Below, piece after piece: positions 1-49,391 of a stretch of DNA of 49,391 nt; the first letter of the stretch is position 1, and the number at the start of each line of letters is the position of its first letter. Where the stretch lies: NCBI GenBank assembly GCA_030681555.1, contig JAUXRW010000037.1, positions 1 through 49,391 on the forward strand. The letters are read 5' to 3'. This stretch comes from Acidimicrobiales bacterium. GTDB lineage: Bacteria > Actinomycetota > Acidimicrobiia > Acidimicrobiales > VFJN01. A program made the translations under genes and the position numbers. The notes beneath the pieces were generated by a model. That model was not told where the DNA came from, made no database searches, and was given only the letters and a program-made list of their open reading frames with translations.

Positions 1-76
1 CCAGCCCAGCCCGACCCACGCTCCCCGGGCCAAATTCGAGCGGAACTCGACCGGTTCCCCCACCCCACGCGAAACC

Positions 77-117
77 CGTCGTGGTTCTCCACTGCATCGT
101 CGTGGAGAACCACGACG
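77..117. repeat. Perfect 16-bp inverted repeat (hairpin) upstream of DUF559 gene
   Basis: Arms at 77-92 and 102-117 are exact reverse complements (16 of 16) with a 9-nt spacer at 93-101. The arm core reads GTCGTGGTTCTCCAC. There is no T-tract, so it is unlikely to be an ordinary intrinsic terminator. It lies 40 bp before the likely start of the AbiEi/DUF559 gene, and its right arm overlaps one copy of a 16-bp sequence that recurs just after that gene. Confidence 0.85.
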
Positions 118-122
118 AGTTC
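107..122 (+). repeat. 16-bp flanking repeat, left copy
   Basis: The sequence GAACCACGACGAGTTC at 107-122 occurs again, identical and in the same orientation, at 1138-1153. The two copies bracket the DUF559 gene and nothing else. The first 11 bases are part of the right arm of the perfect hairpin at 77-117. The unit itself begins with GAAC and ends with GTTC. Confidence 0.8.
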
Positions 123-157
123 CGGGCGTGTCACACGGCGCGCCCAGGCTTGTGGGG

Positions 158-1123
158 ATGATCGACGAGACGGAGCTTCGGGAGTTGGCGTCCCAGCAGC
201 ACGGCGTGGTCGCCGTCCACCAGGCGGAGGCGCTGGGATACACGAGACGGACCCGCGATGTCCTGGTCGACGGGCACCGCTGGGCGCGTGCGGCGCCCAG
301 AGTGCTCCGGCTCCCCGGTGCGCCGATCACCGACGCCCAAGCCGCCCTGATCGCCGTGCTGGATGCGGGACCCGGCGCGGCGCTGCGGGGTGAGTCGGCG
401 GCGGCATGGTGGGCGATCCCCGGGAACCTCCTCCTGCCTGCGCAGGTGGTGCGCCCGCGGTCCCGGCGCGATCTCTGGGACCGCGTCGGCGTGGCACACC
501 AGCCCCTCCTCCTCCCAGCTGACCACGTCGTCGTGCTGCAGGGCATTCCCACCGTCGTTCCCTGCCGTGCTCTGTTCGACGTCGCCGGGACCCAACGACG
601 GGGGGCCGAGATCCCATGGTGGGTCGAGCGGATGGCGCGCATGGTCGACACAGCCTGGGCGATGCGCCTCGTCAGCGGCCGTTCGCTGCATGCGATGTTC
701 GGTGCGCTCGCCCGGCGGGGCCGCCCCGGGATCGGCGTGATGCGCCAGGTGCTGGAGGACCGCGGTCTCGACTACGTGACGCCGGCCAGCGGCCTCGAGT
801 CCCGTGTGGCACAGATCCTTCGCCGGGCGGGCCAGCCACCCCTCCGTCGCCAGGTCGACAGCGGCGACGGCGATGGCTGGATCGGGCGCGTGGACTTCCG
901 AGATGCGTCGCTGCCGGTGGTCGTCGAGGTCCAGAGCGAGCGGTTCCACACCAGCAGGATCGACGCCCAGCTCGACGCACATCGCCGCAGTCTCCTCGCC
1001 ACTGCCGGGTTCGAGGTCGTGGAGATCCTGGAGTTCGAGGTGTGGCACCGTCCTCAGGAGGTCATTCGGAAGGTGGCGGAGGGGCGGCGCCGGGTCGCCG
1101 CCCGGATGCGGGCCGCCGCCTGA
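158..1123 (+). CDS. AbiEi-like winged-helix / DUF559 (Vsr-like nuclease fold) protein
   Basis: A 321-residue protein if translated from ATG 158; an in-frame GTG at 128 would add ten residues, but the sequence MIDETELRELASQQHGVV at the ATG looks like the usual beginning of this family. The N-terminal part resembles the AbiEi-type winged helix found in many actinobacterial solo genes. The C-terminal ~110 residues match the DUF559 pattern: RVDF with a conserved Asp, VVVEVQ with a conserved Glu, then an Arg/His-rich helix. That region is related to Vsr and PD-(D/E)XK nucleases, and the acidic residues are kept, so catalysis is possible. No toxin partner is adjacent. The gene stands alone between two 16-bp repeats and a perfect hairpin. 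The actual substrate is unknown; the antitoxin naming of this family is by domain similarity only. Confidence 0.75.
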   Translation: MIDETELRELASQQHGVVAVHQAEALGYTRRTRDVLVDGHRWARAAPRVLRLPGAPITDAQAALIAVLDAGPGAALRGESAAAWWAIPGNLLLPAQVVRPRSRRDLWDRVGVAHQPLLLPADHVVVLQGIPTVVPCRALFDVAGTQRRGAEIPWWVERMARMVDTAWAMRLVSGRSLHAMFGALARRGRPGIGVMRQVLEDRGLDYVTPASGLESRVAQILRRAGQPPLRRQVDSGDGDGWIGRVDFRDASLPVVVEVQSERFHTSRIDAQLDAHRRSLLATAGFEVVEILEFEVWHRPQEVIRKVAEGRRRVAARMRAAA

Positions 1124-1137
1124 CGCATCCACGAGCC

Positions 1138-1153
1138 GAACCACGACGAGTTC
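1138..1153 (+). repeat. 16-bp flanking repeat, right copy
   Basis: Identical to 107-122 and in the same orientation; it begins 15 bp after the DUF559 stop codon. Recognisable acyl-CoA ligase sequence begins about 20 bp further on, so this repeat may mark the edge of an inserted segment. Confidence 0.8.
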
Positions 1154-1174
1154 GCCGCGGGTGGGGGGCCAGGG

Positions 1175-1501
1175 CAGGCTCTGGAGCAGAACCCGGAGGC
1201 CCCCGAAGCTGCGGTGGTCGGCCTGCCGGACGAGCGCCTCGTCGAGGTGCCAGCTGCGGCGGTGCGGTCGGCCGACGCCACCACGCTCGAGCAGGCGGAC
1301 CTGCCGGCGTGGGCGAAGGACCGGCTGGCGGACTACAAGGTGCCCGAGCGCTTTGTCGCCGTCGTCGACCTGCCCCGCACCGGGACGAGCAAGGTCCAGA
1401 AGGCGGCCCTCCTCGACCTGTTCGACGCCGGCGATCCCGCCCCAGACGGCGCGCCGGCCGGAAGCTGGCCCCCGGTCAGCCGGAGGCGGTCGATGTCGTG
1501 A
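1175..1501 (+). pseudogene. Remnant of AMP-dependent acyl-CoA synthetase (C-terminal domain only)
   Basis: The frame ending at 1501 carries only the C-terminal lid domain of an acyl-CoA/fatty-acid ligase of the ANL superfamily. It shows EAAVVGLPDERLVEVPAAA followed by LADYKVPERFVAV and DLPRTGTSKVQKAALLDLF. The last segment holds the catalytic lysine position of the family (PRTxxGK, here PRTGTSK with a Ser insertion or substitution). About 400 residues of the adenylating domain are missing, and nothing before 107 resembles them. A GTG at 1214 could start a ~95-residue product, but this is most simply a decayed gene tail. It overlaps the convergent gene at 1476-1961 by 26 bp. Confidence 0.65.
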
Positions 1502-1961
1502 TCTCGTTGATGTCGACGATGAGTCGGCCGTCCTCCACCCGCGTGGGGTAAAAGCGCAGGCCGGTGCCGTCCGGCGGGTAGCTGACGTCTCGATCGCACG
1601 CGTTCACCAGCACCTGCTCCTCGCGGTCGATCTCGACCCGGCACTCCGGGCGGTCGGGGTCGAAGGCGCCGAAGGCGGACCAGCCCACGTCTGGGTCGTC
1701 GCCCTCGTGCTGCACGAAGAGGTCGCGGCCCTCGTTCACGAGGTCGGGGAAGAGGAAGGGCAGCCCGTCGCCCTCGTCGATCGACTCGGCCATGCCCTCG
1801 ACCCGCCCGGCGTCGAAGCGGTCGTCACCGAGCTTGATGTCGACGTCGCCCCGGTTGGCGGCCTGGGCTACCAGCCACGTGACGACGAGGAGGAGGAGCA
1901 CGCTCACGCCGGCGATCAGCAGCGCCTTGCCGGCGTGGCCGCGGCTCTGGGCTACGGGCAC
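1476..1961 (-). CDS. Hypothetical single-pass membrane protein
   Basis: A 161-residue protein from a GTG start. After a short basic N-terminus (MPVAQSRGHAGKA) there is one hydrophobic segment at about residues 13-32 (LLIAGVSVLLLLVVTWLVAQ). A ~125-residue acidic domain follows, probably extracytoplasmic. The latter contains two cysteines (PEC and NAC, 18 apart) and ends DGRLIVDIN. This general shape recalls a degenerate Rieske-like ferredoxin fold, but the CxH pairs of a real Rieske cluster are absent, so that is only a guess. It is divergent from sucC, with a 106-bp shared upstream region. Confidence 0.6.
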   Translation of the reverse strand: MPVAQSRGHAGKALLIAGVSVLLLLVVTWLVAQAANRGDVDIKLGDDRFDAGRVEGMAESIDEGDGLPFLFPDLVNEGRDLFVQHEGDDPDVGWSAFGAFDPDRPECRVEIDREEQVLVNACDRDVSYPPDGTGLRFYPTRVEDGRLIVDINEITTSTASG

Positions 1962-2067
1962 GGGCTGGGTTCCCTCGACTGGCTCGGCATCAGCGGCACG
2001 CCCCTAGTATCGGCCGACCCACCGCACGGTCGGAAACCGAGCCACCTCCACGGGAGCACCGTCACGC

Positions 2068-3216
2068 ATGGATCTCTATGAGTACCAGGGCAAGCAGTTC
2101 TTCGCGACGTACGGCATCCCGGTCTCGCCGGGGGAGGCGGTTCGCACGGTGGACGAGGCGGTGGCGGCGGCCGAGCGCATCGGCTACCCGGTGGTGGTGA
2201 AGGCCCAGGTGCAGGTCGGCGGTCGCGGGAAGGCCGGGGGCATCAAGCTGGCCGACGACGTCCACCAGGTGCGCACGCACAGCGAGGCGATCCTCGGCAT
2301 GGACATCAAGGGCCACACGGTGGAGGTCGTCTGGATCGAGCTCGCCTCCGACATCGCCGAGGAGTACTACGCCAGCTTCACGCTCGACCGCTCGGCCAAG
2401 CAGCACCTCGGGATGCTGTCGGCCCAGGGCGGCGTGGAGATCGAGGCGGTGGCCGAGTCCGACCCCGACGCCCTCGCGAAGATCTGGATCGACCCCGTCG
2501 ACGGCCTCACCGAGGAGGCGGCCCGGGCGTGGGTGGCGGCGGCCAAGCTGAACCCCGACGCCACCGAGGGCACAGTCGACATCCTCCGCAAGCTGTACAC
2601 GGCGTACACCGAGGGCGACGCGGATCTCACGGAGATCAACCCGCTGATCCTGACGCCGACCGGAGCGGTGCACGCGCTCGACGCGAAGGTGACCCTCGAC
2701 GGCAACTCGGTGTTCCGCCACCCGGACTACGAGCAGTACGAGGCGACCCAGGTGCGTGACGAGCGCGAGCAGGCGGCCCACGAGAAGGGCCTGCAGTACG
2801 TCGGCCTCGAGGGCTACGTGGGCGTGATCGCCAACGGGGCCGGGCTGGCGATGTCCACCGTCGACATCGTCAACCAGGTCGGCGGCAAGCCGGCCAACTT
2901 CCTCGACATCGGCGGCGGCGCCAACGCTGACGTGATGGCCGGCGCCCTCGAGGTCATCACCAACGACCCGAACGTCCGCTCCATCTTCATCAACATCTTT
3001 GGTGGCATCACGAAGGGCGACGAGGTGGCCAACGGCATCGTCACGGCGCTCGGTCGCGTCGACATCACCGTCCCGATCGTCATCCGCCTCGACGGCACGA
3101 ACGCCGACGCCGGACGGGCGATCCTCGAACCCCACCTGTCCGCCAAGCTGCAGCTCGCGCCCACCATGGTGGAAGCTGCCGAAGCCGTCGTCGCCGCTGC
3201 CGGCGCCCGGAGCTAG
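2068..3216 (+). CDS. sucC: Succinate--CoA ligase (ADP-forming) subunit beta
   Basis: A 382-residue protein, the normal length for SucC. It begins MDLYEYQGKQFFATYGIPV and has the ATP-grasp region (VVVKAQVQVGGRGKAGGIK), the metal-binding stretch DLTEINPLI and the C-terminal CoA-ligase part with NGAGLAM and DIGGGAN. With SucD it interconverts succinyl-CoA and succinate in the TCA cycle with substrate-level phosphorylation. The start is ATG 2068 with a GGGAG Shine-Dalgarno-like sequence about 10 bases upstream. sucD follows after 8 bp, so the two are co-transcribed. The upstream 106 bp is the likely promoter region. Confidence 0.97.
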   Translation: MDLYEYQGKQFFATYGIPVSPGEAVRTVDEAVAAAERIGYPVVVKAQVQVGGRGKAGGIKLADDVHQVRTHSEAILGMDIKGHTVEVVWIELASDIAEEYYASFTLDRSAKQHLGMLSAQGGVEIEAVAESDPDALAKIWIDPVDGLTEEAARAWVAAAKLNPDATEGTVDILRKLYTAYTEGDADLTEINPLILTPTGAVHALDAKVTLDGNSVFRHPDYEQYEATQVRDEREQAAHEKGLQYVGLEGYVGVIANGAGLAMSTVDIVNQVGGKPANFLDIGGGANADVMAGALEVITNDPNVRSIFINIFGGITKGDEVANGIVTALGRVDITVPIVIRLDGTNADAGRAILEPHLSAKLQLAPTMVEAAEAVVAAAGARS

Positions 3217-3224
3217 GAGCCTTC

Positions 3225-4121
3225 ATGGCCATCTTCGTCGACGAGAAGACCAAGGTCGTCTACCAGGGCCTCACCGGCTCGCAGGGCCGGTTCTACGGCC
3301 TGCTGAACCGTGATTACGGCACCCAGGTCGTGGCCGGCACCAACCCCAAGAAAGCCGGCACCGACGTGGACGGCGTCCCCGTCTACGCGTCGGTGGCCGA
3401 TGCCGTGGAGGCCACCGGCGCCACCGTGTCGTGCATCTTCATCCCGGCGCCGGGCGTGAAGGACGCGGTGATCGAGGCCGCCGGGGGCGGCGTGAAGCTC
3501 ATCGTCGCCATCACCGAGGGCGTCCCCGCCCACGACGAGGCGTGGTTCTTCAACAAGCTGAAGCGGGACTTCCCGGACGTGCAGCTGCTCGGTCCGAACT
3601 GCCCGGGCATCATCAGCCCCGGCAAGTGCAACATCGGCATCACGGCCGGCCACATCGCCAAGGCGCCGGTCGCCGGCAAGCCCAACGTCGGGATTGTCAG
3701 CCGGTCGGGCACGCTCACCTACCAAGCCCTCTACGAGCTCAAGCTCAACGACATCGGCGTCACCACCTGCGTCGGCATCGGCGGCGACCCCGTGCCCGGC
3801 ACCAGCTTCATCGACTGCCTCGCCGCCTTCGAGGCCGACGGCGACACCAAGGCCGTCATGATGATCGGCGAGATCGGCGGCTCGGCCGAGGAGGAGGCGG
3901 CCGCCTTCATCGCCGACAAGATGACGAAGCCGGTCGTGTCCTACGTCGCCGGCGTCACCGCGCCGGCCGGCAAGAAGATGGGCCACGCCGGCGCCATCGT
4001 CTCCGGCGGCAAGGGCACGGCGGCGGCCAAGCAGGAGGCCCTCCAGGCGGCCGGTGTCCGGGTCGGGCAGAACCCCACCGAGGCCGGCACCCTGATGGTC
4101 GAGGTCGTCAACGGGCTCTGA
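3225..4121 (+). CDS. sucD: Succinate--CoA ligase subunit alpha
   Basis: A 298-residue protein, full length for SucD. The CoA-binding Rossmann part is at the N-terminus ([11 protein letters not shown]). [19 protein letters not shown] and [16 protein letters not shown] are family signatures. The active-site histidine that is phosphorylated sits in [10 protein letters not shown] (about H254), and all of these are intact. It forms the heterodimer with SucC encoded immediately upstream. The short intergenic GAGCC serves as ribosome binding site. The next gene, a lipoprotein amidase, follows without a visible gap. Confidence 0.97.
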
Positions 4122-4125
4122 CGCC

Positions 4126-4371
4126 GTCCGCCGGGTCCTCCTCGCGGCGCTGCTGACGGCAGCGTCGGCGGTCGGCTGCTCGCGAGCCGACGATCCCACG
4201 CTGCAGCCGGCAGACCGTCCGGCCAGCACGTCGGAAGGCGCAGCGCCCACGACGCCCACAACGCCCACGACGGCCGAGTCGACCACGACGACGGCGCCCC
4301 CGATCCCGTGGCCGCCCGTTCCCGCCGGGCCGGTCAAGGCGGTCGCCACCCCGACCGGCGTCGTCCTCGCT
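4126..4371 (+). other. In-frame lipoprotein signal and linker lacking a normal start codon
   Basis: Directly after the sucD stop, the reading frame of the amidase is open and encodes RRVLLAALLTAASAVGC. This is a basic n-region, a hydrophobic core and a good lipobox (AVGC, cysteine codon at 4177). A Pro/Thr/Ser-rich linker follows. The frame is open from 4096, but no ATG, GTG or TTG occurs in it before 4372. The true start must be non-canonical, or one base has been lost in the sequence or in evolution. The segment clearly belongs to the amidase. Confidence 0.7.
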
Positions 4372-5142
4372 GTGCTGCGCGAAGCAGGAGCGGGCACGTA
4401 CGTGGCCCGGTCTCCCTGTGGACGTGAGGTCACCGTGACCGGCACGCCCGTCACCGGCGCCACCGTCGTGCTCGACCCCGGTCACGGTGGGGTGGAGCCC
4501 GGCGCCCGCGGCCCGGCCGGCACCGCCGAGAAGGACGTCAACCTGGCGATCGCCCAGGAGGTCGAGCGACGGCTCGAGGCGCTCGGCGCGATCGTCGTCC
4601 TCACCCGCACGGGGGACTACCGGATCACGCTGGCCAGCCGGGCCGCCATCGCCACCGCTCTGACGCCGGTGCTCTTCCTCTCGATCCACCACAACGCCGA
4701 GCCCGACGCGCCGAGCCTCGGCCCTGGCAGCGAGACGTACTTCCAGATCCGGGATCCGGCGTCGAAGCGGGCTGCCGGCCTGGTCTACGAGGAGTTGATC
4801 CGCGCCCTGTCGCCGTTCGACGTCAGCTGGGTGGCGGACTCCGACGCCGGCGCCAAGTACCGCCTGGCCTCCGACGGCGGTGACTACTACGGCATCCTCC
4901 GGCGCAGCGCCGGGGTGCCGGCCGTCCTGTCCGAGGCCGCCTTCATCTCGAACGGTCCCGAGGAGGCGCTCCTGGTCGACCCGGCCTTCCAGGCCGCCGA
5001 GGCGGAGGCGTTCACCCGGGCCGTCGTCCGGTTCGTCACGACCGCCGACCCTGGTTCGGGCTTCGTCGAGCCGTACCCCCGCACCACGCCCGCCGGACCC
5101 GGCGGCGGCGCGGGAGGCTGCGTCGACCCGCCGCTCGCCTAG
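4372..5142 (+). CDS. N-acetylmuramoyl-L-alanine amidase (Amidase_3 family), probable lipoprotein
   Basis: The catalytic domain starts at VVLDPGHGG and continues with GTAEKDVNLAIA, LTRTGDYRITLASRAAIA, SIHHNAEPD and VLSEAAFISN. These supply the zinc ligands His, Glu and His, and the C-terminal catalytic Glu, of AmiC/CwlM-type enzymes. It cleaves the bond between muramic acid and the stem peptide in peptidoglycan. The 256-residue product from GTG 4372 is the first with a normal start codon. The preceding 82 codons encode a lipoprotein signal and a linker, so the mature enzyme is probably anchored outside the membrane. It follows sucD on the same strand and probably shares its transcript. It converges with the membrane protein at 5164-5607. 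Confidence 0.9.
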   Translation: MLREAGAGTYVARSPCGREVTVTGTPVTGATVVLDPGHGGVEPGARGPAGTAEKDVNLAIAQEVERRLEALGAIVVLTRTGDYRITLASRAAIATALTPVLFLSIHHNAEPDAPSLGPGSETYFQIRDPASKRAAGLVYEELIRALSPFDVSWVADSDAGAKYRLASDGGDYYGILRRSAGVPAVLSEAAFISNGPEEALLVDPAFQAAEAEAFTRAVVRFVTTADPGSGFVEPYPRTTPAGPGGGAGGCVDPPLA

Positions 5143-5163
5143 CTGGTCCGATCACAGAACGGG

Positions 5164-5607
5164 TCAGATGGAGGAGCGGCCGCTGGCCTGCTCCTCCCTG
5201 TACTTCATGAAGCCGCCGGCGGCGAAGGCCAGGGCGGCGAGTGTGGCCAGGAAGAGGCCCCACGCCCGGTCGACGTCGATGCCGAAGGCGCCGTCCTCGC
5301 CCATGATCAGCTTGAGGACCACAAGGATCGCGGAGAGGGCGCCAGCGGCGAGGAAGGCCTGCCCCCACGTGATGGGGAGGTCGGGAACGTTGGCGGTTCC
5401 GGCCTTGGTGAGCAGCACGACCGCCGCAGCGGCCAGCCCGAGCAGCGCGGGGATGCCGGCCCACACGAAGCCGACGTCCCATCCGTTGCCGCTCTCGCTG
5501 AAGCCGGCGACGCTCACCTCGAACCAGGGGAGGAACGAGGCGATGAACAGCACGAGGCCGGAGCCCGCTATGACCTTGTCGCTGGTGCTGAGCTTGCTGA
5601 GGTCCAC
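5164..5607 (-). CDS. Hypothetical four-helix membrane protein
   Basis: A 147-residue protein from a GTG start. It has four hydrophobic segments, roughly residues 13-30, 45-67, 82-102 and 115-134. The short opening MDLSKLSTSDKVIAGSG and the motif FLPWFEVSVAG are typical of small actinobacterial integral membrane proteins of unknown function. No catalytic residues are apparent. It is divergent from purN. Confidence 0.65.
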   Translation of the reverse strand: MDLSKLSTSDKVIAGSGLVLFIASFLPWFEVSVAGFSESGNGWDVGFVWAGIPALLGLAAAAVVLLTKAGTANVPDLPITWGQAFLAAGALSAILVVLKLIMGEDGAFGIDVDRAWGLFLATLAALAFAAGGFMKYREEQASGRSSI

Positions 5608-5742
5608 GATGGTCCGCCTCCAGGCTGGGGATGTGGTGCGGGGCCGACGCTAATCCAGACCGTGACCGGCACGACGGACCGACGGGGTCCCCCGGAGACG
5701 GCGCCGGGCCGGGGCCCCACAGGCGGCTGGTACGTTGCCGCG

Positions 5743-6324
5743 GTGCGCATCGCCGTCCTCGCGTCGGGGAGCGGGACCCTGCTCGACGCCATCCTCTCCG
5801 ATGGCATCCCGGTCGAACTCGTCGTGGTCGACCGACCGTCCCGCGCGACGGAGGTGGCGGCCGGGCACGGCGTGCCCGCCGTGCTCGTGGAGCGCACGAG
5901 CTTCGGTGCAGACTTCGACCGCGATGCCTACACCAAGGAGGCGGTCGGCGTCCTCGAGTCGGCTGCCATCGAGCTCGTCGTGATGGCCGGCTTCGGCACC
6001 GTCTTCGGTGAGCCGATCCACGACCGCTACGACGGCCGGATCCTCAACACCCACCCTGCGCTCCTGCCGGCCTTCAAGGGATGGCACGCCGTGCGGGATG
6101 CGCTGGCCGCCGGCGTCAAGGTCACGGGCTGCACGATCCACGTGGCCACGCTCGAGGTCGACGCCGGCCCGATCCTCGCCCAGGAGGCCGTGCCCGTCCT
6201 CGCCGAGGACGACGAGGCCTCCCTCCACGAGCGCATCAAGGCTGTGGAGCGCCGCCTCTACCCCGACACCATCCGCGCCGTCCTGGCCGACCCCTCGATC
6301 CTCCGGACGGAGCCGGCGTCCTGA
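5743..6324 (+). CDS. purN: Phosphoribosylglycinamide formyltransferase (GART)
   Basis: A 193-residue protein when started at GTG 5743 (RIAVLASGSGTLLDAILSDG), which matches the family N-terminus. A GTG at 5662 would add 27 low-complexity residues. It uses 10-formyl-THF to formylate GAR in purine synthesis. The catalytic Asn-x-His is in LNTHPALLPAFKG, and the Asp of the folate-binding loop is in VDAGPILAQEAVPV. The stop codon overlaps the purH ATG (TGATG), so the two are translationally coupled. Confidence 0.93.
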   Translation: MRIAVLASGSGTLLDAILSDGIPVELVVVDRPSRATEVAAGHGVPAVLVERTSFGADFDRDAYTKEAVGVLESAAIELVVMAGFGTVFGEPIHDRYDGRILNTHPALLPAFKGWHAVRDALAAGVKVTGCTIHVATLEVDAGPILAQEAVPVLAEDDEASLHERIKAVERRLYPDTIRAVLADPSILRTEPAS

Positions 6325-7835
6325 TGCGGGCCCTGCTCTCCGTGTACGACAAGACGGGCATCGTCGCCCTGGCCCGCGAGCTGCGCAGCCTCGGCTGGGA
6401 CATCGTCTCCAGCGGTGGCACCGCCACCGCCTTGCGCGAGGCCAACCTCGACGTCACGGACACGGCCGAGCTCACCGGCTTCCCTGCGATCCTCGGGCAC
6501 CGGGTCGTCACCCTCCACCCGAAGGTGCACGGCGGGATCCTGGCCGACCGACGCGACCCGGACCACCAGGCCGACATGGCCGCCTACGGCATCGACCCGA
6601 TCGACCTCGTGGTGGTGAACCTCTACCCGTTCCGGTCCAACCCGTCGATCGAGCTCATCGACGTGGGCGGTCCCACGATGGTGCGGGCCGCCGCGAAGAA
6701 CCACAAGGACGTGGGCGTCCTCACCGACCCCGCTGACTATCCGCAGGTGATCGAGGAGCTCAAGGGCGAGGGCGTGCTGTCGGCGGCCACGAAGCGGTCC
6801 CTGGCCCGCAAGGCCTTCGCCCACACGGCGGCCTACGACGCCGCCATCGTGGCCTGGCTGGACGAAGGCGACGACGCCCCGCTGCCGCCGACGCTCCACC
6901 TCGCCCTCGAGCGCGTCCAGGACCTGCGCTACGGCGAGAACCCCCACCAGACGGGGGCCCGCTACCGGCAGGTCGGCACGTCCTCGTGGTGGGACGACGT
7001 CACGCAGCACGGCGGTCTCGCCCTCAGCTACCTCAACCTCTTCGACGCCGACGCCGCCTGGGGCCTGGCCAACGACCTCGCCACCACGACCGGCCGGCCC
7101 GCCGTCGCCATCATCAAGCACGCCAACCCGTGCGGCGCCGCGGTGGCCGACACCCTCGACGAGGCCTACCAGCGCGCCTTCGAGTGCGACGAGCGCTCCG
7201 CGTTCGGCGGCATCGTCGCCCTCTCCCACGAGGTCGACGAGGCCACCGTGGCGCGCATGGTCGCCGCCGCGCAGGCCGACGTCGTCATCGCCCCCGGCTA
7301 CGCCGACGGCGTGATCGAGGCGCTCGCCAAGAAGCGCAAGAACACGCGCCTGCTCACGGCGGCCCCACCCACGCCCGACCCGCTGCAGATCCGTCAGCTC
7401 ACCGGCTCCTGGCTCGTGCAGGACGCGCACCACTTTGCGGCCGCGCGCGACGACTGGCGGGTCGTGACCAAGCGCGTGCCCACCGACGCGGAGTGGGTCG
7501 ACGCCGAGCTGGCGTGGCGCCTGGTGGGCTGGGTGAAGAGCAACTCCATCGTGCTCGTGAAGGACGGCACCGCCTGGGGCATCGGCGCCGGGCAGCAGAA
7601 CCGCGTGGAGGCCGGACAGATCGCAGCGGCGAAAGCGGCCGGCCGGGCGGCGGGGGGGGCTTGCGCGAGCGATGCCTTCTACCCGTTCCCCGACGGCATC
7701 GAGGCGGCGGCGGAGGCGGGGGTGGCCGTGGTCATCCAACCCGGCGGCTCGGTGAAGGACGACGACAACATCGCGAAGGCCGACGAGCTGGGTCTGTCGA
7801 TGGTCTTCACCGGAGAGAGGCACTTCCTGCATTGA
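6324..7835 (+). CDS. purH: Bifunctional AICAR formyltransferase / IMP cyclohydrolase
   Basis: A 503-residue protein from ATG 6324, which overlaps the purN stop by one base. The N-terminal MGS-like IMP cyclohydrolase domain begins [16 protein letters not shown] and contains [16 protein letters not shown]. The C-terminal AICAR transformylase domain contains [10 protein letters not shown], the Lys-His pair in [22 protein letters not shown] and [12 protein letters not shown]. It catalyses the last two steps of IMP synthesis. Its length is slightly short of the usual ~510-530 residues, with no missing motif. folD follows with an overlapping TTG start. Confidence 0.95.
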
Positions 7836-8695
7836 CTGCCACCCATCTACCTGGGGCACCCGTCGCCGAGGCGGTGTTCGCCGACCTCGTCCCCCGGATC
7901 AAGGCGCTGGACGCGGCGGGGCACCCCATCGGACTCGGCACGCTGCTCGTCGGGAGTGACGGCGCCTCCGCCGGGTACATCCGGATGAAGCAGGAGAAGG
8001 CGGTCGAGCTGGGGATGACCGCCCCGCACATCCACCTGCCCGACGACGCAACGCAGGCCGACGTGCTGGCCGCGATCCGGCGGATGAACGAGGACCCCGC
8101 CGTCACGGCGTTCCTCGTCCAGCACCCCACGCCGCCGCAGATCGACTTCGACGCGGCCCTGCTCGCCATCGACCCCGACAAGGACGTCGACGGCCTCCAC
8201 CCGCTCAACATGGGCCGCCTGGCGCTCGGCATGCCGGGGCCGGTGCCGTGCACACCGGCCGGCATCGAGGCCCTGCTCGCGCAGCACGGCATCCCGGTGT
8301 CGGGCCGCAGCGTGTGCATCCTGGGCCGGGGCACGACACTCGGCCGTCCGCTGGCGCTGCTCCTGTCGCAGAAGCGCGACACGGCGAACGCCGCTGTCAC
8401 CGTGGTGCACACGGGCGTGCCCGACTGGCCCGAGCACACCCGGCGGGCCGACATCGTCATCGCGGCCGCCGGGGTCCCCGGGATCCTCCAACCGGAGCAC
8501 CTGACCCCGGGCGTGGTGGTCGTGGGCGGCGGCGTGCGCTACGAGGGCCGCCGGCTCCTTCCCGACGTGGACGAGCGGTGCGAGGAGGTGGCCGGCTGGA
8601 TCACGCCGCGCCTCGGTGGGGTGGGCCCGACCACGATCGCCATGCTGTTCCGCAACTGCGTCGAAGCCGCCGAGCGGAGCGCCGGCGGGCGCTGA
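7832..8695 (+). CDS. folD: Divergent methylene-THF dehydrogenase/cyclohydrolase (FolD family)
   Basis: A 287-residue protein. TTG 7832 is the only start that preserves the family N-terminus ([18 protein letters not shown]), and it overlaps the purH stop. Family marks are YIRMKQEKA with the catalytic lysine, [38 protein letters not shown] and [14 protein letters not shown]. Several normally rigid motifs are altered: QLPLP is QHPTP, GRSxxVGxP is GRGTTLGRP, and VIDVGIN is VVVVGGGV. It should convert 5,10-methylene-THF to 10-formyl-THF for PurN and PurH beside it. The cofactor preference or one of the two activities could differ from canonical FolD. Confidence 0.85.
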
Positions 8696-9360
8696 TGGCC
8701 GGGTCGATCAGCGAGCTGCCCGCGGTGCCCATCGAGGGCCACCAGCCGATGGCCGTGGGCTCCGCGGACCACCCCATGCGGCAGATGACCCGCCGGGCGG
8801 CGGGGCTCGTGCCCGATGCCCCGTGGGACGACGCCGCACGCGCCGAGGTCGCCGCCTACTTCGACGACCTGGCGCCGACATGGCACACCCGCACCTCGCC
8901 CGGGCGGGAGGCCGTCGTCGCCGACGTGCTCGAACGGGGCGTCCCCACCGACCTTGCCGCGGCCGACGTCTGCGTCGAGCTGGGCAGCGGCATCGGTGCC
9001 TACACGCCCCTGCTGGCCCAGCGATGGCGCCGGGTGCTCGCAGTGGAGCTGGCCTTCGAGATGCTCCAGCGGGCCCCGGCCGAGCCCGGTCATCGGGTGC
9101 TGGCCGACGGCGCGCTCCTGCCCGTGGCCGACGGATCGGTCGACGCGGTCGTGCTGGTCAATTGCTTCCTGTTCCCCCTCGAGGTGGACCGCGTGCTCCC
9201 TCCGGATGGCCTCCTCGTGTGGGTGAACAGCAGCGGCACGCACACGCCCATCCACCTCAGCTCCACCGACGTCGTCACCGCCCTGCCGGGCCGGTGGGAG
9301 GGCGTGGCCAGCGAGGCGGGCGAGGCCACGTGGTGCGTCGTACGGCGGAGCGCGGCGTGA
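8695..9360 (+). CDS. Class I SAM-dependent methyltransferase
   Basis: A 221-residue protein from ATG 8695, which overlaps the folD stop (TGATG). Motif I of the Rossmann-fold methyltransferases is CVELGSGIGAY, followed by the acidic residue of motif II in VLAVELAFEML. VADGSVDAVVLVNCFLFP is the Methyltransf_11-like motif IV/V region. About 60 residues precede motif I. The substrate is unknown. Its place inside the folate operon, between folD and metF, suggests a link to methyl-group metabolism, but that is inference only. Confidence 0.75.
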   Translation: MAGSISELPAVPIEGHQPMAVGSADHPMRQMTRRAAGLVPDAPWDDAARAEVAAYFDDLAPTWHTRTSPGREAVVADVLERGVPTDLAAADVCVELGSGIGAYTPLLAQRWRRVLAVELAFEMLQRAPAEPGHRVLADGALLPVADGSVDAVVLVNCFLFPLEVDRVLPPDGLLVWVNSSGTHTPIHLSSTDVVTALPGRWEGVASEAGEATWCVVRRSAA

Positions 9361-9409
9361 CGCCATCCACTCGCCGGAGGCGGCGCCCAAGGCCTACCGT
9401 GGTCGATCC

Positions 9410-10267
9410 ATGGCACGGATCGGCGAACTCCTGGCGGCCCGACCGACGTTGTCGTTCGAGTTCTTCCCGCCCAAGACCGACGAGGCGGAGCGGGCCCTCG
9501 AGAAGACGGTGGCCGACCTCGCGGAGCTCCGTCCCTCCTTCGTGTCCGTCACGTACGGCGCCGGCGGGAGCACCCGCGAGCGCACCCGCGACATCGTTGT
9601 CCGCATCAACCGCGACCACCCCTTCCCGGCGATGGCCCACCTCACGTGCGTGGGGCACACCCGGGCCGACATCGCCCAGCTCCTCGACGAGTACGCGGAG
9701 AGCGGGGTGGAGAACATCCTCGCCCTCGGCGGCGATCCGCCGGCCGACGGAAGCGATCCCGGCGGCGACTTCGCGTACGCCAGCGACCTCGTCGAGCAGG
9801 TCCGGGCCCACCCGGCAGGGTTCTCGATCGGCGTGGCCGCGCACCCGGAGCTCCATCCGCGATCCACCAGCACCGATGACGACCGCCGCCGGCTGGCGAC
9901 CAAGCTCGAGATGGCCGACTTCGGCGTGACGCAGTTCTTCTTCGAGCTCGATCCGTACCTCCGGATGGTCGACGAGCTGGGCCAGCTCGGGTGCGACAAG
10001 CCCGTGCTGCCCGGCATCATGCCGGTGATCAACGTGGCCGGCGTCCAGCGGATGGCTGGCATGAATGGCACGCACATCCCGCCCCCGCTCCTGGAGCGCC
10101 TGGTCGCCGTCGAGGACCAGCCCGACGAGGTCGCCAAGATCGGTGTCGAGACGGCGACGGCGCTCGGTGCCGCTCTCCTTGCCGAGGATGCCCCGGGGCT
10201 CCACATCTACGCGATGAACCGCAGCGCCGCCCCCCGGGAGATCCACGCCAACCTCGCGCTCGGCTGA
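9410..10267 (+). CDS. metF: 5,10-methylenetetrahydrofolate reductase
   Basis: A 285-residue TIM-barrel flavoprotein. Signatures are LSFEFFPPKTDEAERAL, FVSVTYGAGGSTRERT, HLTCVGHTRADI, NILALGGDPP, GVAAHPELHP and FGVTQFFFELDPYLRMVDEL, covering the catalytic Glu and the FAD and folate contacts of MetF. It reduces methylene-THF to methyl-THF for methionine synthesis. It starts at ATG 9410, 49 bp after the methyltransferase, and is the last gene of the one-carbon operon. Confidence 0.95.
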   Translation: MARIGELLAARPTLSFEFFPPKTDEAERALEKTVADLAELRPSFVSVTYGAGGSTRERTRDIVVRINRDHPFPAMAHLTCVGHTRADIAQLLDEYAESGVENILALGGDPPADGSDPGGDFAYASDLVEQVRAHPAGFSIGVAAHPELHPRSTSTDDDRRRLATKLEMADFGVTQFFFELDPYLRMVDELGQLGCDKPVLPGIMPVINVAGVQRMAGMNGTHIPPPLLERLVAVEDQPDEVAKIGVETATALGAALLAEDAPGLHIYAMNRSAAPREIHANLALG

Positions 10268-10348
10268 GCTCGCTGCCGGCGATCGTTGTCCGAATCGTCC
10301 GTTTTCTGGAACACTGTCGGCGTCACACGGGCGCGACAGGAGGTGCGG

Positions 10349-10660
10349 GTGGAACCACGCGACGCAGGCGCTACGGGCGGCTCGGGCAGAGGCTCCCGCG
10401 CGTCGGCGGGCGTCCCGCCGCTGTCCGACGCCTCCGACCGCGTCGCCGCCATCGTGCGGGACGGCCTCGACATCATGCTGAGCCAGGGGCGCATCTGGTT
10501 CGACCGCAGCAAGCAGCAGTCCACCTGGAGCCCGGAGGACGTGGTGGGCGATTCCACCAACCTCGTGGAGCACGTGACGCCCCTCGTCGAGCGCAGCCTC
10601 GACCTCTCGATCGAGCTGCTCCGGCCGTGGGCCCAGGCCTTCGAGGCGCGCAAGTCGTGA
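10349..10660 (+). CDS. Small helical protein of unknown function (paralogue of next gene)
   Basis: A 103-residue protein using GTG 10349, chosen because ACAGGAGG ends 5 bases before it; other in-frame GTG/TTG codons lie at 10343 and 10286. After a Gly/Ser-rich N-terminus the sequence is predicted all-helical: DRVAAIVRDGLDIMLSQGRI, then W, then PEDVVGDSTNLVEHV and LVERSLDLSIELLRPW. Its stop overlaps the start of the next gene (GTGA). The two proteins share the spacing RV-x~18-W-x~12-ED-hydrophobic pair-x-D, which suggests duplication. The general look is phasin-like, but I do not recognise the family. Confidence 0.6.
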   Translation: MEPRDAGATGGSGRGSRASAGVPPLSDASDRVAAIVRDGLDIMLSQGRIWFDRSKQQSTWSPEDVVGDSTNLVEHVTPLVERSLDLSIELLRPWAQAFEARKS

Positions 10661-10950
10661 CCGCGCCCGAGCCCGACGCCTACGAGCGGGTCACCGAGGT
10701 CTTCGCCGGTGCAGCGGAGCGGGCGGTGGAGTACGCCGACGTGTGGCGCAGCGCGATGCAGCGCAACGCGGCTGGGGCGTACAAGGCCGAGGACCTACTC
10801 GTCGACATGCAGACGGTGTGGGGCATGAGCGTGCGCGATGCCGCCCGCACGGGCGCCGCCGTCATCGAGGCGATGGCGCCGCTGGTGCCGGCCGAGCCAT
10901 CCGCCGCCGAGCCCGGTGGCAAGGCCGGCGCGGGGCCCCCAGAGGCCTGA
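10657..10950 (+). CDS. Small helical protein of unknown function (second of a pair)
   Basis: A 97-residue protein from GTG 10657, overlapping the upstream stop (GTGA). It is predicted all-helical: ERVTEVFAGAAERAVEYADV, W, then KAEDLLVDMQTVWGMSVRDA and a Pro/Ala-rich tail. It aligns weakly with the preceding protein over its whole helical part, so the two probably act together, perhaps as a heteromer. The stop lies 11 bp before the cyclase/ATPase gene on the same strand, so all three are likely one transcript. No catalytic motif is seen. Confidence 0.6.
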   Translation: MTAPEPDAYERVTEVFAGAAERAVEYADVWRSAMQRNAAGAYKAEDLLVDMQTVWGMSVRDAARTGAAVIEAMAPLVPAEPSAAEPGGKAGAGPPEA

Positions 10951-10961
10951 GCGGCCCGATC

Positions 10962-13900
10962 ATGGCGGACCAGGGCCGGACGGACCGCCTCGCGGCGGCA
11001 GTTCGCAGCGCCGCGCGCCGCGCTCTGGATCGGGGCGAGTGGGACGAGGCCGCGGCGCTGGCCCGTGAGCTGCTCGTCGACGATCCGGACGATGCCGTGG
11101 CCGCCGGCATCCTCGACGCAGCCGACCATCGCGGCGCCACCGGTGACACCGGGCAGGGGCGCCGGTTCCTGACCGTGCTCTTCTCCGACGTCGTCGGGTC
11201 GACGCCGCTGAGCCAGCGGCTCGATCCGGAGGACTACCTGGTCGCAATCGCGGCGTACCAGGACGTCGTGCGCACGGCGGTGGCCGCCCACGGGGGCTAC
11301 CTCGAGCAGTTCCAGGGCGATGGCGTCGTCGCGTACTTCGGGTACCCGGTGGCCGACGAGGACGATCAGATCCGCGCGGTCGAGGCCGGCCTCGAAATCG
11401 TGCAGCGGGTGGGTCTGGCCGAAGAGCACGCCGGCGTGGAGCTCGCCGCGCGGGTGGGGATCCACCTCGGCCGAACCGTGCTGACGAGCCCCGGCTTCGG
11501 CACGCGCCACCGCAGCGCCGCCATCGGGTTCGCAGCCAACGTGGCCGCACGGCTCCAGGGCATCGCCAAGCCGGGCACCGTCGTCGTGAGCGAGGCGGTG
11601 GCGGAGGCGGCGTCGCAGTACTTCGAGCTGGAGCCGCTGGGAACGCCGGAGCTGCGCGGGGTGGACGAGGAGATGCGGGTCTTCGAGGTGCGCTCCCTGC
11701 GGGCGCGGAGCACGACGGCCGACCATCGCTTGGCCACCCCGCTCGTCGATCGCGTCGCCGAGCGGGCGGCGATCGACGGGGCCTGGGCGGCTGCCGTCGC
11801 CCGCTCGGACAGCGAGCGGCGCATCCTGCTCATGGGCGACCCCGGCATGGGCAAGAGCCGCCTGGCCCGCTACGCCACCGACCTGGCCCGCATCGACGCC
11901 GCCAACCTGATCGAGATCAACTGCGGTCGCGGCCTGCGCCACGTCGGCCTCGGGGCGGTGCGGAGCGGCCTCGAGAAGGCCCTGGGGCTACCGCCCGGGG
12001 TCACGGGCGCGAGCCCTGCGGTGAGCGCAGCGATCCGCGAGCGGGCCGAGCTCGTCGGGCTCACCGCCACGTCGGGGGAGGTCCTCGAGGCGCTCCTCGG
12101 CGAGACCCCCGCTGCCGGCACGGTGCCCGAGCTGGCACCGAGCCTGCTTCGCGAAGCACTCATCAGCGCGCTCATCGAGTGGATCACGGCCGAGGCGCGC
12201 ATGGCTCCGACGCTCCTCGTCGTCGAGGACCTGCACTGGGCCGACGACACCGCGATCGAGACGATCCGCCGCCTGACCTCGCGCCCCCTCCCGCCCGGGC
12301 TCGCGGTCGTGCTCACGAGCCGCACCGGCGGCCTGCCGCTGGCGCTGCGAGCCCGTGCGGCCGGTGCCCTGCTCGTGGGCCCGCTCGACGAGGGCGACAC
12401 CCGCCGCATGGCGGAGGCTCTCGCCGGGAGCAGGCTGGATCCCGACGCGATCCACGCACTGGCGGACCGCAGCGAGGGCGTGCCGCTGTTCACCGAGCAC
12501 CTCGTCATGGCCACCACCACCACCACCGTGGCCAGGGCGGTGGGGGACGACCTGCCGGAGACGATCGAGGCCCTCCTGCAGACCCGCCTCGACGCCACCG
12601 GCTCGGGTCGAGGGGTGGCGGAGGTGGCCGCGGTCATCGGCCGGGAGTTCTCGGTGGACGTCGTCGAGGCGGCCTTGGTGCACCTCGGCCCGCGTTCGCC
12701 GGTCGCCCCGGAGTCGGCGCGTACCGCCTTGCGCCTCCTCGAGCGGGCGGGGCTGGTGGAGCGTGAGTCGACCGGGCACATGCGGTTCTGCCACTCCCTC
12801 GTGCGTGACGTCGCCTACGCCATCCAGCTGCGCAGCGAGCGGCCGCACCGGCACCGAGCGGTGGCGGCCGCCCACATCGAGCGCCGGGGGTCGGACGCGG
12901 CACCGGAGACGCTGGCCTACCACCACGAACAGGCGGGGGAGGTCGAGCCGGCCGCGGCAGCCCACATCCGCGCGGCGGTCAACGCCTCGCAGCTCGCTGA
13001 GTACGACCTCGCGCTCACCCACCTCCGCAACTCCGCTCGGCTCGTGGAAGGCGTGCCCACCTCGTCCGCCCGCCGTCTCGAGCTGGACGCCTACATGCAG
13101 ATCGGCGCGGTGTACGCGGCATCGTTCAGCTACGCGCAGCCGGAGGCGGCCGACGCCTACCGACGGGCCTTGGAGCTCTGCGACATCATCACCGCCGACC
13201 AGGGTCGTGACGACGGGCTGGAGGCGCAGCTGGCCGCTGCCCTCGGCGGGCTCTGGTCGAAGGAGATCGTGGCCGGCGATCTCCCGGCGGCCATCCGCGT
13301 CACCGATCGGCTGGACCGCCTGCTGGCCAGGTCGTCGGAGCTCGAGCTGGAGGTGCGCCGCTTCACCCTCGGTTGCCGCGGGCTCGAGCTCATGTACCTG
13401 GGGGACACGACGGCCGCGGCCGCCACCCTGCACCAGGCATCTCGGCTGGGCCGGGCCGGACCGATGCCGATTTCGCTCGGCACCCCACACGATTACGTGG
13501 CCGTCACCGACGCGGTCCTGGCCGTGGCCCTCACGCTCACGGGGGACGACGCCGGAGCCAGCACGGCGCTGGAGCGCGCCTTCACACGGGCCCGCGACCT
13601 CCCGTTCCCCGTCGGACCGTTCTCCGTGGCTGTCGTGCAGGTCTACGCCGCGTACCTGCACCGCCTGCGGGGCGACACCGATGCGGCCCGCACTGCGGCC
13701 CAGGAGGTCTGCGACCTCGGCGCCAAGCACGGCTTCCAGGAGCACTCGATGGTCGGGCAGATCCTTTCGCTCGTCGCCGCTGCGCTGGAAGGCGACGAGC
13801 CGGCGTGCCAGACGCTCGACGCCACCCTCGGCGTCTGGCGCATGGCCGGCGGCGGCCTGGCCGTCCCGGTGCTGCTCACGGAGCTGGCCGACGGGTGCCT

Positions 13901-14258
13901 CGTGATCGGCGACGTGGACCGGGCTCAGGCCGCCCTCGACGAGGCCGCGGCGATGGTGGAGCTCACCGAGCAGCGCGGGTCGGAGTCCGAGGTCCTCCGG
14001 CTGCGGGCCGAGCTCGACGCTCGGTGCGGGGCGTCCGACCAGTCGGTTCTGAAGGGGCTCGTGGCGGCGGCCGAGCTGGCCCTCGACCAGGGCGCCGTGC
14101 GCCTGGCCGGTCGAGCCTTGCACGGCGTCCGGCGGCGGACCGGCGACGAGCTGCCCGCCGTGACCGCCGACGTGGGCAGGCGCTTCGTGGCGTCGGTGCC
14201 GCCGACGGCCGCGGGAGACCTCCGCGAGATCGAAGGGTGGGTCAGTGCACGGGTGTGA
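10962..14258 (+). CDS. Class III nucleotide cyclase / AAA ATPase / helical-repeat regulator
   Basis: A 1098-residue multidomain protein. Residues ~67-245 form a class III adenylate/guanylate cyclase domain with metal-binding Asp in TVLFSDVVGST (D76) and QFQGDGVVAYFG (D120), and the Asn-Arg pair in AANVAARL (N193, R197). Residues ~265-560 form a STAND/AAA-type ATPase with Walker A GDPGMGKS (292-299) and Walker B LLVVEDLHWADD (~418). The remainder is a long alpha-helical TPR-like repeat region. A short TPR-like helix pair also precedes the cyclase. This architecture is common in actinobacteria as a putative signal-activated cyclase, but ligands are generally unknown. All cyclase key residues are present. 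The 3' end overlaps the convergent gene by 17 bp. Confidence 0.88.
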   Translation: MADQGRTDRLAAAVRSAARRALDRGEWDEAAALARELLVDDPDDAVAAGILDAADHRGATGDTGQGRRFLTVLFSDVVGSTPLSQRLDPEDYLVAIAAYQDVVRTAVAAHGGYLEQFQGDGVVAYFGYPVADEDDQIRAVEAGLEIVQRVGLAEEHAGVELAARVGIHLGRTVLTSPGFGTRHRSAAIGFAANVAARLQGIAKPGTVVVSEAVAEAASQYFELEPLGTPELRGVDEEMRVFEVRSLRARSTTADHRLATPLVDRVAERAAIDGAWAAAVARSDSERRILLMGDPGMGKSRLARYATDLARIDAANLIEINCGRGLRHVGLGAVRSGLEKALGLPPGVTGASPAVSAAIRERAELVGLTATSGEVLEALLGETPAAGTVPELAPSLLREALISALIEWITAEARMAPTLLVVEDLHWADDTAIETIRRLTSRPLPPGLAVVLTSRTGGLPLALRARAAGALLVGPLDEGDTRRMAEALAGSRLDPDAIHALADRSEGVPLFTEHLVMATTTTTVARAVGDDLPETIEALLQTRLDATGSGRGVAEVAAVIGREFSVDVVEAALVHLGPRSPVAPESARTALRLLERAGLVERESTGHMRFCHSLVRDVAYAIQLRSERPHRHRAVAAAHIERRGSDAAPETLAYHHEQAGEVEPAAAAHIRAAVNASQLAEYDLALTHLRNSARLVEGVPTSSARRLELDAYMQIGAVYAASFSYAQPEAADAYRRALELCDIITADQGRDDGLEAQLAAALGGLWSKEIVAGDLPAAIRVTDRLDRLLARSSELELEVRRFTLGCRGLELMYLGDTTAAAATLHQASRLGRAGPMPISLGTPHDYVAVTDAVLAVALTLTGDDAGASTALERAFTRARDLPFPVGPFSVAVVQVYAAYLHRLRGDTDAARTAAQEVCDLGAKHGFQEHSMVGQILSLVAAALEGDEPACQTLDATLGVWRMAGGGLAVPVLLTELADGCLVIGDVDRAQAALDEAAAMVELTEQRGSESEVLRLRAELDARCGASDQSVLKGLVAAAELALDQGAVRLAGRALHGVRRRTGDELPAVTADVGRRFVASVPPTAAGDLREIEGWVSARV

Positions 14259-14769
14259 CGCGCACCACCGGGATGAGGCGGTCCGAGGCGCGCTGCTGGT
14301 AGGACGCGAACTTCGGGTAGACCGCGACGAGCCGCGCCCACCAGCGCTCTCGTTCCTCCCCGTGGAGCACCTCGGCGCGGACGGGGGCGTGGTGGTCGCC
14401 AGCCCACGTCACGACCGGCGCGGCCAGTGGCTGTCCGTCGTACGTCGAGATCACCCCCTGGGTCTCCTGCGCCTCGTAGGCCAGGAGGTTCCGGTACCAG
14501 TCGGGATGCTCGGTGGTGCCGCCCCGCGAGCCCACGAGGATCCACGCGTCGCCGTCGGGCAGCGCCAGGAGCGGCTTGGTTCGACGGATGCCGGAGCGCC
14601 GCCCGCTCACGCGCAGCAGGACGACCGGGGAGCCCCAGATCGTGCCGCCGACGCGTCCCTTGGACACCTCGAACAGCGACACGTTGATCGCCTCCATCAC
14701 CCGCACGCCGAGGAGCCCGGTGCGCTCGCTGAACGGCGTGGCCGGTGGTCGGGCGTCGAGGTCAACCAT
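14242..14769 (-). CDS. Deazaflavin (F420)-dependent nitroreductase-family protein
   Basis: A 175-residue protein from ATG 14769. The split-beta-barrel signature of the Ddn/DUF385 family is present: VSGRRSGIRRTKPLLALPDG, then WILVGSRGGTTEHPDWYRNL, then VRAEVLHGEERERWWARLVA. Members bind F420 or related deazaflavins, and some reduce quinones or nitro compounds. The individual substrate is unknown. It is divergent from the operon that starts at 14801 with only 31 bp between, so the promoters must overlap. Its 3' end overlaps the cyclase gene. Confidence 0.85.
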   Translation of the reverse strand: MVDLDARPPATPFSERTGLLGVRVMEAINVSLFEVSKGRVGGTIWGSPVVLLRVSGRRSGIRRTKPLLALPDGDAWILVGSRGGTTEHPDWYRNLLAYEAQETQGVISTYDGQPLAAPVVTWAGDHHAPVRAEVLHGEERERWWARLVAVYPKFASYQQRASDRLIPVVRVTPVH

Positions 14770-14800
14770 CTGTTCCCAGACTACGCGAAGGGCAGGGTCC

Positions 14801-15808
14801 ATGGAGCGCCGTGACGAGCTCGAACTGGCCGTCGTCGGTCTGCTCCACACGCTCGACGAGAAGGAGGTACCGCTCGTGGACCTCGTGCCGGAGGACCGCC
14901 TCGAGGAGGTGGGCGGGCGGGACCCCGCGGAGTCCGTGCGGCTCGTGCTCGAGCTGTCGGATCCCTCCGATCCCGTCGAGCGGCTCTGGCTGGCCCGTCT
15001 CGCCGTCGACGTCCTGCGCAAGGGGCGCGGCCGCGTGGGCGGCAACGCCGCAGATGCCCTCCTCCAGCGCGTGGTCAGCCCGGTCGCGGCTGGGCGCGAG
15101 GAGTCCGCTGCCCGAGCCCTGCGCTCGATCGTCGAGCGGCTCGAGCCCGGGGCACCGCTCACCCAGGACGTCTTCGACGAGCTGCAGGAGGCGTTCGGGG
15201 ACGCCCTCGAGATCCGGGGCGCGGCGTCGGACGTGCAGGTGCTGCTGAGCGGCGACGCTGGCGCGCTGGCGACCCTGTTCCTCGAGCTGGCGACCAACGA
15301 CCTGTCCTGCGCCTCGTCGATCCACCAGGTCGAGGTCGAGGGCGAGCTGCGGGACGTCATCTTCGTCGAGGTCGACGTCTGCACCAACAAGTCCTTCGAC
15401 AGCTGCAAGAGGTCCATCGACCCCACCAGGTGGCCCGACGCAAACCCGCTGTTCCGGAGCGTGGACGTGCTGAGCGTGGCCGCCACCTCGGGGGCGGACT
15501 GGGCCGGTGTCATCAAGGAGCGGGTCGGTCCCGGATTGAACGGGAAGGTGTACGAGACCAACCTGTCCGTCACCTACCTCGAGCGCGAAGGGATGGCGAT
15601 CACTGCGTTCGACCTGGCGCCGGGCCCGCCGGCGGGCGGCGGGAAGGTGACGGTGGACCGCGGGTTCCTGTCGCTCACGGAGGAGGGCACCCACCGGCGC
15701 ATCCGCACGCTGAAGGTGTACCGGATCGAGGACCTCGTGACCGAGCCGTCGTGGATCTGCCCGCTCTGGTCGTCGCAGCTCGCCCTCGCCGGATGGTGGG
15801 ACGCATGA
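14801..15808 (+). CDS. Uncharacterised protein, first gene of a polyprenyl/flavoenzyme operon
   Basis: A 335-residue protein from ATG 14801; I do not recognise the family. The N-terminal ~170 residues are acidic and helical (LELAVVGLLHTLDEKEVPLV, RLWLARLAVDVLRKGRG). Around 190-335 the sequence becomes beta-rich, with VIFVEVDVCTNKSFDSC, DPTRWPDANPLFRSVDVLS, VYETNLSVTYLEREG and VTVDRGFLSLTEEGTHRRI. That part has the look of an SRPBCC/START-like lipid-binding fold. This is a guess from strand pattern, not a domain match. The ATGA overlap with the next gene shows translational coupling. Confidence 0.65.
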   Translation: MERRDELELAVVGLLHTLDEKEVPLVDLVPEDRLEEVGGRDPAESVRLVLELSDPSDPVERLWLARLAVDVLRKGRGRVGGNAADALLQRVVSPVAAGREESAARALRSIVERLEPGAPLTQDVFDELQEAFGDALEIRGAASDVQVLLSGDAGALATLFLELATNDLSCASSIHQVEVEGELRDVIFVEVDVCTNKSFDSCKRSIDPTRWPDANPLFRSVDVLSVAATSGADWAGVIKERVGPGLNGKVYETNLSVTYLEREGMAITAFDLAPGPPAGGGKVTVDRGFLSLTEEGTHRRIRTLKVYRIEDLVTEPSWICPLWSSQLALAGWWDA

Positions 15809-16320
15809 GCCCGAAGGGGGGGAAGGCCAAGCTGGTGGCCACGTCCCCGACAGCGCATGATCGCCTGCTCCTGGCCGTCGAGCGCCTGGTGGACGACGCG
15901 TCCACGGGCGTGCTGAGCCACTGCGACCTCCACGCCGGGCTCGGGTCGACCTGCGGCGGTGCAACCGGCACCAGCACCAAGCCGGGGAGCGCGCCGACGT
16001 CCTTCGCGGTCGCGACGCACACGGCGTGCCGCAGGGCGGCCACGGGGACGCAGGGGGAGGTGGCCGTCAGCGTCCCGGTGTCGACGTACCCGCGCCCGCT
16101 CGATCCCTGTGGCGCGGTCCACGTCGTTGCCGGGCAGCTGCCGAGCACCACGGCGCAGCCCGCTCCGGTCACGACGCCTGCGGCGATCGGTGCGGGGGAG
16201 GACCACATCCTCGTGTCGCTGGCCCCGAGCGGGCCGGTCGGGGCGTACGTGGCGCGCGTGTCCGACACCTCGCACGCGGTGCGACGACCCGTCGTGATCT
16301 ACCTCGACGGCCTCCCGTAG
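15805..16320 (+). CDS. Uncharacterised protein with N-terminal helix and beta-rich C-terminus
   Basis: A 171-residue protein beginning at ATG 15805 inside the upstream stop (ATGA). Residues ~17-40 (TAHDRLLLAVERLVDDASTG) form a helix. Then comes a Cys-containing, Thr/Ser/Gly-rich segment. The last ~100 residues form a repeating short-strand pattern (VAVSVPVSTYPRPL, GAVHVVAGQLP, DHILVSLAPSGPVGAY) suggestive of an immunoglobulin-like or jelly-roll fold. There is no signal peptide. It is unrecognised, and its organisation resembles the protein at 18116-18787 in the same operon. Confidence 0.6.
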   Translation: MSPKGGKAKLVATSPTAHDRLLLAVERLVDDASTGVLSHCDLHAGLGSTCGGATGTSTKPGSAPTSFAVATHTACRRAATGTQGEVAVSVPVSTYPRPLDPCGAVHVVAGQLPSTTAQPAPVTTPAAIGAGEDHILVSLAPSGPVGAYVARVSDTSHAVRRPVVIYLDGLP

Positions 16321-18119
16321 TGGGCGCGGGGCGCCGCGTCGCCGTCCTCGGCGGGGGGATGGCCGGAGTGACGGCAGCGTGGGAGCTGAGCCGGCCGGGC
16401 TGGGAGGACCGCTTCGAGTCGATCACGCTGTACCAACGAGGCTGGATGCTCGGCGGAAAGGGCGCCAGTACGCGGGACGACCAGGGGCGGATCCTGGAGC
16501 ACGGCCTCCACGTCTGGCTCGGGTACTACGACAACGCCTTCCGCGTGCTGCGGGAGTGCTACGAGGAGCTGGACCGGGCCCGCACCGATCCCACCTGCCC
16601 GGTCCGGACGTGGCAGGACGCCTTCCTGCCCGCCCCCGAGGTGGGCGTGTTCGAGCACGGCCCGGATGGCGTCACGGACGTGTGGCTGGCCCGGTTCGGC
16701 ACGAACGAGCTGCTGCCGGGCGGGCCCGCCCCGACCGAACCGGACCTGGGCGAGCTCGTGCGTCGAGGAGCGGGGCTGGCCGCCGACCTCCTCCGCTCCG
16801 CCCGGCAGCGGCCGAACATCCGCGTCGACGTGGCCGTCGACCTCGTGACGACCGTGCTGCGGGGGATGGCCGCCGACGGCCTGCTGCGGCCCGGGGGCGG
16901 TTTCGCGAGCGTCGACCACCACGACTTCCGGGACTGGCTCCGGCGCCACGGGGCGGCCGAGGCGACGATCGACGGCGGCCTCGTGCGAGGGATGTACGAC
17001 CTCGTGTTCGGTTACCGCGACGCCGATCACACGAGGCCGGCGTTCTCTGCCGGCCTCGGCGTCTTCCTCGCGGTCCGCATGTTCCTGGATTACAAGGGCG
17101 CCATCTTCTGGAAGATGACGGCGGGGATGGGCGATGTCGTGTTCGCCCCGTTGCACCAGGCCCTCCGCCGCCGGGGCGTCGGGATCCGCTACTTCCACCG
17201 CCTCGAGGGCCTGCGCCTCTCGCCGGACGGAGCGCGCTTGGCCGCCGTGGACCTCGTCCGGCAGGCGCCCGCCGAGGTCGCCGAGGAGTACGAGCCGCTC
17301 GAGCGCTTCGGAGGCCTGCCGTGCTTCCCGTGGCGCCCGCGCCTGGGCCCGGCGGCGCCGTCGGACCGGGAGCCCACGGAGCACGACCCGCTGACGCTGG
17401 ACGGCGAGGCGGTGTCCCTGGTGTGCGGCGTGGACGTCGACGACGTCGTCCTCGCAGTGGGTCTCGGTGCGCTGCCGATCGTGGCCGCCGACATCGTGCG
17501 GGCCCATCCCCGCTGGCAGGCCATGATCGAGCACGTGCGCACGGTCCCCACCCGCTCCGCGCAGCTCTGGCTGCGCGACGACGAGCCGTCGCTCGGCTGG
17601 GCCCACCCCGGCGCGACGGTGTCGGGCCTCGAAGCGCCGTTCGACACGGTCGCGTCGATGACGCACCTTCTGCCGGCCGAGGGCTGGTCCGATGCGGGGG
17701 CCGATGCGGATGCCGACGTCCCGCGGTCGCTGGCCTACCTCTGCAGCGCGCTGCCCGGCGGGGCCACCGATCTCGCCTCCACCACCGACGAGTTCCTCGG
17801 CGAGTGGTCGAAGGCGCTGTGGCCCGCCGGCGGACCGGTCGGGCTCGAGGATGCCGGCGTCGTGGCCCACCACGTCTCGGCCAACACCGATCCGTCCGAC
17901 GGCTACGTGCAGTCGCTCCCGGGCTCGGGTGCGCACCGCCTCCGTGCGGATGGCTCCGGCGTCGAGGGCTTGGTACTCGCCGGCGACTGGATCGACTGCG
18001 GGCTGAACGCCGGGTGCATCGAAGCCGCGGCCATCGCGGGGGTGCAGGCCTGCGCCGCCGTCGAGGGCCGCCCACTCAGCGAACGCGTGCTCGGACCGCT
18101 CACCTGGGACAGGGCATGA
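16320..18119 (+). CDS. FAD-dependent oxidoreductase, phytoene-desaturase-like
   Basis: A 599-residue protein from GTG 16320, overlapping the upstream stop by one base. The N-terminal dinucleotide-binding motif is RRVAVLGGGMAGVTAAWELS. LYQRGWMLGGKGAS and GRILEHGLHVWLGYYDNAF follow, typical of the COG3349/phytoene-desaturase-like amine-oxidase superfamily. The C-terminal FAD-contact region is LVLAGDWIDCGLNAGCIEAA. Relatives act on isoprenoid or hydrophobic substrates (carotenoid desaturases, hydroxysqualene dehydroxylase). Co-operonic location with a polyprenyl diphosphate synthase supports an isoprenoid substrate, but no phytoene or squalene synthase is nearby, so the reaction is open. Confidence 0.8.
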   Translation: MGAGRRVAVLGGGMAGVTAAWELSRPGWEDRFESITLYQRGWMLGGKGASTRDDQGRILEHGLHVWLGYYDNAFRVLRECYEELDRARTDPTCPVRTWQDAFLPAPEVGVFEHGPDGVTDVWLARFGTNELLPGGPAPTEPDLGELVRRGAGLAADLLRSARQRPNIRVDVAVDLVTTVLRGMAADGLLRPGGGFASVDHHDFRDWLRRHGAAEATIDGGLVRGMYDLVFGYRDADHTRPAFSAGLGVFLAVRMFLDYKGAIFWKMTAGMGDVVFAPLHQALRRRGVGIRYFHRLEGLRLSPDGARLAAVDLVRQAPAEVAEEYEPLERFGGLPCFPWRPRLGPAAPSDREPTEHDPLTLDGEAVSLVCGVDVDDVVLAVGLGALPIVAADIVRAHPRWQAMIEHVRTVPTRSAQLWLRDDEPSLGWAHPGATVSGLEAPFDTVASMTHLLPAEGWSDAGADADADVPRSLAYLCSALPGGATDLASTTDEFLGEWSKALWPAGGPVGLEDAGVVAHHVSANTDPSDGYVQSLPGSGAHRLRADGSGVEGLVLAGDWIDCGLNAGCIEAAAIAGVQACAAVEGRPLSERVLGPLTWDRA

Positions 18120-18787
18120 CCGACGACCGGCCGCCCCGCTCGAAGGGACCGTTCGGGCCGCTGGAGATGCTCGACGAGGTGCAGCGGCAGGCCTTCGAGG
18201 CGGCCCTGCGCGTGACCGCCGAGCTGAGCTCGCTCGGCGGCGGCCTCGCCGACCTCTCGTGGCTGCGGGACGGGGCGCGCGCGTCGTCGATCGACGCCGG
18301 AGCTGGGCCCGACGGCGCCGAGCCGATCGACGTCGGCCGGCTCCGCGCCGACGTCGCCAAGGCGGCGGACACCTTCGCCGACCTGCTTCGGGCCATGCTC
18401 GACGTCGGGTTCGACGCCATGGACGAGCTGGCCCGGCGCGGTGGCGCGCGCCCCGTGGGGGCCGCCTCCCCGGGTGGGGTCGCCGAGGTCCGCTGCACGG
18501 TGCGGAACGACCTGCACGCAGCGAACGGCCTCCGCGCCCATGTGCCGCAGCTGGCATCGGTGGACGGGGTCGTGCTGGCCGCCGCCGCCCACGTCGACCC
18601 CGAACGGTTCGACCTGCAGCCGCACGAGCGCCGCGAGGTGTGCGTCGGCGTGCCGGTGCCCGCAACGGCAAGGCCCGGCCGCTACCACGGCCTCCTGCTC
18701 GTGGCCGGGCTGCCCGACGCGGCGCACCAGATCACCGTGGAGGTGGCGGCGCCTGCGGCGCCCGAGGGGCCCGATGACGGCGACTGA
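18116..18787 (+). CDS. Uncharacterised helical plus beta-sandwich protein
   Basis: A 223-residue protein from ATG 18116 (ATGA overlap with the flavoenzyme). The first ~115 residues are helical, with LEMLDEVQRQAFEAALRVTA and LRADVAKAADTFADLLRAML. The last ~95 are strand-rich, with EVRCTVRNDL, PERFDLQPHERREVCVGVPV and PGRYHGLLLVAGLP. This is the pattern of an immunoglobulin-like accessory domain. The helix around 90-115 resembles the ED/D-hydrophobic helices of the small proteins at 10.3-10.9 kb. Unknown function; perhaps a scaffold or partner for the flanking isoprenoid enzymes. Confidence 0.6.
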   Translation: MTDDRPPRSKGPFGPLEMLDEVQRQAFEAALRVTAELSSLGGGLADLSWLRDGARASSIDAGAGPDGAEPIDVGRLRADVAKAADTFADLLRAMLDVGFDAMDELARRGGARPVGAASPGGVAEVRCTVRNDLHAANGLRAHVPQLASVDGVVLAAAAHVDPERFDLQPHERREVCVGVPVPATARPGRYHGLLLVAGLPDAAHQITVEVAAPAAPEGPDDGD

Positions 18788-19814
18788 GGCCGTCGCCCCG
18801 ACGCTGCCGTCGGATCTCCTGGCCTACTACGGCGACATCGTCCACGAGGAGGTCCAGCGCACCCTCCGCTCGGAGGAGCGCTCGCCGCTCTCGCCGCTGG
18901 TCGCCGACTACCCGGGTCGCCCGGGGAAGCGCCTGCGCCCGGCCCTGCTGCTCGCGGCCTGCGAGGCGTTCGGCGGCGACCTCCGGGACGCGCTGCCGGC
19001 CGCCGTGTCGCTGGAGCTACTGCACAACGCCTTCCTCGTCCACGACGACATCGAGGACGCGAGCGGCCGGCGACGCGGCAAGCCCTCCCTCCACGTGCAG
19101 CACGGTGTGCCGATGGCGGTGCACGCGGGCGATGCGCTGGCGGTGCGGGCCATCCTCCCGCTCCTCGACCAGCCGCGGCTGAGCACACACCTCGTGCAGC
19201 GCGTCACCCGCGAGCTCCTGGAGACGGCTCGCCGCACGCTCGACGGGCAGTCGATGGAGCTGGCCTGGCGGGACGACGTCACCCGGCGGGTCGACCTCGA
19301 CGACTACCTCCGCCTCGTGCTGCACAAGACCTGCTGGTACACGACCATCTACCCGCTCCGCGCCGGGTGCCTGATCGGCAGCCGCGGGGGCGTGCCCCTC
19401 GGACCGCTCACGAGCTTCGGCTTCCTCCTCGGCGCAGCGTTCCAGGTGCGCGACGACGTGCTCGACGTGGCCGGCGACGCGGAGGCCCACGGGAAGGAGG
19501 CGATGGCCGACCTGCGGGAGGGCAAGCGCACCCTGCTCCTCGTGCACCTCCTCGGCGCGGTTGCGCCCGACGAGCGCCGGTGGCTCGAGGCCTACCTGGC
19601 CACCCCGGCGCAGGAGCGGACCCCCGCCGACGCCGAGGCCGTCCTCGCCCTCCTGCACGCCCACGGCAGCATCGAGACGGCGACGGCCTGGTCCGACGGC
19701 CTGGCCGAGGGTGCCCGGGCGGCGTTCCCGGCCGCCTTCGCGCACGCGGTGAGCCCGTTCCATGCCCGCTTCGTGGAGCAGCTCATCGACTACGTGGTCG
19801 CTCGCCCCAGCTGA
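18774..19814 (+). CDS. Polyprenyl (geranylgeranyl-type) diphosphate synthase
   Basis: A 346-residue protein from ATG 18774, overlapping the upstream gene by 14 bp. The first aspartate-rich motif is HDDIEDASGRRRGKPSLHVQ and the second is AAFQVRDDVLDVAGD, with GKRLRPALLLA and KTCWYTTIYPLRAG also conserved. It condenses isopentenyl diphosphate with allylic diphosphates. The residues at positions -4/-5 before DDIED (LLHNAF) are not bulky aromatics, so a C20 or longer product is plausible. As the last gene of the operon it would supply the prenyl substrate for the flavoenzyme upstream. It converges on icd with a 12-bp gap. Confidence 0.9.
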   Translation: MTATEAVAPTLPSDLLAYYGDIVHEEVQRTLRSEERSPLSPLVADYPGRPGKRLRPALLLAACEAFGGDLRDALPAAVSLELLHNAFLVHDDIEDASGRRRGKPSLHVQHGVPMAVHAGDALAVRAILPLLDQPRLSTHLVQRVTRELLETARRTLDGQSMELAWRDDVTRRVDLDDYLRLVLHKTCWYTTIYPLRAGCLIGSRGGVPLGPLTSFGFLLGAAFQVRDDVLDVAGDAEAHGKEAMADLREGKRTLLLVHLLGAVAPDERRWLEAYLATPAQERTPADAEAVLALLHAHGSIETATAWSDGLAEGARAAFPAAFAHAVSPFHARFVEQLIDYVVARPS

Positions 19815-19826
19815 GGCGGCGGCGGG

Positions 19827-22049
<2,223 letters not shown>

Positions 22050-22163
22050 CGTCCGAGGCTAGCCACGTCCCGGAGGCCCACCGTCGGGGCCCCGGTGCTC
22101 CCGTCGGCAAGCGGGGATCGGTAGCGTGGCAGGGCTGTCACATCCCCTCCGTAGGGTCGCGGT

Positions 22164-23585
22164 GTGACGAGGACGACGAAGGGGCTGGCAGCGGTGACCG
22201 CAGGCGCGCAGCGGAGACGAGCGACGTTCACGTCGTCGTTCGGCGTGTCCCGGCGCGAGAACCACGACGCCTCCGGCTTCTACGCCCGCTTCACCGCCCC
22301 CATCGTGAGCAACGACGCCACGGTCGAGCGCCCGGGGGTGGTCGACCAGATCTACGTCGGCGATGCCCGGCACATGGATCGGGTGCGCCCCGCCTCGGTG
22401 GCCCTGGTCGTCACCTCCCCGCCGTATTTCGCCGGCAAGGCCTACGAGGAGGAGCTGGGGGAGGGCCACATCCCCGCCACGTACGTCGAGTACCTCACGA
22501 TGCTCGAGGAGGTGTTCGCCGAGTGCGTCGACAAGCTCGAGCCCGGCGGCCGGATCGCCGTCAACGTCGCCAACCTGGGCCGCAAGCCGTACCGGTCCCT
22601 GTCCGCCGACGTCATCGGGATCCTGCAGGACCGGCTGGGCCTCCTCCTGCGGGGCGAGGTCATCTGGCGCAAGGCGCGGGGCGCCGGAGGGAACTGCGCG
22701 TGGGGGTCGTTCAAGAAGCCGGCCAACCCGGTGCTCCGCGACCTCACGGAGCGCGTGGTCATCGCCAGCAAGGGCCGCTTCGACCGCGCCATCGACCCGG
22801 TCACGCGGGCGGCGCTCGACCTCCCGTCGATCGCCACCACCACGGCCGACGAGTTCATGGATGCCACGCTCGACGTGTGGGAGCTGGCGCCCGAGAGCGC
22901 CACCCGGGTGAACCACCCGGCCCCGTTTCCGGTGGCGCTCCCCCAGCGCCTGATCGAGCTCTACACGTACCGCGGCGACGTCGTGCTCGACCCCTTCATG
23001 GGCTCCGGCACCAGCGCGGTCGCCGCAGTGCGAACGGGTCGCCGGTACCTCGGCTACGACACCGACGAGGTGTACGCGAAGGCGGCCGCGGAGCGTGCCG
23101 CTGCCGAGGCCGAGCGCATGCTCGCCCAGCCCCCTGTGCCGGCGCCCGACAAGGCGGCTGCGGCGGCTCACGACGTGCTCGTGGCCGCCGGCTTCACGGT
23201 CGAGGACGCAAAGGCCACCAAGCGGCGGCGCTTCACCGGCGGCCTCACCGTCGACTGGGTGGCGGCCGACGACGCCGGTCGCCCCTGGGTCGTGCTCGTG
23301 GCCGGCACGGGCACGGTGGCGCGCGGCGGGCTGCGGCGGTCCGACGTGCTGTTCCGCACCCTGGGCGAGGCCACCGTGCTCACGACCGCCGGCCACCGCG
23401 TGCTCGTTCTCACCACCGACCTCCCCGCCTCGCGCTCCGCGGCGGCGGCGGCGCTGAGCGCGGCGCGGGGCACCTCGCTCGTCGACGCCCTCCAGCTCGG
23501 CGCCCGTGGGGTGCCGGAGCGCCTGGCCGTCTACGCGGGGGGGTCCGTGTCGGATCCCGTGGGCGATCTCCTGCCCGGCGCCTGA
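22164..23585 (+). CDS. DNA N4-cytosine/N6-adenine methyltransferase, probable restriction-modification methylase
   Basis: A 473-residue protein. The catalytic motif IV is TSPPY (84-88), and the SAM-binding motif I, DPFMGSGT (276-283), lies after it. This is the beta-class order of amino-methyltransferases. HPAPFPVALPQRLIELYTY precedes motif I as usual. A further ~145 residues (about 330-473) have alternating strands and helices, with VDWVAADDAGRPWVVLVAG, LRRSDVLFRTLGEA and VLVLTTDLP. They resemble a nuclease-like or recognition domain and are not needed for a minimal methylase. The next gene, 6 bp downstream, is its likely partner. The N-terminal 55 residues are basic and poorly conserved-looking, so the start is uncertain. 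Confidence 0.85.
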   Translation: MTRTTKGLAAVTAGAQRRRATFTSSFGVSRRENHDASGFYARFTAPIVSNDATVERPGVVDQIYVGDARHMDRVRPASVALVVTSPPYFAGKAYEEELGEGHIPATYVEYLTMLEEVFAECVDKLEPGGRIAVNVANLGRKPYRSLSADVIGILQDRLGLLLRGEVIWRKARGAGGNCAWGSFKKPANPVLRDLTERVVIASKGRFDRAIDPVTRAALDLPSIATTTADEFMDATLDVWELAPESATRVNHPAPFPVALPQRLIELYTYRGDVVLDPFMGSGTSAVAAVRTGRRYLGYDTDEVYAKAAAERAAAEAERMLAQPPVPAPDKAAAAAHDVLVAAGFTVEDAKATKRRRFTGGLTVDWVAADDAGRPWVVLVAGTGTVARGGLRRSDVLFRTLGEATVLTTAGHRVLVLTTDLPASRSAAAAALSAARGTSLVDALQLGARGVPERLAVYAGGSVSDPVGDLLPGA

Positions 23586-23591
23586 TCTCCT

Positions 23592-24593
23592 ATGCCGTCG
23601 GCGAAGACGGAGATCACCGAGGTCGTCACGGGAGTGGCCATCGCCGGCGCGCCCAGCCTCGCGGCTGGGCTGTGCGAGCGACCGGTCGCCAACGTCGGCG
23701 ACGATGTCTGGGCGCGGCTCGTCCACCTCGACCGCGACGGCCGGCATCGTCAGGAGTTCGCGGCCGCCTGGGCCAACGGCCAGGCCTTCCTGCGCGCCGA
23801 CGAGGGGCTGCGCGGCGTGCCACCCCGGCTCGTGGAGTGGAAGGGCCCCACCCATGCTCCGGGCGACGAGGTGGTGCCCGCCGACCTCCGCATCGACCAC
23901 GTGTGGCTGATCAGCTGCAAGTACCTCTCCAAGGTGCTGGCCAACGCCGCGCCGGCTCGCCTGTTCGACCGCGGACTGGCTGCCGGTCCCGCCTCCGTGG
24001 GGGCCGACTGGTACGGCGAGGTTGCACCGGCCGCCTACCAGGCGCTCTTCGCCCAGGTGCGGCGGGAGCTGGGCACCCGACCGTCCCTCCCCCCGCACGC
24101 CGCAGACCTCACCCCCACGCACCGAGCCGAGTTGCGGGCGTACCTCGACGCGGGCTGGTCGGAGGAGGCGCAGGCCGCCTACCGGCGCCTCGTGGAAGAG
24201 GTGAGCGCCGCCTCCGCCCAGCGGTGGAAGGCCATCCTCGGCAAGCGCTCCCAGGCCGAAGCCGTCCTGTGGCGCCTGCTGCGCATCGGGAGCGCCCCGT
24301 ACTTCGTGCTCGGTGCCACGCGCGAGCGCTCGTTGCGCGTGCGCGTCATGACGGCCTGGGACTGGCGACAGAGCTACGAGCTCAAGCGCGTGGACGTCTG
24401 GGGCGACGATGCCGGCCAGCCCCAGGTTCGCTGGCAGGCGCGCGTGCGCTCACGGGTCACGGGCCAGGAGCAGGCCGTCGACGGGCACGTCGAGGTGCGG
24501 TGGAGCCACGGGCGGTTCGGGAAACCGCCGGAAGCCAAGGCGTACCTCGACACCCCGCACCATCGAGTGCCGGGCTACGTGCCGATCGGCTGA
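23592..24593 (+). CDS. Candidate type II restriction endonuclease or R-M partner
   Basis: A 333-residue protein beginning 6 bp after the methylase, so co-transcribed. No family is certain. A possible nuclease core is ADLRIDHVWLISCKYLSKVL. There a buried strand follows an Asp and ends in Ser-Cys-Lys, the arrangement of some PD-(D/E)XK enzymes with a substituted acidic residue. Later segments are LRAYLDAGWSEEAQAAYRRL, LWRLLRIGSAPYFVLGATRE and DVWGDDAGQPQVRWQARVRS. The C-terminal half could form a DNA-reading beta domain. Position beside a methylase is the main argument. Its last 19 bp overlap the convergent membrane protein gene. Confidence 0.5.
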   Translation: MPSAKTEITEVVTGVAIAGAPSLAAGLCERPVANVGDDVWARLVHLDRDGRHRQEFAAAWANGQAFLRADEGLRGVPPRLVEWKGPTHAPGDEVVPADLRIDHVWLISCKYLSKVLANAAPARLFDRGLAAGPASVGADWYGEVAPAAYQALFAQVRRELGTRPSLPPHAADLTPTHRAELRAYLDAGWSEEAQAAYRRLVEEVSAASAQRWKAILGKRSQAEAVLWRLLRIGSAPYFVLGATRERSLRVRVMTAWDWRQSYELKRVDVWGDDAGQPQVRWQARVRSRVTGQEQAVDGHVEVRWSHGRFGKPPEAKAYLDTPHHRVPGYVPIG

Positions 24594-26554
24594 GGCGTCG
24601 GGAGGGTCAGCACGAGCTCGCCGAAGCGGCGTTGCAGGACCCCGTCGGCCGGCAGCGGGCCGTCGTCGGGCTGACGGCGGAGCAGCGCGCACGGCTCGAA
24701 GTCCTCGTCCATCAGTTCGGCGCTGTCGTTGCGCACGCCCACCGCACGGATCTCCCCCTCCCACCCGTGGTGGTCGAGCCCGACCCACAGCGGGTACTCC
24801 TCGCCGATCGCGGTCGACAGGCCGAGGGCCCGGCAGCCCGACGCAGCCAGGGTGGCGGAGACCGCGTCGTAGTCGGCCGCGGTGGTCGCCTTGCCGTCCC
24901 ACGGGAAGACGTAGTGCTCCAGGTAGGCGTCGACGTCGTCGTAGGTCGGGTCGAGGAGCGGGCGCTCGGCGTTGTCCAGCAGCATCGGGAGCGACGCGGC
25001 GACCAGCAGGGCGATGACGACGTGGCTGACGATCCGCCCGCACCGGGCCAGCACCAGCGCGATGAGCGGGCACCAGGCCAGCAGTCCGGGCAGCTGGAAC
25101 CTGTTGCCGAACACCTGCCAGCGGACGAGGGACGCGAACAGCACGAAGCCGAGGCCGACCCCGACGACGAGCCCGACGGTCCGTCGGTCGACCGTGCGCC
25201 GTGCGGCGGCGACGAGGAGGGCGATCCCGCTGGTCGCCAGCAGCAGTGCGTGCCAGGGGTTGGCGCTGAACTCCGACCAGCGCTGCAGCCTCCTGTAGTC
25301 GCGGACGGCGAAGGCGTCGGCGTCGAACCCGAGGGTGTAGCGGGTGTCGTCCTGGTCGATGTCGAAGAGCTCGTACGCGTCTTCCCCCAGCCGCAGGGCG
25401 GCCTCGCCCACCACGTGCTCAGGGCCCGACCGGCCGTTCCCCACCCGGAAGTTGGAGGCGATGCTGCGCACCGTGTTGGCGGCCGCGCTGTCGAACGTGA
25501 TCTCCTCCACCACGAGGTCGTCCTGGTCCGCGCCCGTCGGTGATCCGAAGAGTGCCAGGTTCCGGCCGACGAACGGTCCGGCCGCGAGCAGGAACGCGAC
25601 CACTGCGACCCCTGCGGCGGCCCCGACGCGGCCCCAGCCCGCCCACCGATCTCCACGCTGCACCTCTCGGCGCGCTGCGGCCAGCGCGAGCCCGACGAGG
25701 GCGAGTCCGACCGTCGGCGCCACGGTGCCCTTGGCGAGGACCGCGAGCCCGGCCCCGAGCCCGAGCAACCCCGCCTGCGGCAGCACGGGGCCGTCGGTGT
25801 CCCAGGCCAGCACCAGCACGAGCACGCACACGCCGATCGCCGCGCCGAAGAGGTCGTTCTGGGCGCTCGTGGCCTGCAGCACGGCCGCCGGGAGGGTCAT
25901 GGCGAGGGCGGGCGCGAGCACCTGGGAGAGGCGGGAACCGCCGAGGAGGCGCGCCGCCTCGGAGGCGCCGGCCGCAGCCACCACGTAGGCGAGCAGCTGG
26001 ACGAAGCCGTCCAAGCGGTCCCCTCCGGTGAGGAGATGGAGCTGGACGATGGAGTACTCCGACAACGGGGACAGGTCGATCTGCGCCAGGAAGTGGGTGG
26101 CGAAGGGGGCGACGGATCGGTCCTGGATCCAGTGCTCGACGCGGGCCAGGTGGTAGGTCATGGCATCGCCGGTGGCAGGGCGGTAGAGCGCGGCGACCGT
26201 CGCCAGGACCACCACGTAGGCCAGGCCCACCCCGGCGACGATCCGCTCGAGGACGGAGCTGGCCCGCCACCCTGCGAGCAGGGCGCGGGCCCGCCGCCGG
26301 ACCGCCCAGCCCCGCCCGATGCCCCCGAGGAGGGCGATGGCGAGCCCGCTCCAGCAGAGGGCGACCGTGGTTGCCGTGAGGCGGTGGCCGATGCTCGCCA
26401 CCTCGCAGACGGCGAGGACGGCCGCGTTCAGGAGGACGTAGGCGACGACCAGGCTGCCTCGAGCCGACAGCCCCCCGAGCCCCAGCCGGGCACGGTGATC
26501 GTGCGTCGCGATCCACAGGAGCGCGAGGCAGAGGGGCAGGAGCAGGGTCGCCAT
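24575..26554 (-). CDS. GT-C fold glycosyltransferase-like polytopic membrane protein
   Basis: A 659-residue protein with about 12 hydrophobic segments. It carries the family 39/PMT_2-like luminal loop RPATGDAMTYHLARVEHWIQ, with the acidic GD pair near the first loop. The N-terminus (ATLLLPLCLALLWIATH) is a membrane anchor. A large soluble loop (about 330-420) and a soluble C-terminal tail with two cysteines follow. Such proteins use polyprenyl-phosphate sugars to build envelope glycans or glycoproteins. The exact donor and acceptor are not deducible. It is not linked to other envelope genes here. Confidence 0.7.
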   Translation of the reverse strand: MATLLLPLCLALLWIATHDHRARLGLGGLSARGSLVVAYVLLNAAVLAVCEVASIGHRLTATTVALCWSGLAIALLGGIGRGWAVRRRARALLAGWRASSVLERIVAGVGLAYVVVLATVAALYRPATGDAMTYHLARVEHWIQDRSVAPFATHFLAQIDLSPLSEYSIVQLHLLTGGDRLDGFVQLLAYVVAAAGASEAARLLGGSRLSQVLAPALAMTLPAAVLQATSAQNDLFGAAIGVCVLVLVLAWDTDGPVLPQAGLLGLGAGLAVLAKGTVAPTVGLALVGLALAAARREVQRGDRWAGWGRVGAAAGVAVVAFLLAAGPFVGRNLALFGSPTGADQDDLVVEEITFDSAAANTVRSIASNFRVGNGRSGPEHVVGEAALRLGEDAYELFDIDQDDTRYTLGFDADAFAVRDYRRLQRWSEFSANPWHALLLATSGIALLVAAARRTVDRRTVGLVVGVGLGFVLFASLVRWQVFGNRFQLPGLLAWCPLIALVLARCGRIVSHVVIALLVAASLPMLLDNAERPLLDPTYDDVDAYLEHYVFPWDGKATTAADYDAVSATLAASGCRALGLSTAIGEEYPLWVGLDHHGWEGEIRAVGVRNDSAELMDEDFEPCALLRRQPDDGPLPADGVLQRRFGELVLTLPTPQPIGT

Positions 26555-26608
26555 GGCGGGTACATGTTTGCTCCTGGCCGGCCGGGCGGGCGCGAACCAG
26601 TTGTTCGC

Positions 26609-27091
26609 TCAGCCGGCTTCGGCCAGCTCCCGGAGGCGCTCGAGCGTGGCTCGCATCCCGGCCCGCATCTCGTCGTCGTGTTCCTCCACGCCGCCGAGGG
26701 CCACCTTCGAGAACACCTTGGCGAGGAGGGGGCGGTCGCGCCACGCCTCGCGTCGCTCGGTGACGATCGTGCCGTCGCCGTCCGGGTCGAACCGGTAGGA
26801 CCACCGCATCCCGCTCTGCTTCGTCTCGAACGCGAACGCCTTGCCCGGCTCCGCGGCGACGACCGTGTTCGTGGTGGACCAGCGGGCGATGCCCCGCTTG
26901 TTCCGGCCCTTGAAGCGGGCGCCGACGGCCGGTCCCGTCGCCCCGTCGAGCCACTGCCCGCCGGTGCACTCCGGGCTCAGCCGGCCCATGCCCGCCACGT
27001 CGGCGACCAGCTCGTAGAGCCGCTCCGGGGTCGCCGCGATCCGCAGTGCCACCTCGTCGTCGGGCCGTCCCTGGCCCGTCTGTCCACCCAT
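26609..27091 (-). CDS. SRPBCC-family (polyketide cyclase/START-like) protein
   Basis: A 160-residue protein from ATG 27091; an upstream in-frame start would add ~19 residues of unlikely sequence. The fold signature is VALRIAATPERLYELVADVA, then RLSPECTGGQWLDGATGPAV, GARFKGRNKRG and MRWSYRFDPDGDGTIVTERR, ending with a long helix. Members bind hydrophobic ligands in a helix-grip cavity. The ligand is unknown. It is separated by 137 bp from the divergent aldehyde dehydrogenase gene. Confidence 0.8.
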   Translation of the reverse strand: MGGQTGQGRPDDEVALRIAATPERLYELVADVAGMGRLSPECTGGQWLDGATGPAVGARFKGRNKRGIARWSTTNTVVAAEPGKAFAFETKQSGMRWSYRFDPDGDGTIVTERREAWRDRPLLAKVFSKVALGGVEEHDDEMRAGMRATLERLRELAEAG

Positions 27092-27228
27092 GGCCCGGAC
27101 TGTAGCCCGGGGCTGCCACAGGTTGGCGGGAATGGTGGGCGCCGGCATGTGCGCGGCGTCAGGAGCGGCGGTAGCGTCGACCGCGTCCGCACGCTGCGGT
27201 CACAGGTCTCGACCAGGGGGAAGCGCAC

Positions 27229-28659
27229 GTGCACGAGCACGACACGATCTACATCGACGGCGCGTGGGTGCCGTCGCAGGGCACCGGCTCGATCGAGGTG
27301 TTCGACTCCACCAACGGTGAGGTCATCGGCCGCATCCCGGACGGGAGCGCGGCCGACGTCGACGCCGCCGTGCAGGCAGCCCGCGCCGCCTTCCCGGAGT
27401 GGTCGGCCAAGAGCCCCGAGGAGCGGGCCAAGTTCTGCAGCCGCATCGCCGAGGGCCTCGGCGCCCGCATGGACGAGATCGCCACCGTGGTCACGCAGGA
27501 GGCGGGCATGCCCAAGTGGCTGAGCCTGCTCGTCCAGGCCGGCCTGCCGATCAACTCCTTCGCCACCGCCGCCGCCATCGCGGAGAGCTACGAGTACGAG
27601 ACCACCCTCGGCAACAGCGTCATCCGCCGCGAGCCGGTCGGCGTGGTCGGGGCCATCACGCCGTGGAACTACCCCCTCCACCAAGTCGCCGCCAAGGTCG
27701 CCTACGCGATGGCCGCCGGCTGCACCGTCGTGCTGAAGCCCAGCGAGGTCGCCCCGCTCGACGCCTACATCCTCACCGAGGTCATCCACGACGTGGGCCT
27801 CCCCGCCGGCGTGTTCAACCTCGTCACCGGCAGCGGTGCGAAGGTCGGCGAGGCCATCTCCCAGCACCCCGGGGTCGACATGGTGTCTTTCACCGGCTCC
27901 ACCCGCGCCGGCAAGGCCGTGGCCGCCGCCGCCTCCACCACCCTCAAGCGGGTGGCGCTCGAGCTCGGCGGGAAGTCCGCCAACATCCTGCTCGACGACC
28001 TCGACGACGCCGCCTTCGAGAAGGCCGTCCGCGACGGCGTGGGCAAGGCCTACCTGAACTCCGGCCAGACGTGCACCGCCCTCACCCGGATGCTCGTGCC
28101 GACCGGCCGCCTGGCCGACGCCGAGCGCATCGCCGCCGACGAGGTGGAGACGAACTACCAGCCGACCGATCCCTTCGCCGCCGGCGCCCGGCTGGGGCCG
28201 CTGTCCAGCCAGGCCCAGGTGGACCGCGTCACGTCCTACATCCAGAAGGGCATCGACGAGGGCGCCAAGTTGGTCACCGGCGGCCCCGAGCGCCCGGAGG
28301 GCCTCGAGAAGGGCTACTACGTGCGCCCCACCGTGTTCTCCGAGGTGCGCAACGACATGACCATCGCGCAGGAGGAGATCTTCGGGCCGGTGCTGTCGAT
28401 CCTGCCCTACGACAGCGAGGACGACGCCGTCGCCATCGCCAACGACTCGCTCTACGGCCTCTCCGGGGGCGTGTGGGGCGGCGACGCCGACCGGGCGAAG
28501 GACGTCGCCCGCCAGATCCGAACCGGGCAGATCGAGATCAACGGCGGGGCGTTCAACCCCAACGCCCCGTTCGGCGGCTACAAGCAGTCCGGCTACGGCC
28601 GGGAGTACGGCACGCACGGCTTCGAGGAGTTCCTCGAGACCAAGGCGATGCAGCTGTAG
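27229..28659 (+). CDS. NAD(P)-dependent aldehyde dehydrogenase
   Basis: A 476-residue protein, normal family length, from GTG 27229 with CAGGGGGAAG upstream as ribosome binding site. The active-site cysteine is in [13 protein letters not shown] (C282), the general-base glutamate in [12 protein letters not shown] (E245), and the oxyanion Asn in TPWNYPL (N147). [11 protein letters not shown] contacts the cofactor and [11 protein letters not shown] is the late family motif. It oxidises an aldehyde to the acid. The substrate cannot be told from sequence, although the closest-looking groups act on aliphatic or betaine-type aldehydes. It is monocistronic. Confidence 0.93.
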
Positions 28660-28777
28660 GCAGGTAGCGATCCGCTCCTGCGGGCCGCGACGCACCGCAC
28701 GCGGATGACGGCTGGGCACGCGAGGCCCAGCCGTCGTCGCGTGATCGGGTCGGGGGTGTTCGGGGTAGGAGGCGGTC

Positions 28778-29620
28778 GTGAGCGCAGGGCGGAGGGCGGC
28801 GCGGGCGGCCAAACGGGCCGCCGACAGCGTCTGGGCGGACCGGGTCGCCCGGCTCGGCTTCTGCTGTCGCGGGCTGGTCTACGGGATCATCGGGGCCATC
28901 GCGCTGCAGATCGCCTGGGGCGACCAGGTGGGTGCCCGCAACGACGCGAACAAGAACGGAGCGCTCCGCGAGATCTCCGAGCGCTCGCTCGGCGGCGCGC
29001 TGCTCGTGGTGCTGGCGGTCGGGCTCGGCGGTTACGCGCTCTGGCGGGGGAGCGAGGCCGTCTGGGGCGATCGTGACGAGGACGACGAGCGGAAGCGGAC
29101 GGCCCGCCGTCTGACGTCGGCCGGGAAGGCGGCGTTCTACGCGGTGTTCATGGCCAGCACCGTGCGCTTCACCGCCTCGGGCCCGTCGGGGGGCCATCGG
29201 GGTGACGAGCAGGAGGAGACGCTCACCGCGCGGGTGCTCGATCTGCCCGCCGGGCGCCTGCTGGTGATCGCCATCGGCGTCGTCGTGGTGGCCTACGGCG
29301 CCCACGCCGTCTACCGCGGCGTGACACAGCGGTTCGAGAAGCGGCTGGACACGTCGGCGATGGGGCGGGTGACGGGGCGCGTCATCGACGTCGTCGGCAC
29401 CGTCGGACTGGGGGCCCGGGGCCTGGTGTTCGCTTTGGCGGGCTTCCTGCTGGTCCGGGCGGCGGTGGACTACGACGCGGACGAGGCCGCCGGTCTGGAC
29501 GGCACGCTCGAGCTGATCGCCCGGCAGACCTACGGCCGGGCGCTCCTCACCGCAACGGCGCTGGGCATCATCACCTACGGCGTCTACTCGCTCGCCGAGG
29601 CACGGTACCGTGAGCTCTAG
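28778..29620 (+). CDS. DUF1206 integral membrane protein
   Basis: A 280-residue protein from GTG 28778 with AGGAGG five bases upstream. Three repeats of about 70-80 residues each carry two membrane segments and the recurring pattern R-x-G-x-x-x-R-G-x-V-Y/F-x-x-x-G ([47 protein letters not shown]). This triple repeat is diagnostic of DUF1206, widespread in actinobacteria and of unknown function. Intervening loops are charged. It stands between the aldehyde dehydrogenase and mdh genes. Confidence 0.85.
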
Positions 29621-29674
29621 GCACCGTCTGCCCAGGTTCTCGGGGCCCTCGGCGGGGTCATAAGGTTGAACGGC

Positions 29675-30673
29675 ATGGCCGCCTCCAACCCCCCTGTGCG
29701 CGTTGCTGTCACCGGTGCTGCCGGACAGATCGGGTACTCGCTCCTCTTCCGGATCGCCTCGGGCTCGATGCTGGGGCCCGACCAGCCGGTGATCCTCCAG
29801 ATGCTGGAGATCACCCCGGCCCTCGGCTCCCTCGAGGGCGTCGCGATGGAGCTCGAGGACTGCGCGTTCCCGCTGCTGGCCGGCATGGTCCGCACCGACG
29901 ATCCCGACGAGGCCTTCGGCGACGTCGACATCGCGCTGCTCGTGGGCGCCATGCCGCGCAAGGAGGGGATGGAGCGGGCCGACCTGCTCGGCGCCAACGG
30001 TGGCATCTTCAAGCCGCAGGGCGAGGCCCTCTCGCGCTCGGCGCAGCGGGACGTCAAGGTGCTGGTCGTGGGCAACCCGGCCAACACCAACGCCCTCATC
30101 GCCCAGCGCAACGCCCCCGACCTCGACCCGAGCCGCTTCACGGCCATGATGCGCCTCGACCACAACCGCGCCGTCGCCCAGCTGGCCGCCAAGGCCGACG
30201 TGCACACGACGTCCGTCACCAAGATGACGATCTGGGGCAACCACTCCGCTACCCAGTACCCGGACGTCCTGCACGCGAAGGTCAACGGGAAGCCTGCATT
30301 CACTGCGGTCGGCAGCGACCAGGGCTGGCTCGAGGAGGACTACATCCCGGCGATCCAGCAGCGCGGCGCGGCCATCATCAAGGCCCGTGGGCTGTCGTCG
30401 GCCGCCTCCGCGGCCAACGCCGCGGTGGACCACGTTCGTTCGTGGGTGGCCGGCACGCCCGACGACGACTGGGTGTCGATGGGCGTGGTCAGCGATGGCA
30501 GCTACAGCGTGCCCGAAGGGCTCATCGCCGGCCTCCCGTGCCGGTGCAGCAACGGCCGGTACGAGATCGTGAAAGACCTCGACATCGACGACTTCAGTCG
30601 AGTCAGGATCGACACGTCCGTAGCCGAGCTCGTCGAAGAACGTGAAGCAGTAGCTGACCAGGGCCTGATCTAG
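29675..30673 (+). CDS. mdh: Malate dehydrogenase
   Basis: A 332-residue protein from ATG 29675, with AAGGTTGAA upstream. It belongs to the long, cytosolic-type MDH group: [19 protein letters not shown] is the NAD-binding loop, [19 protein letters not shown] follows, and [12 protein letters not shown] is typical. Substrate arginines and the catalytic pair are in [13 protein letters not shown] and [14 protein letters not shown] (catalytic His). It converts malate and oxaloacetate in the TCA cycle. A 17-bp hairpin just downstream probably ends the transcript. Confidence 0.96.
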
Positions 30674-30757
30674 CCCCGCCGCGCGGTTCGAGCGCGAGCG
30701 CGAGCCAAAGGGGGCACGCCAGGGGCGGAGCCTCCTCGACGCTCAGAGAGATCCCGT

Positions 30758-30794
30758 AGTTCCTGAAGTAGCCCTCCGGGCTACTTCAGGAACT
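30758..30794. terminator. 17-bp perfect hairpin between convergent mdh and Fpg/Nei gene
   Basis: Arms at 30758-30774 and 30778-30794 are perfectly complementary with a three-base loop (TCC). The right arm contains the last five codons, including stop, of the minus-strand glycosylase gene, so the stem starts inside that coding sequence. No clear T-run follows on either side. It is a likely bidirectional terminator, as expected between convergent genes. Confidence 0.7.
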
Positions 30795-31617
30795 TGCTCG
30801 TCGTGTTGTCGGCGAGGGCCTTGCCGTGGGTCTGGCACGTGGGGCAGTAGGCGACGGTGTAGCGGCTGTACTCCACCGAGCGGATGTCGTCGCTGCACAC
30901 CGGGCAGGGCTGGCCGACCCGGTGGTGCACGTTGCCCGGGCGGTCGGCCGACGAGCTCATCTCGGTGAGGCCGCGCTCGAAGGCGAGGCCCTCGCCGATG
31001 CAGACCTGGATCGCCTCCACCAGCGCCTCGACGTCCTCGTCACTGAGCTTGGTCGTGCTGGCGAAGGGAGACAGGTGGGCGCGGTGGCAGACCTCGTTGG
31101 CCAGGCGCCGCCCGATGCCGGCGATGCGGTGCTGGTCGCGGAGGAACCCGTGCAGGCGCGTCGACTGCACGTCGAGGAGGCGGCGCATGGCGACGGCGTC
31201 GACCGTGTCCGCGTCCGGGCCGAGGTCGTCGAGCGGAGGGTGCCCTTCGGGATCCCCGTCGACGACCCACACGCCGGCCTTGCGTTCGGTGCCGGCCTCG
31301 GTGAGCAGCAGCGCCCGCCCGTCGGTGAAGCGCCATCGCGCCTGCCCGTTCCGGGGCTTGGCCGACTGCTTCTCGTCGCGCTTCAGTCGGCCGCCCTGCA
31401 TCAGGTGCACGACGAACGTGACGACCCCGAAGTCGGCCAGCAGGAGCTTCCCCCGACGACCGAAGAACACGAGGGCGTGGCCGTGGGCTGCGTCCGGCGG
31501 GGGCGCGAACGTCTTCAGCGACGTGAAGGCGATCGGCGTGAACCGCTCGAGCGTGGCGCCGCTGAACGCCGCGTCGAGCCGCTCGGCGTGGGCCTGGACC
31601 TCGGGGAGCTCAGGCAT
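30781..31617 (-). CDS. Fpg/Nei-family DNA glycosylase/AP lyase
   Basis: A 278-residue protein. The catalytic N-terminus is MPELPEV (proline nucleophile after Met removal, then Glu), and the conserved lysine is in RRGKLLLADF (K57). The helix-two-turn-helix is AGIGRRLANEVCHRAHLSP. The C-terminal zinc finger is CPVC with a second pair CPTC (C238, C241, C258, C261). It removes oxidised bases from DNA. The Asn usual in GIGN is Arg here, so it is an actinobacterial Nei/Fpg variant rather than classical MutM. The start overlaps the SCP2 gene by 8 bp, so the two form an operon. Confidence 0.9.
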   Translation of the reverse strand: MPELPEVQAHAERLDAAFSGATLERFTPIAFTSLKTFAPPPDAAHGHALVFFGRRGKLLLADFGVVTFVVHLMQGGRLKRDEKQSAKPRNGQARWRFTDGRALLLTEAGTERKAGVWVVDGDPEGHPPLDDLGPDADTVDAVAMRRLLDVQSTRLHGFLRDQHRIAGIGRRLANEVCHRAHLSPFASTTKLSDEDVEALVEAIQVCIGEGLAFERGLTEMSSSADRPGNVHHRVGQPCPVCSDDIRSVEYSRYTVAYCPTCQTHGKALADNTTSKFLK

Positions 31618-32005
31618 GCGGTCCCTCGATCTCCGAGGCGGCCGGCCGGGCCGGCCCGAACGGGTCGCCGAGGCCGCTGATATCGCCGGCGAGGCCGATC
31701 ACGGAACGCAGGTCGCCGCCGACGCGGAGCCGCCCGTCGATGAAGGCGGCCTGGGCGGACTGCTGGCCGGTGGCGACGGCCTCGGCGGTGACGCGGTCCT
31801 GGGTGAAGGTCACGTCGGCGTCGGGGGACCGTCCGGGCAGGACGCGCATCGACCCGTGCGCGATGCGGATCTCATACGCGACCTCCCCGCCGTCGGGCAG
31901 GGCGACGATCTGCTGCACGACGACCTGCAGGTCCGCTGGCGTCGGGGTGGCGCGGGCGGCCGCATCGAGGTCGGCGAGCCACTCGGCGGACAGGAACTCG
32001 GCCAT
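31610..32005 (-). CDS. SCP2 sterol-binding-domain protein
   Basis: A 131-residue protein with the SCP2-like pattern: FLSAEWLADLDAAARATP at the start, then VAYEIRIAHGSMRVLPG, DADVTFTQDRVTAEAVATGQ and AAFIDGRLRVGGDL. The last helix ends near the C-terminus. Members bind lipids or acyl-CoA in a hydrophobic pocket. It is upstream of and overlaps the glycosylase gene (8 bp); no functional connection between the two is evident. Confidence 0.82.
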   Translation of the reverse strand: MAEFLSAEWLADLDAAARATPTPADLQVVVQQIVALPDGGEVAYEIRIAHGSMRVLPGRSPDADVTFTQDRVTAEAVATGQQSAQAAFIDGRLRVGGDLRSVIGLAGDISGLGDPFGPARPAASEIEGPHA

Positions 32006-32049
32006 CCCGGGAACCTACCGCCGCGCCCGAGGCTCCGGCCCCGTTCTGT

Positions 32050-32231
32050 TTGGCGGCCGCGGTCGCGGCCCGGATCAAGGGCACGTGGCCCCGCCTCAAG
32101 ATCTGCCCGGCCGAGGACTGCCTGCGGCCTTCTACGGCGGCTCCCGCAAGCGATCGAAGCGCTGGTGCTCGATGGAGGTGTGCGGCAACCGCGCCAAGGT
32201 CCGTGCCTACCGGGATCGGGCCCACACGTGA
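32050..32231 (+). pseudogene. Frameshifted remnant of a CGNR zinc-finger protein
   Basis: One frame reads WPRLKICPAEDCLR. A second frame, one base shifted, continues AFYGGSRKRSKRWCSMEVCG and then NRAKVRAYRDR before a stop. Joined, they give the complete treble-clef CGNR zinc finger (CPxxxC then CSMxxCGNR). A single base is missing near 32127-32129. The ~130-residue N-terminal ABATE domain normally present is absent, since only 45 bp separate this from the SCP2 gene start. The finger is a DNA-binding element of presumed stress regulators. The fragment is very likely non-functional unless frameshifting occurs. Confidence 0.75.
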
Positions 32232-32250
32232 CGCGCTACGGTCCGCCGCG

Positions 32251-32595
32251 ATGCAGGAGATCGGCCGGGGCGCCAAGGTGTTCGACCACGCACCCGTGCG
32301 GGGCCGCTTCCGCCCGATGGAGGGCCCCGACGACGTCCTCGAGCTGATGGACAGCGGGGCCGACGGCGTGATCGCGCTGGTGCGCGATGCGGGAGCGACG
32401 TTCCTCGCGCCGATATACCACGAGCTGACCGCGATCATCTGCACGAGCGGGACGGTCCGCAGCCACATCGGCATCGTGAGCCGAGAGTTCCAGGTGCCGT
32501 GCGTGATGGCCTGTGCCTTCAGCGACGGCGAGCCCGAGGCCGGCGCGGAGGTCGAGCTGGACTGCTCCGGCGTGGAGGCGATCGTCCGTGGCTGA
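32251..32595 (+). CDS. Stand-alone PEP-utilising-enzyme mobile (phosphohistidine swivelling) domain
   Basis: A 114-residue protein from ATG 32251. It corresponds to the mobile domain of PEP synthase, PPDK and rifampin phosphotransferase. The signature is TAIICTSGTVRSHIGIVSRE followed by QVPCVMACAF, compared with GGxxSHxAIVAREhGIPxVV in typical members. The histidine that carries the phosphate is kept (RSHIG). It lacks the ATP-grasp and PEP barrel domains. The following gene overlaps by 8 bp and is probably the partner. Confidence 0.75.
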   Translation: MQEIGRGAKVFDHAPVRGRFRPMEGPDDVLELMDSGADGVIALVRDAGATFLAPIYHELTAIICTSGTVRSHIGIVSREFQVPCVMACAFSDGEPEAGAEVELDCSGVEAIVRG

Positions 32596-33754
32596 CGAGG
32601 TGCCAGGTCGAGCCGACGCCGTCGCGGCGGCCAACCGCCTGATCGAGTACCACGGGCCGATCTCCAAGGCCCTCACCCAGGAGCGGACGTCGCTCGAGAG
32701 CGCGCTCATCCCCGTGACGGCCTACATCGTCGTGGCCTGCGCAGAGGCGTTCCTGCGCTACCCGGAGATGATGCGGCGGATCGACGCCGCGATGCCGGCC
32801 GAGGAGATCGGGCGGCGCGCCCGCCGGCCCGGGTGCCAGGTGAACACCTGCTACCTCTGGTCGATCAGCAACTTCTTCCTGCTGGGGCGCAAGATCATGG
32901 GCATGGTCCACCCGGGGGCCGACGACCCGGTGGACACCGCCTACGTGCTCGACTTCTGGGAGCGAGCGGCCCTCGCCTACCGGGGCGACGACGGCACCCG
33001 CCAGGCCTGGGACACCGGCACGGCCACGCCCTACGACACCCCCACCGTCGAGGCCCTCCTCGCCGGCGTACGGCCGATCGAGGACGACGAGCACCGGGCC
33101 CGGGTGAAGCGCTTCGGCGCCACCCTCGTCAACCATCTCTTCCTGCTCTACTTCGACACTCGGGCGGGCTACGGCGACACCGGGCCGTACCCGGTGCCAG
33201 GCCAGCCGGGTCGGACGCTGCTGGTGCGCGACTTCTACCGCCTCGCCGAGGGCGACTTCCCGTGGTCGTCGGTCGCCAGGGACGTGCCGTACCACCACCT
33301 GACCGCGGCGATGGTCCTCGAAGACGTCCAGACGACGATCACCGACTTCGGCACCTCGAACCACGTGCCCGAGGACTACCTCGACCACCTCGTCGGCTTC
33401 GCCCTCTCCACGACCGACGGTCTGCCGCCCGGCGAGCTCCGGCTCGTGCCGCCCGAGGAGCACGACCCGATCGTGGCGGCCGTCCGCAAGGCCCAGGGGC
33501 AGCACTACCGGAACATCGCAGCGATGGACCGGGACGAGAAGATCCGGGCCGGTGCCTACGTGTACTTCACCTTCCTGCGGCCCTTCGCCGAGCTGGCGGG
33601 GGTCGCGGACGAGCTCGACTGGAGCGTTCCCCGTGACCTCCCGGAGCCCGTCTACCAGCTGGTGTCGGCGATGCAGGGCGAGAACGCCGGCGTGCCCGAG
33701 GACGAGGCGTACTACGAGCCGTACTACAAGCCGTCTTCGGCCACCACGGGCTGA
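32588..33754 (+). CDS. Unknown partner protein of the phosphohistidine domain
   Basis: A 388-residue protein from GTG 32588, overlapping the previous gene by 8 bp. It is predicted mostly helical and has no recognised domain. Features include NRLIEYHGPISKALTQERTS, CQVNTCYLWSISNFFLLGRK, RVKRFGATLVNHLFLLYFDT, VPYHHLTAAMVLEDVQTTIT and AGAYVYFTFLRPFAELAGVA, ending in a Tyr/Glu-rich tail. It has neither Walker, ATP-grasp nor PEP-barrel motifs. Coupled translation with a phosphohistidine domain implies that the two act together, perhaps as a split phosphotransfer enzyme. Confidence 0.6.
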   Translation: MADEVPGRADAVAAANRLIEYHGPISKALTQERTSLESALIPVTAYIVVACAEAFLRYPEMMRRIDAAMPAEEIGRRARRPGCQVNTCYLWSISNFFLLGRKIMGMVHPGADDPVDTAYVLDFWERAALAYRGDDGTRQAWDTGTATPYDTPTVEALLAGVRPIEDDEHRARVKRFGATLVNHLFLLYFDTRAGYGDTGPYPVPGQPGRTLLVRDFYRLAEGDFPWSSVARDVPYHHLTAAMVLEDVQTTITDFGTSNHVPEDYLDHLVGFALSTTDGLPPGELRLVPPEEHDPIVAAVRKAQGQHYRNIAAMDRDEKIRAGAYVYFTFLRPFAELAGVADELDWSVPRDLPEPVYQLVSAMQGENAGVPEDEAYYEPYYKPSSATTG

Positions 33755-33841
33755 GGACCGAACCTTCTGCCGGCTGGCGCGTCCGGCCAGGAATGGGGAT
33801 GGAGCACGGCCTGGCCCTGGGGGCCCGCTCGCGACGCGGCT

Positions 33842-34129
33842 GCGTACAGCAGGCGGGAGGAGGCGGCCCCGCGCAACTGGAACGACGTCGCCGCGGCCTG
33901 GGTGCCGCTGCAGGACCGCCTGTGCCGGCTGGACCTGCTCATCTCCGGTGACCGGGCCGATGCCGAGGACGTCGTCGCGGAGGCGATGGCCGCCACCTTC
34001 GTTCCGGGGACCTCGGGCCGGGTCGAGAGCCTGCTGGCGGACGCCCGCACGGCGGTGGTCACCAAGCTTGCGGGCGGAGGACGGCGAGCGGCTGGCATGC
34101 TTCGGCCATGCACGACCTCGGGTGGCTGA
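33842..34129 (+). pseudogene. Remnant of an ECF sigma factor (region 2)
   Basis: The frame encodes WVPLQDRLCRLDLLISGDRADAEDVVAEAMAATF followed by RVESLLADARTAVVTKLAGG, split here only for description. This is the helix pattern of sigma-70 region 2 of ECF factors, in which GD-x-ADAEDVV-x-EA is diagnostic. Region 4 is absent; the frame stops at 34129 inside the next gene. The only start codon in frame is GTG 33902, which would give a 75-residue fragment. The 353-bp space between 33754 and 34108 contains nothing else that I can identify. Confidence 0.6.
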
Positions 34130-35034
34130 CCGCGGCGGACGAGCGGGCCCACCCGCCCGGTGAGGAGCGCCTCTGGAGCGAGTCGTGGTACTTCGACTTC
34201 ACGGACCGCGCCGGCGCGCTCGGCGGCTACGTCCGGCTCGGGCTGTACCCGAACCTCGGGGTGGCCTGGTACTGGGCGTGCCTCGTGGGAGAGGGGCGCC
34301 CGCTCGTCACCGTGCTCGACCACGACGTACGTCCACCCAAGGACGGGTCGCTCGAGATCCGGGCCGACGGCCTCTGGGCGGACCACACCGTCGAGACGGC
34401 GTTCGAGCACGTGTCCCTCGGCTGCGAGGCTTTCGCCGTCGGCGTCGACGATCCGGCAGAGGTGTACGGGGACCTGCGGGGCGACCGGGTGCCGTTCGGC
34501 CTCGACCTCGAATGGGAGACCGACGGCGGCGTGTACCCCTGGCGGGAGACCACCCGCTACGAGGTGCCGTGCACCGTCCACGGGGAGATCCTCGTGGGCC
34601 ACGAGGTGATCGACTTGGACGGCATCGGCCAGCGGGACCACAGCTGGGGGGTCCGGGACTGGTGGAGCCTCGGGTGGGTCTGGACGGCGGGAGGCCTCGA
34701 CGACGGCACCCGCTTCCACACCGCCCGCATCCGGCTGCCCGGCCTCGAGGCCTTCGCCCCTGGCTACGTGCAGCCCCCCGGCGGCGTCCCGGAGCAGATC
34801 GACGTCTGCCGAGCCGAGGAGGAGCTCGGCGAGCACGGGTTCCCGACGACGGCGTCGGTCACGTGTGGGGCGCTCGACCTGGCCGTCGAGCCGGTGGCGT
34901 TCTCGCCGGTGCACCTCGTGGACGACGACGGGTCCGGGCCCCGGCATGCCCGGTTCCCGCGCGCGCTGTGCCGCTTCGAGGCCGCCGACGGTCGTCGGGG
35001 GGTGGGGTGGACCGAGTGGAACCAACCGGGCTGA
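34108..35034 (+). CDS. CrtC/AttH lipocalin-like domain protein (DUF7064/7065-like)
   Basis: A 308-residue protein from ATG 34108. The first half is WYFDFTDRAGALGGYVRLGL with repeated aromatic strands. The centre has the strong motif IGQRDHSWGVRDWWSLGWVW, seen in proteins related to hydroxyneurosporene hydratase (CrtC) and AttH. The second half repeats beta-barrel strands, as in two fused lipocalin-like barrels. Such proteins handle lipids or terpenoids, often as hydratases or accessory factors. The specific role is unknown. It starts within the ECF sigma remnant and is followed by a DedA gene after 13 bp. Confidence 0.55.
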   Translation: MHDLGWLTAADERAHPPGEERLWSESWYFDFTDRAGALGGYVRLGLYPNLGVAWYWACLVGEGRPLVTVLDHDVRPPKDGSLEIRADGLWADHTVETAFEHVSLGCEAFAVGVDDPAEVYGDLRGDRVPFGLDLEWETDGGVYPWRETTRYEVPCTVHGEILVGHEVIDLDGIGQRDHSWGVRDWWSLGWVWTAGGLDDGTRFHTARIRLPGLEAFAPGYVQPPGGVPEQIDVCRAEEELGEHGFPTTASVTCGALDLAVEPVAFSPVHLVDDDGSGPRHARFPRALCRFEAADGRRGVGWTEWNQPG

Positions 35035-35047
35035 CTAGCCTCGTCCG

Positions 35048-35794
35048 GTGCCCATCGCTGCTCTGGCCTCCGTGCTCGCCCTGCTCCCCGACTTCCTCGA
35101 CGCCGAGCACCTGATCGACACGTTCGGCCTGCTCGGCATCTTCGTCATCGTCTTCGCCGAGTCCGGGCTGCTCGTCGGCTTCTTCCTCCCCGGCGACGCG
35201 CTCCTGTTCACCGCCGGCTTCCTCGCCTCCGGTCCCGAGTCGGTGCCCGATGCCCTGCACCTCCCGCTGGTGCCGCTCCTCCTCGGCATCTGGGTGGCCG
35301 CCATCGCCGGTGACCAGGTCGGCTACGTGTTCGGCCAGCGGGTCGGCCCCGCTCTCTTCCGGCGCCCCGACTCACGGTTCTTCAAGCAGGCCAACGTCGA
35401 GAAGGCCACCGCCTACTTCGAGAAGCACGGCGCCAAGACGATCGTGCTGGCGCGCTTCGTGCCCGTGGTGCGGACGTTCACCCCCATCGTCGCCGGGGTC
35501 TCCAACATGGAGTATCGGCAGTTCGTGCGCTGGAACGTGATCGGCGGCACGATCTGGGCCTTCGGCGTGACCCTGCTCGGCTACTTCCTCGGGCAGGTCG
35601 ACGTGATCGAGCAGAACCTGGAGCTGGCCATCCTCACGGTCGTGGGGATCTCCTGCGCCCCCATCGCGCTCGAGCTGCTCCGGGCCCGCCAGGAGCATCG
35701 CGCCAGCGTCCTCACCGACGTGGCGTCGGACCTCTTCGAGCCCGACCTCGGCGACATGATCGAAGAGGCCCGAGACCCCAACGGCAAGCTGTAG
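35048..35794 (+). CDS. DedA-family membrane protein (VTT domain)
   Basis: A 248-residue protein from GTG 35048. The VTT/SNARE-associated domain is clear: FVIVFAESGLLVGFFLPGDA, GDQVGYVFGQRVGP, FEKHGAKTIVLARFVPVVRT and FTPIVAGVSNMEYRQFVRWN, followed by two membrane helices. The conserved acidic (ESGL, PGD) and arginine (ARFVPVVRTF) residues of DedA are present. Members move undecaprenyl phosphate or other lipids across the membrane and influence envelope homeostasis. Confidence 0.92.
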   Translation: MPIAALASVLALLPDFLDAEHLIDTFGLLGIFVIVFAESGLLVGFFLPGDALLFTAGFLASGPESVPDALHLPLVPLLLGIWVAAIAGDQVGYVFGQRVGPALFRRPDSRFFKQANVEKATAYFEKHGAKTIVLARFVPVVRTFTPIVAGVSNMEYRQFVRWNVIGGTIWAFGVTLLGYFLGQVDVIEQNLELAILTVVGISCAPIALELLRARQEHRASVLTDVASDLFEPDLGDMIEEARDPNGKL

Positions 35795-35805
35795 CCCTTC
35801 GGGCT
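35793..35805. terminator. Short hairpin after the DedA gene
   Basis: AGCCC-TTC-GGGCT forms a 5-bp stem right at the DedA stop codon, in the 144-bp gap between convergent genes. A second hairpin (CCGGCC-TGC-GGCCGG, 35834-35848) lies further on. Neither has a strong T-tract, so terminator function is plausible but unproven. The remainder of the gap is GC-rich without other features. Confidence 0.35.
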
Positions 35806-35938
35806 CGCTCACGCCCGCCCGAGCTGGGTGGCACCGGCCTGCGGCCGGCTGCGGGCGCTTCTCCGCCTCCTCCCAACCCGCGTGTGTGGCGAGCCTGGAG
35901 ACCGCGCCACGGGGCCGAGGGCAGCGCAGCGAGCCGAA

Positions 35939-36700
35939 TCAATCCTGACTGAGCAGTTTGCGGTTCTTCAGCTGGGCGCGGACGTAGTCGCGGTTCATGT
36001 AGGCGATGAAGTCGATGGAGATCTCCTTCGGGCACGCCTCCTGGCACTCGCCGTGGTTCGTGCAGGACCCGAAGAACTCCTCCATCGCGTCGACCATGCC
36101 CAGCACGCGCTGGTAGCGCTCCGACTGGCCCTGGGGCAGCAGGTTGAGGTGGTTCACCTTGGCCGACGTGAAGAGCTGGGCGGCGCTGTTGGGGCAGGCG
36201 GCCACGCAGGCTCCGCACGCGATGCAGGCGGCGGCGTCCATCGCGGCATCCGCCACGTCCTTCGGGATGAGCGTGAGGTTGGCGTCGGGCGCAGCACCGG
36301 TCGGCGCCGTGATGTAGCCGCCGGCCTCCACGATCTTGTCGAAGGCCGAGCGGTCGACCACCAGGTCGCGCAGGACGGGGAAGGCCTTGGCCCGCCACGG
36401 CTCGATGTAGATGTGCTCGCCGTCGGCGAACTTCCGCATGTGGAGCTGGCAGGTGGCGGTGCCCCGCTCCGGGCCGTGGGCCTGGCCGTTGATCATCATC
36501 CCGCACGAGCCGCAGATACCCTCACGGCAGTCGTGCTCGAAGGCGATCGGCTCGCGCCCTTGAGAGTTGAGCCGCTCGTTCACGACGTCGAGCATCTCGA
36601 GGAAGCTCATCTCCTCGCTGATGTCGGGAGCGTCGTAGGTCTCCATGGTGCCGGGGGCACCGGGGCCGGCTTGGCGCCAGACGTGGAGCGTGACGTGCAT
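35939..36700 (-). CDS. sdhB: Succinate dehydrogenase iron-sulfur subunit
   Basis: A 253-residue protein with three cluster motifs: a plant-type 2Fe-2S ([12 protein letters not shown] and a later Cys), a 4Fe-4S ([12 protein letters not shown]) and a 3Fe-4S ([12 protein letters not shown]). It passes electrons from the SdhA flavin to the membrane anchor. It is the last gene of sdhC-A-B, 13 bp after sdhA. Confidence 0.96.
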
Positions 36701-36713
36701 CGTCGATCGGCCT

Positions 36714-38629
<1,916 letters not shown>

Positions 38630-38633
<4 letters not shown>

Positions 38634-39445
38634 GGGTGGGCCTCCTCGTACTCGGTGCACCTCTCGATGACGTCGCCCCGCTTGGTGCACGCGTCGTTGT
38701 CGTCGGCGCTGACGAGCCCGGTCATCACGGCGAGCGGGAAGCTGAGGTTCATGACCCCGATCAGGGCGGCGAACGCGATGGCGAAGTGCTTGCGCCAGGC
38801 GTTCCACCTCGGGTTGTTCAGCCCGAGGCTCTGGAACAGCGACCAGGCTCCGTGGAAGAGGTGGATGACGAGGGCGGCGTTGGCCAGCAGGTAGAAGATC
38901 GCCACCGGCGTGCGGCTGAAGCTGGCGACGAGGTTGCGGTACCCGTCACCGCGGACGTAGTCCGGGTTGGCGGTCCCCCATGTGAGGTCGAACAGGTGGA
39001 ACACCACGAAGAGCGCCACCACCACGCCCGTCCATCGCATCGACCGGCTGGCCGCCGTCGCGGCCTGCCAGTCTCGGGACTGCTGGTAGCCGTCGGCGTT
39101 GGCCCGCTGGTTCATCCGGGTGAGCGACCAGGCGGCGTGGATGTGGAAGGCGAAGGCGGCGATGAGCCCGAGCCGCATGAGCCAGAGGAAGATCGTGCGG
39201 GGCAGGATCGGCACGAGGATCTCGCGGAGGAACTCCCCGTAGTGGTTGAAGTCCTCGGCGCCCAGGTACACCTTCAGGTTGCCGATCGAGTGGAAGAAGA
39301 CGAACCCCATCAGGAGGAGGCCGGTGATCGCCATCACCCACTTCTTGCCGACCCCCGAGCGGTAGAACTCGACCGGCCACGGGGCTCGCCGCGTGGGGCG
39401 AGGGTGCACCGGTTCGGCGCCGGTGCGGTCCATCGTCGTTGCCAT
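38630..39445 (-). CDS. sdhC: Succinate dehydrogenase cytochrome b558 subunit (fused membrane anchor)
   Basis: A 271-residue protein with five hydrophobic helices. Histidines suitable for two hemes are in [35 protein letters not shown] and [17 protein letters not shown]. The single large anchor replaces separate SdhC and SdhD, as in type-B (B. subtilis-like) enzymes, which use menaquinone. It is the first gene of sdhCAB and overlaps sdhA. The 100-bp upstream region to the hydrolase gene should hold the operon promoter. Confidence 0.93.
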
Positions 39446-39547
39446 CGCTCGATCAGCCTCCCCGAGCTGGATCCATCTGTCTCCCAGGGACGCTACTCCT
39501 GCCCCGGAAGGTTCCAGAACTCGGCACCGGGCGGACCTCCGGACGGG

Positions 39548-41686
39548 TCAGGGGACGACGATGGCGCTGTCGTAGCGGTTGTCGGTGACGGCGTCGCCGT
39601 AGTGGCACACGAGCTCGAGGGTGACAGGGCCGGGCATGGCCGGGACGCCGAGGGACACGGTGCCCACCCGCTCGCAGGCGTCCGCGGGGAGGTCGCCCGT
39701 CCACCGCCAAGTGCGCTCCGCGCCGGGGAGGGTGAGCCGAGCCGTGACCTCCGCGCCCTCGATGGGCGTGCGGAGGTCGCTGACGACGTGCACGTCGAGG
39801 TCGACAGCCGTGCCGGGCGCCAGCGCCTCGGGGAGCCGGTCGGCGACCACGATCACCGGCCGGCAGGCGGCCCGCAGAGCGTCGTACGCAAGTTTCGGCG
39901 CACGGTCGTGGCCGAGCACGGACCACGTGACGGCGGGATGCCCGTCGCCGAAGCAGAACTGGGCGAAGCCCCCCGTCGGCTGGTACTTGATGCGGCGCAG
40001 TGCCTCGACCTGCCGCCGGACGACCATCGCCTGGTACGCCTGAGTGGCGTCGCGCCACTCGCTGAAGGTCGCGTGCTCGGCGGGCGGCACCAGCTTGTCG
40101 AAGATCGGCTTCTGCAGGGCGTGGGTGTGGCCCAGGCGCTCCCAGTCGAGGTCCGGCCACCGCTCGGGCTCGCAGAACTCGGCGGAGGTGGGCACGGCCT
40201 GGGCGCCGAACTCGGTGACGAAGCGGCCCATCCTGGGCAGCGCCCGCAGGAACCCGGGCAGGTCCCGCTCGTGGCCGTAATACCAGCCGAAGTACAGGTG
40301 GCTGTCGGTGCCGTCGAGCAGCGGGGGGTGGGGGAGCACCCCCGAGTGCGCGACCACGGGGCGGGTGCCGTCGGCCCGGTCGAGCGCTCGCTTCACCGAG
40401 CGGTCGAGGACGGTCTTGTTCCACGTCGGGAGCTGCTGCGCGGCGAGCGCCTTGACCGCCATGCGGCGGAGCTCCTTCGGCTCGCCCCACATCGACGGGT
40501 TGTTCTCGATGGCTATCGGCTCGTTGTGCCCGCACCAGAGCGCGATCGACGGGTGGTGGCCCAGCAGGTCGACCGCGGCGGCCGCCTGCCGCACGGCCTG
40601 CTTGCGGATCCCGCGCTCGTAGCCCCACTGGAGCGGGAGGTCCTGCCAGAGCAGCAGGCCCTGCTCGTCGGCCGCCTGGTACAGCTCCGGGCGCGAGATG
40701 TGGGCGTGCACGCGGAGCAGGTCCAGGCCGGCGTCGCAGGCCAGCGTCACGTCCCGCGCCAGGTCGTCGGGCGTGGCCTCGGCCAGGGCCATACGGGTGG
40801 GTCCCTGGTTCGAGCCCTTCAGGAAGAGCCGCTCGCCGTTCACCGCTGCGATCCACGATCGCATCCTCACCTGGCGGAGGCCGGTGCGGAGCATCCGTTC
40901 GTCGGAGACGCCGCCCCCGTCCTCGGGGCCGAGCACGATCTGCACGACGAGGTCGTGGAGGACGGCGCGGCCCAGCGCGCGGGGCCACCAGAGGGCCGGC
41001 TTGTCGACCGTGAGGGTCCACTCCACCTCGTTCGGGCCGTCGGCGAGCGGCTGGTCCTTCTGGTGGTCGAGCGTCCCGAGCGTGGAGTGCAGGCAGACCG
41101 TGCGGGCACCGTGGCTGTCGAGCGTTGCCCGGAGCACCAGCACAGCCCGATCCTCGGTGGCCTCCCGGCACACGACCCGCAGCCGGGCGATGCGCACCGG
41201 GCCCGTCTCGGTGAGCCGCACCGCCCGCCACAGCCCGCCGGGGTTCCAGTCCGGGTCGAGGCAGTCCCAGTGCTGGAAGACGCCGGTGATGTTGCGCTTC
41301 GCCGTGAGATCGGTGGGCCTCGAGCACGTGACCTCGACGGCCAGGTGGTGCTCGCCTCGGGAGCGGAGTGCGTCGGTGACGTCGAAGGTGTGGGGTACGA
41401 AGTACCCCTCGGTGTCACCCAGGTAGGCGCCGTCGAGCCAGACGTCGCCCTGGTAGAAGAGCCCGTCGAAGGTGAGCCACGCCCGACGGCCCTCCGGCGG
41501 GCCCATGGCGTCGAACGAGCGCCGGTAGAGAAGCGGCCCGTCGGTGTCGGCGAAGGCCGGCGCGGACCGCCAGTGCCCGGGCACCTCGACGGCCTCCCAC
41601 CCGCTGGCGTCGAAGTCCTCGTCCTGCCAGCTCCGGCGGAGGTCCTCGTCGGCGATCGCCGCCCGCCACGTCCCGCTCAGCTCCAT
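39548..41686 (-). CDS. Family 2 glycoside hydrolase (beta-mannosidase/galactosidase-like)
   Basis: A 712-residue protein with the GH2 layout. An N-terminal sugar-binding jelly roll comes first (SGTWRAAI, WEAVEVPGHWRS, LLYRRSF, LTFDGLFYQGDVWLDGAYLG). An immunoglobulin-like domain follows, then a TIM barrel with the acid/base Glu in LWCGHNEP (E389) and the nucleophile in RFVTEFGAQAV (E492). A short beta domain ends the protein. There is no signal peptide, so it acts in the cytoplasm or is released otherwise. The substrate is not determinable; the N-E-P and T-E-F-G motifs resemble beta-mannosidase and glucuronidase. No transporter or other sugar gene is adjacent. Confidence 0.88.
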   Translation of the reverse strand: MELSGTWRAAIADEDLRRSWQDEDFDASGWEAVEVPGHWRSAPAFADTDGPLLYRRSFDAMGPPEGRRAWLTFDGLFYQGDVWLDGAYLGDTEGYFVPHTFDVTDALRSRGEHHLAVEVTCSRPTDLTAKRNITGVFQHWDCLDPDWNPGGLWRAVRLTETGPVRIARLRVVCREATEDRAVLVLRATLDSHGARTVCLHSTLGTLDHQKDQPLADGPNEVEWTLTVDKPALWWPRALGRAVLHDLVVQIVLGPEDGGGVSDERMLRTGLRQVRMRSWIAAVNGERLFLKGSNQGPTRMALAEATPDDLARDVTLACDAGLDLLRVHAHISRPELYQAADEQGLLLWQDLPLQWGYERGIRKQAVRQAAAAVDLLGHHPSIALWCGHNEPIAIENNPSMWGEPKELRRMAVKALAAQQLPTWNKTVLDRSVKRALDRADGTRPVVAHSGVLPHPPLLDGTDSHLYFGWYYGHERDLPGFLRALPRMGRFVTEFGAQAVPTSAEFCEPERWPDLDWERLGHTHALQKPIFDKLVPPAEHATFSEWRDATQAYQAMVVRRQVEALRRIKYQPTGGFAQFCFGDGHPAVTWSVLGHDRAPKLAYDALRAACRPVIVVADRLPEALAPGTAVDLDVHVVSDLRTPIEGAEVTARLTLPGAERTWRWTGDLPADACERVGTVSLGVPAMPGPVTLELVCHYGDAVTDNRYDSAIVVP

Positions 41687-41714
41687 GGCCGACCGACGTT
41701 AGTGGCGCGCCGAG

Positions 41715-42539
41715 TCAGGCGGCGGCGGTGGCGACGACCGACCACGTGCCGCCGGGCTCGGGGGTGACGACGAGGTCGAACGGTCCGTCGGCGAGGTCGA
41801 ACACCGTGGCCGACCGGGTGGCCCCCGAGCTGTCCGTGATGGCGAGCTGGCCCTCGAGGTGCACGGACCCGGGGCCGGTGAGGCGATGCGGCCCGGTCGG
41901 GCCCAGGACCAGCGCGGTGTCCCCGGTCGCCTCGAACCTGGCTTCGGCACCGGCTTCGAAATCGACTGCGTCGCGCGGCGTGGCCACGCCCGCCGATCCC
42001 ACCGCCACCGGGGTGTTCAGCCGGTACGCGCCGCGCGCGACGGCGTGCACGCCCCCGCCCAGGGTGAGCCGCAGGCCCTCTCCCGTGAGGTCGACGGGCA
42101 GGGGGTCGAGCACCAGGGCGGGTCCGGACGACAGCACGAACGGGCGGCCCCCGTCCCACACGATGGCGCTGTCGCGGCCGCCGACCGTCACCCCGGTGAG
42201 CTCACCGCCGTTGCCGAACCCGCGCTGGGAGACGAGCGTGAGGGGCGTCGGCACCTTGCGGGGCTGGGGCACCGCGCCGTCGAGGTGCAGCGCGGTCAAC
42301 GAGCCGGTGATCCGCACCTGGCCGGCCGCCGGGGCCACCGCTCCGCCCGGGGCGGTGGGGGTGCTCGTGGTCGGGTTGCCCGGGGCGCCAGACGCCCCCG
42401 GCGGCACGGTCCCGTCCGGCACGTCGATCACCTGGTCGCCCGCGCCAGCGCCGTCGTCGAGCCGGTCGGCGACCACGACGGTGGTGCCGATGGCCGCGAC
42501 GAGGATCGAGCACAGGCCGACGAACCAGTGGAGGCGCAC
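41715..42539 (-). CDS. Hypothetical membrane-anchored beta-rich protein
   Basis: A 274-residue protein from a GTG start. The N-terminal anchor is LHWFVGLCSILVAAIGTTVV. A Pro/Gly/Thr-rich spacer follows (about 38-72), then ~200 residues of short strands with Gly/Asp turns (VRITGSLTALHLDG, LRLTLGGGVHAVARGAY, GSVHLEGQLAITDSSG). It looks like an extracellular beta-helix or sandwich. No enzyme motif is seen. It is divergent from the MoxR ATPase gene (84 bp) and upstream of the hydrolase on the same strand. Confidence 0.6.
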   Translation of the reverse strand: MRLHWFVGLCSILVAAIGTTVVVADRLDDGAGAGDQVIDVPDGTVPPGASGAPGNPTTSTPTAPGGAVAPAAGQVRITGSLTALHLDGAVPQPRKVPTPLTLVSQRGFGNGGELTGVTVGGRDSAIVWDGGRPFVLSSGPALVLDPLPVDLTGEGLRLTLGGGVHAVARGAYRLNTPVAVGSAGVATPRDAVDFEAGAEARFEATGDTALVLGPTGPHRLTGPGSVHLEGQLAITDSSGATRSATVFDLADGPFDLVVTPEPGGTWSVVATAAA

Positions 42540-42623
42540 GCGCCCCAGGCTGGTCGTCCCGGCGGGCCGACGTCACGTCGACCACGCCGGTACGCCCCGG
42601 GGGGCGACGATAGGTTGGCGGCC

Positions 42624-44057
42624 ATGACGTCCCCCTCCACCGAGCACCGGGCCCACCCGTCGCCCGCCACCGTCGGCCAGCTGCGGGAGTCGGGCTGGCA
42701 GTCCTTCCCGGTCAAGGAGGAGCTGCGGCGGAACGCGATCGCCCGCATCCAGGCCGGCGAAGCCCTCTTCCCGGTGGTCATGGGCTACGAGGAGACCGTC
42801 CTCCCGCAGCTCGAGAACGCGCTCCTGGCCGGGCACGACGTCATCTTCCTCGGGGAGCGCGGCCAAGCGAAGACACGGATGATCCGGGCCCTCGTGGGCC
42901 TCCTCGACGAGTGGATGCCGATCGTGGCCGGGTCGGAGATCAACGACGACCCCTACGCCCCGACGTCCCGCTACGGCCGCGACCTCGTCGCCGAGCACGA
43001 GGACGACACGGTCATCGAGTGGGTCCACCGGAGCCGCCGCTTCGGGGAGAAGCTCGCCACCCCCGACACGTCCATCGCCGACCTCATCGGCGAGGTCGAC
43101 CCGATCAAGGTGGCCGAAGGCCGCTACCTGTCCGACGAGCTCACGCTCCACTACGGCCTCGTGCCCCGCACCAACCGCGGGATCTTCGCCATCAACGAGC
43201 TGCCCGACCTCGCCGAGCGCATCCAGGTCGGCCTCCTCAACGTTCTCGAGGAGCGCGACATCCAGGTGCGGGGCTACAAGATCAACCTGCCGCTCGACCT
43301 GATCCTGCTCGCCTCCGCCAACCCGGAGGACTACACCAACCGCGGCCGCATCATCACACCGCTGAAGGATCGCTTCGGGTCGCAGATCCGCACCCACTAC
43401 CCGCTCGAGATCGAGACGGAGGTGGCCATCGCGCTCCAGGAGGCCCGGCCCCTCGAGGCCGAGGGCGTGCGGGTCACCGTCCCCGACTACATGACCGAGA
43501 TCGTGGCGTCGCTGTCCCACCTGGCCCGTTCGAGCCCCCACATCAACCAGCGGTCGGGCGTGTCCGTCCGGTTCACGATCACCAACCACGAGGTGATGGT
43601 CGCCAACGCGGCGCGTCGGGCCCTCCGCCACGGCGAGCGCGACGTCGCGCCCCGCGTCAGCGACCTCGAGGCGCTGCCCGCGTCGATGATGGGCAAGATC
43701 GAGATCGAGTCGCTGGAAGAAGGCCGCGACGCACAGATCGCGGAGAACCTCGTGAAGGCGGCCGTGCTCACCGTCTTCAAGGAGCGCTTCACCCCCGAGC
43801 GGTTCCGACCGATCGTCACGGCCTTCGAGGAAGGCGCGGTGATCCACGCAGGGGAAGACGTCACCTCGGCCGAGTACGTCGCCCTGCTGGAGCAGCAGCC
43901 GGCCCTGCGCGCCGCGGTCAGCGAGCTGACTGGGGGCGACGAGTCCGCCGCCTCGGTGGCGTCCGCCGTCGAGCTCCTCCTCGAGGGCCTGCACCTGAGC
44001 AAGCGCCTCAACAAGGACGCCGTCGGCGCCCGCGCCACCTACCGCGCCCGCGCCTGA
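42624..44057 (+). CDS. MoxR-like AAA+ ATPase
   Basis: A 477-residue protein from ATG 42624. Walker A is GERGQAKT (77-84), Walker B is GIFAINELPDL, and sensor 1 is LLASANPEDYTNRGRI, with RFGSQIRTHYPLE after it. It belongs to the magnesium-chelatase/MoxR branch, whose members act with VWA-domain partners as chaperone-like modules. The cognate VWA protein is encoded at 46334-48364, separated by 2.3 kb containing two minus-strand genes. It is long for the family, with a ~200-residue C-terminal helical region. Confidence 0.9.
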   Translation: MTSPSTEHRAHPSPATVGQLRESGWQSFPVKEELRRNAIARIQAGEALFPVVMGYEETVLPQLENALLAGHDVIFLGERGQAKTRMIRALVGLLDEWMPIVAGSEINDDPYAPTSRYGRDLVAEHEDDTVIEWVHRSRRFGEKLATPDTSIADLIGEVDPIKVAEGRYLSDELTLHYGLVPRTNRGIFAINELPDLAERIQVGLLNVLEERDIQVRGYKINLPLDLILLASANPEDYTNRGRIITPLKDRFGSQIRTHYPLEIETEVAIALQEARPLEAEGVRVTVPDYMTEIVASLSHLARSSPHINQRSGVSVRFTITNHEVMVANAARRALRHGERDVAPRVSDLEALPASMMGKIEIESLEEGRDAQIAENLVKAAVLTVFKERFTPERFRPIVTAFEEGAVIHAGEDVTSAEYVALLEQQPALRAAVSELTGGDESAASVASAVELLLEGLHLSKRLNKDAVGARATYRARA

Positions 44058-44086
44058 CGCGGCCCCTACCCGCAAGGGCGCAAGGG

Positions 44087-44139
44087 CCGCGTTCCTGCGC
44101 TCCCAGCGGCTGTCTGACGGCGCCTGAGGGTGCAGAAAC
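44087..44139 (+). repeat. REP-like palindromic repeat, left copy (L)
   Basis: It starts CCGCGTTCCTGCGCTC and ends GAGGGTGCAGAAAC. The two halves (44091-44110 and 44120-44139) can pair at 14 of 20 positions. Its first 16 bases are exactly repeated in inverted orientation at 45270-45285. It lies 17 bp after the end of the DUF559 gene and 29 bp after the MoxR ATPase gene. Confidence 0.75.
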
Positions 44140-44156
44140 CCGGCGGAAGGCGGCCG

Positions 44157-45098
44157 TCAGCCGCGCAAGATGTCCCGCACGCGGCGGACGAGCCACTCGG
44201 GTTCGTGCGCGTAGGTCCGCCACGTGAACGGCAGCACCGTCCAGCCCAGCGCTCGCAGCTCGACGGCCTTCACCTGGTCCCGCTCCCAGACCTCCGCCTC
44301 TTCGCGGTGCACCCGACCGTTGAGCTCCATCGCCACCATGCGCTCGGGCCAGGCCAGGTCGACTTCGGCGATGAGCACGTCGCCCGCCCAGACCTCGTGG
44401 TGGAGCACGGGGGTAGCGATGCCGTGCTCGGCGAGCAGCGCGAGGACGAGGAGCTCGAAGTCGCTGTCCGTGACCTCGTCACGATCGCCGTGCTCTGCGA
44501 TCACCGTGCGCAGGCGCCGGATGCCGTGGCGCCCCTGCCGCGCGTGACGCAGGAGCACGTGGACGATGGGTCCCCAGGTGAGGTCGTGCGAGCGCCGGGC
44601 GCTCTCCACCGCCCGGGCCAGGCGCGGTGGCCGGAAGTAGCGGCCCAGGTCGAGGAGCGTGCGCGGCAGGTCGGTCGTGGGGATGCCGGCTCTGGCGACG
44701 ACCGTGCAGCGGTCGAGGTCGGTGCTCTCGTGGCAGCGAACGGCGTCGGAGCGATGGTGGCGCCCACGTGGGATGGACACCTCTGGGCGTCCGGCTCGGC
44801 TGAACCCGTCGAGGTCCCAGAGCGCTCCAGCGGTCAGGTGCGACGCGACTGCGCCCGGGCCGGCGCCCCACACGCCCGCCAGCACCTGCGACTCCCACGT
44901 GGGCGCCACGCCGCCGATGCGGTACACGGTGTGGTTGACGCGCTCGAGCGCACCCGACCTCGCCCGTCGGTCCAGGTGGCGCCGGTCGCCCCCGAGGTCT
45001 CGCATCTGCGCCAGCGTGATGAGCGCATGCTGCTCGCGCGCCACCCGGGCGATCTCCGCATCCAACACGACGGCCACGTCCTTCGCAGGGGTCCGCAT
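44157..45098 (-). CDS. AbiEi-like winged-helix / DUF559 (Vsr-like nuclease fold) protein
   Basis: A 313-residue protein from ATG 45098; the frame is open further upstream, but that part is the repeat array. The N-terminal AbiEi-like winged helix is ARVAREQHALITLAQMRDLG with GALERVNHTVYRIGG. The C-terminal DUF559 domain has VDLAWPERMVAMELNGRVHR (catalytic-position Asp and Glu), then RDQVKAVELRALGWTVLPFT. The acidic residues of the PD-(D/E)XK/Vsr core are retained. No toxin gene is adjacent. It is enclosed by palindromic repeats on both sides and stands between the MoxR ATPase gene and the genes upstream of its VWA partner. It is only distantly similar to the DUF559 protein at 158-1123. Confidence 0.78.
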   Translation of the reverse strand: MRTPAKDVAVVLDAEIARVAREQHALITLAQMRDLGGDRRHLDRRARSGALERVNHTVYRIGGVAPTWESQVLAGVWGAGPGAVASHLTAGALWDLDGFSRAGRPEVSIPRGRHHRSDAVRCHESTDLDRCTVVARAGIPTTDLPRTLLDLGRYFRPPRLARAVESARRSHDLTWGPIVHVLLRHARQGRHGIRRLRTVIAEHGDRDEVTDSDFELLVLALLAEHGIATPVLHHEVWAGDVLIAEVDLAWPERMVAMELNGRVHREEAEVWERDQVKAVELRALGWTVLPFTWRTYAHEPEWLVRRVRDILRG

Positions 45099-45159
45099 GC
45101 CGGGGAAGCGATCGGACCGTACTCGTCCTACGTCGCGCGCGAAAGACCCGGTCCGGTCT

Positions 45160-45217
45160 GTTTCCTGCACCCTCCGACGCCGCCTGTCGGCGTCTGAGAG
45201 CGCAAGTTCGCGGGGGT
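45160..45217 (-). repeat. REP-like palindromic repeat, right copy 1 (R1)
   Basis: It shares TGCACCC, GACG and the 17-bp block CGGCGTCTGAGAGCGCA (45188-45204) with R2, exactly 72 bp apart. Its central stem is 7 perfect bp (45176-45182 with 45188-45194) around a 5-nt loop. It lies 62 bp upstream of the DUF559 start codon. Confidence 0.75.
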
Positions 45218-45231
45218 TTTGAGGACGTCGT

Positions 45232-45291
45232 CGTTCTTGCACCCCAAGACGTCGCGAGGCGGCGTCTGAGAGCGCAGGAACGCGGGGGTTG
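45232..45291 (-). repeat. REP-like palindromic repeat, right copy 2 (R2)
   Basis: Arms 45233-45255 and 45259-45281 pair at 17 of 23 positions around a 3-nt loop. The minus strand of 45270-45285 equals the first 16 bases of the left copy at 44087, so L and R2 form inverted ends around the DUF559 gene. The G-rich tail continues to 45308. Confidence 0.75.
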
Positions 45292-45348
45292 GGGGGAGAG
45301 ACCCCCGGACAGACCGGCAGCACGCGACGCCGGGGCGTACCAGGGGGA

Positions 45349-46008
45349 TCAGGAGGGGCGGGACGCGAGCTCGGCTTGGAGCGAGGTGAGGGCCTTGACC
45401 CACCGGTCCGTCTCCAGGGCGCCCTGCAGCATCCACTCGCCCTCGATCACGAACGTGGGGACGGCCGAGATGCCGTGGGCGTGGGCGGCTGCCTCCTCCG
45501 AGCGCACGGTGTCGGCCTCGCCGCCGGTGACAAGGACCTCCTCGGCCTCCTGCCGGTCGAGGTCGGCCTGCTCGGCGACGACCGCCAGCACGCCGCGGTC
45601 CGAGATGTCGCGGCCTTCGCTGAAGTAGGCCCGCAGCAGCGCTTTCTTCAGCGTGCGCTGGGCCGGGCCACCCGAGGTGCGGCGGGCCCAGGCCAGGAGC
45701 CGATGGGCGTCGAAGGTGTTGGCCCGTCTCATCAGCGACCACTGGAAGTCGATGCCGAGCTCGGCGCCGGCCTGCCCGATCCGCGTGTGCGCCGCCGCCA
45801 CTCGACCCCGGTCGCCGAACTTCGCAGCGAGGTAGTCGACGAGCGGGGGAGCCTCGGTCCCGGTCGGCACGTCGGGATCGAGCTCGAAGGCGCGGTAGAC
45901 GACGTCGACGTCTGCTCCGACCCCCATCTGCTCGACGGCGCGCTCGAACCGGACGGCGCCGACGTAGCACCAGGGGCACGCGATGTCGCTCCAGATCTCG
46001 ACCTGCAC
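45349..46008 (-). CDS. DsbA-family (FrnE-like) thiol oxidoreductase
   Basis: A 219-residue protein from a GTG start. The redox motif CPWC is at residues 11-14 (EIWSDIACPWCYVGAVRFER). The helical insertion begins near residue 70. The cis-proline loop is GISAVPTFVIEGEWMLQGAL. There is no signal peptide, so it is cytoplasmic, like other FrnE/2-hydroxychromene-isomerase-like proteins. Substrates are unknown. It is transcribed towards the DUF559 gene but separated from it by the repeats. Confidence 0.9.
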   Translation of the reverse strand: MQVEIWSDIACPWCYVGAVRFERAVEQMGVGADVDVVYRAFELDPDVPTGTEAPPLVDYLAAKFGDRGRVAAAHTRIGQAGAELGIDFQWSLMRRANTFDAHRLLAWARRTSGGPAQRTLKKALLRAYFSEGRDISDRGVLAVVAEQADLDRQEAEEVLVTGGEADTVRSEEAAAHAHGISAVPTFVIEGEWMLQGALETDRWVKALTSLQAELASRPS

Positions 46009-46292
46009 GCCTTCGTCAACCCGGCGTCCGGCTCCTTGCTTCCCGTAGCGCTTGTGCGCACCGCCCGGTGGTCATGGCGATGGCCCCGGCTTGGGCCACC
46101 CCCGCCCGGTCGCGGAGCAACGAGAGGCGGTGCCGCGTGTCCACGACCCCCACGGCCCGGAGCGCCTGCCGTCGACCCGACAGAGGGTCCCTGCCTCGCT
46201 GAGCCGGACCCTCGCGGCCGACGGCAGCGCCACGTGCGCCCACCGGTCCCCGTCGAGATCCTCTCGAACCCGTAGGGCGGACCGTCCGGTCG
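46009..46292. other. Intergenic region without an identifiable gene
   Basis: The gap between the divergent DsbA-family and VWA genes is 325 bp. Two overlapping minus-strand frames show a run of amino acids that might be a frameshifted remnant (DRWAHVALPSAARVRLSE in one, RAVGVVDTRHRLSLLRDRAG in the other), but no family is recognised. Promoters for both flanking genes are expected here. Confidence 0.3.
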
Positions 46293-46313
46293 GGGCCCGA
46301 CCACGTCGGGCCC
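46293..46313. promoter_or_regulatory. 9-bp perfect hairpin in the VWA gene leader
   Basis: GGGCCCGAC-CAC-GTCGGGCCC, arms 46293-46301 and 46305-46313, ends 20 bp before the VWA start codon. It could be a protein-binding palindrome or an RNA hairpin in the leader; there is no T-tract. The role is inferred only from position. Confidence 0.4.
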
Positions 46314-46333
46314 AAGCCGGTACGGTGACCCCC

Positions 46334-48364
46334 ATGCCCCGAGCGCCGCGCTTTCGCTACTCCCGGTGGGACGGGTCGCAGATCGGGTTCGACCTGGATG
46401 CGGAGTCGATCCTCGACGAGATCACCGACGACGTCCTCTACCACGGTGACCTCCACGCCGCCCTCCGTCGCCTCATGCAGCAGGGCTTCCGCGATCGCAA
46501 CGACGAGCAGCTCATGGGCATGCGCGACCTCATGGAGAGGCTCCGCCGCCGACGTCGCGACCAGCTCGAGCGCTACGACCTGGGCGGCGTCTACGAAGAC
46601 GTCGCCGAGTCGCTCCGCGAGGTCGTCGAGACCGAGCGGGCTGGGCTCGACGAGCTGGCCCGGGAGGCCGGCGAGTCCGGGGATGCCCGGCGCCGGGAGC
46701 TCACCGATCAGGTGGTGTCCGACCGCAACCTCCAGCTCGACCTGCTCCCCCCGGACCTCTCGGGGATGGTCAAGGAGCTGCAGCAGTACGAGTTCACGTC
46801 GAGCGAGGCCCGTGAGAAGTTCGACGAGCTGATGGACCAGCTGCGCCAGGAGCTCGCCCAGAGCTACTTCAACCAGATGTCCGGCGCGATGGCGGACGTC
46901 AGCCCCGAGTCGCTCCAGCGGATGAAGGACATGCTCTCGGAGCTGAACGAGCTCCTTGCGCTGAAAGAGGCCGGACAGGACACGCAGCCGGCCTTCGAGG
47001 AGTTCATGGAGCGCTACGGCGACTTCTTTCCCGAGGGGCCCGAGAACCTCGACCAGCTGCTCGAGATCATGGCGCAGCGCATGGCGGCGATGCAGTCGAT
47101 GCTCAACTCGATGACGCCCGAGCAGCGGGCCCAGCTGCAGGGCCTCTCCGAGCAGCTCATGGAGGACATGGACCTCCGGTGGCAGATGGACCAGCTGGGC
47201 AGCCACCTGCAGCAGCTGTTCCCCCAGATGGGCTGGGACCGCCGCCACGACTTCTCCGGCCAGGACCCGCTCGGCTTCGCAGAGGCGGCGCAGATGCTCA
47301 ACGAGCTGGGCGACCTCGACCAGCTCGAGCAGATGCTCCGCGGCGCCTCCAGCCCGGGCGCGCTGGCCGAGGTCGACATCGACCGCGCCCGGGACCTCCT
47401 CGGCGACGACGCCGCCCGCAGCCTCGAGCAGCTCACGAAGCTGGCGCAGCAGCTAGAGGACGCCGGCCTCATCAACAACACCGAGGGGAAGCTCGAGCTC
47501 ACGCCCAAGGGCCTGCGGAAGATCGGGCGCAACGCGCTGTCCGACCTCTTCTCGAAGCTGGCCAAGGACAAGCTCGGCCGCCACCAGATCGAGCGCACCG
47601 GCATCGGCCACGAGCGCACCTACGACACGAAGGCCTACGAGTTCGGCGACCCGTTCAACCTCCACATCGAACGAACCGTCCGCAACGCCGTCCGCCGCAC
47701 GGGGGGCGGCACGCCCGTCCGGCTGACGCCCGAGGACTTCGAGATCGAGCAGACCGAGCAGACCGTCCGGTCCTCCACGGTGCTGATGCTCGACCTCTCC
47801 CTGTCGATGCCTATGCGGGACAACTTCCTCGCCGCGAAGAAGGTGGCGATGGCCCTGCACTCGCTGATCTCGATGCAGTTCCCCCGGGACTTCCTCGGCA
47901 TCGTCGGGTTCAGCGAAGTGGCCAGGGCCATCAAGCCCGAGCAACTGCCGGAGGTGTCCTGGGACTTCGTGTACGGCACGAACATGCAGCACGGCTTCCT
48001 GCTCAGCCGGCAGATGCTGGCGCGCCAGACCGGCACGAAGCAGATCATCATGATCACCGACGGCGAGCCCACGGCCCACTTCGAGCCCGGGATGGCGGCG
48101 CCGTTCTTCAGCTACGCGCCCGTGCAGCCCACCATCGACGCCACGCTGCGGGAGGTGGCCCGCTGCACCCGCGAGGGCATCCGGATCAACACCTTCATGC
48201 TCGACGCCACCCCGTACCTGAAGGACTTCGTCGAGAAGCTCACCCAGATGAACCGCGGCCGGGCGTTCTTCACCACGCCCGAGACGCTGGGCGACTACGT
48301 CCTCGTGGATTTCATCGAGCAGAAGCGGGCCCTCCGGGCCGGCCGGGACCGGCGACCCGCGTAG
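46334..48364 (+). CDS. VWA-domain protein, partner of MoxR-type ATPase
   Basis: A 676-residue protein from ATG 46334. Residues 1-~475 are acidic and helical, rich in Gln/Leu/Met (for example MKELN-type helices and LGSHLQQLFPQMGWDRRHDF). The C-terminal ~195 residues form a von Willebrand A domain with an intact MIDAS: DLSLS (D487-S491), the Thr in VYGTNMQHG, and ITDGEP. Proteins of this kind bind MoxR ATPases and metal through MIDAS, acting as a chelatase- or chaperone-like machine. The ATPase gene lies at 42624 on the same strand. Confidence 0.88.
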   Translation: MPRAPRFRYSRWDGSQIGFDLDAESILDEITDDVLYHGDLHAALRRLMQQGFRDRNDEQLMGMRDLMERLRRRRRDQLERYDLGGVYEDVAESLREVVETERAGLDELAREAGESGDARRRELTDQVVSDRNLQLDLLPPDLSGMVKELQQYEFTSSEAREKFDELMDQLRQELAQSYFNQMSGAMADVSPESLQRMKDMLSELNELLALKEAGQDTQPAFEEFMERYGDFFPEGPENLDQLLEIMAQRMAAMQSMLNSMTPEQRAQLQGLSEQLMEDMDLRWQMDQLGSHLQQLFPQMGWDRRHDFSGQDPLGFAEAAQMLNELGDLDQLEQMLRGASSPGALAEVDIDRARDLLGDDAARSLEQLTKLAQQLEDAGLINNTEGKLELTPKGLRKIGRNALSDLFSKLAKDKLGRHQIERTGIGHERTYDTKAYEFGDPFNLHIERTVRNAVRRTGGGTPVRLTPEDFEIEQTEQTVRSSTVLMLDLSLSMPMRDNFLAAKKVAMALHSLISMQFPRDFLGIVGFSEVARAIKPEQLPEVSWDFVYGTNMQHGFLLSRQMLARQTGTKQIIMITDGEPTAHFEPGMAAPFFSYAPVQPTIDATLREVARCTREGIRINTFMLDATPYLKDFVEKLTQMNRGRAFFTTPETLGDYVLVDFIEQKRALRAGRDRRPA

Positions 48365-48379
48365 CTGGCAACCGCAGGA

Positions 48380-48481
48380 GTGAAACAAGCCGGCGAAGGG
48401 GGCCCCCGGCTGGGGCACCGGCCAGCGCTCGACGGCATCCGGGGCCTCGGGATGCTGCCGGTCGTCATCTTCGACACGAAG
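48380..48481 (+). pseudogene. N-terminal remnant of an acyltransferase-3 (OafA-like) gene
   Basis: The frame from ATG 48380 reads RLGHRPALDGIRGLGMLPVV and then IFDT. This matches the very characteristic beginning of acyltransferase-3 membrane enzymes (RPALDGLRGLAVLLVVLFHT). The similarity stops at about 48480; none of the ten membrane helices follow. Afterwards the 372-bp gap before whiB holds no gene I can recognise. Confidence 0.5.
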
Positions 48482-48664
48482 AGGTCCCCCGGCCCTCACG
48501 CTGGTCCGTCCCCGCCTCGTCGACGCCCCCGCGCTGCGCGTCAAGGACCGGTTCGCGCCGGTGATGTCGCGGCGACTGCTCCATCCAGCGGCGCCGCCCT
48601 GACCGTGCACCCCCAGAGATCTCGGGCTGTTCTCGCCCGCCGCCCTTGCGTCCGGCCCGGATCC

Positions 48665-48736
48665 ACGACAAGATCACACCGTTGTAATTACCGATGTGGT
48701 ATTGCCGAAACCGGCAGTACGCCCAAAGGGGGGCAC
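48665..48736 (+). promoter_or_regulatory. AT-richer probable promoter region of whiB
   Basis: The only distinctly AT-rich stretch nearby (GTTGTAATTACCGATGTGG) lies 40-60 bp before the whiB start. It contains the palindrome GTAATTAC (48684-48691) and then TGCCG-AAAC-CGGCA (48703-48716), a possible operator or leader hairpin. AAAGGGGGG at 48725-48733 is the ribosome binding site. Confidence 0.4.
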
Positions 48737-49018
48737 GTGCAGATCCCCATCTCCATCGAACCGAGCGACGACGATCAGTCCTGGCAGGACTACGCCAACT
48801 GCCTCGGGGTCGACCCTGATCTCTTCTTCCCCGAGCGGGGTGCCTCCACGCGCGAAGCGAAGGAGGTCTGCCGCGGCTGCGTCGTGCGCGAGGACTGCCT
48901 CGAGTACGCGCTGGTCAACGGCGAGAAGTTCGGCATCTGGGGCGGGATGAGCGAACGCGAGCGGCGGCGCCTCCGGCGCCAGCGGGCGCTGGCCCGGCGC
49001 GCCGACGTCACCGCCTGA
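48737..49018 (+). CDS. whiB: WhiB-family iron-sulfur regulator, WhiB2/WhmD-like
   Basis: A 93-residue protein from GTG 48737, preceded by AAAGGGGGG. Four cysteines (22, 45, 48, 54; spacing C-x22-C-x2-C-x5-C) bind a 4Fe-4S cluster. GIWGG (66-70) forms the beta turn that contacts the sigma factor. A basic tail (ERERRRLRRQRALARR) binds DNA. GASTREAKEVC closely resembles WhiB2/WhmD of mycobacteria and WhiB of streptomycetes, which act in septation or sporulation. It is restricted to Actinomycetota, giving a strong taxonomic signal. It converges with the last gene with a 6-bp gap. Confidence 0.92.
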   Translation: MQIPISIEPSDDDQSWQDYANCLGVDPDLFFPERGASTREAKEVCRGCVVREDCLEYALVNGEKFGIWGGMSERERRRLRRQRALARRADVTA

Positions 49019-49024
49019 AGCCCG

Positions 49025-49391
49025 TCAAGCCCTCACCCCGCCACCTCGCGCGGCAAGGCGCGCTTCTATGGTGCGCCCGGAGGCGAGGTCGAGCTCGTCC
49101 CAACGCTGGGCGGGCTCGCGGAGCAGCACCTCCTCGGGCACGAGCCCGACGAGCTCGGCGCCTCCCACGCCGACGCCTGCGGCCCGGGCGGCGTCGGCCA
49201 CGAGGTCGTAGGCCGCTCCCGGCCCGACGAGCCCGGGGTCCACGAGGTTCATCGACACCTGCGCCCGGTCACCGACGGCGAGGCCGAGGGCCCGCACCGC
49301 CGGCTGCCGCACCTCGCGGGCGACCGCCCGTGCGACGTCGAGGTCGGGCTCCGCCAGCCACACGTTGTAGGCGACGAGGAGGGGGCGGAAG
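49025..49391 (-). CDS. Formiminotransferase-domain protein, C-terminal part (cut by window end)
   Basis: The frame is open to the window edge, so the N-terminus is missing. The visible 122 residues read FRPLLVAYNVWLAEPDLDVA, RAVAREVRQPAVRALGLAVG, AQVSMNLVDPGLVGPGAAYD and GAELVGLVPEEVLL. This corresponds to the C-terminal subdomain of glutamate formiminotransferases (FtcD-like), which move a formimino group to tetrahydrofolate. A canonical enzyme has Asn-Val-Asn in YNVN; here it is YNVW, so the activity could differ. Confidence 0.75.
   Translation of the reverse strand, partial: FRPLLVAYNVWLAEPDLDVARAVAREVRQPAVRALGLAVGDRAQVSMNLVDPGLVGPGAAYDLVADAARAAGVGVGGAELVGLVPEEVLLREPAQRWDELDLASGRTIEARLAARGGGVRA

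Follow-up and report, generated by a model that had tools for sequence, protein, structure and literature searches.

A conserved cluster of prenyl synthase, flavoenzyme and helix-sandwich genes as a candidate isoprenoid-lipid module in Acidimicrobiales and other bacteria

Bacterial genomes contain a recurrent gene cluster in which a distinct subfamily of prenyl diphosphate synthase (PPS) is accompanied by a flavoenzyme and by a helix-plus-sandwich protein. An operon in an Acidimicrobiales bacterium, located in a 49,391-nucleotide stretch of DNA (the window), belongs to this cluster type and has all of the features by which the type is recognized. We consider it probable that the operon represents the actinobacterial version of a module dedicated to an isoprenoid lipid. 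Judging from the predicted properties of its proteins, such a module would be regulated and would both make and modify an isoprenoid, probably of the C20 type, with the help of lipid-carrier and scaffold proteins.

The operon consists of five genes on the forward strand, designated here P1 (14801-15808), P2 (15805-16320), P3 (16320-18119, with a GTG start), P4 (18116-18787) and P5 (18774-19814). The coordinates and junctions agree with the five-gene operon and four stop/start overlaps of the original prediction: P1 and P2 overlap in the sequence ATGA (15805-15808), P2 and P3 have one base in common, at 16320, within TAGTG, P3 and P4 overlap again in ATGA (18116-18119), and P4 and P5 overlap by 14 bp (18774-18787). 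These overlaps suggest translational coupling, but overlaps alone do not establish the stoichiometric production that had also been proposed. All five genes carry a high-GC coding signature, with a third-position GC content of 0.92-0.95 versus 0.46-0.60 at the second position. This includes P2, the least certain gene of the five, whose composition (0.92 and 0.60, respectively) is that of a coding sequence.

By domain and motif criteria, P5 is a trans-isoprenyl diphosphate synthase, as had been thought. It matches the Polyprenyl_synt domain (PF00348) at 2.9e-53 (181 bits versus a cut-off of 27) and contains both Asp-rich motifs, AFLVH-DDIED and FQVR-DDVLD, from which a C20-type product is predicted. 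Its closest match in PDB is the geranylgeranyl diphosphate synthase of Thermus (1wmw, 1.2e-47). Geranylgeranyl diphosphate synthases have the same domain and both motifs, but the cluster synthases differ from them in forming a separate clade, in having a constant P4 partner, and in the second motif, which is DDxLN in 41 of the 42 readable cluster synthases, with DDVLD instead in P5 itself. In a tree made with the quick version of the tree search, the cluster synthases, including that of locus L116, form one clade (51 rows, SH-aLRT 99), and 17 other PPSs from these genomes fall outside it. P5 is a divergent member of this dedicated subfamily, with an end branch longer than 1.0.

The top NCBIfam match of P5 is the polyprenyl transferase cargo of family 2 encapsulins (NF041169, 176.6 bits). 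Family 2B encapsulin systems, which are common in Actinobacteria (PMC8346489), resemble the window locus in combining an actinobacterial PPS with accessory isoprenoid genes, and a cyclic-nucleotide theme is common to both, in the form of a cyclase at the window locus and a cNMP-binding shell in the encapsulins (PMC8346489). The operon could then be an encapsulin cargo locus with its shell gene elsewhere in the genome. However, the score of P5 is far below the NF041169 cut-off of 450, which places it outside that family, and the encapsulin-linked PPS (L134) falls in a clade other than that of P5. An SrpI-like shell protein (PF19307) is absent from this assembly, which is 98% complete, as well as from eight others of the 12 cluster-bearing genomes. 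This reading is largely refuted, and we assign it only a minimal probability.

P4 is predicted to contain two long helices (residues 15-45 and 73-109) and a C-terminal Ig/NEW3-like beta-sandwich (about residues 112-210). The mean pLDDT of its AlphaFold2 model is 81.9, with the sandwich blocks mostly above 90, and Foldseek matches of the model include the N-domain of GH123, a sialidase Ig domain, and MSP/ASH domains. Of 47 checked loci, 45 have a P4 homologue immediately 5' of the PPS gene, and the remaining two have the homologue at another position within the locus. The actinobacterial and Gram-negative forms are homologous to each other (hhalign E 1.8e-10).

Like phasins, P4 is small, has long, partly amphipathic helices, and adjoins a lipid-synthesis enzyme. 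The helical proteins might therefore surround an isoprenoid or lipid body inside the cell, much as phasins do with polyester granules, with P2, P4 and the helices of P1 as the coat, P5 and P3 at the surface, and the START-type protein, discussed below, loading the body. Consistent with this arrangement are the two helices of P4, the multi-helix stretches of mycobacterial P2 proteins, the START-type fold predicted for P1, and the top helical moments of P2, P4 helix 1 and homologues, which lie above those of most shuffled sequences (for P4 the signal is modest, being reached by 2.5% of shuffles for helix 1 and 12% for helix 2). Amphipathic helices, however, are commonplace. P4 differs from phasins in its attached Ig-like sandwich, none of 32 scanned P4 homologues matches a phasin family up to an E value of 1, and a polymerase-like enzyme is absent. 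We regard a coat of this kind as unlikely. An equally unlikely, more elaborate version is a new assembly in which the prenyl synthase subfamily, the desaturase-type flavoenzyme and the START carrier are located on a protein-coated isoprenoid inclusion under the control of a cyclase/ATPase sensor. The compartment envisaged in the original prediction is not upheld by these data, i.e., by the missing SrpI-type encapsulin, the score and tree position of P5, and the phasin search; neither an encapsulin nor any other shell was detected.

P3 is an FAD-binding oxidoreductase of the type that includes phytoene and zeta-carotene desaturases and HpnE. Its initial assignment as a phytoene-desaturase-like flavoenzyme is confirmed by Pfam matches to Amino_oxidase (4e-12) and NAD_binding_8 (3e-11) and by a profile match to phytoene desaturase 5mog. 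The FAD-binding N-terminal motif region is common to P3 and these enzymes, which are also its best sequence matches, and one SQS_PSY gene is present on another contig of the assembly; both observations fit a carotenoid, hopanoid or squalene-type pathway in which the phytoene/squalene synthase would be supplied by a gene at another genomic location. Yet P3 scores far below the curated cut-offs, both for the hydroxysqualene dehydroxylase HpnE (TIGR03467, its top NCBIfam model; 66.5 bits versus 283) and for carotenoid desaturases (TIGR02731 and TIGR02732; 30-37 bits versus 569-622), and its partner genes differ. As originally noted, the operon itself has no phytoene/squalene synthase, and SQS_PSY is missing altogether from two of the 12 cluster genomes, both of them MAGs that may be incomplete. 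Such a pathway appears improbable.

P1, P2 and P4 have no matches to Pfam or NCBIfam at curated cut-offs, so that in profile searches none of these proteins joins a characterized family. For P1, the earlier description as a helical and beta-sandwich protein without a family holds as to the missing match, but a predicted START-type lipid-binding protein describes it better. In its AlphaFold2 model, which is of moderate confidence (mean pLDDT 74.7), a helical N-terminal region (residues 1-165) precedes a domain with the helix-grip fold of START/SRPBCC proteins (about residues 173-330). The best Foldseek match of the model is StAR (3p0l, 1.5e-5), and others include a carotenoid-binding protein (7zvr) and lutein-binding STARD3 (5i9j); thus, sterol and carotenoid binders are among the closest structures. 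The predicted fold of the C-terminal half is that of lipid-transfer proteins such as StAR, STARD3 and BmCBP, from which P1 differs in lacking a sequence match and in having the additional helical domain. A single-sequence search had made P1 appear nearly unique, a view overturned by profile and cluster comparison, which revealed a family of 31 loci, all in Actinomycetota.

P2 is a small protein with an amphipathic N-terminal stretch and a Thr/Ala-rich middle, and is possibly a degenerate helix plus Ig-like protein. In five loci (L029, L054, L072, L079 and L085), a helix plus Ig-like part is fused to the C-terminus of the P1 protein, and in mycobacteria the equivalent position is occupied by a separate P2 gene. 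Residues 78-168 of the window P2 align with this part, but not significantly (E 0.13), and its homology to the P2 and P4 families of other genomes did not reach significance.

Upstream of the operon, a forward-strand gene (10962-14258, with the start picked by codon usage) encodes a 1098-residue protein composed of a class III adenylate/guanylate cyclase domain (Guanylate_cyc, 6e-15), an AAA_16 ATPase (6.5e-12) and a TPR part. Most PPS-linked loci include a homologue of it in the cluster: immediately 5' of the flavoenzyme in the five loci with fused P1 proteins and in most mycobacteria, and 3' in some loci. The conserved unit thus exceeds five genes and includes this one, which the original prediction did not list. 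An F420H2-dependent quinone reductase family gene on the reverse strand (14242-14790; PF04075, 4.6e-26) separates the cyclase gene from P1 and is not a conserved component of the cluster.

The cyclase domain resembles Pycsar cyclases (PADLOC PycC, 2.4e-17), and cyclase proteins also accompany flavoenzymes that have no PPS alongside, as might be expected if the locus were centred on the cyclase and served signalling or defence, and if its lipid enzymes produced a messenger or a toxic compound. A Pycsar system requires a cyclase and a gene for a cyclic-nucleotide-activated effector, but no such effector was found among the proteins scanned, and the cyclase domain alone has a useful PADLOC match. 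In addition, this domain is joined to AAA and TPR parts, and its top NCBIfam match is a TOMM kinase/cyclase. We find a signalling or defence locus very improbable.

The window flavoenzyme falls in a PPS-linked clade that comprises 55 of 87 compared homologues from six phyla (SH-aLRT 98). A PPS gene adjoins every member of this clade with adequate flanks, and the six exceptions are contigs shorter than 8.5 kb. For comparison, 12 genomes contain about 46 PPS genes per 66 Mb, or about 0.015 per 22-kb stretch. A chance neighbourhood was ruled out by recurrence of the gene set across phyla. The other 32 rows belong to the same family and have no PPS alongside, which means that P3 need not act on an isoprenoid. 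Clusters occur in at least six phyla: Actinomycetota (with many environmental mycobacteria), Pseudomonadota, Myxococcota, Acidobacteriota, Gemmatimonadota and Binatota. Mycolicibacterium neoaurum and M. litorale are among the hosts (clusters L063 and L084). In the Gram-negative clusters, acetoacetate-decarboxylase-like proteins and NAD(P)-dependent reductases are found in place of P1 and P2. The window P3 and P5 have long branches (for P3, an end branch also above 1.0), yet group with Actinomycetota.

Among 346 sampled Actinomycetota genomes, the P1 family was present in three, the same three had a strong P4 match, and the flavoenzyme was adjoining in each. The proposed tie of the uncharacterized proteins to the two enzymes is therefore sustained, and the neighbourhood and genome surveys did not find them to be mostly independent. 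One exception was seen, locus L116, a P4-PPS pair without a flavoenzyme; a carotenoid-hydratase-like reading of an L116 gene received no support from Pfam. The distribution of the cluster is patchy, a pattern in keeping with an accessory lipid pathway.

For the isoprenoid-lipid module that we favor, the following scheme may be proposed. P5 would make a prenyl diphosphate, probably C20, and the long helices of P4 may anchor it to the membrane or a lipid surface, with the Ig-like sandwich offering a surface for protein contacts. P3 would then desaturate or reduce the chain once the diphosphate had been lost or transferred in a step not seen here; no enzyme for such a step is evident within the operon. 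P1, with its START-type fold, would bind and move a hydrophobic intermediate or product, and P2 may contribute a second helix plus sandwich element. The cyclase/AAA/TPR protein would sense a signal and control the pathway. In the Gram-negative version, the decarboxylase-like proteins and reductases would substitute for P1 and P2.

In the open-access literature, we found no description, name or product of this cluster. Neither Pfam nor NCBIfam has a model for three of its protein families. The specific PPS subfamily and its near-constant helix/sandwich partner imply an isoprenoid lipid that has been overlooked by routine annotation, which misses it because the genes are given nonspecific names: "polyprenyl synthetase", "FAD-dependent oxidoreductase", "acetoacetate decarboxylase family" and "hypothetical". 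The presence of the cluster in cultivable Mycolicibacterium hosts makes it amenable to direct testing.

The five genes occupy 14801-15808 (P1), 15805-16320 (P2), 16320-18119 (P3, the flavoenzyme), 18116-18787 (P4) and 18774-19814 (P5, the prenyl-diphosphate synthase) on the forward strand, as originally predicted. Their successive junctions are formed by ATGA, TAGTG, ATGA and a 14-bp overlap, and in all five, GC content varies with codon position as in coding DNA of this genome. Together these features support translational coupling; the stoichiometric production also proposed in the original prediction exceeds what overlaps can show. An F420H2-dependent quinone reductase family gene (14242-14790, reverse strand) lies between P1 and the gene for a class III cyclase/AAA_16/TPR protein (10962-14258, forward strand), here termed the cyclase protein. 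Its position may reflect chance or a link of the flavoenzyme to the quinone pool; a protein similar to it by eye is encoded at 7198-7647 of L036, a locus of an Acidimicrobiales MAG. Downstream of the operon, an isocitrate dehydrogenase gene on the opposite strand is followed by a DNA N6/N4-methylase gene (PF01555; 22245-23585, forward strand); in L036, an apparent monomeric isocitrate dehydrogenase gene (4139-6370) comes immediately after the flavoenzyme.

By Pfam, P3 is a flavin amine-oxidase/NAD_binding_8 protein and P5 a polyprenyl synthase, and P1, P2 and P4 matched no family above cut-off. In NCBIfam, P3 scored best against HpnE and P5 against the family 2 encapsulin cargo model, both far below the respective cut-offs. 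Both Asp-rich motifs are present in P5, whose closest relative of solved structure is Thermus GGPP synthase (1wmw). Chain length is controlled in part by the fifth position before the first motif, where a small residue favors C20 over C15. P5 has Ala-Phe at the fifth and fourth positions, the commonest pair in its relatives (31/48), and its product is probably C20 rather than C15. The second motif is DDxLN in 41 of 42 cluster synthases and DDVLD, the usual form in non-cluster synthases, in P5.

The predicted structure of P4 contains two long helices (residues 15-45 and 73-109) and a high-confidence beta-sandwich resembling the GH123 N-terminal domain, sialidase Ig domains and MSP/ASH domains. 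Of 32 P4 homologues, 16 also match Glyco_hydro_123_N_2 weakly in Pfam, consistent with this resemblance. The P1 model (moderate confidence, mean pLDDT 74.7) combines N-terminal helices with a START-type domain, whose best solved matches are StAR, silkworm carotenoid-binding protein, lutein-binding STARD3 and polyketide aromatase/cyclases. A C-terminal helix plus Ig-like part is fused to P1 in genome G074, Blastococcus and others, and is homologous both to P4 and to the separate mycobacterial P2 (hhalign E 3.3e-7 each). Actinobacterial and Gram-negative P4 proteins are likewise homologous (E 1.8e-10); the window's P2 has diverged too far for hhalign to group it with these proteins.

The cluster is present in two further genomes of the same order (G074 and G096). 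A search of one genome per species, with an alignment of flavoenzymes as the query, gave 80 loci, and labeling their genes by profiles revealed two layouts. In Actinomycetota, the order is P1-(P2)-cyclase protein-P3-P4-synthase, with P4-synthase on the opposite strand in mycobacteria. Gram-negative loci (compact examples are L110, L102 and L100) combine P3-P4-synthase with an acetoacetate-decarboxylase-like protein, which can reach about 1250 residues, and an NAD(P)-dependent reductase of the NmrA/epimerase or saccharopine-dehydrogenase type; the cyclase protein is frequently present as well. A GREVYGFPK-like motif is kept in slightly more than half of the decarboxylase-like proteins. In 45 of 47 loci, P4 is encoded immediately 5' of the synthase. 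Many environmental mycobacteria (L038, L043, L063, L084 and others) have the cluster between ESX-4-like genes (eccB4/mycP4-like, by eye) and cutinase-like genes, which adjoin the rplQ-rpoA ribosomal region.

In a flavoenzyme tree of 87 rows, synthase-linked flavoenzymes formed one clade of 55 (SH-aLRT 98). It splits into an Actinomycetota half with 35 rows and a Gram-negative half with 19, each with SH-aLRT 100, plus L030. A synthase was called in 47 of these rows and found by tblastn in L030 and L040; the remaining six are contigs shorter than 8.5 kb. None was found in the 32 rows outside the clade, some of which adjoin the same decarboxylase-like and cyclase proteins. In L025 (Qingshengfaniella; 8923-11829), which lacks a synthase, a flavoenzyme whose C-terminal extension looks acetoacetate-decarboxylase-like precedes genes for a cyclase protein and for a Crp/Fnr regulator; the flavoenzyme/decarboxylase/cyclase link thus reaches past the synthase-linked clade. 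The cluster synthases also form one clade (51 rows including L116, SH-aLRT 99), separate both from the encapsulin-linked synthase of L134 and from 17 further synthases encoded in these genomes, of which two belong to the genome of the window.

Among 346 evenly drawn Actinomycetota genomes, P1-family proteins and strong P4 matches (E below 1e-30) occurred in the same three (the window's, G170 and G282), and the flavoenzyme in these and in G349, there without a synthase. The pattern that would have refuted the original prediction, with the unknown proteins present independently of the two enzymes in the majority of genomes, was therefore not seen in this sample. In G327 (L116, 2950-9838), a P4-synthase pair of the cluster synthase clade occurs without the flavoenzyme, accompanied by a methyltransferase, several additional helix plus sandwich proteins and a protein with a weak SCP2-like match; this may represent another type of cluster built on the same synthase and partner.

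We found no paper describing this gene set in the open-access literature. The closest described systems are Family 2B encapsulin polyprenyl-transferase loci (PMC8346489), whose membership tests the cluster fails. The analysis shows the protein families, the conserved linkage and the common ancestry of the synthases, and the folds as predictions. By inference, P5 would make a prenyl diphosphate, P4 would anchor or organize P5, P3 would oxidize or reduce the chain, P1 may carry a hydrophobic compound and the cyclase protein may be a regulator. We rate the locus as an unassigned isoprenoid biosynthetic cluster of known enzyme folds and three uncatalogued protein families, whose rarity and patchiness (3/346 Actinomycetota) fit an accessory lipid pathway.
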